A DNA stretch of 64,000 nt from Theocolax elegans (lineage: Eukaryota > Arthropoda > Insecta > Hymenoptera > Cerocephalidae), in the NCBI GenBank assembly GCA_026168455.1, contig CM047425.1, forward strand, positions 20,352,648 through 20,416,647. The letters are read 5' to 3'. The notes under the pieces are model-generated. The model ran no database searches. It was not told the DNA's origin and worked only from the letters and a program-made list of their open reading frames with translations. Both the position numbers and the translations under genes were made by a program. Positions 1-64,000 of this stretch are shown here, in pieces. Position 1 is the stretch's first letter, and every line of letters begins with the position of its first letter.

Positions 1-3000
1 GAATTACATATATGAAAGTGTACGTATAAAACAACCTTTATTAGGAATTTTATCCACCAGTGCGCACGGAAAAAATTTATGTAATCAAAATAGCAATGAG
101 TACATTGCAAGTCTGTAACAGCAAATATTTTGATTTGTGAAATTTAATTTTTTGCTGTTTGAACCAATGTACAAACTGCAGTTTGATTGTACTTGTTAAA
201 ATAAGCAGTTATTTGTTGCTATGGAAACTCGAGTCATCATTCGACAATATTTAAACAATTGATTGATTGTAGTAGCAAAAAAAGTATTATTTACAATCAA
301 ATATTTGATTGCATGCACATCGCTACTCGCTCTGAAATAGTTTTGTAAGGATAACAACAGTTACATGTTATTTTAAGTGCTAAAGTATGCTAATCTATCA
401 ATTCCCAAGGGTTTACAACAATTTGATAAGTTAAAATATCATTTACATTATTATTTACATTTGGAAAAGCCTTGAACGTCGAAAGTGTTGCAAATTTGTT
501 AAGATCTTTGAATATGTCCGAAAAAAATTAAGTATCATATACAGTTATACCCATTTAAAAATTAACCTTAAATTATATATGATCCAATGCCATTAAATAT
601 TTTAACTGCGAGCGATGGATTTTCTTATATAATGTTAAAATATGTTATATAATCTTTAAAATATGTTTTCTTTATATTATTATGTACATTGAATTTTGAT
701 TAAAGTTAACTTGAACTTTAACTATAGTGTACTTTAATTTGATGATTATGATTGTCATATTTCGACGCTAAGAGCTGCAGCAAAATATCGTTTACTATGG
801 CTGCAACTAACATTTGCTGTTTTTGGGCTACCATGATTTTCGCTACAGCTACTCAGATTTTAGTTGTTTTAACAATTTTTTTTCCGTGCGTGAGATACGA
901 GCCGCACCAATAGAGAAAAGTCTACTCGGAGTGTTACCGTCACCGTGACCGTTTCGGTACCAAAACAATAACTCCAAATATTTTTTTATACACTTAAACA
1001 ATATTATAGCAATTAATTTTAACAATATTAATTTACATTGGTTTATCTCAATCGTGAAATCAAGTTCAACAATGATTCTTGATAAGCAACATGTATTATT
1101 ACTATTATTATTATTGTCTCTTGTGGTGTGTATTATTTTTTGCAATTTTGGACAAAAATAGCCAGTTTTGAGAAATTTCGTAAAAGTTTAATTGTTGGGT
1201 CAGTGTTGCACTCGATACCCATTAACAGTGCGAGCGCGAAGCGCAAGCTTTTCAGTCGTGTCTTATATACAAAAAGGTATAGCGAAGCAAGCGTTCGATC
1301 TAGAGCTCCGGAGCGGCAAATCACGGCGGTCGCACGTGGCGAGCTAGTTTATTTATTTACTTTGATATTATATTGTAATTAATTATTTAACAATTGATGA
1401 TGTTAAAGTAATTTTAAATAAACAATAATTTTTTAAGATAATCATCTATAACTAATTATAAATATATATTCAAAAATTTTGTAAATTTATTTTTTTATAA
1501 TATACACGCTATGTATTGATACTGGAATATTGTTTACTCTGCAAGTTTTTAGAAAATTAGTTGCTAAGTGGAGCTAAAATAATAAGTTGGAAAGTGGAGA
1601 TTTCAATGCTGAACAAAATGTGAGTGTTCAGCAAAACGCTCAAAGTATTATACAAGCAGTCAATACAAATTTCAGCATTTCCGTATGAATACCTTTTAAA
1701 ACTTCTACTTTGTATTTTTTTTAAATAAGTGACATTTATGTTTCTGTTAATGACGGTGTAATAAGTTTTTAATATCAGAATCATTATTCGAATTTATAAT
1801 GACTATTACACATTGGGATGAGCAATTAATAAGCATATATGTGTACGAATATAAAATATATTAATGTATATGCATTTTGAGATATTTCAATAAAGCATAT
1901 TTAATAATTCGACGATATTAATATTAAATATTAAACTTAAGTATCAATTGAACTTTAATAAGGTTGTACACAAAAAGTAGATATTTAATTTTTCTGCGTA
2001 TTTATTCAGATTTTTACTTAAAACTACACTTTTATGAATCTCATTTACGAAGCGCATTCATAATTCATTATTCTATATTATTATATATGAGTATATTACT
2101 TTATATAATCATACGTCTTTGAATTTGTATAGCACTGAAAGTCAAATAGAAAATACAGAGCTTATATATATTATTAAAAAAAATTTACCTATTCGGTATA
2201 CAATTATAATTATTTTAAGATTTAAATTTTAAACCTGGGTTAAAATTGAAAAAGAACTATTATCAATATAAACAATTAATAATTTTTTTCATAATAATTG
2301 GGAACATTTCTTAATTTTTTAAACAAATTATATTGATTTTTTTTTTTAATTTTTTTGACCAATTTATATTTGATCTAATATATATAATATAATTTGATTT
2401 AATATATATAATTTACATTGAATTTGATATTTTTTTTCAATTTTAATCCAGGCTTATTACCTTAAGCAACATTCAATTTTGTGAAAAACGATTAATTCAA
2501 TATTAATAATACACCGATTTATATGGATTAAAATAATGATAAATGTGACCTGAATTACTAAATTACTAAATGACGTATCATCAACTACATAATTTTTCAA
2601 ATAGTAATTGATTAAACAATTTAGATACTAAACGTTTCTTCGTGATTCATCATTGTGATAACACAAATTTTCAGATTATACCTAGCAACTTGACGTGCAC
2701 GCTTTTTTGATTGACATTTCGCGTACACTCGTTGATTCGTATAAGAATAAAACGTTAACTTGCATTTGTTTACTTCTATAATTGTTTCTTATTTGTTTTT
2801 GTACATTTAAATATATATTATGCACATGTAAATAATAATCAGGATATTTTTTGTACCTAATGTGCAAACAATATAAAAAAAATTGATAATCGAAATGTTT
2901 ATAAACTAGTACTTACACTTGGCATGGATTTGCCAACGTTTGAAATTGATTAAACATTTTCTACTCTTTCGTGACATTCACCTAGGAAATCTTGAATCCG

Positions 3001-4860
3001 TTAGAATGCACACACTACTAGGTCGATATGATCTTAAGCGTAAAAATCGATCGTTCTATATATTACAGTATAAAATTTGAAATTATTTATAAAAAAAACT
3101 TGCGCTCGCAGATCGTCACGCCATTTTTGCACAAAGCATGTAACATTACAAAAAAACTGGGTGTACGCATAAGAATACATATAGCGATCAATTATTTTCT
3201 TGAATATTATGAAACGGAGCTGCTAGTTGCATTTTATATTGATAGTTATAAGAAACATTCATTTTCTAGTATTTCAGTCATATCACTTTGTTACTAGTTG
3301 AAAGATATTTTTTATTTCTCCGAGTAGTTAAAAAGTTTCCCAAAAATGTATATAACTCGATATATAATAAATATTCTCAACGCGCGTGTAGGCAGTTAGG
3401 ATAATAAATTCACCGTGAATAGAGATTTAAATAAGTTAAAAATGGTTAAGAGATATATTCAACAGTTTTTTTTTAAACGAAAATAGCAAAGGTCGGGTGA
3501 GCATATTTACAGGAAGTTAGGAGAAAATGAAAGAGAAGATGCAGAAAGTACCCAACTATCGCTGGAGCATGAAAATCGTTCCAGTTATTTTTTCTTTTCT
3601 TTTCACCAGAATGAAGGAATTGTAAATTATTGCACCATAGCCGGAGAAAATCCACTTGGAGGAAATCAGAGTTGATAAAGCATAATGTATATCTAGAAAC
3701 AGCGCGTACGTGTATATACTTTGTATTTTGTACTTATATATATATACCTAGGTGTGTGTGTGTGTATGTGTGTAGCGTTAAATAGAAAGAAGATTCCTTT
3801 GTTACGATCAGATAAGCTCTTTTTACTAATATACACGCTTGTAAATAACGACTTTATCTATATACGCGTGTACGTACGAATACTACCTATATAAAGATTC
3901 CCTTATTTCAAGTACCTGACATATATCCACATTTTTATATCAAGAATTTCAAATGTGTACGTGTGACTAATTGTGATGTAATTATAGTGTAAATTGTAAA
4001 ACAAGGCGTTTAAGGATGCAATAATAATTTTTGTGTTAAGCTATGTTACTCAAATAAATTAAATACCTTATGTACTTAGATTCATGTATTATTTTGTATA
4101 TATTGAAATTCAGAAAATACAACTTTTTCAATTCGTTAGTGTTGTTTTTTTAGAAATATTTACAATAAACACTTGCATCTCATATTCATTTAGTTATTAT
4201 TTTAAATATTTAATTTAATTGGACATTTTTATAAATTATAAAATGTACGAAAGTATATTGTACAACGTTGATAGTGTAATAACTGAAGCAATTGCATAAT
4301 GCAAAGTAGAAACCTCTTATATAATTGTCTATTTTAATACAAATATTTTTGATATATTTTAGTGTATAATTACCGCAAATGTAAAATAAGGTGAGATAGA
4401 GATTTTACTTAAAATACGTAAAATGTAAGGAAAGGAATATTATTAACATTATACGATGATGTTATTCGAGGAAAAAAAGAAAAGCCATTAGCGAAAACGG
4501 TATCTTTTATTATTGTCGATTGAAAAGCAACCAATTATAAGATTATAAAAAAAAGAAGGTACGAATGAATGACTTCCAGTTGCACAGTGACGCTAATAAC
4601 TTTTGCAATTATAACTGCAATTTTTACGCCTCGGAATTTCTACTATTAAACCGTTACACTTATCTTTTAAAATTATTAATTTACCTGGTTAAATATATTA
4701 TTATGTTTTCTAACGCATGGAGAAACAAAATGGTATAGGAAGAATTTAATAAGAGTATACGAAAAAATATATATAACATTTATCACCCGAGTAAAATGAA
4801 GTAAAGAAACTTGATGCCAAACGCAATGAAAGAAATAAAAGAAAGAAAAAAAGAAAGCGC
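1..4860. other. AT-rich upstream DNA, no gene recognised
   Basis: Open frames here are short, lack splice-site context and resemble no family I know. The only compositional change is a short CpG-rich patch at about 1200-1350. Short TA and GT microsatellite runs lie near 3735-3775. It may hold distal regulatory DNA or part of the RSPRY1 5' region, but nothing in the sequence proves that. Confidence 0.5.
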
Positions 4861-5660
4861 GTATATATCCCACCCACGTATCAAGTTGGGGTATTAGTCA
4901 TCTTTGCGTTCACGGTTGTTTTCCCGTGGTAGCGCGCGCAGTCCGCACACTGAACTCTCCGATTTTGTTTGCGAAAGCGAGAGGAGAGAATATAAGTACT
5001 TGGATAATCAGGCACGTAAAAACCTCTAACTTGTATATCGCGATAACGCTCAACCGGATCCACACATTTTTATTAACAGTTTCTATTTCAAAGAATCGCG
5101 CCGTGCGCGCTCGCGCTCGATCATCCGTAATTCTCTCGCTCTCTCTCTCTCTCTCTCTCTCGTTCTCGTTATACAAAATCAAACATAACCTTAAATTAAT
5201 ACGCGCAATCGACGCGCATGTGTGTCCTTGGTGCTTAGTACATTTTTCAAGTTTCGTCGACGATGTATCCGTTCATTTTATGATCTTACAAATTTAAAGA
5301 AAGGTATTTAATCGTTATCGGGAACTTTCGAATTTTTTACTATGCGTTAACCTACCTACCATTCTGTATGACTTTTGGGCGTTTTTCTCCTCTTTGTCTC
5401 TCCCTTTCTCTCTCTTCAAGTCCCTCCCTCCCTCCCTTTCTCTCACTCACTCACTCACTCACTCTCTCTCTCTCTCTCTGTCCATTCTGGGTGTGTGTTT
5501 TTATTCATGTATATTGCCAAGATGAAAATGTCAAGCTCTCGGTGACACTTTTAGTTTGCACAGGTGACACTTTAAAATCGCGGAGATTATTTGCCATTGT
5601 TATTTCGCGGTTTATTCATGTGCTTGTGCTTTATCTCTTCTTGTCGTGAAGATTGCGAGT
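4861..5660. promoter_or_regulatory. GC/CT-rich island upstream of RSPRY1
   Basis: Base composition shifts sharply from AT-rich flanks to CpG- and CT-rich sequence. It contains a CT microsatellite at 5139-5162 and a compound CT/CTCA tract at about 5421-5480. It lies 0.3-1.1 kb upstream of the splice acceptor that opens the first coding exon of RSPRY1. A promoter or 5' non-coding exon is a reasonable guess. The open frames through it (up to 123 codons) are low-complexity translations of CT repeats and are not credible proteins. Confidence 0.35.
5139..5162. repeat. (CT)n microsatellite
   Basis: Uninterrupted CT dinucleotide run inside the GC/CT-rich island upstream of RSPRY1. On the other strand it reads GAGAGA, the core recognised by GAGA-factor proteins in insects. 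Binding here is inference only. Confidence 0.85.
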
Positions 5661-6082
5661 TGCGACATATATGTATATCAACATTTTCTTACTATACATG
5701 AATGTGGTTTATATTAAGAAAGGATTATTGTAGTTAGGGCATATAGGGATTATCAATCTGAGCTTTACACACCTGTTAGAAAAATTGTTAAATTTTATTG
5801 ATATTTATTGTCAAAATTGGTAAACAAGCTTTATATAGTTTGATTATTAACAATTCTTTTTACGCTCAATTTATATTTTTTACTACATATTTATTTTACA
5901 AGTTTATGTACTAACGGACAAAGATAATTAAATATATTAATTGTTCCTTTTTACAGATTTAAGGAGCATGTTAAGTACAGACAGAACGAGGCGCATTATT
6001 CTCTAGCCCAAATGGAATGCCTATTTCAAAGTAGTTGCAAATCAAGCAAAGTTTTGGTGGTTTGTTTATAAAATCTGTGGGA

Positions 6083-8946
<2,864 letters not shown>

Positions 8947-9506
8947 CGCTCACCAAATGGATTAGCATTTATAAATCGAGTTCTACTTCAGTTGAAACAT
9001 GTAGTTCTCAAACAACATTACACGGTAATCAAATATCCGGCAGATTATCGTAAAATTTATTACAGGTGTATGAACACTTAAAATTTAAAGTCGGGTGTGG
9101 TTACAATTTCTTTTTCTTACATGACGATCGAAGTCTACTTTCAAATGCAAGAGAGAAAGATGCAAAGAGCAAATATTTCGAGATAAATAGAGTTTGAGAT
9201 ATCTTAACGAATTAAAAACTCTTAAGTAGCGTTGAAAACTAAATAATTTTTAAATAATTATTTCTATAGAAGACAAATAACAGCGAGAATTCTTTCGAGA
9301 TTTTAAGATCTAAGTAAACTGACTATACTGAAACTTCAATGTGATTTAACTGTAGCAGAAATAATGGTTTGTAAAGTATTTATTTCCCAAGATATAGACT
9401 TTGTTTAAAAAAATGTTTTTTAGTTCTAGGTATTATCTGATAGTGTGAGTGAATACGTATATTTAAAACCAGTGTTTTCAAAGTTGAAATAAAAATAAAA
9501 TAAATA
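8947..9506 (+). other. Probable RSPRY1 3' UTR
   Basis: The non-coding sequence after the RSPRY1 stop ends in a cluster of AATAAA-type hexamers around 9486-9505, a plausible polyadenylation region. A TGTGAT K-box, complementary to the miR-2/13 seed, occurs at 9340-9345. One such hexamer in 560 bases may be chance. Confidence 0.5.
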
Positions 9507-11600
9507 ATTATAATGTTGAAAATGTTGACAGTGTTCTTTAATTAAAATAATATCTTTGAAATAAAAAATTTCTTTAAAGTTTTATTCAAGTTAGATAAGT
9601 ATGGTCTTATTTTCTTCTTCACATACCTAAAGATTTGTCGAATTAAATTTGTTTAAGAAATTTAATAAATAAATTTGAAATTGTAAAGTCTAATAGTTTA
9701 AAATGTAAACATAACTAGTTGTATAAATAATTAGATTTTACTATTTTCAAATTTATTATATAAGATAATTGAATTCAGTGAACCTGAAATGGAAAATAAA
9801 TTAAAAGAAATAAATGACTAACTGATTAGTTTGATTAAAAAAACATTGTCAAAATTTCAAATATCATAAATTTTTACTTTAATCTTCTTTTGAGTCTAAC
9901 AATACTGTTTATCAACATATTATATGCTTACTCACACTATAACATAGTAAATTGAATTAAAAATCAGTCTCCTTAAACCAAGTCTATATCTTGGAAAGGA
10001 AATACCTTAAATTTATCAAAACTATCATTGATTTCATGAGTTGTGTCGGTGTAATAGTAAATATAGATCAGAAAAAACAAATCATTACTATTCCATTATA
10101 AAAGCAAGATATTTTGATTAATCAACATTCCAATTAAAAAAAGGTTATTTTCATATTTTAAGTTTTCGTATGTACATTTGTTAAAAAACAGGTTTTTATC
10201 TGCAACTTGTTTTGAAAAACTGTAATGATATAATTGTTTAAGATTTAACCTATCCGAGCCAAAATTTAATCATGATTACATCTTTCTGTGTAACACGCTA
10301 CTGGTTAGCGTGTTAGGAACTTGATGCATCCTCACATCAATTTAAATAAATTTAATGATTTTAATTAAATTTATTTATGACAAGCATAAGCAACTATAAG
10401 AAAACGTTAGTTAACTTTTAGTTAATAATTGTTATATTTAAAAAATGTGTAATTTTGCAGTCACTATGAAAAGCTGTTACAAAATGTTTCATAATTATTG
10501 AGCAGTAAACAACAATATATTGTTTTCTTTCTTCAATTACATTTTAATTATGTTAATATTAATTGACTCCGAAAATTCATGAAGTTATATATACCAGAGT
10601 AAAATTTATTTTAATCGTATAAGTTTATTCGCACTTGTTAATTGGAAAATAATAGAAGCATGTATTTCCAATATGTTTTTTTAATAACTATTACGTAGCT
10701 CTCTATAAATTAAAAGAAACTTTTTGTAAGAAAAAAATAGATTAGTCTCTCGTTAAGCACCATTTTTCAAAGACACCTTGTGATCCATTTCAATCTACAA
10801 AAACCAAAAAGCCCTTACTTTTGGGCTGTAATATAAATTCATCGAACTTCTGTATGATAATTTTAAATACTATTCTTTGTAAAAAAATTTCGTAGTGTAC
10901 AAAACGCCAAGTAATACTAATAACACGATTGTTATATATATACATATATAAAAAAAAAATATATATATATATATATACAAATCAATTATTAAAAAAAACT
11001 GTATATTATATTCATGATTGAATATAAAGAGCTCTAATATTTTAAAGAAGACTGTCTCATTATTTATAAGTATTTCCCTGTATTTAAATCGAATATTTTG
11101 CCAATATTTTAAGAAATATTATTTTTATTATAAGTTAATTTGCATAATTAAAAAAAAAAATTATTATTGTTAAAAACGGAAATAACTATTTTGTGAGCTC
11201 GCTTTTTTGCATGCTTAGTTTACACGTGAATAATTGCTGATAATACTTGCAAACAACAAAACACATAATTACTACTCATATAGAAAAAAAGTACAAAATG
11301 TAACATAAAATATTATTATAAAATTGGCTCTGAAGCACGACATGGTAAGTATTATTTAACTACATAAATATTTACAAAAGTTAGGATATAAAATAAAAAA
11401 AAACTGTTTTGTATATTATTTTAATATAATGTCATGCTGTGTATCTCGCGATCGGTAGAACAGAAAAAAATATTGAAATAAAAATGTGCAGTAACCTCAT
11501 TGATCTTACTGTCAATCAGAGTATACAGCTCGAGAATAAATTCAGATCGAAAGGTAAGAAAGACGGTATTCATGTCGATAAATATCTTTTACTTTGTGTT
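9507..11600. other. Intergenic DNA between RSPRY1 and the TSP1-protein gene
   Basis: AT-rich with no coding sequence recognised. A TA-rich low-complexity run lies at about 10936-10976. A donor-like ATG|GTAAGT at 11341 could end a 5' non-coding exon of the downstream gene; this is speculative. Confidence 0.5.
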
Positions 11601-14600
11601 ATGCGGCTGCGGGTACGATACTCGCTCGCGATCACCTGGATGACGATTTTAATACATTTGGATTATTTTCCGAGTACCGAATCTACATCAAAACCTCGGA
11701 TTCGTAAAGATGTTATTGAGAGGAATCTGAAAACAATAGGATCTCTCTTCAATGATCATCCGATTAATTTTGGTAAAATATCTCGAGATCGGAGATTATT
11801 TATGCGTCAATTACACAATGAACGAATTGCTACGACTGAGGTTACACCAGTATCCAGAGCTTCCGGTAATACATGAATTTTATATTAAATATTAGTAATT
11901 ATTCTGAAATAAACATGGTCATTGATAGGTTATTTTTTTATTATTTGCAATTTATTTTACTTTAATATTATCAAAATTTACATGTTTTGCACATGAACGT
12001 ATTACATAATGATATTATGTGTATTATATTTTTTGTAATTATTAGATAAAACGTCTTTTTCTTATATTTATTTTATTATATCAAATGTGTGATTATGGGT
12101 TATCTTCTGCTATTTATCAGATTTACTAATAATTGTAGTATATTATCATTTCGATGTATTCATACTCAACTTTAAATAAAATAAAACAGTTTGATGAAAA
12201 TTAAATAATATTTATATTATTTATATTAAGTATCAATATATACATAATTATTTTGAAGATAGTGACCAGGACACATTTGCATTGAATAAAAGAGTTCCTG
12301 AAACATCGTTATTGGCGATGTCAGGACCAGAAATTTTGAAGGATACCGACACTTTTAATGACTACGAAGCTAATAAGCCTCTCACGCGTGTCAAGCGAAT
12401 TGCAAATTCGATAAATCCACCTTCGCGTGCAATTTCTACCTCGGAACGTAAATCTTCGACCGTTGATAAAGTAAATTATAACACTTTCTTGCTATTTCTT
12501 AGTTGTTAAGACAAGGTTTTCGTTATTGCAAATCATATGATATTAAAAATTAAAATTGTAGCTTTAAAAGAAAACTGAATATTTTGTTCGATGAGAAATA
12601 AAGTTAAAGTTTGTACATGAATTATTTTCTAAAACTATAGGATAAAATTGTATTTTGAAATTTCGAGAACGCAACTGAATGTACGCTTAAAGGTAAAGTG
12701 ATTGTTGTATATTTAATCTAAATTGTAATTGAATTGTATATTATCTAGGAGGAAGGAAAAAAATTATTGACAAATGAAAATGACGAAGGAGAATACATTG
12801 TTCTTGAAGGAGATATCGACATGTCAGAATCTCATTTAAATGACGAAGTGTTTAAAAAAGAAAATCATTTGGAAGATGTATATCCCGATGTGACTAATTT
12901 GTCGATACAAAATCAAAGGTAACAACTATCGGATTATTTTCGATAATTCTCTAACATTAATAGAAAAAATATTGTGTGTTTTTGTATCAACAGTGTTTTT
13001 TTTTCGTAAAGAGATAGAAACAACGTAATCTAAATAATAACGATAAATAAAATGATCCTAAAAAATGTAGTTATTTAGAACCTTCGGAATCGTCGTCGAA
13101 ACTTCGTAAATTGGTAAAGAGAAAAACATTTAAGGATAAGGATCAGGGAGAAATGGAATCAGAGGCCGATGCGGATGTAGATTGCGCGAATGAATATTAC
13201 TACGATGACGAGTCGGAAGAGCTAAGTCCAAAAGCTGATAAGCGAGCAAGCAAATCGATATTTCCGTTAAGCGATTATGAGAGCGAGGATCGTGAAACCG
13301 AGCGAAAAATCGAAAAACGACACAAGGCACCTATTAACTCTTTGGCTCACACGTTAGTTCCATATTTAATATAGTATTACAAAATTACATTGAATTAATT
13401 ATTTTTTTTTATTTAAAAAAATAGAGCTATTATTTATTAATATATTATTTAGGAACTTTTAATTCTTATAAGTATATACGAAGTCTTTAGAGACGTTTCG
13501 TGGTACATTTATAGATGTCGAGTCAAGACTGATCGATCGGATCATACATCAGATTACTACATAAAGACGTGAAATTATATTACATTACGTTAATCAAAGT
13601 GCTATTAGCGGAAAAGTAATTAACGGCTACATAACTTAGCCTTACATTTAATTTGGTCTATATATAAATTTCATTTCGTTTAATACCTTTTGTCAATTTA
13701 TAAATCTTAAATATTAAAGAAATTTACGTAATTCTTTGTGAATGTATTTAAAAATGTAAACATTCGGTAATTTATTGTCAGTAATAATAATACCAATGCT
13801 AGTACAAAAGTATTTGATTATTGATTTTTAACAACTGAATATTCCAATAATTAAATGATTGTTCTTTTTATTACTCTAGTTTGATCATTTTTATTCACAA
13901 TCGTTACAAGTTTTTGTCTTTTGTTCATTTTAGTTCTAGAAATACTGGAAATGATCTAGTTACCGATAGTAAAGCAAATTCAAATGTCGAGAAAGATTAC
14001 CTACGTTTCCCAGGAAAAGATGAACGATTATCCGCATCAAAGCATAACACATCCTCTTTTTTAAAAACATCGAAAAAATTAATACAGAAGAAAGAAACGT
14101 CGAAATTTAGAAAGAAATCATCCGAAATGAAGAAACGCGTACCCGTCAAAAGTAAATCGGATAAAAAATTAACCAAAGAGAAAATCAAATCGAAACATCC
14201 GAAGAAAAAGAGTAAGAACGACGTTCACTCGAAACAAAATGAACGATCGGCTGAAACACTTAGTGCTTCGAAACTTGCGAGCTACGATGATGGTATAAGT
14301 GAATACGTAGAAGGTGATATTAACCATGAAAAACTAATACAATCCGAGCCCGTTAAAATAAGTAGTTGTAAAAACTTCATTAAAGAAAAAAATTCGAATG
14401 TAAATAACAATATTTTTAAGACTACTAGAAATTTTGATGGATGTGTACAAGGTAATTACATTTTACACGATTTAAATAAAAAAGAATCGGGTGGAAAGAG
14501 TCTCGTTGAAAAATCATCATCGGTGGATAAAAATCAAATAATGTTAAAAGACAAATCCTCTCAAACCATTGGAGAGGTGAAAAATTTGTTGGGAACATTA

Positions 14601-15685
14601 ATTGGACAAGTATGCCTTAATTGTTATAGATATTTAAGTTACAGATCGGATAATTAACGCAACTGCATTGCTCTTTTTAATTTAGGTTGCAAATCTGCAA
14701 GATCTTATGTATGAATTAAAAGACTTCAACGAGGATCGAGTCCACATATCTGATGACAGTAAGTTTTAATAATTTAAATGTATCTTACACACTTTATATA
14801 GAGAAAAAAAATTAATAATACCAAATTACGTTATACTAAATGGCATTAACAGTATTGATTTGCATTGCCTAATTAAATGAATTAAACGGTAGATAATAGT
14901 TTTAAAATTAATGTATCCTAATTTTACCTCTAAATTTATTCACACAAAATTAATGGTCGAGGTATTTATTTTAATATTTTATAATATTTTTTTCTTTTCC
15001 TAATATTTTCCTGCTATTAACTGCCAAATTTCCATGTTTTAACTAAACGTAAAATAAACGTAAATATCTAATATAAGTTTTTATTACTTGAGAAGTGATG
15101 TATAATTTGGTTTACTAAAACAAATAAACTATTGTATTAAAAATATTCAATTACATTGTCTAGATGACTAATTTTTTTTATCTGAATTCACATAAAAAAT
15201 TATGTTTGAACATTATGTATTTAACATTTTATCGTTCATTAATATGATAATTTATACGTATGAATTTGAAGAACGACACGAGGCAAGCGTGCAAATTTAG
15301 TAACAAATACAAGAGTGATATAGTTATTTTTTCCTAGATTTTTTATATATTAATTTATAAAAATTTTATATGCACATATATAAGATAATTGGTGAAACTA
15401 TAGTTTCAACGAAATAATTATGACAAGACACAATATATTTAAAGTTGTAATTAATGATTCGATGATTCGAGGCGAACCCACATCCGTAATTCGGAGGCGA
15501 CGTCGTCGACGACATCCTGGACAGAGTGGACTCGGTGGAGCGATTGCAGCGTGACTTGTGATAAAGGTCATACGGCCAGAATGCGACATTGTCTTTCTGG
15601 ATGTAATGGTCCTAAAATCGAAATCCAAGACCGTAAATGTAGTTATTCTAACTGTCCAATCTCCAAGTGCCAAAGGCTTTTCTGA
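11601..15685 (+). CDS. Secreted protein with C-terminal thrombospondin type-1 domain, unrecognised family
   Basis: Exons inferred from GT-AG sites with compatible phases: 11601-11865, 12259-12470, 12749-12918, 13071-13352, 13934-14609, 14686-14758 and a last exon ending at 15685, about 610 aa. ATG 11601 is chosen because it opens a classic signal peptide (MRLRVRYSLAITWMTILI); an earlier in-frame ATG at 11483 would bury it. The middle is hydrophilic and poorly conserved-looking: Asp/Glu-rich stretches (around 12780-12900 and 13140-13300), then a strongly Lys/Ser-rich basic block (about 14060-14230), then a short helical segment (LQDLMYELKDF). The last exon encodes a TSP1 repeat with a WxxWxxWxxC motif and six spaced cysteines, ending just after it. 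TSP1 repeats bind matrix, glycosaminoglycans or receptors and are often C-mannosylated, so an extracellular, possibly heparin-binding role is inferred. The start of the last exon is uncertain: the phase-compatible acceptor at 15524 removes the first Trp of the triad, so a small unseen exon may exist. I do not recognise an orthologue. Confidence 0.7.
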
Positions 15686-16275
15686 TCTACCTTAAATTTC
15701 AACCATTTTGTTTTAAGAATTTTTATTCGAATAACAGATCATACCATTGTAAATTATTAATTAAACGATTTTGATTTCCAACGATTTGTAGAGTTAACGA
15801 AATTTCACAGTTACCAATGAATCGATTTAACAGTTATAAAATTGATACAAAATACATTATTGGTTATAGTTGTGGAAAAGCAATGTACTCTCCAATGTTG
15901 ATATTATGTACTAAATATTCAATTTTTTTTCTATACATCTTACTGCAGAAATCTTTTTCTTGAATACATTCAGTCTATGTAAATTCACATAAAAAATACA
16001 GTTTTGAATTAGGCTTATTTATAAATGATCTGTGGAATTAGGTACTCAAAGGATTTTATATGAAATTTAAGATATCATGTGTAATTTTTTTATACGATGT
16101 AAAATGTATACTTTAGTTTGTCATTTTGTAGTCTATTATAATTTTGCTATAAGATATTTATAGTTGAGACTGTATGTATGTACATTTAGACGTCAGTCGA
16201 CAACTTGTAAAATTATATAATGAATAAGAGTAACTATTATAGTGATAATATTTTATAAGCCATTAATAAAATGAT
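15686..16275 (+). other. Probable 3' UTR of the TSP1-protein gene
   Basis: Non-coding AT-rich sequence follows the TGA at 15683-15685. An AATAAA hexamer at 16265-16270 is a candidate polyadenylation signal. Several A-rich hexamers nearby make the exact end uncertain. Confidence 0.4.
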
Positions 16276-18871
16276 ATTTTTTACTTATATTCTATTGTAC
16301 ATAACTTAGTATTTTACAGAATAATTTTATGAGGTAAGAATATGATTTTAATTGCTATTAAATCTCTTTCATAAAAATATTCAATAATAAATATATCTAG
16401 TGACTTCATGTTACGTAATATAAAATGAAATGATTTTTGGCAAAAGTAATGTCAATTTTGTAATAAATCAAAAAAACTAAATAATACATTATTAAAGTAG
16501 AAAACCAATGAATTTATTCTAGCAAAGTAACATACTACAATTTACTTTGTTCAAACCAAAATTCATCATAATTAACTTGATAAAGAATAAATACAGAAAA
16601 ATACGTATTGTTAACAAACGTAAAGACTTCATGAATCAATAATTCGTCTATTTTATAAGATTACCTAAATATATATTATAATATATATTTACTAATTGAA
16701 CTCACAAGTACGTAAATCTGTACAACTATTTACATTAATTTTATTATATTGATAGTACATTTTCATATTTAATTAATATTAAATAATAAAAAATATTAAA
16801 ATTGTTTCATCTTTCATCTATAGAATATTAAATTATTTCTTGTATATGAATTTTTATTTAAATTAAATAAACAAAATTTTAAATTGAAAAGGTATGGACG
16901 AAGTAAAAAAACCTGATTAACAAATCGCATGGAGTTTTATTATTTTTTTTCATCTTATTTCGTTACAAAGTACATAATATACACAATTTAATCTTATCAC
17001 ACATCTCAGCCCTTTCGCGAATATTCACATTTAACGAGCGCATAATATTCTATATAAAATAAATTTTGTAGTTTGTAAAATTTGATTACTCGTTTAAAAT
17101 AAAACCAACGCATTTAATGACAAGTAAATGAATCAACTTTCCATGATTACTACAATTTAATTTATTATCTTATGGACCTGAAATAGAATTAGTAATAATT
17201 ACGTATATAGGTATAAAATTTATCAATGATACAAAGTTTATTATTTAAAAAAAATCATAAAATATTATCTTTTCTGTAATTACACTTCTACTGAAATTTT
17301 GAATGTTTCATATTTATCTGTCAAATAAAATAATCGTTACCAACAAAGTATTTCTGCGCGATGTATCTTTACGCACTACTCACAACTTTTTCATTTTGCA
17401 ACAAAAAATTTATATAATATGTACAGTCACGCACAATAAAAATAGGAAAAAAATAGATGTCCAGCACGCACGAATTTCGCAGACTAATAATTTCACCCGG
17501 AACTCGATATCGAGAATTTCTTATTAATATATCCATGGTTACTATAAAAAATTTGTAATTGAAACATCCTCGTGTATGAGTCTTGGGCTGTTAACTTTCA
17601 TCTAGTTTAACCATTCTCTCCCACTGTACAGTATTTATACAGCTGATGCACAAAAAAGTGAAAAAATGAACAATTTGTCACTAGCACGCGACGGTAGCAT
17701 CTCACGCGAATTAAACATCAACATTATCATATTCTGTTAATATTACAAGTTGTGGAAAAATTAGCGAATGATGCGCGGAAAAGTCGTATATCACGTAGTT
17801 GGGCGGTTTGTGTGAATTCTTATTGTTCTTTATTTTAATTCTTAGAGAATTCACTGCTTCACTAGGTATGAACGCGTCTTTTGATGCATATTACAATTGA
17901 TTATAAAATATAATCTCAACGTCAGTATCGCATTTTATTTTCAATCCTTCTTCGAGATTTATTTTTATGATGATGGCAGCTAAGTGAATAACGAGTAATG
18001 AATATTTACTCATTCAATTTAGGCAGATAGTTCATAAATATTAGCAGAGATATATTTCCAATTGTTTGCAATGTTGGATGGACTAAATTTCTTCTTATAT
18101 GAATTAATTTTTGCGGTTAAAGAATAATAGATCAAAGTATTAATTTATCATGAAAGATAAAGTAATTGCTGCTATTTTTAATTAGTGTAAAATTGTTACC
18201 AAATTTACAAAAAATGTCCAGCGATAACCTTTTACGAATATCAGCAAAATCACTAAGTATTTTTCTACGTAGAAAAATGTACAATTAATGTAATATTTTA
18301 TTTTAAAAACACTAGCAATCGTTCACACTCTTCAATCTACTATTAAAACGCATTCAAAAATTATCACAACTGTATAACAACCAACATACAAGCATTTTCC
18401 ATTCACACAATTATACTGACGATTATTTTTTTTTTGCAATTCTGTAAACTTTCTTTTCGCAACTTTTTTGTAGTCATCATTTCAACAAGTTATATCTTGG
18501 ACACAAATCTAGTGATTTCGATGATTTCAATTTTATTGACAATAAAATCAAATGGAAGATTAAACTACCATTTTATTATCACTAGACCGCGACATAGTGC
18601 TCAAATTAAACTTCTTATTTCACATTAGATAAAAAAGACTATAAAAAAAGAGATTTCGTTGCTAATGCATACGCACGCATATCTCAGTAATATTTCTACA
18701 AACTTTTCAGAACTCGTCATTAATGCTTCGTCGTTGATTTCAATTTTCATTTTAGTGATAATCAAATGTTGAAAAATTATTTTTTACTCGTTTTACAAAA
18801 GCTGATGATTGCGATAAAAGTTACGCTTTGTCTGTTTTTGTTTTCGTCGTAAGTTCTTACGCGCTTTTAAT
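16276..18871. other. Convergent intergenic region and PPP4R1 3' UTR
   Basis: AT-rich DNA between the ends of two convergent genes. No coding sequence is seen. The part nearest 18871 should be PPP4R1 3' UTR on the minus strand. It contains a minus-strand TGTGAT K-box at 18363-18368, complementary to the miR-2/13 seed. Confidence 0.45.
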
Positions 18872-21800
18872 TTAATAGAATGTGTCGCTTTCCACTTTGC
18901 TTGCAAAAATGCGAACGTCTCTATCGCAGTCCTCTTGCATAACTTTCAGCTTTTCTTGTACGTCGCTTAATAATTCTGCATCGAGATCACCTGGGACACA
19001 ATAAACAAATTAATGTTTGTGAAGATTATTAAATATTCATAATAAACACATGTATTCAAAACATTATACGTACTCATCTCAACGACGTCCCTCGCAAGTG
19101 TTCTAGCGACAACCAACCTTACGTTAGGCACTTTATCGGTGGAGAGTTCGAGAAGGTAGGGCAGTAACTCCTTTGAGAAGATCTCTGTACTGATAACGCG
19201 TTTGGATACAAGTTCCGAGCAAACAAGAGCATAAGTTTGTCTGATTATCCACCTTTCAGATGCACGAGTTATTAGCATCTCTCTTATCTCCTGGATCATT
19301 GCTATCGCAATCGGGTCATTTTCGAGGTTTATTAAATACGATATCGTTTCGGCCACCTATAAAAAGGAAAATAATAACAACTTTATCTTTAACGTACAAA
19401 AAACTATTACATGAATTTTTCATATATGTTAAAAAATTTAATTAATAAAAGAGAGAAAAAAATACAAACTTACAGCGCTCAAAGCTCCCTGTCGCACAGC
19501 AGCAACCCTGTCTCGTATAAGGTGCAGCAACAAGGGTACTACGTATTGTGCTACATCAAAACATTCATAAAGATGTATAATCAAGGCTAACTGCTTGACG
19601 AGTTCTTCTCTTAGCCTCCAATTCCAATTACTATCGGTGACGAGAAAGTCACTGAGCTTTGGCAAGTATTGCATGCGATCTTGTGGACTTAGCACCTTTA
19701 AAAATGTAGAAAAATTCTTCAGAGCTCCTATTCTTACTTCGTCGAGGTCTTTAATAAAACCATTGAAAATTGGTACGAGATCACGTGCTGTGTATTCTTT
19801 TTCAATGATTATGGCAATTTCATGGATTCCAGAGGCTAAGGTACTCCGCACCTTCCACGCTACTGCGGTTGAAAGTCGATGATATGCGTCCTAAAAGTAT
19901 ATAAAATTATTATTTTTCAAAAATAAATTAAAAAATGATTTTATTGATCTTAAAAACATGACAATTGTTTTGTAATCTATTTTAAAAAGAAAGTAGTTCA
20001 AAATCATTTATTATATAGGTAATTATACAATAAGTCGGTGATTAATTATTTTTTTTAATTAATTTATTTAGTTTTCACTTTATACTGTAATTATATAAGT
20101 TTGAGACAAATATACAATAAAAATAAATTTGTTTTATTGAAAATTGCCATTTTATGTTAAATGTGATTTTGTATAAATTTACCTTTAGTCGATGCCAATT
20201 ATTTTTGCCTAAAGTTAGAACTACAGCAGGGAAACTATAAGCGCAATGATAGTCGAGATCCGTACCGATATCATAACAGTCGGGTTGGAGGAAAGGAATC
20301 GAGACAAAATGTTCAATCAAAACTAACGGAACAGTATCCTCTTCTTGTTGATCATCGTCTGAATTAATCATGTTTGATAGAGATGAGAGAGTTGACTGCC
20401 TAAGGTTTGACAGATTAGAGGAGCCTTGATCCAGTGAAGAATCAGATACACCAATAGTATCATTGAAGGTATTATCATTGAAGGTATTGTAAGAATATTC
20501 AGTCAACGTTACCGACGTATCTATTTCAGTTGAATTCGGGCTTCGTGTAAACTTAGGAAAGTAAAAAAATAAAACATCAATATTAAGAACTAAGTAAAAA
20601 CAGTCAAGAATATTAAATAAAAATGAACAAATTTCAAAACATCTAACGCTTTTAAATGTGATTCGAATTATCATGCATCTAAACCGTTTCCCTTATACTA
20701 TTTGTATCAATATTATCAATACTTACATATAATTCTTTACTCCCATAATCGTGCATTAATCTTCTTTTGCCTTTGTCTTCATTCTCCTCGTCATCGTTAT
20801 CCTCATCTTCGTTTTCTTCATCCTCATTCTCTTCATCCTCATTTTCTTCATCGTCATCGTTCAGTTTTTCGCATACATTTCGGTCGTAAATTTTGATCCT
20901 GAATCTATTATCGAGGCCTTCAATATCTTTTTTGTCACGCTTAAATTTATTCTGTTGATCGTTAGAATGATTATTCTCATTATCATCAAATTCCTCATTT
21001 TGCTGTTCAGTCGCATTTTCAGTGTTTTTGTTGCAATCCTCAAACTGTTCATTTTGATTTTCAATTATTGTATTTTTATTATCTAAAATAATAAATAAAG
21101 GTAATCGGGTAAAACTTAATATTCTAAAAAATTTCTGGATATGAAAATACTTATAACTAAATAGTATTTATTGACGCATCTCATACGGCTATGTGATGTA
21201 AGTTTAATTTTTTTTTATATTGTAGCCACAACATTCGTTTATGCGGCGTCATTTAAATATCAAAAAATATTTTTGTTTGTTGAAAGAAAAAATGTTCTTA
21301 CTTGTGTCATCATTCGGCTTTTGATCTGCTTCGCTTTTATGGTCCTTCTCTTCTGGATATTGTAGCTCGTTGTTCGTTTCGTTGGTGTTCGTCCTTTCAT
21401 TATCATTAATGATGGACTCAACCAGCTTTGGATCCAAAGGCATATCCGGAGGATCATAATAGTATTGAAATAGATTAAATTTCGCATGTACTTTCGTCTT
21501 GCTAATTAAACATTTGTTTAGTATTACCTGAAATAAGATTTAAAACAAAATTAGTATTTTAAATAAGAAAAAAATATATAAATTTTTACTCAATATGTCT
21601 GAATTTACAAATAAACAAGAATCTTGAAATAATATTCAATTATTTAATATTTTCATGTAAATAAATGTGTAAATGCAGATAATTAATTTATTAATATATA
21701 AATATATGTATAATTTATTATAATTTATAGATTAAATTATACAGAATAATAAAAATTAAAATGCTATTTTTATAATTGCAATTTAGTATTTATTTTTTTT

Positions 21801-24800
21801 TTTTATTCTTGATTTTGTGCTCTCTTTTTCCTGGCACTTCCTACCGTTTATCCCCTGGGGGACTTTAACGGTGTTCACCTACCACCTATGTGTGGGTGCT
21901 TTATCCCTCCCTTAAAAACCCCACCATCTCGCATTCGCCCGGGGTTATGCCCGTGGATGAGGGAAACCTGTGAAGCAGGGAAAACCTCATCCGAGATGGC
22001 CGGTGTATTCGAAACATTCTTTTTGGGTGTCAAAGTCACATTGCGTAGGCCTTGACACCGAAACCGAATGTTTCACACCTCCCGCTCACGTTGTGAAGTG
22101 TGAAAAAACACCTAACCCGCCACGAAAGCCAAACCCATCCAAGTGCGAACCGCACTCAGTGCTGCTTAACTTCCGTGACCGGCCGAGATGCGTCTCCGCC
22201 ACTCCGCCACCGTGTCGGTAATTGCAATTTAGTATTAAACAAGTATAATATTAATGATATAGAACTTACTTTTTTATACTTTCGTTTGCTTTGCTATAAA
22301 AAAATAAAAATGATATTAATTTATAAAATATTTTATATATATTAGAATAAAGAATACTCATCAATACTAACTTTCCAAATATTAGGATGGTTAACATCAA
22401 AATCAGGCGGATGCGTTGTGCATCTGAGGTTTTGATTAAGTATATCGCTAACTTTGGCAACAGGAACTCTGCAATATATAATTTATAACATATTATCAGA
22501 ATATTCTACGAAATGTTATATAGGTACATCATAATAGTATTTATACTAAGGGAGGGAGTCATACTATATTTCAACCTCCTTTAACCTCCTTCAACCTACT
22601 TTATCGCCATAAAATATAACATAAAAATTAACGTAAGTAAAAATCAGCATTATTTAATGCAATACTAATAGTTCATTTACCTTCTTTTATAATAATCCAC
22701 CAGTCACCTCAGTTTAGAACAAAAATATTCATTATTTTTAATAATCCAATAAATTCTATATCTAAAACTTGGCACATGGATGGATTATTTATAAACGAAG
22801 GTCAATAAACTCTCTAAATGTTATAAACTAGTTTTTAATGTTCTTCAAATTATAGTGATATTTGATATCGATATCATACGAAAGACGAAAATTGACTAAA
22901 GCACCCCATTCATTGGTACTTTCTAAATGATTTTTATAAAAAAATTGAAACTTATATTTTACTTTATTGTCAAATAATTATAATATTATAGGTACTACAC
23001 GCAAAGAATTTTCTAATAAAAATTACTATACCACGATAAACCTGGGACATATGAGCTATTTCAGCAAAAGACAACATAAAAGTTGTAATATTTGTAAGGA
23101 AATCGTAATAATTTTTAACGTGCTATCATGATAATTTTTAAGTCACAAATCAAATATAATGTCTATACGAAAATTCTCTCCGCGTATCAAAGTCGTAGGC
23201 ATTGTCAAAACTTTTATTACATTACATAATATTCAACACATAAATAATATTATTTTCTCTCACAATAATGAAGACATAAACTTACATATTAAATCTTGGC
23301 CAACCGTGCTCGTTTTCATAGACAAGTACAAGTTCGCCCTTTTGATCGCATATAAGCTCGTGAAACTGCTTGGCAAAAGTCGAGATGAAGGGTCCGAGAA
23401 TCTCGTAGGCCGAACGTTTCACCCAGCGTGAATCGTCACGTAGATGGTTGATAAGAAGCTTCGAAAGAAGGTTGCGACGCAACGACAATGGCACGCACCG
23501 TGCCACCGACATCATCACGTCCACCGATGTCTTCCGCACGCTCCACGCAACATCCTGGCACAAATTCGAATACGCCTGAAGCTATAATAAACATGAAAGA
23601 TCAATTTGTTGCTCTAATCGCTACTAAAAATGCTTTATTTATATAACGATATGCTTTAATTATTTAATCCATTTAATAGAGTAAAATATTACTTGTGATT
23701 TTTTGCCGCATTTTTAAATAAACCAGATATGAGATCAAATGTAACAAAGCTCTACTATATTTTTATTTTGATTAAGTGTTTAATTATATATTGTAATATT
23801 CGACAACTCTAATAATATATTTATTTAAATAATAATTTTTAATTGATTAAATATATATCTACTGTTCTATTATCACATATTGTTAAATAATTAGAGTTCC
23901 TTATTATAGATTCGTACTTTATCCATGATTGTCTATCTAAATATTTAAATCACTCATTTAGGTTACATTAAGTAATTTATATTTAAGAAATTACGTATGT
24001 CTCAATTCTAATTTATATTTTATAGCATATTTTTTTCCTGGTAAAAGCATTTATAGTAAATAATTATGAGGAAACATACCTTTCAACTCAAAAATTATAT
24101 TCAAATTATTGAATTTAAAATCTAAAAAAAATCGTACGGACAGTTTGAAACTAAGAGCGTGACGAATTGTCATTTAAAAAAAAATAATTTCTGTATTTAT
24201 AATTAAATAAATAAATTTTTGGTTAGTAATTTTGAGTAAAGAAAATTTTGTATAAGATATTATATATAGCAACTTAAACATTTGAAAATATTTGAGTATA
24301 TTGTTAAATGCGTGCAAAAGAGCCTGACCAAAAGGATTTTTTCTAAAAATAAATTTTTTTATTTATAAAAAAAATATGAAGAATGCCTATTATTATTTCA
24401 TGAGTCTAACATCCTTTTAATAGGTAAACAAGATCCTATATTTTAAATTTGTTTAGGAATAGTTAGTTGTGCTAGTAAGAAAATTTCTTAACAAAATAAT
24501 AAAAATATATATAAAAATAACTTACTAGTTTTGTGTAAATAGTTTCCTTTGACATTATCGTACAGAACTCGCCCATAATAGCCGCGCAAACTCTCCTGAC
24601 GAACCATCCGTTGCTGTTACACAGTTCGAGAAATCGATCAAGAAACAATTTCTCAGTAAGTTCATCTCCTATGTATGGATTGACCTTTGTCATGAGCTGC
24701 AGATAGAATAAGAATTTTCGTAAGATTGATGTTTTGAAAACATAATGTTAATATTGGCACACATATAACAAACGTTTTGGTCCATAAAAACAATTTTATT

Positions 24801-27800
24801 TTACGACACTGTACGATACATAACGTTAAATCGTATGTAGAATAAAAAACATTTTGTATGCAAGAAGAAAGACGCTTAGCTACATTTGATAATAAAACTA
24901 TACATTACAAGTTATGTAAATATTAATACCTATCTGTTAGTAATTCTTCAATTGATGATTTTTTTCTAACTGTTTCGCACATCAAAGCTGGCTGTGATAT
25001 GCGTTAAATTACACCATATCACAACCACTCTGACGGGCGGAACAATCGAATTTTTTGGAACCATGCCTAGCATTGTTTTATAGCATTTAAAATTTTTTAA
25101 AAAGGTTTAGCTTAAGTTTTGAAGAAAGTGTAGTGAAATTTGAAAGCACCAAATTTAGAGTAATATATCCTAAATATATAAGTACATGGCAGAAAAAATA
25201 GTTCTTTGGATACACGATTGCAGTCTACTCCATGGAATGTCTATAATTAATTTTAAATTAGTCAAAATTAACTTGAAGCCGTGTAAGCCATATTCAAAAA
25301 TGCGGAGTAAGATTGCATGCTAATTGAAATGAAACTTAAATTATTTTAAAAGTCTTAATATTCACAAAAGTATTAATTAATGAATTGAAAATTACTATAA
25401 GAAGACGACAATGAGAATCTATTTAAAGATTCAATCAAGAAATCATTGACAAGGTACCACATCGAAGTAGTATAATGAAATTCATGAATCATCTAGCTCA
25501 AAATAATCAATGATAACAAATTATCGATGAGAATGAATATAAAAAAAAATATATAATAAAAACTAGATAATCAGTGTATACACAAGATCAATTGTAAAAG
25601 ATCTCGAGTCAGTAGAAAAATACTTTTGTTGGTTGTTGTACCCATATGAATACGCAGACTTGGACGAATGACGAGTCGGAGGGTAAATCGTCCCCCAGAA
25701 TGGTGTGTGTCCCACGATCTCAATTCCGCGAAATCGACGGGCAAGTCCTTCTCTCGCGCACGCACACGCCGAAAGGAAGGTACTTAGTCGGCCCCGCAGA
25801 ATCCGGACGGCCCTGAAGCAGGCACCGGTCTCTCTCTTTTCTCTTTCTTTCTCTCTCGCCCCCTCCCTATCCTCCTCTATCGCTTCTCTCAGAAGAGGGG
25901 TTTTTAAGCGAGTGGAGGGAGAGACAGAGAGAGGGAGGATACTAAGCTACGTAAGAGGCGGGAACCGATGCTTTTATATTTTTCTATTTTTCTATTTTAA
26001 TTCTTTGTTCGTGAAATGTTGTTATACAATTCACATATGTGAAAAGTTTGAACATTCATTTATCAACTTACTCTTCTGTTTATTTGTTTAGTATTTTGAG
26101 AGTAATCTAAACTATTTATTTTGTATTATATAATTATTTAAATCATTTATTTGATACATTGATATAACGCTCGAAATAAATTTAATTTTTTTTATATGAA
26201 AATCATTGTAAAAAGTTAATATTAAACATAAACAGTATTATCATTACTATTTTTATATAAACATATTTAACTAAAAATATTATTACATTCACCTAATGAT
26301 ATATAGTATATTTAATGCAAAAAAAAATATAGAAGCACTAACAATAAGTAGATTATTCAATAATTATCACAAATTTCTAAATGTATATTTCATCTACATC
26401 TTTAAAATATTTACACAGAAAATATGTATTTCCACGTGCAAAATTTTTTAAATATGTTTTTTACTTATAGACTTGCGACTTTGCATAATGATGTATTATT
26501 CAATGATCTAGTACTTCTGTATTTGGGTTTTCCATTAAATACTATATATCGTTAAATAAATGTAATAAACAACAATTTTTGCTCGGTCGGTATACAAATC
26601 TTCATAAACGAATATATTATAGAGTGAACTGCGTTTTATTTTTCTTTAATATTCTAAAATATTTTCTTTTTTTATAAAAATGATTAATTAATTACTAATC
26701 TTATAATTAATATTAACATAATTACAATTTGATACACGATTAATACAAAAAAGTCATTTATTTTTGAAAATTAAATTTGAAGACAACAATGTCTCTTCTT
26801 TAGCAGTTGATTTTAAGATACGTCGAGATTGAAGATACTCACCGCTCAACAAAGCTGGCTGTGATATGAGCTGGAAAAATCGACATACAACAGCCACTTT
26901 GTGAGCGACGCGATCTGCACTAAAAAAAGTTGTTCGAAGTCTAATCTCTTGAATCGAAGAGCAAGTGCCACGTTGAGGAATCGGAAGCGTCGATCCAACT
27001 CGTCAAAAATGGCTGTGATATGAATATCTGAAGAACAACACGCCACAACCAATTTGACGATCGGATCGTGCTCTTTAATTTTGAATTTTTTTCTTCTTAG
27101 ATGATGTATTTATACTTGACTTTCAAATGTTGTCTTCTTATACATGTCGTCAAAATTAGCTATTAGATTAATAATATCTTTATAATTCAACATATTAATA
27201 TTTTAATACATATTTACATAATTTACATTTACAAAATGTTATTTACATAATCAAGTAATACAAAATTTCACTATAAATTGTAGTTTATTATACAGCTTTA
27301 CAAAATAGCTGTATTTACACGGAGAGAAAAGTTTTGTAAAAATTATCATCATGATCTGGATACAAATTATATTACCAAGATAGTAACATTATTGTATATT
27401 TATGGATAATAATTACGTAAACAATCGAACATCAGCATTTGACCCTGAGTATTGTGACAATTTGGATTTGTTTTTTCTCTCCGTGTACGTGTTGTGCTAA
27501 TTAAAATAAAACGAATATTCGTTCCTATTAAATGTTCTAAAAATATATTACATTCAATAGGAAACGATTACGAAGAGAAAAATCCTATAGAAATCGCAAG
27601 TAAAAAAGAATAAATAAAAAATCTTGGGATGTTGAAAGTTGGTCAAAAACAAAGAGCCGGAATGAAGCGTCGATCGATTCTACGGGCCAAGCTCATCAAA
27701 ATGGCTGTGATATGGAAACTCGAAACATTCCACAACCAATTTGATGTATCGGACCGCAAAAGTGCTGTTTCCTCGGTACCTCTCTCTCTTTCTCTCTCTC

Positions 27801-30800
27801 GCTGCCTCCGTACCCCTCCCTTCACCCTTCGGTCGTAGTCGTCGACTGCAGATGTTATCAGACACAATTTTGCTCATCAAAGCTGGCTGTGATAGTCGAA
27901 AACCCTATGACAAACCAGCTTTGATGGTAAAAGCATGCCACCGTTCTCCTAGTGCAGTGCCTACATATGTACACTACGCTATATTGTTAACTCCCACGTT
28001 AGATTTCTTTTTAGGACGAACTACACGACGAACGCCGCATGAAAGACAAGGTAGTGAGACGCGGATGCGAGGTAAACATCTCACTACCCATGTCTTTCAA
28101 TCGGAATTTCGCTCTTTCAATGATATTTCATTCTATTCGATCTTCTGATTCTTCTTACGAGATTATACAAGTTCTTCTGGTATCTCAATAATTATTTAGA
28201 AATCTTCAGCTGTGCTTAACTGTTATATTCGACATTTATATGACAATCGTAAATAGATGAATACTAATTTCGCAATTACATTACGCCATCACTGCTAAAT
28301 AAATATGAAAATCATTTTCGTGAAATATGTTTAATAAAATAATTTAATGTTTTACGTCCTACACATTTACTTTGGAAAATGAAACTAATTTTCATATTTA
28401 TTTGAACATTAACAAAGATATTTTCTAAATCGCTTTTAGTACACTAATTTATGAAAAAAATGTTAAATGATGCGCCGATAACTAATACATTTTATTTAGT
28501 AAAAAAAACTAAATAGATTTCGATTAATTTCGTGTACAATGTTCGAAATAATAAGGAAGCGCATCTTTGAATCGTCACGGCAACAAGTGGAAAGTAAAAA
28601 AGGTGAGCTACTCACGGTGAGCGCCAAGGTCTGGAATTCCATGCAATTGTCGCGGGAGAGCTCGACGATGACACTACAGACGTTCTGAATTTGCTGCTCG
28701 TCCAGCAATCCCCGTTCGAGCAGCACCCTGAGAGCCGTTTGTGCATCTTGTCGCACCTAACATAAAAAAACATTTCGATTCAATTTTATAATCGTTAAAT
28801 GTACACGGGATTTCTCAAATAATAATTTACAGTATTTGTATTATTTGAATTTCGTTGTAATTCGCGTGAATCTTTGGAATTATGCAAATATAAAATTTCT
28901 TAAGTAAATTTATATACTTTCACAAAACGATAAATAAACAAATTAGTTAAGCGTTTAATTTATAAAATTTTAAATAATCAATATAGAACAATTACCTGAT
29001 TTTCTGGGTCACGTAGGTAGAAGAGGATAGCTTCGAGGAAGTGCGTCACTAAATTTTGGTCGAAGAGAAGAGGCGATTCTTGGCATATGAGTATCAAATG
29101 TGGAAAACACTCGACCAGCGATGATTTAACTGTACTCTCTACAAAAAAAATTATTTAATTTAATAATATTCGGAAGTAAAAGTACATTTTCAAAATCCAT
29201 AAATATGACTAATAATTTATCTTTTGTAAAATGAGGTAATAATTAATAATCTACACATCGTTTTTACGACAATGAAACTATTTCGTAGTAAACGACGCAT
29301 ACAAATATAAATTATCGTGTATGAATTAAATGCGTAAAGATAAATAAAATTTTCTATAATTGATAAAATACAATTGGTGAAAAATGTTAAAAAAAAACAT
29401 TATCCTCGGTTAAACGGTCTAAGTGTAATATATGCTACATGAATCATTAATTTTGTTTCTGCTACGCTCTCACAGAAATGTCACTTGTAAAATTTATTAA
29501 AACACCATTACACACGTGTAATAATAAATTATTCAACAGCTTAGAGTATTAATTGCATGACCGTCAAAATAAACATAAAAGCTTGAAAAAAATGTCAATG
29601 TACTTAAAATATAAATTAAAAATTATTCGATACATTATACGAAATTGTTTTTATTTGAATTAATATGAATAAATGTTAAAAATCTCACATCAGTTATTAA
29701 CAATAGCGAATAAAACTTTTGGGCGCACTCGAACACTATAGATCTTGTACCATTAGTTAGAGTTGTGTGTTCACATATATATGTATACACGTATACACTA
29801 CATATATATATATACACACACACACGCGCGCGCGCAGAATCGTATATGATTTGGCGGGAAAAACCGAAGGGCGCGCGGCGCGGAGCGGTTCGGAAAAACG
29901 ATGCGTACAGGAGGGACGCGTGGGTGCGACTGACTGGGCCCAGAGGCTTTTCTGAGACTCGCGCGTGCCACGACGACTTTTCCTTTGGCGGGAAGACGGT
30001 GACGCCTCTCTCGCTCTCGAGGGAGAGAGTCGACACGACAGCCGGTCGCGCTCGAAAAAGGGCAAGGATCTTTCTCTCTCTTTCTTTTTCTCCCTCTATT
30101 CTAAAGCTTTTCCGGGACGTTACAGCCTGCGTGAAAGCGCGTTTTTCCAACTGCCGATGCAGCTACGCTCTTCGTCTTCCTCCTTTTTTTTTTCTTTTTC
30201 GATCTCGATGGTTATTTTTACCTTTTGCCATTAACGTTTCTTTTACGTGACGTTTTTTGAGGTGAGGTGCCTTAAATGTACTCAATCTTAAGAAAACTTA
30301 ATCTTTCTGACTTGGGCTTTTTTTTCTTAATTAGCTTCCATTTTTGGAAGTCTTTAGTACGTGTGCAACGAAACTTTATTTTTTTGGAGTTCAACTCAAC
30401 TGAACTACGTGTTATTTATACAAATATTTGTTTATGTTACTTACATCGATAATTATTCATTTATATTTTAATGTTTTAAGTGTAAATTAAAAGAATTAAT
30501 ACATCATTATGATATGTTTATATTCGCATTTGTGTGTTCTATATTTAACAAAAGCTTTAAATTATATATCACTGTTAATTCTACTTTACTTTACTGTCAA
30601 CAATTGACTGAAAATGATTAATTTATTCATCGAGTTAAAATACGCTTCTCAAAATTAGTATTATAAATAAATATAAAAATAACAGATAAAATAGATTTAG
30701 CAATTTATAATCATTAAACAATTTATCGTGGATTGAATAAAACCGAATAAGCTGATAGAAAAGGTTGTAGCGTAAGCCTACAGCTAATTTTTACTCTCAA

Positions 30801-33800
30801 AACCGTCGCTTCGACGCAATTCGTGCGTGAAGAGGTTAAACGGAAAAGCCCGCCGCCTTAGGATAGGGGAGGTAGAAAATTGAGTGAGAAGGAGAGAAAG
30901 AGAGACAGAGACGAAGTATATGTGAGCGAGGGAGAGAGAGAAGAGGGCACGCGTCTGGCACGCGCCTCGGCTCGGAAATACATTAGCTGCGGGGCGGCGG
31001 ACCCCGAAAAAGCGTATGCACGTGCAAGAGGGAGAGGAAGATGGCTCGCGCGAGCCCAGCCGGTCGAGGGGCGCAAAGGAAAAAAGGTGTATGTGCCCAG
31101 CTGGCTGCTACTGCTGCTGCTGCCCTTTTTCTTCCCTGCGACTTCTCGATCTTAAAAGGAAAAGCTGATTTAGAAAGTATTTTTTTTTTCAAACCAACGC
31201 TCAAATTTTCCCTCCAAAAGTTTAACCTCGTGAAAAATTGGACTATTATAATTAGTTAAATTAAAGATAAAATTAGATGTTGTAAATTTTCAATTACTAT
31301 ATTACATTGCTGTTTAGCACCTGGTAAATAATAAATAATTAAAATTCTTAAAAGAGAGCTTCTCAAAATTAGTATTATAAATAAATATAAAAATAACAGA
31401 TAAAATAGATTTAGCAATTTCTACACTGAGAAAAATGAAATAATAAAAATTACTATATTTTATAGTAATGGTGGGACATACTTCGACTATCGTAATTTTT
31501 GCTATATTTTGTAGTAATTTTTGTTATAATTTGTAGTAATTTTTGTTATAATTTTTGTAAAAATACTTTGTACATAGGAAAAATTGCTATAAAATATAGC
31601 AAAAATTACGATAGTCGAAGTATGTCCCACCATTACTATAAAATATAGTAATTTTTATTATTTCATTTTTCTCAGTGTAATCATTAGACAATTTATCGAG
31701 GATTGAATAAAACCGAATAAGCTGATAGAAAAGGTTGTAGCGTAAGCCTACAGCTAATTTTACTCTCAAAACCGTCGCTTCGACGCAATTCGTGCGTGAA
31801 GAGGTTAAACGGAAAAGCCCGCCGCCTTAGGATAGGGGAGGTAGAAAAATTGAGTGAGAAGGAGAGAAAGAGAGACAGAGAAGAAGTATAGTGAGCGAGG
31901 GAGAGAGAGAAGAGGCACGCGTCCTGGCACGCGCCTCGGCTCGGAAATACATTAGCTGCGGCGGCGGCGGACCCCGAAAAAGCGTATGCACGTGCAAGAG
32001 GGAGAGGAAGATGGCTCGCGCGAGCCCAGCCGTCGAGGGGCGCAAAGGAAAAAAAGGTGTATGTGCCCAGCTGGCTGCTACTGCTGCTGCTGCCCTTTTC
32101 TTTCCTGCGACTTCTCGATCTTAAAAGGAAAAGCTGATTTAGAACGTATTTTTTTTCAAACCAACGCTCAAATTTTCCCTCCAAAAGTTTAAACTCGTGA
32201 AAAATTGGACTATTTTAATGTACACGTTTCGTTATAATTAGTTAAATTAAAGATAAAATTAGATGTTGTAAATTTTCAATTACTATATTACATTGCTGTT
32301 TAGCACCTGGTAAATAATAAATAATTAAAATTCTTAAAAGAGAGATTGTGATAATTTATTTAAAAAATTAAAGCAATTTAAAGATTAACGATTGTGCTAG
32401 TGTGTGTTTATACTTTAATTGAGTTCTTATGCAAGTAGGAAATAACAAATTTGAATACTGAATAATATATAAATCCCTAAAGATTCTTCAAACGTAGAAT
32501 CGTCAATTCGTATACGTAAACTTGACGAATCGAAAAATTAGAGTACAGAGGGAGTATAAAAGTAAGTTCACCTTAATTCAAACGATCAAGGAATCGAAAT
32601 ACCGTGATCGATCCGACAGTTTGTGTATTTTTGGTGTGCATCCCGGATGATGCGGCAGCTTCGAACCATCGATCACGACTCGGCGTTATCTCTTCCTCCT
32701 TAGCTCTGGTGCAATGCGCGTCTCCTATCTAAAAATACGCGTACGCGTGTGTACATACGAAGAGCCGCACTCAAGTGACCCCAAGAGGGAAGCCCTTTTT
32801 TCTGAACGCAAGGGTCCGAATGGATACCGGATGCACGAGTGATTCCCTCGTCGAATGTTTTTTTTTATGATCGACCGACATTTTTCCTTTATATTATATT
32901 CTTAAGATCAAAAGCAGGTCCAACTTTAAACTGCCTTAGTCCGACTTAATTCCTCATATAACTATTATCTCTCAATTTGAAATAGACATTCTACAATTTA
33001 AGTAAACTGATAACCTGTAAACCAAATGCGTCAAACTAAATAGTCGAAATCGTTTCACTTTTACTGTTACATTTCCGTTTTTAATAAATAACACTTTGTC
33101 GACAGAGTCTAGGTAAAATTTAAAATATTTAACCCAGGCAATACGAATCTATAAAGGCATTGAATTTATCAAGTATATAGTTAATTAAATCATTTAAATT
33201 ATATATTTCAAATAATAATGAACATTTTGTTAGGGGTAAAATTTGTATTCAAGTGGCGAATAACCTTAAGAAATATTAGACATTTCTGAATGTTTTTAGA
33301 TTAAAAATAATTTTAAATTATACTTTAAAAATCGTTTTAACGTCTAGTAGGGGAACAAAAATAAAGTAAAGTAACCTAACTTTATTAGGTACACTAGTAT
33401 TAGGCGACACGAAACAATCATCGAATCGTCAAGTCAACGTATCTCTCAAGAATCTAAAGAAAGAAAGGAAAGAAAAATCGGATGAAGATAGAAAAAAACA
33501 CATAGTTGCAGCGTCGACGCCTCGAAACGATATATAAGTCACCCCTCCGACTCGACGTATCCAAAAATATAACGGCACGTGCTTGAAAAATTTAACTTCT
33601 CCCCATACCGATAATGTGACACACAACATAACTGAGCCTTATATGGAAATTCGGGGGCATAAATATGTTACCACTCATTTTCAAGACTTGTTTTCACCCC
33701 ATTGATTTCTAAACGCAGGTTAGAAAACTCACTTTTACGATAATTATCTGCGATTAATCATTTCTTAATAGCTCTTCGTTAGAAAGAATATCTGTAACTA

Positions 33801-34560
33801 CATTTTTCTAATGTCCCTGACTCTTCATTAATCTTACTCTTACATTTTCACAACAAAATTGTAGTATACATTTATGTATACTAAAAATTTAAATTAAATT
33901 AATTGAAGAACGTATTTAATTATACAGTTTATAACACTTTAAAATATGAAATCTAACTGGTTAAATGACTGCAAGTTAAATTTGTAAGGTAAACTAGAAA
34001 TTTGCGTTGAAAAGCAAAGTTCCATTCTTAGCTGGTTTAAGCGACAAGAGGAATTGGACGCGAGACATAGTAAGGAGAGAAAGACCCCCCATCGAAGATG
34101 CGGACGTGTGCAGCGCCTTAAAGAAGATGCGTAGAGGAGGAAGCGCGACGTAGTTTTCCGGCGCTAACGTTATCCCTCCTAAAAATAAAGTAACCGAAAC
34201 AACCCTGGGGAAAAATACCTTTCGATGTGACCGTTCAAAAAAAAACTAACTGAACTTTAATATACGTTTATATTATTAAACGTCACTCACTCAATACTGC
34301 ATTTTTGTTTTCACATTAACGTATAATTTTTAATAATTTCCGTGATGCATTACTTAATTATGTTAGTTAGTTTCTAGTTAATGTCTATCGTTAAATTGGT
34401 TTAGTTACTAAACAATTAACACGTTCAATTTTTTATAAAAAATTAAAAAAAGACTGATGATTCAGATATGTAGTATGTTAAAATTAACTTAAGAGTATGA
34501 AAGAAAAAAATAATCTGGAAGCAACTTGGACTGACTGCCGTAAAAATGGCACAGTCGCTT

Positions 34561-34602
<42 letters not shown>

Positions 34603-37600
34603 ATATTGCCCAAATAAGGACCGTGTTCGCGTGCGCCAGAACAAAAAATATCTTTAAAGAGAAGGCGAATTCCTTTTTTCAAATTAACCACGCCACGAAA
34701 CTAGAGAGATTATTTCTATTATGCTTTATCCGTTTTCAAATATAACTTTCAATTGAAATGATAATTTATAATTTTTATTATAATTTTTATTATATGCAAT
34801 TCCTTATTTTACAGATATCACTACTTGTTTAAATGTAATAAAATTTGTTTTCCATAACAATATTGTAATAATGTCACAAATAATACTAAAAAAAATTATT
34901 TTTGTTTCGATTACTTTATTAACGTTGACTATAATGAATCTAACCAACCTAAGATTTATGTAATGTTCTTAAATAAATATAATATGATGAGTTATTATAC
35001 AATCGTTTGCTGCAAATACTTTTCATATCGAGTTATTATTGCATAAACTAAGTTTTAGATATTTTTCAAAGAGAATAGAATATTCTATGATAGTACCTAT
35101 TTGTATTTTGTTATTGTATAAATGTCGTTTGGTATAACACGGTTAATCGAATAACATATAATAAAGTATAATTAATTCAATAGTATCTCTAAAATGAGTG
35201 CATCTAGATATGCACGTACAACCAAGGAGAAAAAGAAAATAAAGAAGACGAAAAAACCCGAAGAAATCTGTTCGATTCCGGAAAAAGAAGCGCGCACGTG
35301 CTCCCCTTTTTTTGTCAGACATCTCCGCACCCCGGTTGGTTTTTCTGGCCGTGTAGAAGACGCGCATCCGAGAGGAGGAGCACGAGAAAAGAAAAAAAAC
35401 TGTAGGAAGGAGGGTGGAAAGAGGAAGCCGCGACGGCACGCGCCATGGGGGTCTCGAGGTATTCGGGAGATGCGTATAAAAATATATACGCCCGCGCTTC
35501 TCTATCTCTTCTCTTTTTCTCATACTCTTAAACCTCTCTTTCCCTCTCTCTCTCTCTCTCTGTGATCGTCGTGGCCCCCCTCGGTAGGCTCTTGCTTCTC
35601 TCCTCCCCCGATAAGTGCGCGCGCGCGTCACACAGTCAATGACATTGGGACGACGACCAAGTGCAACGACCCGACGAGCCGCATTGTTGTTTTTTCTTTG
35701 GGTTTATTTAAATATTGTCTCTTGATTGTATAAAAAAACATTAACTAAATTAAATTTGTCTGCTCAGGTATACATTTGTTGCTTCATCCTTTGATCGTAT
35801 TGAAGGAGCAAATATTCTACGTGTGAATAAAGTTCCATCTTGCTGCAACTATTATGCATTTCTTTTGCAAAAGTGAAAATTCTAATATTAACTGTATATT
35901 TAATAAATACTTAATCATTTGTGGTAAATACTAAAATTCTATACCTCAATATTTTACAACTAGGCAAATATAAAGTTAACACTTTAATAATAAAACAGAA
36001 GATTATTCGTACCAATTAAATTTGAAAAATGTTTCTTAATTATATTTCAAATATAAATTGTCTCAAATATATACAAAAACTCGAACTGTAATTTACAATG
36101 ATGATACGATGATGGTATTTTACCGTACCACTTAAAATTTAATTTAAACCATTACATTATACTCACTGAAATGAATAGCCAAAATGTGAACTAGCCGAAT
36201 GAAAATTATTTACTACAGTATTCATTTTGTAGTAAATCCATTGTCTTAGACAACCATTTCTAATAAATTACAGTATTATTTGTGTAGAAATTGTACATTG
36301 TATCTAAGTAATTGCAGTCACAAAATCGAACGTACTACGTTTTGTTTGGCTACCCAAAACGCGAAATACGTTTGCATATAAAACTTCGACTGTCGAAGAC
36401 TGGTCACATTAACTTCGTTCGAACCATATGAATGATGATGCATTTACGTAACTCCAATGATTAAATAAAAGCACCCGCGAATAAATGCAAACGCGATTCT
36501 CGTTGTCGTGTGTGTAAAGGTGTACGTATACATTATACGCATCTAGGTTTACCCCATTGATTAGCCGTTTGTAAATTTTAATAACAAACGAAAAACGTTA
36601 CGGTAGCGGGGGAGTGAAAAAAAAGAAGGTACGAGCGAAGACGAATAAATTAAATGAATCATTCACTTCAACGTCCAATTTTAATCGCGGTTTAGCACGA
36701 AACTTCCCCCTGAAGTCCCGACACGCCATTTTTTCTCGGACCGTCGGTCTACGCCCCCTTTGACTTCCCGTGACTTCCTCCCCCTACCTACACTATACTA
36801 TACACTCACCCACACACACCCACACACACGTTCAGTACATGCGAATACCTACGCAAAGGGATAGATGTGCGTGTTGCGTTGGGCGCAACCCTTCCCTTGC
36901 CGCCTCATTACCGCGCTTCAAGGCTTCTTCCTCCACCCACGCGACGGCCCAACTTCACCTCCCACCCTCCTCGTGAACTTTAACTTCTTTCCTCAAGTTC
37001 GTTCACTCCATGCGTGTGCGAGAAGCTCACCTTTCGCCTATCACTCGGATTTACCTTTGTTTATTTATGCGATTGGTTCTTATAGACCTATTCAATTTAT
37101 TGGCCATTTGTTTATTTGATGTTCGTTTCGTTCAAATTGAACAGTGAGCCTCTTTTAACATACGTGTAATTACTTTTTCATTTGGAATTGTGCTTTTTTG
37201 CTACGGCAGACGAATTTTTTTACACTCTATTTTTTAAGGTTACACAAAATTAATCATGCCTATTAAATCATTATTGCATCAAACAATATTAATATATTAT
37301 AGAAATCTACGATTCTTTCTTGTGATTTATATTTATGTTTGTTAAAATAACAAGTAACAATATCTTTTTCTTGATTCTATAAAGAAATATATAAAATTAC
37401 TACAAGTCAAAATATGAAATAAAGCCTATTTAAGTACCAGTTAAATTAAATAATATTTTTATGCAATTCACCCTCAAAGCCCACTTTATTGATTTCAAAC
37501 GGGGGAGTAACATTGTATTTTACTCCCTAGGGAATAAAAATATTTTTTTTACTCCCGCCAGTCACTTTTCACGTATTCACGTTGATGTTAGTATAAAAAT

Positions 37601-38138
37601 GGTAACCAACACATTTTAAATTGAGATTTAAAACTTTTTGAACATATGAAGCCAAAAAACTATAAAAAGAGATAAAATCAAATAAAAATAAAAGATTAAA
37701 TGGTCGTTGTTGTCAAATAAAGTGATGGTTTTACAAGATTATTCGGGTGAAAAATTTTATATGCACTTCGGGAGTAAAAGGCAATTATTCCCTCTGGTAA
37801 ACGCCTATTTTACTCCCTTAGCGCAAAAATAAGTATAACGATATAGAACTATCTAAACAAAAAAATGTTGGAATAAATTTGTTATAAAATATATTAATTA
37901 TAATATCCAATATAAAAATAATCTGCGCAACAGAAAGTAAACAAATAGGTTGTAAGCAAAATATTCTGAGAGTCAGAAACTTCAGTTTCGAGAAACGGAA
38001 CCCCACGCGGTATATGGAAGCCTCGATCGGGCGGCATGGGCGAACTTCCGGCGGGGCACGTGCGCGATCACCGCCCCCGCCGGAAGTACACTACGCGTCA
38101 GTCTGTCGTCGTGGCCGCGTATATACCCCCTTCTATCC

Positions 38139-38180
<42 letters not shown>

Positions 38181-41100
38181 TCTCACTCAGTAGCGCGCGA
38201 GTGCGGCCCGCATCTTCGGTGCGCTTCCCTCTTTTAAAAACGGCAAGGCCCACCCCGCTGCTATTTTTACCTTCGGGATAAAGAGCGAGACGGTTCTTTA
38301 TACGGGAGATTGTTGATGTACGACCGAGGGAGGTTTATCCTCGGGTGTGAGGGACAAAGAAGCTCCTTTTTTACTTTCCAACCGTTACGAGTATTTTTGT
38401 TTTCACATCTCTTGGTAATTTTTGGCTTTTTTACTTTTCTAACTCATGGTTACATACACACGCGCGCGCGCAGTATAAGGATTTGTAAATTTTCTGAATT
38501 TTACCGATTGCTAACTTTTAAAAAAACCTACGCTGCTTTTGACTATGAACTGCAATTTACCAAGTGTCTTTTTTACGTTAAGTATTGATATACCACCATC
38601 TAACAGTACTATAAAAACAAATTTCTTACACATATAGGAAAAATACATAGTGATTTAATACTTAAGATATATGTATTTAATGCAAGTAATCCTTTTTCTC
38701 AATGCGCACTACAAAATTATAAAAGGAATACCTAACTTATACATGAACCTGCTAAAATATTTAAAATTAATTTTTTATTATTACACGCGATGAGTATTGA
38801 ATATTGAATGATACTCAGCGTATGCATTTTAGCGTTTTACGTGTTACTTTTTATAATTAAAGTTATATGTTGATCGTATTTAAATTAACCTAATATAATT
38901 ACTTTTTAAATATAATATATTACTATTTAATTTTATATTGCAAATTGATCGATTGTAAATAATAAAGGATTTATATTTTTGATGTATTAGAGTCGTAAAA
39001 ATATAAATTTCATGTCTCTAATATCGTAATTATAGTTCAAGAGCCGTATTATATATTGAGTTTTGAAGGAAAACAATTTATTTTCTTAGTTAATAAAAGA
39101 ATAAAATATATACCCACGTCAATATATTTTATTTAAATAAATATAATTTAGTTATAATAATACGATTTGAGTTTATAGTAACTTAATAGTAGTAACTTAG
39201 AAGATAATATCACTTTAAGAGGAACGATTTCCTGAAATATAAATTTCAGACGCCATTTTGTCGGCTAATTTAAAAATTCTCCAATTCCTTGATCAAAAGT
39301 ATAAATCTTTTGCGCGTCGTTTGTAATTTGATAATACTTCTCAGAGTAATAAAAGCATATGAAAATTTTTGACTATTTACCTTGAATTAGAATTTATATA
39401 TAAAAATTACTTTAACTCGGTTAACCGTATATTGATTTTTCACATACGAATAACATCAAGAAGAAATTGCGTATTTCAATATTTTCTTGTAGAATATACG
39501 ATATTCTCTTGAAATATATAATTATAACGAATAAAGATATATAACTCAATTACAGTTGGGTACATCATCGGTAGTTAAAAAGAGCAATTTTATCGTGCTA
39601 AAATATACGTAAATAAGGCATATCAATGGAAAACATAAATACGAGATAACTAACACCGACGAAATCGGTACATGTATTCTTCAACATTATAAGGTAAAAC
39701 GTACAAGTACAACTAGAATAGATATTATTTAAAAAAAGAAAATTACGTACAACGCAGTCTCGTATAAAACGGATGTGAAATCAATAAATTTGACGACAAG
39801 TAATCCGAAAAACGATACACGTAAGATTTTGATCAACTAATTAAAAAAAAGGTATAATATAAAAATCAAATCGGCCAATAATAGAACGAAGAGGCGCAAA
39901 TAGCACGCACACGGACCGCAACACAAAGGCAAAAGATTAAAGATCAAAGAGAGAGAGAGAGAGAGAGGAACGTTTTGGAGAGGGGAAATGAATTTATTTA
40001 GCGGGAAGGCGCACGCACTAAAAATCCACGGAGAGTATTCATTCGATTCGCGAGGAAACGAAATATTCGTGAAGAGAAGACCCGAAAGCAACGAGAAGGA
40101 CAGAAAGAAACGCCGAGGCGAAATTGGCGACGACCGCGACGACGCGTCATGGAAAATTACTTGCGTAAAAGAGAGACGGAATCTCTTGTATATAGAGAGC
40201 CAAGGTGAAGTTCCGAACGTTTTCAAACGTGATAAGGCGACGCGTCGCCGCCGCCACTGTCGACGTGCGATTAGAAGACAAGAGGAGATTTTGTAACGCA
40301 CTTCTCTCTCTTTCTCTCTTTCACTTGCGAACGATTCTTTTTTATATTCTTCGATACCTCCTGGGTCAAGCGCAACTCACAACTCATTTCGCGCTCTAGT
40401 TTTCTTGCTTTTTTCACACGAACGTAAAAAGGAATATACAAAAAATTTAAAGTTTATTTTTTAATTTTTAAAAATTAGGCAGGGATTTTAGTGACACACA
40501 TATGTGTCTGGAAATAAATTATTCAGTATCGTAAAGCTTGATTAGGATTCAATCTATTAAATGATTTTGATAAAATATTTAATTGAATACGCTTTAAAAA
40601 ATAACTATTTGAAACTAAGAAATATTTTTTAACAGCGAAATAATTTAATGGAAAGAAATATATCAAAATTCAAAACTATAAAACAATTACTAGTTTCGGT
40701 CAAATATTTTGAAACGACGTATTTAATTAAATATTTTATCGAAGTAACTAAATTTTTTGTTCAAAGTACGGATAGTATTAAAGCTACTTATAAATATTAA
40801 ATAATTTGGATTATAAAAATGATGTACGACAGTACTTAATATTTCAATGCTCACAATATCTCAGTAGTAAAGATTATACTTAACAAAAAATCACGTGTCA
40901 TAGATATTGTATAAACATATAAGACACACATTTGCTTACTACGTAATAGCTAATAGATTTAATACTTACGATTTCTCTATTAGATACGATTAAATTATTG
41001 TTCACATAAATATCTATTCAATACTCGAGCTCGTTCGAGGAAATTATTTAAGTCAATGTAATACAATTATTATTATATTAGACTATGACATATACAAATT

Positions 41101-42376
41101 ATCATGCAAAAAGCTTATTACGGAATAATCAATTGACATTCTGTATTGATAAAAATAAAGTAAATAAGCGTTAAAACGTAATTAAATTTAAAAGAAACAG
41201 AAAACCACAGGAACTAAATATCAGGAAAATAATTTATACAATTCATTATGTTGGCTGCTACAAAGATAAATTTATAAGCATATTTACAATTTAATTTTTA
41301 AGGCCGTGTCTACTTGCACCCCAACCACATAATGAAGAAACATACTATACCATAATAATCCATAAATATAAAAATCCAATAATTTGAAAAGTGATATATA
41401 TTTCTTAATAAATTATATAAATGTGTTATATTAAGTTTGTCGTTTTCCCTATGGATTATTATATAAATAAATATATATATGCAATGCTTTGAAACACTAA
41501 AAATTGCAATTAAACCTTAGATCGAAAATTTAAGAAAGTGTAAAAATAAAAGCTAAATTTTACTTGCGTGTAAATATTATACCAGCAATATAGATAGAAA
41601 TAAGGGAAAATAAGCAGCCGCTTTCATGTTCAATAGTATAGTTTTTCATTGAACGGCCATTTTGTTCCATGCTGTCAAAATTTATACACATACTTTCTCT
41701 TCTTTTTACGATATTTTCACATTTAGACATGTAAGACTTTATACTTTTACTTCTGTACTTTTGTAGTGCTAGTAGGATTTGGACGATTCAGTTACATTTC
41801 CAATCCATTTTCACCACATTTGCTCGGTTTTTTTTCAATATTTACAAGCTGAGCTTTCTTCCGTTTAGTGTAACAGGTGCAAGTAAAAGCGAGTGCAGAA
41901 ATAAAAAATGTGCAATTAACTACACAACTGTGAATATGTAATTATAAATAAATTTTTTCGTTAAGATATTCTTTTTACACTTGTGAAGTGGCATAAATAC
42001 ATAAGTTAATATACAAAGATCCGTCTTTTTATAGAGTTTCTACGAAAAAGAGAGTACTAAGTGAACAGTAATTGGGAATCAGTGATACAAGATTTACTAT
42101 AAAACTGATAATTTCAGAGATAATGTAATACTATCCAAATTATTGTGATGATTTATTATTAATGTAAAAAATGTATCAAACAATTTCAAGTAATTTATCG
42201 TAATAATTTCAAGCTATTTTAATACTAAGTCTGAGACACTAAATAATTATCAACTCGACTCACCGCTATCGTGCATTATGTAATCAATTGGTTCAGAAAT
42301 TTCTTCGATTCTCACATCAAGTTTCAATTTGACGGCATTCTGAAACATGTTTATTAGCAGCTTGCCCACCATCTGT
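18872..42376 (-). CDS. PPP4R1: Protein phosphatase 4 regulatory subunit 1 (N-terminus not found)
   Basis: Twelve minus-strand coding exons, all phase-compatible: 42264-42376, 28996-29138, 28616-28756, 24526-24696, 23286-23581, 22372-22468, 21302-21527, 20727-21082, 20183-20551, 19474-19890, 19074-19356, 18872-18990 (stop 18872-18874). They give about 910 aa; human PPP4R1 has 950. HEAT repeats fill the N-terminal part (RQMVGKLLINMF, ending VKRSAYEILGPFISTFAKQF) and the C-terminal part (LVPIFNGFIKDLDEVRIG, NWRLREELVKQL, VPNVRLVVARTLARD). Between them is an unstructured Asn/Glu/Asp-rich linker with a DEENEDEENEDEEN run. The protein is a scaffold that binds the PP4 catalytic subunit and targets it to substrates. 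The exon at 42264 begins inside the codon for the R of RQMV, so upstream coding of some tens of residues is missing. The 13.1-kb intron 29139-42263 is very long, and intron 24697-28615 hosts six sense miRNA hairpins. Confidence 0.95.
21773..21790. repeat. Target-site duplication, left copy
   Basis: 18-bp direct repeat TAATTGCAATTTAGTATT abutting the A-tail end of the 5S-derived SINE. It is identical to the right copy. Confidence 0.85.
21791..22218 (-). mobile_element. 5S rRNA-derived SINE (SINE3-like) in a PPP4R1 intron
   Basis: A GC-rich 428-bp insert is flanked by an 18-bp direct repeat, TAATTGCAATTTAGTATT, at 21773-21790 and 22219-22236. Its minus-strand 3' end is an A-tail (T run at 21791-21804). 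The minus-strand 5' part, about 22128-22200, contains GGTCACGGAAGTTAAGC and GCACTTGGATGGGT, which match the internal promoter region of 5S rRNA. This is the architecture of SINE3-class elements: 5S-derived pol III head, unrelated body, A-tail, long target-site duplication. The near-identical duplication suggests recent insertion. Its 83-codon open frame is a by-product. Confidence 0.85.
22219..22236. repeat. Target-site duplication, right copy
   Basis: Exact copy of the 18-bp repeat at 21773-21790. It abuts the 5' end of the minus-strand SINE. Confidence 0.85.
22995..23110. mobile_element. Degenerate MITE fragment related to the 31.4-kb element
   Basis: It starts TACACGCAAAGAATTTTC and runs through AATAAAAATTACTATA and GGGACATA. 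These occur in the same order in the left arm of the MITE at 31424-31677. The inverted right end is not recognisable, so this is read as an old, decayed copy. The right boundary is approximate. Confidence 0.45.
24970..25040 (-). ncRNA. mir-2: miR-2 family hairpin (last of the cluster)
   Basis: The minus-strand 3p arm, 24977-24999, begins TATCACAGCCAGCTTTGATG, the miR-2 mature sequence, and ends in GTGC instead of GAGC. The 5p arm, GTCAGAGTGGTTGTGATATG, at 25014-25034 pairs with it to form a stem. It lies 1.8 kb downstream of the next cluster member, in the same PPP4R1 intron and strand. The miR-2 seed targets K-box motifs in 3' UTRs. Confidence 0.9.
25690..25960. promoter_or_regulatory. CpG- and CT-rich island inside the miRNA-hosting intron
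   Basis: A sharp GC-rich block with CpG-dense sequence (25700-25830) followed by CT-rich and GA-rich runs, in otherwise AT-rich intron. It sits between two miR-2 hairpins. It could be an enhancer or an internal promoter for the last hairpin. No direct evidence of function is visible. Confidence 0.3.
26838..26912 (-). ncRNA. mir-2: miR-2 family hairpin (second miR-2)
   Basis: The minus-strand 3p arm at 26844-26866 begins TATCACAGCCAGCTTTGTTG. It differs from canonical miR-2 by an A-to-T change outside the seed. The complementary 5p arm, CTCACAAAGTGGCTGTTG, lies at 26884-26906. It sits about 130 bp downstream of the miR-13b hairpin in transcript order. Confidence 0.92.
26990..27066 (-). ncRNA. 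mir-13b: miR-13b hairpin
   Basis: The minus-strand 3p arm at 26997-27020 begins TATCACAGCCATTTTTGACG, the miR-13b type. It has five T in the central run, where the Drosophila form as I recall it has four. The star arm, CGTCAAATTGGTTGTGGCG, lies around 27041-27060. The family represses transcripts carrying K-boxes. Confidence 0.92.
27318..27485. mobile_element. 168-bp MITE inside the miR-2/13 cluster
   Basis: Terminal inverted repeats CACGGAGAGAAAA / TTTTCTCTCCGTG flank an AT-rich core, and a TA dinucleotide lies on each side (27316-27317, 27486-27487). TA duplications and short size fit a Tc1/mariner-type MITE. The ends resemble the CACTGAGAAAA ends of the 31.4- and 47.3-kb elements. It lies between the miR-13a and miR-13b hairpins and interrupts neither. 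Confidence 0.75.
27684..27755 (-). ncRNA. mir-13a: miR-13a hairpin
   Basis: The minus-strand 3p arm at 27691-27712 begins TATCACAGCCATTTTGATG, the miR-13a sequence. The 5p arm, TACATCAAATTGGTTGTGG, lies at 27726-27748 and pairs with it. A CT-rich spacer (27780-27835) separates it from the upstream miR-2 hairpin. Confidence 0.94.
27868..27933 (-). ncRNA. mir-2: miR-2 hairpin (first miR-2, canonical mature)
   Basis: The minus-strand 3p arm at 27872-27894 matches canonical miR-2 throughout (TATCACAGCCAGCTTTGATG, then AGC). The 5p arm, CCATCAAAGCTGGTTTGTC, at 27905-27927 forms the stem. It is the first miR-2 after miR-71 in transcript order. Confidence 0.95.
28030..28110 (-). ncRNA. mir-71: miR-71 hairpin
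   Basis: The minus-strand 5p arm at 28077-28099 reads TGAAAGACATGGGTAGTGAG and continues ATG, which is mature miR-71. The 3p arm at 28038-28059 reads TCTCACTACCTTGTCTTTC. The two arms are nearly complementary across a short loop. miR-71 heads the miR-2 cluster in many protostomes and is lost in drosophilids. Confidence 0.96.
29790..30235. promoter_or_regulatory. CpG-rich island in the long PPP4R1 intron, 1.7 kb upstream of miR-71
   Basis: AC/CG microsatellite (29814-29837) followed by about 400 bp of GC- and CpG-rich sequence with CT and GAGAG runs, then a T/C tract. Long open frames on both strands (up to 171 codons) are low-complexity and share the same DNA. It is a candidate promoter or enhancer for the intronic miRNA cluster, by position only. 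Confidence 0.3.
30644..31358. repeat. Tandem duplication, copy 1 (about 715 bp)
   Basis: It begins GCTTCTCAAAATTAGTAT and ends AAAATTCTTAAAAGAGA. The same start and end recur directly after it in copy 2. The core (30830-31160) is GC-rich and GAGA-rich. It contains the uninterrupted TTTATAATCATT site that a MITE occupies in copy 2. Confidence 0.9.
31359..32344. repeat. Tandem duplication, copy 2 (with MITE insertion)
   Basis: Colinear with copy 1 apart from a 254-bp MITE, scattered one-base indels and substitutions, and one extra stretch near 32218-32232 absent from copy 1. The open frames in both copies differ by frameshifts, which argues against coding. Confidence 0.9.
31424..31677. mobile_element. 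254-bp foldback MITE with about 87-bp perfect TIRs
   Basis: Both ends read CACTGAGAAAAATGAAATAA inward. The arms 31424-31510 and 31591-31677 are perfect inverted repeats. TA flanks each side (31422-31423, 31678-31679). The paralogous copy 1 shows the empty site with a single TA, proving insertion with TA duplication. There is no transposase frame. The type fits a non-autonomous Tc1/mariner element. Confidence 0.92.
34563..34601. repeat. (GT)n microsatellite
   Basis: Almost pure GT run of about 39 bp with a single GC interruption near its end. Its translation accounts for the VCVCVC and HTHTHT open frames on the two strands. Confidence 0.9.
37501..37820. repeat. Putative foldback repeat with GGGAGTAA motifs
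   Basis: GGGAGTAA near 37503 and GGGAGTAAAA near 37770 are mirrored by TACTCCC near 37530, 37550 and 37810. This gives an imperfect inverted arrangement around an AT-rich core. It may be a decayed MITE. Boundaries and target duplication could not be fixed. Confidence 0.4.
38136..38176. repeat. (CT)n tract
   Basis: CT dinucleotide tract of about 41 bp with minor interruptions, in a CpG-rich island of the PPP4R1 intron. It reads GAGAGA on the gene strand. Confidence 0.85.
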
Positions 42377-43390
42377 CTGTAACAATAAGAAAATATCGAT
42401 GTAAACAACATTAACTTTGACAATATGTATTAACTAAATTAAGTAAGTTAAAACGACGTTTGTAGAAAAAAAGCATTTGAAATACGAAATGCATTTAAAT
42501 CGTGATTATTAATTTTATTCCAAAATATTAAAAAAATATATTTAAACTTCTGAATCACAAAAATTATGTATTAACAATTATTTATACATGTTCTTATAAC
42601 ATTGACGTTTGCGTCTTATAAGCGCTTAACAACTTAGCAGTCCAATAAATTAAACGTCGAAGGTTATATAGTCGATTTATGGACATCACTTTCTTGAACG
42701 AAAGCTATTGAAACCGATTTTAAATAAATAAAATAATAAAGAGACCAACACATCGTTAAAAAATAATTTTTTGATTCACCGAAAGCTTTTACGTCGCTAT
42801 AAGAGGTTGACTCGGATTAACGGATTTGCGGGATCGATAAAAACTATAGCGATAATTGCGCCAAAAGACGAAATTTTGTGCGCGATCCGCATGGAGAAAA
42901 GGCAAAAAAGTCGAGAGCGCGTAATTTTAAACAGGAGAATCAAAAAGCATTGGAAAAACGAGAAATATGAGAGAGGGAATGGCCAATCGTTCCGGCGGAA
43001 GTGTCGCGAATCAAGTGAGCGAGCGAACGCGCATTTAAGCGCTGCTTTTTACCCGCTTCAATTAAAGCGATTCCCCATGTAATTCCTCGTGCGACGTATT
43101 TAATGAGTTTTCGCAATTTAACGCTGTTTCTCTTCGCGCTTCACGCGCAAAATATAATACCACCCCGTAGGATAATGGAATATACTCCAAAGTAAAAATT
43201 TCATACAATTTTTGATTCACGGTATTTTTCCCCCGTAAACACCTCTTAACAAGAATGTTAAATAAATAATTTCATAAATATCATTTGTTGATTGATAAAA
43301 TAAGTTACATTTATTAATTCAAAAAATCCATGCATACTCAGTCAGAATGGTATTGTATTTTATAAATATTTATTTAAATTTCGTCTCTTT

Positions 43391-43393
43391 TAT

Positions 43394-43439
<46 letters not shown>
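43391..43439. repeat. (TA)n microsatellite
   Basis: TA run of about 49 bp followed by a short TG run at 43441-43450. Confidence 0.9.
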
Positions 43440-43441
<2 letters not shown>

Positions 43442-46400
43442 GTGTGTGTGTTAATTTACATTCTTTGTAAAACCATAATTTTCTACATTTTACGATACAT
43501 TACATTTTTATGAAATTTCTTGTATAAACGGACAAGGTAATGTGTATTTTTTGGCACTATTTTGTTTCAAAGTAATTCTACGCGTAAAAGTAAACGCAGT
43601 CATAAAACACAGGTAAAATTGCTATTCTATGAGCGTAAAAAATTAAATCGCTGTTTTAACTTTTAATCATCATTAAAAAATAAGTACACACATAAACCCT
43701 CCCTAAGGTAAATGAAATTAATTGTATGCATCATCCTACAAATTAATAAAATACACACATATACATTACATACATATAAAAATAAAATGGTGCATTTAAT
43801 TATACTTCAACATTTGGAAATTAAAAATGCGTTAAAAATATGTTGGATTAATATTTAATCAATCTCGATTGTCAATTGGTATTTTAATAAGGCATATTAA
43901 TGTAGAATAAATCTATAAATAAATGTGGAGAAGGTATAAACGGTTAGGAAGCGCATGTCTTCTCAATGAAAGTCGTAATAGAAAGAAAAACAAATGCAAT
44001 CGGTATAAAAATCACTTAAGCGTGTTAAGGACGAAGAGCGTATATTATTTATATGCTAGTAGGATTAATCCATCTTCGTTTCCAAAAACGCGCATCGATA
44101 AGGATCGATCGAAAAAGGAAAGAGGAAAGAGGAAAGAGGAAAGAAGAAAGAAGAAAGAAAGAAAAAAGGAAAGCTGCGAATCCTGGGGCGAGAAAGAAAG
44201 CGCGCGTATCTTGGCAGATCGGGCAGACCGGCGGCGCGTCTCTCACATGCTCACGTAGACGCACACAAGCTCACACCTGCCCGCGACTTCGCATTCCAGG
44301 TCGGATTCGCACTTCCCCCCGACAGGGTTATACTTCCCCCCACGCTATGGCCGGTAGGCGAGGGCGAACGGGCCAATGCCCGCGTACCACTGTACCCCCA
44401 CTCCCAGGAGCGCTCCAAAACTCGGAGTCGTGCGCCACGCCCACCACACCCGCGCAAACATGGCCGCGACGCGCCGGCGAACTCTGCCGTTGGAGCTACG
44501 AAAGACTGTGTGCATGCGTGTGCGAGAACGAGAAAGCCCGCAAGAGAAAGAGAGACGGCAAGTGTTGGCCCTCGTGGCTCTCCAGTGTGGGGGTCGCCAT
44601 TTGCGCGTTCGAGCCTACCGAGAGAAAGCCGCGAGCGTCCCGCTTATGTGTGTGTATGTGTGGCTATGCGCGCGCGTCTGCGTGAGTATATACATATGTC
44701 CGTCCTCGCTTTCTTCCGGTATAACGCACGATTAGTTCCAGGGTTTTCACCCCCGTTACTGTCTTTTCTAGACTTTCCAAGCTTTTTTATCCTTTTCATC
44801 TGGTCTTTAAATTTCATCAAACTTGGGAATATCAATCAAATTTTTAGAAGAACTTTATTTTATTTTTAAAATTATTTCATTTTCACAAATGCAATAAATA
44901 AATAAATTCATTAAGTACTTTAATATAAGGTAGTAATGTATAATTTTGACTACTTTAAATTTAAACTATTACACCAATAATCATTTGAAAATTTGTTACG
45001 CTTTTATTAATAACAAGAAAAAATGTGTACATTCAGTAACCACACTCGTAAATAATTTATTATAAATATATGATATACTCAAATACATTTTATTGGTGAA
45101 AAGAGGAGAATTTTTAACACGAGTAAAATAAATTAATTAGGAATAAGTTGCACTATTTTTCGTCAAACAATCTGTCGGTGAAATGCAATTTAAGAAGCTA
45201 CTTTAACGAGTGAACTTTACTTTAAATGTGAAATAGCTGCTTAAACCAATAAAAAATTCATAAACAAAAAAAAGATTGAATATGTTTGTAAAAAAAATGT
45301 AATATAAAAATATATCAAACAATGTTTCACGAGCGGTCTATTGTAGACATAAGGCGTTTAAGATCGATAGGCGAACCCGAGCCATACATGCGCTCGAGCA
45401 AACTCTCAAACAGGTACAAGCCCTGCACGCAGCGACGCACGTAAGAGCTTCCGAAATCGGTCCTACATCAAAGTGTCCCTCGAGTTTCCGCGACGGGAAA
45501 AGGGGAATTGCGGCCGACGAGAGGAAGAAGCGCGTCCACACACGCGAGAGTCCGAACGATCGATGGGACGCGCGCACGCACTTCCTCGACCGCACCGATC
45601 AAGGAGGCTGCCTATCCTGCATCGGAAATTTATTATTTTTTTTATTCGTTGCTCCAATTTTAATATTTTTAACGCATGTCTCTAACTTAAAATGTATCAT
45701 ATGGAAAACATATAATGCCTAACGAATAAGAAAATCTGTTTGAAAAAAACATTGATAGTTTTAGCATTCGAATAGTCGAAAATTTGAATTCTAATCACAT
45801 TTTTGCCAGTGTTAATGAAGAGCCGTTCATGAAACAGGATATGTTAATTGCATTGCTTTCAAACGTTTAGGAAGGGATTTGTGGATAAAATGGGCTTACA
45901 GTTCGAAAATTAAGTTTTTCAAATTAAACTTTTCTTTATAAGCTCCAAGTCACTAAAGTTTTTTTAATTTGAATCCTTTGTTAAATAAACCTTTATCAAG
46001 TAATCTCTTTTAAAGTCTTGATGTATTTAAAGGTGTGTTTCACCTTTAATTTTTAAAATTAATTTTTACTGTTCATTTTTGTAAATACAATACAAATGTA
46101 ATAATCACTAACTTTTCATGCAAATATTACGTACAACTTACCTAAAACTACACGTTTTACAAAAAATTTCTAAATTTTTAAAAATAAATATACAATTTTT
46201 TCATATTTAGTACACTTACTGATTATACATTTTAAAATATTACAATTTTAATAGCTTTACTTGAGAATCAGATAATTTTTTCACATATAAAAGGTTAAAC
46301 TCAAATGAGTTTACTGGATTTTATCAGTATACGCATGGGATGCATTAATTTTGAGAACAACATTATTAATTTACACATATTTAAAAATAAATCTATATGA

Positions 46401-46460
46401 GCGATAAAAAGCTTTATTACTTATCCTTTATGTTTAATAGAAAATTTTGCTAAATAAATC

Positions 46461-46603
46461 TTTTTTTACTTGCATTGAATTCACGTGTCTAAGATATTAA
46501 TACACAATGTTACGCTCCCGTAAGAGCAAAAATTTTTTATATAGAAACATCACATAGTGCCTTGAAAATTAAGACGTGTGATATTAATGCAAGTAATCTT
46601 TTT
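46461..46603. repeat. Putative short foldback element
   Basis: TTACTTGCATT at 46467 and its complement AATGCAAGTAA at 46586-46596 form imperfect terminal inverted repeats. Similarity extends through an ACGTGT/ACACGT segment. AATGCAAGTAATC followed by a T/C run is also found at 38679-38700, so the sequence is dispersed. Exact ends are uncertain. Confidence 0.4.
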
Positions 46604-47326
46604 TCTTATTGCACTGAGTAAAAATAATCTGTTCTATAAATGTCCAATTTTGCCTGATAAATAATATCTAATCGAGGGGTTGGTCACTATAAAATCAGTA
46701 AACTCAGATATTTTGGTAAGGTTACTAACCACATTTAGTGCCGATATGGATATATAACTTAACGAAGCTGACTTGTCCGTGATTGCATTCGGTAAGGCGC
46801 GGGCAGTTTGAAAAAAAAACGTAGAAAATCAGTAGAGTCGAAAACGAGAGGCAGGAGGAAAAAGCGGAATGAAGTTGCGCATATATAGAGGAAATCCAGG
46901 GGTAGAGAAAGGGCAGTGGAGCGCCACCCGACAGTTTCGCGTTGCCAAAGTTTAATGGAGTTTCGCAATTTTCCCTATACACGCCCCCCCTCGCGACTCA
47001 CATACGCGGTTTACGACCTACATGCGATCGTTTCTGCGCGTCGACATAAATGAGCGAAGAGTCGGTGGAAAACGGGCCCGAATGACCGCTGCTATATACA
47101 TATACCTACAACTAATCGAACACGATTTTCTTTGACTGATACATTCCAACAAGCTGCGGCTTGTTCTTTTTTTTTTGGGCTTCGAGTCAATGATGGATTT
47201 TTTTATTGCATTCGGTTGATCGAGACACAAAGGTTTATTTAAATAACTAAATACCAACCGCGAATTGATTCAGTGTGCTCGATCGATGTTAACATATTGC
47301 ACGTGTGTAAAATTACCTTCCTTCTA

Positions 47327-48284
47327 CACTGAGAAAAGTATTGTAGGAAAAATTACTATAATCGTGGTAAAAATTACTATATTATATTGGAAAGATGAGA
47401 CACACTTTTATTGTACTAATTTTTAATATTTAACATAGTAATTTTTCTAACGACAAGATAAAGACGAAAAATAAATATTCTTTTTTTTACTACACATTGG
47501 GGATAAGTCTATTATTGTATTATTTACATTTATGAGATATTAAAGATTTAATAAATATATTTACGTTAGAAAAAAAGCTGGAGATCCGCGGATTCGAACC
47601 GACGACCCTTTGGGGTAGAAGTCCTCTGTACCTTACCGACTGCGCCATTTGAACACTTTGGTTTGGTAAATGCGAATCGTCCTTATACGTTACACGAAAC
47701 ATTTCAAAACAGTAGCGGTTTGTTTGTTTAACATTAACGTGTAATAAGTATATGTACGATCCCCAAAGAATAAAATCAAATGGAATATATAGTTATATTA
47801 ACAAAATGATATGGAATCACGATTTATTAATCATAAGTATCAAGAGTTTCAAGTTTAAAGTATTTGGGGTTACGTACTCGGGACGTTGATTCTCCTTTGT
47901 TTTCATCTGTGAAGAATTTTGTTTCTTTCAATATCAATTTTTACTATATTTTATAGCAAACGTAACTTATAAGAAAATTTACTATATTATATAGTAAAAG
48001 TTGTTATACTGATTGGGAAAATTTGTTATGTTACGTAGGAAAAATTCTTATATAACATAGTAAAATTGTAAATCACTTAATTTTATCATATAATATAGTA
48101 ATTTTTAAACGTATAAATAAGAATTTATATACGAAAATGGTAGTAAGTTTTATTATTCAAATTATAATTTTTGCTAAATATTTTGTAAAAATCCTCATCA
48201 TTTGAGTACATTCCACTGTTCCCATAAAATATAGTAATTTTTCTTTCAAGTTTAGTAATTTTTAATACACCATTTTTCTCAGTG
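47327..48284. mobile_element. 958-bp TIR element (MITE family of 31.4 kb) with internal tRNA-like sequence
   Basis: The left end CACTGAGAAAA and the right end TTTTTCTCAGTG are inverted, with TA on both sides (47325-47326, 48285-48286). Subterminal AAAAATTACTAT motifs occur in both halves, as in the 254-bp element. No transposase frame is present. It may be one long non-autonomous copy or two nested elements. Confidence 0.65.
47578..47655 (-). pseudogene. tRNA-like sequence with intact A and B boxes
   Basis: On the minus strand the A box TGGCGCAGTCGG (47636-47647) and the B box GGTTCGAATCC (47590-47600) match the pol III consensus at normal tRNA spacing, and seven T follow. The acceptor ends do not pair, and the D, anticodon and T stems have mismatches, so it is not a normal tRNA gene. 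It is best read as a tRNA-derived repeat or pseudogene that may still be transcribed. Confidence 0.6.
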
Positions 48285-51200
48285 TAAGAACACACATTGT
48301 AAGAGATATTAAATTACTGCACTGAGAGAATGAAATAGTTACGACCAATGGCATTTCTAAATTATTAACAATTGATGTCTTTAATACTAGCAAGTTAATA
48401 TTTCTCAACAAATAAAAATCTAAAATATACTAATCTAACCTATTAAGAAGGTTCTTTGATAAATTCTAAATAAAATAATTGTAAGAACACAAACAAAACT
48501 AAGACTACATTAATTACTACTTTAGTAATAATGATTAACGCAAATCGAATTAAAATGTTCAACTTTCGCAAAATAAGGAAATATTTAAAAGACAAATACG
48601 AAGGTATCAAGATGGTAGCGGAGCGCGACAATGGCGCGTGTCGTCACACTTGTGCGACGAAGACTCGGTAGGTGTAAAAAGTGACGACAATTTAGCTTCT
48701 TCTTTTGTTCTTCATGGTGCTTTGATTAAGTGACAATTAAAAATATTAATTAAACATTTACGAGATGTAGTCGGAGATAACGTAAATAGGGTAGATACAA
48801 ATTTATCTTTAGCGCTAATGAAGTTGCTTGGATTAAGTAGAAGATTCTTGGCGACGTAACTATATACATTAGAATAAGATGTGTATATAAAACAATCTTG
48901 AATGCAATTCAACAGTTGAGTATGTTTTTATTCTTGCGCGTTTATTTTCGAAATTCATCTGCACTAACTCCATAACAGCTATAAATATTAACAATTTTTT
49001 TGACTAAAATAGAATTCATAAATAATAGATAGACGACTTTACGTAATTTGTAATGAATCGCCTATAAAAGCTCTAGTTTAAAGTTGGAGAAGTGGGCGAC
49101 GTATTATCTCTATATAAATAGAGAAACTAAAGAATTATATATAAAAATCGATAAAAAAAAGTTGAATACACTATGCATGATTAAGAGACAATGTTATTAT
49201 TAATGAATAAATTCTTTTACAATTTAAAACGTTAAAAACTAAGTAGGAAAGATTTTTAATTTTGATCGAATATCATTATTTGTAAAATAAACAGTTAGTA
49301 ACCAATTTCAAAAATATTAAAATAATAAAATTGATTTAACTTCAAATTATAAATAATATAGACGACGAGTTGACATTAAAAAAATAAATACATTAAGCAG
49401 GTAGAGAAGAGGCAATAACTCGCATCGCAAATAAAACATACACAATATGCACAGAAAAAACAAAATAGCTAAAACCGACAGAAACGTCTAGGTATGACCA
49501 GTAACATGATTGGAGCAAATCAAATATATCGAAACATTAACTTGTGTAACTATTGTAGATTGAATAAGAAATTGTATTTATTAATTTAATCGAAAAGAAA
49601 ACGCAATGTGTCATCACACCGCCATCACCGCTTGTATTTATTTACTTCGACGAATGTATTTAGTTGGCTTAACTATTTATATCGAGCGAACAAGTTTTCC
49701 CTGTTTTGACTATTTTATTTTTGTGCATGTGGAAGAACAAGTTTGTACGACGCATCCAATTAGATTTTCGACGATATCTTGCCACATTTCCGTGGCCATT
49801 AGTCAATGGCATTTCCATGTACGGTGGGTCAAAGGGTTCGAGGACTTTCCCCGAAGCGTGAGAGTAACTGCTATAACTGTATAGTATAGGATTGCTCGTA
49901 CGAAGAGGCGCCCGAAGAAAGTCGAGAAAGCGACCTTCCATCCCTCCCCGTCGTACCTCATCCCTTCCTCGCGGGACAATAGGGACGCATGGGAATCCAA
50001 CGTGGGCTCGCCTCTCGTGGAAAACTCTGTGAGAATGAGAAGGACAGGGTTGCGTCTTCGGTAGAGGAGGTGTCTATACCCGAAAAAAAAGTCCCGCGAC
50101 TCTCCTCCATTGTACCTTGTCCGTGGCCTAGTTTTCAGCCTTCTTTTTTTCGACCCCCTCGTCTCCGACCCTCGTGGGAGACTACGGATGAGGGTATAAT
50201 TGTGGATATTTCGTGGCTCTTGCCCCCGCGCTGTATCGATTTCTCTCGCTTATGGGATCTTCAATGCTCATTGTTAGGGGATACCGAACCTCGATTATAC
50301 GCACATGAAATACTTACCTTTTTACCTTCTACCTCGATTGGCTTTGATAATCATTTCTCATTGGTTGTATAAATATGAACTAGATTGTACGTACATTGTG
50401 TAAATATATTTTTCCTCACCTGCTCGCGGATTATTTGACAACTTGTGTCAATAATAATATTAATCGATATTACTTATCTTAATCAAATTTAAAATTATAT
50501 GTTATAATAGTTTTTTTATATTATTTAAGTTAATCCAAATAAAAATTTAAGGGCATCGCAGAAGTAAACTTTAACAAAAATTACGCTCTGAAACCCATAC
50601 TTGGGTTTTCAGCATAATATATATTTGAAGCCATACTTTTTGGTACAATCATTATTCTATATAAGATGTATGTTATATGTTGCAATATATGGTGTATCGT
50701 TTATATTAAATTAAAAATTATTAATTAAATTTTTTATTAATTAAAAATTAATTAATGATAAAAGCGTTTGTATCATAAATTTTTCAAATTGTTCAAAAAT
50801 ATATATGGAAATAAAATTGATGTAATTATTAAATACAAGTACAATCTTAATTTGAAAATTTCTTTCGAGCCGCCATTTTGTCGGCAGACAGTAAATTCGA
50901 CATTTTTTAAAAAGTGTAAGAAATATAATATTTCAAACATATTTTATGCTGTCATGATTAAAAAAATTATATTATCTGTATTGTATAACATAACTAGGTA
51001 TATGTTTAATTATTTATTATAAATTTATTGAAATAAAAAGTGAGTAGTGGATGACAGTTAAGTATTTGTTTAAGTATTAACGCGAAATTTTCGATTTAAA
51101 ATATTATTTTCTCTATGGCAGTAATAAAGCCATGTGATATAGATAATAAATATAAATGTAAACAATAAAAAAACGCTCATTTTGACAATCACAAAGTGGC

Positions 51201-53112
51201 GAGCTAGACTATAGATTATATATGAACGTTTAACGTTAATAAAAAATATTAGAGGTGAAATAAATTGTCGATCAGCTTTTCCAGAATGATCATCGATATT
51301 TTCATTCACTTATATTACAGTTGGTTATATTTAATTCCGTTTTTCCGTAATCAGTCGTCGAAGAAAACTCAAGATCTCATGCCTTGTCGTAAACTTTACA
51401 AATGTGGGTTCACCGAAACTTTTCAATGAGTTTTATTAATTAAATGAATCAAAGACGAAGCACATTCTTTTCTTTCAATTTGCGCGGATTATTTGATAAA
51501 TTTTTTCCATTTCTGATCGTTAATTACATTTCTAATAATATTTTAAGCGATTGACTATGTGATAATGTAAATGTATAGTTAATTTTAAATTTAATTTTAG
51601 TAAAATTATATAAAAATGTTGATACTTTAGGAGAAAGCGATTTTGACATTGCTACTCAAGTTTATTCATAAAATTTAATTAAAAGTACAGTTTATGTGGT
51701 CGAAACTTTGTTACTTATATAATATTAAGTAATATTTTAAACAAAAAAACCATGCCCAGTTTATATAGTTAAGTATAAGTTTATTGTTTGAGGTTGTTTA
51801 CTGAGAAAATAAATTGGCATATATTTACGCATATAAAATTCACTATGAAAACACGGTGAAACCATTTTATCAGCAACCTAAAAATTACCGTGATAATACG
51901 GTCAAAATCTTAACAATTTTATTAGAAAATTCTCTTTGCGTAGGTTTAAATTGTGCAATTATTATTTTGAATAGATCCACATCTATAATATCAGGGAACA
52001 AATACATTTAAATTGTTTAAAAATATTTCTTCTTCCGAATAATGAATTGTTTTGCTAACAATAAAAGAGTTGCACGTATGTTAAATAAATGCAAATTCAT
52101 TTTCACGCACGAATTGTATATTAATATTAAGTTAATATAAATAAATAAAGTTAATATGGAGGAAATAATGAAACCACAATCTATATTATCTGTGAAGTAT
52201 CGATTAGTTTCGAATAAACATCAGCGGAAGCATTTGGCGGCGCCTGCACATACATAACCGAGACTAGATTTAGGGAAAGGTAGTGTGTGTATACTTATGT
52301 ATGTGTACCGGTGTTACACCGGGTTTTTCTCGCTCACCAGGTGTGCAAAACGTAGGCTGCTCGCACAAATCCGTGCGTTCCATTAATCTGGCCTAATGCC
52401 CAACGTCACGGCTCTCACCCTCTTTCTCTATATTTCTCTCTCTATCTCTCTCGTGGATAATGCTTATACGAGACGACTATACAGGGGAACGCGTAAAGGT
52501 GCATCCCTCGCGCACGCGCTCGGGCTATACACCGATTGCCACGGTGCATTTGAAGGTTAAGCCTGTTTCTCAATCATTTCAAAGTTTACACGAGTGATTT
52601 TCAAGGTCACGTTTATCCCGGAAGACATCGGTAAGGGCCATTCTTTCCATATGAACCTTCATTCTTCATCGACTTTTCGAGATGCGTTCTATTCCTCTAT
52701 ATTTACATGGCGAATTGTAAATTTAATCTTTCGGTTTCGGTTTACACGGCAGATGCTAATATAGGTTCAATATTATATATTGACGAATTTCGTACATTTG
52801 TTACGCCTCGACTAATATTTATTATTTAATGTGAAAACTGAAGGATGTACTTATATACGTGCTTAATCTCTGTAAGTCTTATGACAAAAAAAATAACACT
52901 TTGAACCGTTAAATTATAAAATTGGATAATAAGTCGTACAGAACATGAAATTAATTTTTAATTGTAATACACTATTAAGCGTAGCGTACTCTAATTTTAT
53001 TTCCAAGATAGTAAGTTATAATAGATTACTAAACTGTACAAACAATTAATTTAGCATGATTCACTACTCTATACTCTAGAATTTCGAAAAAAGCGAAAGA
53101 ATTATCCTAATT
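48285..53112. other. Non-coding DNA with two GC-rich islands
   Basis: No gene recognised. A GC/CpG-rich island spans about 49890-50360, with both-strand low-complexity frames. A second spans about 52220-52640 and includes a CT-rich run. The remainder is AT-rich. CACTGAGAGAATGAAATAG at 48321 resembles a MITE end without a matching partner. Confidence 0.45.
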
Positions 53113-53160
53113 AAGTCAAAATAAAGCCACTCTACTGTAAGAGTGGCTTTATTTTCACTT
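53113..53160. repeat. Perfect short-loop hairpin
   Basis: AAAATAAAGCCACTCT (53118-53133) and its exact complement (53140-53155) are separated by six bases. After one C-C mismatch, AAGT/ACTT extends the stem by four pairs. The loop is too short for a typical pre-miRNA. It could form a cruciform or be a remnant foldback element. Confidence 0.8.
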
Positions 53161-55822
53161 GATTTGGGTGATTTTCCATTCGAAGCGAGTCATTGGCTCT
53201 CTTTTCAAATTTAGCAGGTTAAAACTATTTGACCACTTTATCCAATATAGATGATAAAATATTTTATAATGGATAAATTAAATGAATAGTTTTTGAATGT
53301 GGAAAATTGTGAAGAAATGTAAATAAGTTTAACAAAAAATGTTGCGAATTAATGTTGTAAAGTAAAATGGGCACTATGAAAGGTAAACGACAACGAGTTA
53401 AAGAGTTTCATAAACTATTTCTAGAAAGCATAGGCACGTGCGCGCGAGCCTCGTAAACCTAAAGACGAGCGGTCAGGTGTATCTCATAAACGAGCTTTTC
53501 TCCATTAGAAGGTAGAAGAAGGACGGTGAAAAACCTTTTTCCGTATAAGCAATAAACCTTCGGTAGCTTGCGAGTAGTGGGCGCCAGCCATTGTTATACG
53601 GTACAAAACGCGGCAAGATTGTAAACTTCGGTATGACTGCGCCTAGTCATCCCTCACCGCGACTAATCCCGCTCCACCTAATCTGCCTCCGACACAGACA
53701 TTGCGAAAATTCACCATTCGCTCGTCACGTTTTCCAATGTTTTCACTCTCGCGTGAGGGGGTAGTATAGAACAAACTTTCAACGAGCTGATGGGTTATTT
53801 ACAATCGGGTTATTGGGGGATTTTCGCGAAAATTTTCCGAAACCATGCTTTGTAAGTGTTGTAAATTATCGGAGGATCATTCGACTGGGGGGGTGGAGTC
53901 GCGAGGACGGATTTTGTTTTTACTACGTTATAAATTGCTATACGTGGGAGGACTTTTTTTACTTTCAAAATTTATAGCTTACGAAAATGAAGATTTTTTG
54001 GGGGAAAGAAGAATAAGTACTTGTGATTTAAACGCGGAAAACATTAGTTAAGCAGTCGTTTGTAATCTTGTTTTACGATCGGATTCACAAACGATGTACT
54101 CCGAAAGGAGGAGGGAGGGCGCCGCAGGTCAACTGCAGTGGCTGATTTACGAATTATTGCCGTCTAATCTTCTCGAGAATTATGAGAAATTTTTCTATTA
54201 TCCAGTCACGTAGTCGCTTTACCTACCGCCTCAAATTAAGAAGGTCGCGTAGACATAAACTTTTCATTCGGCTATTATAACAATAACATTTTGCCAAGGA
54301 CAATATGAATAGAAAGTGAAATGGTTGTACATACTTTCTCTCGTTGTGAAAAATTAACAATATATATTTTTACAGCTCTTCTATGACCGCTACTTCTTAG
54401 ACTGCTACTCGCTAATTCTCGGACCATAAATTCTCTATATGAATTACTATTTTTATAAGCTTTCGAAAATGACTACATTGTTTATTGTACTCTAATCAAC
54501 ATACATAAAAAGTAAAAACGTAACTTTAAGATAAAGTTCAGTACATTTTATTTGAATTGGTAAACAATTTTATTGGAGTAAAAAACGTATTTCAAACCAT
54601 TTGATTTACATATTGTTTTTAATTTATTATAAGCATCGCATCAAATACTGCATTATAAAATGATAATAATTGCATTATCGATGTAATTCAAAAAGAATAT
54701 TGTAATACGGCAATACTGTTCAAATAATAGCATCTTATCCATTCAACCGATTTATTGGTGATGCTTATACAAGATGATCGATTAATTGTTCGATATGAAA
54801 ATGAACGTTACACATATGGAAAATTTGTTTGAAAGAATGTTGAAAATAATAGAGAAAAATGCGCGTATCCGAGATCTAGTCGAATAGCAAGGCTGCTGCA
54901 AATTTCTCTTTCCATCTTTCCCATACGGGCCATAAAAGGGACAGAAGCGGAGAGGAAGGAATGTTGTTGTTGTGCCGGGGAGGCTGCCGCTCTCGGGAAC
55001 GGGAGCGCGGGAGAAGAGAGAGACGCCCGAGCGCCAAAGAGAAGGGGGAGGAGGTGGCCGGCCGCAAGGGCGGGAGGAGGGGAGAGAGATAGAGGGTAGG
55101 GGAGGGAACGAAGTTAATGCACCGCGGGGGAATGCGATGCTGCGCGCCACGCTGGCCCAACAGCAATGCGGCGAGGTGCGCATTCTACCGTGCCCGGATA
55201 ACTATAATGCGACTATAAAGTCGAGTCGATGACTAGAGAAAGAGAGGAAGACAAGGAGCCGATCGTGCCGGGAGCAACAGGAGAAATTAAAACGACCGAT
55301 CTTGCTTGACACTTTTCAATGTGACTCTTTTACTCAAGTAAATAACTCTTCAATCCGACGTTCTGATAAATGCTTTATACATTTCATTTACTATGATTAT
55401 GATAATTTTTTCTTTTTTCTGCATAACGAACAGTTTTATGCATACGTCCTTGCAAAAATCATGTTTTTGTAACTAATAAATATTTATTAGTTACCTAGAA
55501 AAATTTATGTAAATTGTATTGAAATTTTTTTTGTAATCAAATAGAAAAATAATTATATGTTATTATGTGTTACTAACAAGACAGATTCTTTTAAGAGGTG
55601 CGTACATTATGTCGATTAATTTTTTACAATTATTTGATGTATAGAGTAGCGTACCAGAGCGCTTTATTTATGGGAAATTCCTATTAGATAGATTGATCGA
55701 TGAATTTTTTTTTCGTAAAAATACTGTCAAAATAAAAAATAAAAGGGTGTCACAAAAATCATGAGCATACACGAAGATAAATTTACGAGAAAAATGATAA
55801 GAAATTGTATTAAAAATTGGTA
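53161..55822. other. Non-coding DNA with GC-rich islands
   Basis: Islands at about 53430-53960 and 54880-55270, the latter GA- and CpG-rich with a both-strand Arg/Pro-rich translation. No gene is supported. Confidence 0.45.
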
Positions 55823-56212
55823 TACCGTCACATACCCAATTGTTGATCAATTAAGGTAAATCTGTACGTTCATAGAATAATTTTATGTTAAAAAAGCTAA
55901 TAATTGTATATATTTAGACGGATACAGAAAGTATAAGTATAAAACTTCCTTTTAGCCATCTCAGAAAAATAAAATAGGTGCTATTTTTAAAGTAAGCAAT
56001 AATCTAAGAAAAAAAAGCGGGAGTACCAATTTCTGATCAGTAAATTTTTGGTACATATACCACTTTCTATTTAAGTCTACTAACCAATTATTGATTGTTT
56101 AACCTTCAAATTGTGCGTAGCAACGTTTAGATTTATGTAAATCTTATTATTTTATTGAAATAATACACTGATCAGAAATTGGTTCATGATCAACAATTGG
56201 GTATGTGACGGT
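55823..56212. repeat. 390-bp nested inverted repeat
   Basis: The outer arms are 27-bp perfect complements (55823-55849 and 56186-56212; the left begins TACCGTCACATACCC). Inner arms ACCAATTTCTGATCAGT (56025-56041) and its complement (56167-56183) are 17-bp perfect. The core CCAATTnnTGATCA thus appears four times, twice per orientation. This fits a foldback-type transposable element; no target duplication was identified. Confidence 0.75.
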
Positions 56213-56452
56213 ACTGTGCAGTAAGAGTATTAATGGATACAACGAAGTTGACTAAATTTTGCTATATCAATATAGTAATTTTTGAGGAAACTTCAGTAAA
56301 AAGAAAAATTTAATTTCAGATACCCCGCTCATCACGCCTTCTTTTCACAATCTTTATTTTGTATAAAAATTTCAGAATTTTAATTATTGAATTAAACGAA
56401 ATGTATATTAATTAAATACTAAATAAATTGAAAATTCGAAAGAACGACCGAG

Positions 56453-56525
56453 GAGCTGGTCGGGAATCGAACCTGCAAGGACCCTCTGCGAGAATGTAGG
56501 AAACCTTACCACCTGCATCATTCTT
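56453..56525 (-). pseudogene. Second tRNA-like sequence, same family
   Basis: On the minus strand, B box GGTTCGATTCC (56463-56473) matches consensus, and an A-box-like GATGCAGGTGGTAAGG lies upstream at tRNA spacing. It aligns with the 47.6-kb copy: both have GGTAAGG, an AGAGG or AGAGGG segment, and CCAGC after the B box. Acceptor pairing is absent and there is no T-run terminator close by. Confidence 0.55.
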
Positions 56526-59500
56526 ACTTTTCTTTTAACGTACTTGACATCATCCTCATATATATCGGCGACAGTTTAACTCAGAACTTAACCTAATATT
56601 TACCAATAAAAAAACTAATTCAATCCCTTTACTACTATATAATAAAAACAAAATTCTGTTGATTCAGATTCTACGAATAATTGAATTATTTGAGTTGAAA
56701 GGAAATGATTTTCTATATTTAATACCAAAATTTGAAATAAAAGTATTAAAATTTAATAACATATATGTATCATTGTACTAAAGTTCGTCATAAAACAACT
56801 ATCTCGCCCGATTACTCGTTAGCATAGTAATTTTCACCGACACATATTTTTCTCCGTGTATTATTATAATGTGGACGATAATCACTACACGAGGACAATA
56901 ATCATTGTCATCATTTAACATTTGCTACAATATGCACATTTATGACTGTTGCTTTTTCCTCCGATCATGTTTTTCTTTTATTATTAAATAAATCATGAAC
57001 ATAACAAGAGCTTAACAATTACACGCACCGGAATAAAAATAGGTACTATCTAAAGACGCGTACGTTACTTATTAACAAGACTACATACAGGCAATTCAAA
57101 ACAATATGAGAAATGGTTACCCACTTTTCAACCTCAAAGATTATTTACGCACACGACATTCATAAAATAGTAAAAAAAATCGATGCGCTACATTGGACTA
57201 TGATTTTCATCGCTTAACTACGTACAAACTATAAATATTTCTATGCTTTTCCGCGAAATGTCAATAATAACCTATAGTTTTTAGTTATAAATCCATTAAA
57301 CAACGTACGAATTAACTCAGGTTATAATAGAAATGTTTGTATTGCATTTGTATTATATATTTACCATTCGATTTATTATAAGCTCTTCGTTTAATTCTAC
57401 AATAACTTCATTTACTTGCATAATTTACGTGTTCTGTTAAGTTTTCATTTTACATTGGCAGAACGATTAACGGTATACGATGTAACGAAGCTATCAAAAT
57501 TAAAATATAAAAATACGCAATTCAGTATCGGCTCTTGCGCGTGAAAAAAAATAATAAGACGCAAGGAATTCCGTCAAACGTCGTCGTTGGATTGTAAAAT
57601 ATTGTAGAAATTACGAAAACTCGTCTTGGCGGGAAAAAACGAGAAAAAAGGTTGAAAATGTCTGTCAAAGCTTAGTTATAATGCAGTCTCGCCGGCGTAA
57701 TGTTCGCTGGTATATATATACAAAAGAAAGGAAAGACGCAAAGACTCAGTGTCGCTTTTCTCGGAAGCTATAAGCTTGAGCTTTCGCCGGTGCGGTCACA
57801 CGTGGGCGCGTTGAATAATCGTAAACTGAGGTTCTTAAAGTATTTCAAACCTCGTCTTTTGCGAGACATTAAGGTGGTCCAGGTTCCCTTTTATATTGGA
57901 TTTTATTCTCATAGTACAGGTGTTTATACGATTTTACTTTGATAAATCTCGTGTTATTGTTTTGCATTATTGATTTTGCTTCATCATTCTTAATTATTTT
58001 AACTGTTCGTCGGTTTTAGTTATCATTTAAAATTTAGACGAAAGTAAAATTTAGTTATGAATAATTACTTAAGTTGTAGTTTTAGAAAGCTTTTTGTATA
58101 AGTAGCAAGAAACGAATTTTCAATAATTATAATAGATCATTTTTGGCACCAAAGATGCTAATATTTATACATACTCACGAGATTCAGCAAACTACAGAGA
58201 ATATAAGTCAGCCATTGTTATTTAGCTTACCTGAAACAGAAACGAAATAAAATTTAGTCTTTGTTTATTGTAACATTCAGAATACGAATATAAATAGATT
58301 AAATATCATGAAAATAAACATTAAAATATTATTAGAAGTATACTTGAAATGTTTCTATACATGTTTTGCAAAATGTATTCACGAAAATTCTTTGATATAC
58401 TGTTTTAATTTAATATTTTTTCACATGTAAAGACTAGAATAGAGATAATTGAAAAAAAGCAACTGCAAAACTTCCATTGTGTAATTGTAAACTATGTAAA
58501 ATAATCAAAGAATGATGAAAATTAAAGAGCCATTGCGGTAAAAATCAAGCTTGCTTTTAATAAAAAGTCAAATAATTGTAAAAATTTATATGGGTATATT
58601 ATTTTAATTAATTTAGAAAATTAGACTTAAATAAAATTATCTGCAAAGATAAATAAAATATAGACAAATCCATTTACCCTGTTAACTTTAACCAAAAGCA
58701 ATTAAACTTTAAACTTGTTTATTCAACAATTTTTGATGCCACTTTATATTATCATTTTATATCATCTGACTTTTTATCATAAAGTTAAAATATGAGAAAA
58801 AGCATCAAAAAGTAAATTAAAATCATCTTATGTGTGTTCTTACAGTTTCGAATTCTTACTATTGAAATATATATTAATATTGAAGTTATAATAAAATACG
58901 CAGTTGTAAAAGACAACTTTAACCCCAGACTTTCTGTTCATTAGTATAAACTAATAGAAGTCAAAAAATAGGGTATAACATTATTCAAAGAATTGTTATT
59001 TTTAAGAATTACGGATGAACCTTACAAATTCGTGTATAAAATATGAAAAAAAAAAAATAAATAAAAAGTATAAACTCGGGAAGCTGCGTTTTAAAAATAC
59101 AAAAACAGTGAGACTCTCACGTAGGAGAACCTGCAACGTGTATGTGTGTAAGTCTCCGAGAGAAAGAGAGAGAGAGGGAGGAGGGGTCGGGGCAAGGGAC
59201 GCTACTACTACGCCGTGAGTATACGCCGAAAGAGAAACGGCGTGTGGTCGACGTCGTAGAGTCGCCTGCAGTTCACTCACTTCTTTCTCCCTCCCTTCCT
59301 TCCGAGCGTGATCCTCTCTCTTTGAGCCGCGAGCGTGTGTGTTGATGCGCCGCGAGCTCCCTCTCTTTTCGCGCTTGAGTGACTGTAGTAGTGCGACGTA
59401 GTATGGTGCGAACGTGGTTGCAGCTTTTTAGCGAAAGGTTGTAAAATACCGGATGCATTTTATGCGATGTTAGGTTACGGATAAATTATTGAGCAGTTCT

Positions 59501-60141
59501 TTTTTTAATTCTCTCTTTCTCTAGCGAGTTGTACTTTACCTTACGTTAAATAATATATATGCATTTTAACGAGTCAAAGTTCGTGGAAAATCTCGCTTAA
59601 TTGCAAAAGGTTTACGTTTAATTTAACTTATTTTTCAACAGCATTTAGTATTTTATAGATTAGTAACACGGTGATATAGGACTACTTTTCTATCTATAAC
59701 TGCATTTTGGTGTTAAAGACCGTTTATTCCGATATACTTTCCATTATCGTTAGCTGACGCTTATTTCTTTCTCACGAATACATTATAATTTTGACCGACA
59801 TGTGGTTCCACTTCTATAGAATTAAAATGATATCTAAGCGATGTTATATAATAACAAGTATCGTATTAGTAATTTCAAATACAACGTGCGTTAAAAAAAA
59901 TAAATAATTTTAGTAATGTAAAAGATAAACATCACATTGTTATTGTTTAGTTAAAAAAAAATCGGTTTTAGTAAAGTTCAGATGCTAAATTAAAAATGGT
60001 AAAGAGAAAAATAATGAAGCTGAAAAAATTACGAAAAATAAACGAATCTTCTTTCGGTAAAGAGAAACGGTAGAAAAAGAGAGGGAAAGTACGCGAGTGT
60101 GCAAGGAGACGAGAACGCGTTGTTATGAGTCGTTTGTGCGC

Positions 60142-60184
60142 GACGGCGGTGGCTGCTACGGCGGCTACGGCGGCTACGGCGGTC
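60142..60184. repeat. 9-bp GGCGGCTAC minisatellite
   Basis: GGCGGCTAC is repeated in tandem two full times, with partial units on both sides, inside a CpG-rich island. The Gly-Tyr and Ala-Val translations of the two strands derive from it. Confidence 0.75.
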
Positions 60185-60325
60185 GATGCACTACGCATGC
60201 GCACTGCGCATATGCCACCGAACTCGAGTCACTGAATGAACCGTCCCCTCTCCTCGTACCATCGGCTTCCCCTTCTCCCGTTGGCGTTTCCGTGCGCATT
60301 CTCTTTGTCTTCGTCTACGAGGAAA

Positions 60326-60338
60326 AAGAGAGAGAAAA

Positions 60339-60373
<35 letters not shown>

Positions 60374-60376
60374 AAG
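60326..60376. repeat. (GA)n tract
   Basis: About 50 bp of GA repeats with A-rich and GCGA interruptions. It is one of several GAGA tracts in the 59-63 kb islands. Confidence 0.85.
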
Positions 60377-61797
60377 GCCTATGTTTTCGAAGCTTCAAAG
60401 GTGCTGCGAGGAAGGGCAAGAAATGGAATGCAACGTGACGTACTACGTCGCGTCATTTTCTATACGCTGGCAGTAGTAGCGGGCTTATCGTATATATATG
60501 TATACGCGCAGTGCGCGCCGACGGTGATCCCCATGATCAAGTTGATCGGTGCTTCCTGCTAAATGACGATTCTCTCTTCCTCTCTAGGTTTTGTTGTTCT
60601 CGCGTTCAAACGAACATTTCCCTTTCTTTCATTTCTTCCTGTACGTCTAATTCTGTTGCACGAGACAGTTTTATTTATTTTTACAGGGCATCAATCAATT
60701 TTTATCCTTCCTATCTTACCGACAAACCTAATAATTGGCATTAAATCTGTAAATAATACAGTATATGTCAAGAAATAAGAGAAGAGGCGTTTTTGTGTAT
60801 CAATAATATCTAATTTAAAATCTTAAGTTTAAAATATTATTGCGTTTACGAGAAAAGTCTTACCCAAAATGTGAACATAAACTCAACAGGATGCACAGAC
60901 TTGACATTTGTTGGTATAGGATATTCTCAAAAACACAATAATATTTCAGTTTCAAACTTTGCACACAGTTAGGTAATGGATAAACAAAGGCGCTTCTTCA
61001 GTTATTTTTGCACATGTTGTTTTTATTTTTGTATCAATCATTCAGGAAAAATTGAGTATAAGACCCCCGTTAACTTGGACGTTGAATGTTTAATGTTATA
61101 AAAAAATGTTGTATTATATATACACGCACACACGCATTAATTACAATTCTAAATAGCTTTTAACATACAATATATATATACACATATATCGCATATGCAT
61201 ACATAAATAATGTAGCACAAAGTGTCTAGCGAACTATGAGCGGATTTGAGTGATATATACGTTCAATCAAGGCAATGTATCTTGTGCCTATAAAAATATA
61301 AACAATTTCTACCACCACGTGAATGTTCGAATTTTATTGTTACTATTTTAATGTTATACTAAAAACGGCACTATAATAAATATTAGTTTAACAAATAATT
61401 TGTTTAACTTTATCAATTGATTCGCTCGATAAGTTTCTCGATAAGTACACGCGCATTCCAAAGTAATCAGGTGCAAACGAGAGAGTGCAAAAATCACTGA
61501 CGAAACCAGGTCATTCGTAAGTATATAGACGAAGTATAAGGAAAAAGGAAAAGAAGTAAAGGAAAAAACGAAGGAGAAACTTTCTAAAATTGTACCGAAA
61601 AGCGAGCAAACCGTCATTGCTCTTTCGAATCTCGAACATTTGAAACTCCCGTGATAGTCGCTGTGGCGCGCTCGCATTCCTCGCTTGAAACGGAGCGCGC
61701 GCCCCAGAAAATTCCTACATAAGGCTCGGTCCTCTCTCTTTCTCTCGCCCCGTCACTGTTTTGGGGCAGAGGCCAGTGACATATGCTCGTACGCTTG

Positions 61798-61824
61798 CTT
61801 TCTCTCTCTCTCTCTCTCTCTCTC
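61798..61824. repeat. (CT)n tract
   Basis: Pure CT run of about 27 bp in a CpG-rich island. Confidence 0.85.
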
Positions 61825-63050
61825 GCCCATATTTTTTCAACGTGCAGCTGCTATTTGCAGCTCTCTTTACTTCTCTTTTTTGGCTTACTCCGGCCCTTGC
61901 ACTTTTTCGTGTCTCGTGCACACCGCTCTAGTTCCTTATTTTTGATGGCCCTTTTGATTGGATCTGAGTTTGCTTTTGTTATCCTGATTTTTCACTTCGC
62001 CGGCCCAACGGGGTGAAATTGCGCATCGAGTTTAGCATCTTGTTAGCAAGGTGGAAATTTCGTTTGTCTAGCTTAAATCTTTGGTAACTCCTGATGGAAT
62101 TTCACTTGACATAGTAGAAGTAGTTTGCTATATTAATTAGACTGATGTTCTTTAAGTTTACAACAATATCTATGCGCGCAGTAACTACATATCAGCAAAT
62201 ATTTTGACAATCTTGTTGTTATTATATCTATATTTAACAATGGACAAAGTTATCAAAAAAATATTAAATACCGATATAGTAACGTTTTCATGTTTGAATG
62301 GGTACTTTAATAAACGCGTGATTATTACTGATATATAAATAAAGTATTGGAAATATTTGTGACAAATATACAACGTAAAAATAATATGAAATTAAGGTAG
62401 GTGGAGTATAGTTATAGAAAAAAGTAGAGCTGAGTAATTTAAATGATTACTCTTTTGCCTGAATGTTAAAACGTTCGTGGTTTCTTGTTTATGTACACGA
62501 AATAATATAGTATGAAAGTACCAAAGTCATTAAAAAGTTAAATTGTGAATTAAAGTAAACATTGAAAGAAAAACAGCAAAAGGTGAGATAAAATAATTGC
62601 ATATCGAGAAATCTCAAATTTTACGAACCGTTAAAATTCTAATAAATACACTACGAGAGCGTGTGCCAAAGTCACTCAGATTAAATATCAACTTTCGAGA
62701 CCTGCTACATTCAAGATATCCCAAACTGAGAGTAACTCTCGTAAAGAAAAAAAATGTAACTGTACACTCGCCCTAGCCGTTTGGGCCAAGCCTTTCTGTT
62801 CTCTCGGCGCAATCTCTGTCTCGGGGGCTTGTTGTTGTCGTCGCACCCGGGTGTGGGTCGGTGGGTGACACGTTTCGTGCTGTGGCAGCGTGGTTGGCAC
62901 ACTCTCTCACACACTCACTTGCATGTATACGTATGGATATACGCGCGCAAAGACACGGAGGGCCGCTGGTTGGGCTATTGATTTGTGGAGCGCGAAAGGC
63001 AGGCCTCCGCCCTTCTCTTGTGCCGAAACACTGTGTATATATGAGAGGGA

Positions 63051-63077
63051 GAGACGGAGAGAGAGAGAGAGAGAGAG
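63051..63077. repeat. (GA)n tract
   Basis: Almost pure GA run of about 27 bp at the end of the 62.7-63.1 kb CpG-rich island. Confidence 0.85.
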
Positions 63078-64000
63078 TGATGAGCGCGGGGAGAGTTACC
63101 CTTCGACAATCCAAAGCATCGCTCTTTTTCCTTTTTGTCTTTGTTCTTGTTTCACGGATTTTCCTCTGCTCGCGAGTTAAGTTTTCACTTTGTCACATGG
63201 CAAAGAAGAACTCTGTTATTTTAAGGGTACCCCCTCGTACTCCGGTTTTCTTTTGGTACACTTCAATCTCGTTCTATTTTCTTGAAAAAAAAGAAAGAAA
63301 ATATGGCAACTGTCGATTTTACTGTGTTCCACGTGGACATGATTTCGTACAAGTATGCATATTATAGTACAATAATCTTTTTGAGTTTTCCAAATTGTCT
63401 TTGAATTGTACAGTTTAAATTTAAAGATTGAATCATATTTTATACTTTTAATTGAAATGTCAAGGAAAACGTGGGATTAAATCGAATCTCAAGAACGGTG
63501 TCACATTATTACCTCGTAAAATTATAATCTCATTGATACGTAACGACTGAAATTTTAAAAAATGATTCCCTACGACGTTACGGTATTTCAATAGTTAAAA
63601 TGACCTCCTATTATACCAAGTATAGCTAGCAAAATGTAGTTCATATACCTCCGATAGGTTTGAGATCATAGAAGATCGATTCTTCCGTACAAGCGCATTA
63701 GTTGAAAATCTAAGCATTTGTCGGTTACGATCCGATTAATATTTCATCTGTTGTTAATTTAACGCGGCACGCGACCCCTTATTGTATAGTAAGCGTAGGC
63801 GAAAAGTTAAAGGTATCGGTAATTGACACTCAATTTATTAAGTAACGTACAGTCCATCTCATTGGCCTGGAGGAGCATTGTAACAATTTTCATGGACGAA
63901 GAGAGGCTTTTATAGAGAGTACGGAAAACGTATATCTCATCCATTGATATGATTTTTCTTTACAACAGACTTTCTCGTAAGAAAAGTTTAAGATTACACG

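Follow-up and report, generated by a model that had tools for sequence, protein, structure and literature searches.

Several descriptions of mir-2 family genes within a phosphatase-related host serve as points of reference for the locus reported here. In the honey bee, an ame-mir-71/mir-2/mir-13a cluster has been placed in intron 3 of GB15727, described as a serine/threonine phosphatase gene (Weaver 2007, PMC2394756); we infer that GB15727 is PPP4R1, a name that the sentence on the cluster does not use. In the oyster, six mir-2 genes lie in an intron of PPP4R1 (2014, PMC4138081), with the largest correlation between microRNA and host being r 0.93, in a passage that does not give the other five values. 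According to the same paper, C. elegans mir-2 is hosted by the PPP4R1 orthologue ppfr-1, and hosting of mir-2 by PPP4R1/ppfr-1 may be the ancestral arrangement. An earlier study (2010, PMC2835999) describes ppfr-1 as the same-strand host of both C. elegans mir-71 and mir-2. These occupy separate introns and have promoters of their own, and their expression patterns overlap that of the host only partly; the two are over 7 kb apart according to a paper on the rootworm. In Drosophila, mir-71 is stated in print to have been lost.

Against this background, the locus within our window (the whole 64 kb stretch of Theocolax elegans DNA that was analysed) is, with high confidence, the miR-71/miR-2/miR-13 cluster conserved in protostomes, placed within a PPP4R1 intron of a hymenopteran and in the sense orientation. 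The hairpins, their order and strand, the exon model and the identity of the host are established in the window. The hairpins, in transcript order, are:

28033..28105, minus strand: mir-71 hairpin (RF00832, 71.5 bits; miR-71-5p at 28099-28076, 3p at 28059-28038)
27868..27931, minus strand: mir-2 hairpin no. 1 (RF00047, 41.3 bits; mature 3p at about 27894-27872)
27687..27751, minus strand: mir-13a hairpin (RF00047, 60.4 bits; mature 3p at about 27712-27690)
26994..27064, minus strand: mir-13b hairpin (RF00047, 65.3 bits; mature 3p at 27020-26997)
26840..26908, minus strand: mir-2 hairpin no. 2 (RF00047, 52.9 bits; mature 3p at about 26866-26844)
24973..25040, minus strand: mir-2 hairpin no. 3 (RF00047, 63.2 bits; mature 3p at about 24999-24977)

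These six minus-strand hairpins, reading mir-71, mir-2, mir-13a, mir-13b, mir-2, mir-2, span 28105-24973, with start-to-start spacings of 174, 180, 687, 156 and 1868 bp, the last of these separating the start of mir-2 hairpin no. 3 from that of no. 2 upstream of it. At Rfam gathering thresholds (50 bits for mir-71, RF00832; 45.5 bits for the mir-2 family, RF00047) the whole 64 kb window yields five matches only, all on the minus strand and all of them hairpins of the cluster. The RF00047 cut-off is reached by four of the five mir-2 family hairpins (52.9-65.3 bits), the exception being mir-2 hairpin no. 1 (27931-27868), which scores 41.3 against 45.5, with an E-value of 1e-5 in a search of 4.3 kb. 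At every one of the six, the score on the minus strand is above that on the plus strand (71.5/49.7, 41.3/25.4, 60.4/30.5, 65.3/25.7, 52.9/29.6 and 63.2/37.8), and fold z-scores, again in transcript order, are -7.3, -3.5, -5.8, -5.4, -5.0 and -9.4; no shuffle out of 200 folded equally well for five of the stretches, and one in 200 did so for the second (27931-27868). The window holds exactly five occurrences of the mir-2/13 core TATCACAGCCA, in each case on the minus strand and within a cluster hairpin; allowing up to one mismatch gives seven matches in the window against 0.56 expected.

Six published mature sequences were compared ungapped: miR-71, miR-71* and miR-13 from Bombyx, which were cloned in a 2008 paper, and miR-71, miR-13a and miR-13b from the rootworm. 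Exact matches were found for Bombyx miR-71 (24/24), miR-71* (22/22) and miR-13 (24/24) and for rootworm miR-71 (22/22), such that both arms of the mir-71 hairpin are identical to the cloned Bombyx pair, and the arm of the mir-13b hairpin to cloned Bombyx miR-13. Rootworm miR-13a aligns with one mismatch at 27712-27690, in the mir-13a hairpin. The nearest place for rootworm miR-13b is also 27712-27690, with two ungapped mismatches, and the hairpin called 13b is not within two; the ‘13b’ label therefore rests on Bombyx miR-13. Classified by mature sequence, the set comprises one mir-71, one mir-2, two mir-13 and two mir-2, which is the set that the rootworm paper gives for four arthropods, and, as in the protostome cluster, mir-71 precedes several mir-2 family hairpins that share its strand. 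The miR-71 22-mer has no exact match in collections of prokaryote and virus contigs, as expected there.

The antisense strand of mir-71 (28034-28106) scores 49.7 against the cut-off of 50 with the mir-71 model, which we attribute to the near-perfect pairing of the hairpin, whose two strands mirror each other; as the antisense form keeps the UGAAAGACA start, its transcription would yield an identical seed. Two further hairpins in the host intron, 25806-25715 (z -2.44, with 2/200 shuffles as good) and 25945-25855 (z -2.35, 3/200), were not called as microRNAs. Elsewhere in the window, a near-perfect 81-nt hairpin at 53095-53175 (-40.3 kcal/mol, z -10.5) has no Rfam match at the gathering threshold, and may be either a MITE of small size or a miRNA-like hairpin not described before.

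All six cluster hairpins fall inside a single intron, on the strand of the gene, whose parts are as follows:

24697..28615, minus strand: host intron of PPP4R1 (3919 bp, phase 0, GT-AG, with donor GTGAGT and acceptor CTGCAG)
18872..29138, minus strand: 12 downstream coding exons of PPP4R1 (GT at the donors, AG at the acceptors; joined, they stay open in a single frame for 879 aa up to the stop codon)
29138-28996, 28756-28616, 24696-24526, 23581-23286, 22468-22372, 22293-22270, minus strand: exons of the 5' part, from splice sites and translation
21527-21302, 21082-20727, 20551-20183, 19890-19474, 19356-19074, 18990-18872, minus strand: exons of the 3' part, from splice sites and translation
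42264..42376, minus strand: upstream PPP4R1 exon (QMVGKLLINMFQ...), its splice sites joining in frame across a 13125-bp intron to 29138

The 879-aa frame is similar to named PPP4R1 proteins across its full length. There are 129 protein homologues at E<=0.001, with details available for the best 120 of them, and the top three are from Nasonia vitripennis (PPP4R1, 56% identity over 100% of the query, 967 bits), Copidosoma floridanum (52%, 887) and Trichogramma sp. (48%, 823), after which the score drops from 823 to 577 bits among those best 120. Nasonia, Copidosoma and Trichogramma are chalcidoid wasps, so that a chalcidoid origin of the window is probable. The frame also matches 20 sequences of solved structures, all PP2A entries and nearly all annotated as 65 kDa subunit A (best chain E 7.6e-28), and in all three exon-containing frames examined the Pfam HEAT score lies just below its cut-off (22.7-23.4 against 23.5). 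The upstream exon 42376-42264 is matched in tblastn by PPP4R1 from both Nasonia (E 4e-7) and Copidosoma (E 2e-7). Neither the promoter nor the first coding exon of PPP4R1 was found in the window, which thus shows the host transcript in part. The exon was sought by motif and by a profile of 14 columns, for which 35 distinct stretches of homologues leading up to a donor junction of AG or CG were used; the profile scores were all negative (best above 42378, -15.1). It is possible that PPP4R1 starts inside exon 42376-42264; among the best 120 of the 129 homologues, three begin MVGRILVEMFRA. The original prediction had named PPP4R1 as host, which the in-frame exon model and the Nasonia match support, and its coordinates, strand, order and intron limits are borne out by Rfam, the scores for both strands and the exon model; these same lines of evidence uphold its identification of the cluster and of the sense orientation.

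The introns of PPP4R1 hold other features. Within the 13-kb intron is a near-tandem duplication, 30644-31390 and 31358-32371, whose copies are 93.6% identical across 706 aligned positions and 100% identical across 63 more. One copy carries a palindromic MITE-like insert at 31424-31677 (about 254 bp, ends CACTGAG/CTCAGTG, TA-flanked), for which the sister copy has an empty site at about 30708, and which has weaker partial matches at 47.3-48.3 kb and 24.0 kb. A GC-rich element at 21800-22222, in another stretch of PPP4R1 intron, looks by eye like a SINE derived from 5S rRNA; it has no Rfam match at the gathering threshold and no second copy in the window. On the plus strand, at 6035-8662, are the frames of a RING-finger gene resembling RSPRY1 (Pfam RING 22.9, below the cut-off of 27). 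The window as a whole has a CpG observed/expected ratio of 1.47, with many short GC-rich patches on an AT-rich background.

The route through Drosha, Dicer-1 and Argonaute, and the K-box role of miR-2/13, are established knowledge. By this route, Drosha would release the hairpins from a nuclear transcript, Dicer-1 would process them and Argonaute would take up the products. Those of miR-2/13, with their common seed AUCACAG, would then repress mRNAs bearing K-box sites, and miR-71 would act on a separate set of targets. We infer expression, processing, target repression and promoter use for this cluster. The source transcript may be the PPP4R1 pre-mRNA, a nested RNA initiated at a promoter within that gene, or the two side by side, and the sense orientation is compatible with host-coupled and with independent transcription alike. 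The proposed tie between K-box repression and expression of PPP4R1 (PP4) is put forward as a hypothesis, on which the published evidence is mixed: co-expression in the oyster favours it, and the worm reporters argue against a strict one. Direct feedback on the host is without support, as the 1472 bases past the PPP4R1 stop (a fixed stretch, not a mapped 3' end, scanned for 7-mer-m8 sites, the K-box hexamer and the miR-71 6-mer) contain no 7-mer-m8 site for miR-71-5p, miR-71-3p or miR-2/13; autoregulation of PPP4R1 by the cluster was set aside accordingly. A single K-box hexamer, at 18368, and a single miR-71 6-mer, at 18157, both lie beyond the AATAAA motifs at 18577 and 18537.

The most serious alternative concerns not the identity of the cluster, which it leaves unaffected, but its transcription: a promoter of its own within PPP4R1, located either in the stretch of about 510 bp that separates mir-71 from the exon upstream or higher up, in the 13-kb intron, would largely uncouple its expression from that of the host. 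We put this at a little under an even chance. The intronic promoters of C. elegans mir-71 and mir-2 in ppfr-1 offer a precedent, with small-RNA cloning data for mir-71 backing the intronic over the host promoter (PMC2835999), and there are GC-rich, CpG-rich patches upstream, such as 29801-30200, though these are common across the window; set against this are the host correlation of up to r 0.93 for mir-2 in oyster PPP4R1 (PMC4138081), and the fact that no promoter was identified in the window. It is improbable that the last mir-2 (25040-24973) is transcribed separately from the first five hairpins, as its 1868 bp spacing (against 174, 180, 687 and 156 for the others) and the GC- and GA-rich patch that precedes it (about 25600-26000, GC 0.48-0.52) might suggest, given that such GC-rich patches are found throughout the window, that the two hairpins in this one fold only modestly better than shuffles (z -2.44 and -2.35), and that gaps within the cluster differ between species, reaching over 15 kb in the silkworm according to the rootworm paper. 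That the hairpins are degenerate or chance structures rather than functional microRNAs we regard as next to impossible, for although one (27931-27868) falls under its Rfam threshold and was equalled by 1/200 shuffles, the seeds are intact, the arms paired and the order canonical, with arms identical to microRNAs cloned from another insect order.

Returning to the conserved cluster in its PPP4R1 intron, the arrangement in the window is real, correctly read and known in kind, in a new species. The original prediction had offered the host relationship as read from the exon model; this stands, but it is not new, having already been in print in related form for honey bee, oyster and C. elegans between 2007 and 2014, and the T. 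elegans instance by itself leaves existing knowledge unchanged. What it adds is one hymenopteran case, probably chalcidoid, to a host relationship of which those three animals show related forms; among the papers listed in searches of open-licence literature, we found no report of the arrangement in a chalcidoid. The occurrence of the cluster in one host gene across distant protostomes provides a good test of whether microRNAs are retained by shared transcription or by linkage alone. It is conceivable, though we think it unlikely, that shared regulation has kept the cluster in PPP4R1 since the protostome ancestor, and that in flies loss of this host led to the loss of mir-71 and the ‘rehousing’ of mir-2/13; the linkage in worm, oyster, bee and our window fits retention in PPP4R1 since that ancestor, and the fly part is drawn from published statements.

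The honey bee belongs to the same insect order as the best protein matches of our PPP4R1; its list, in the sentence of PMC2394756 on the cluster, has three mir-2, one mir-13a and one mir-71 but no mir-13b, which the window does have, and the number of its intron 3 depends on the gene model. With the oyster the window shares mir-2 family genes in a PPP4R1 intron, although the oyster, of another phylum, has six mir-2, and mir-71 has no occurrence in the main text of PMC4138081. In Drosophila the mir-2 family is shared, but there the mir-2 cluster is given as hosted by spitz and a mir-13 by CG7033 (PMC4138081), rather than by PPP4R1. With C. elegans, finally, the window has in common the presence of both families in introns of a PPP4R1 orthologue, on the host strand; the worm, which has a single mir-2 there, keeps the two in separate introns under promoters of their own (PMC2835999), whereas here a single intron holds mir-71 together with several mir-2 family hairpins.
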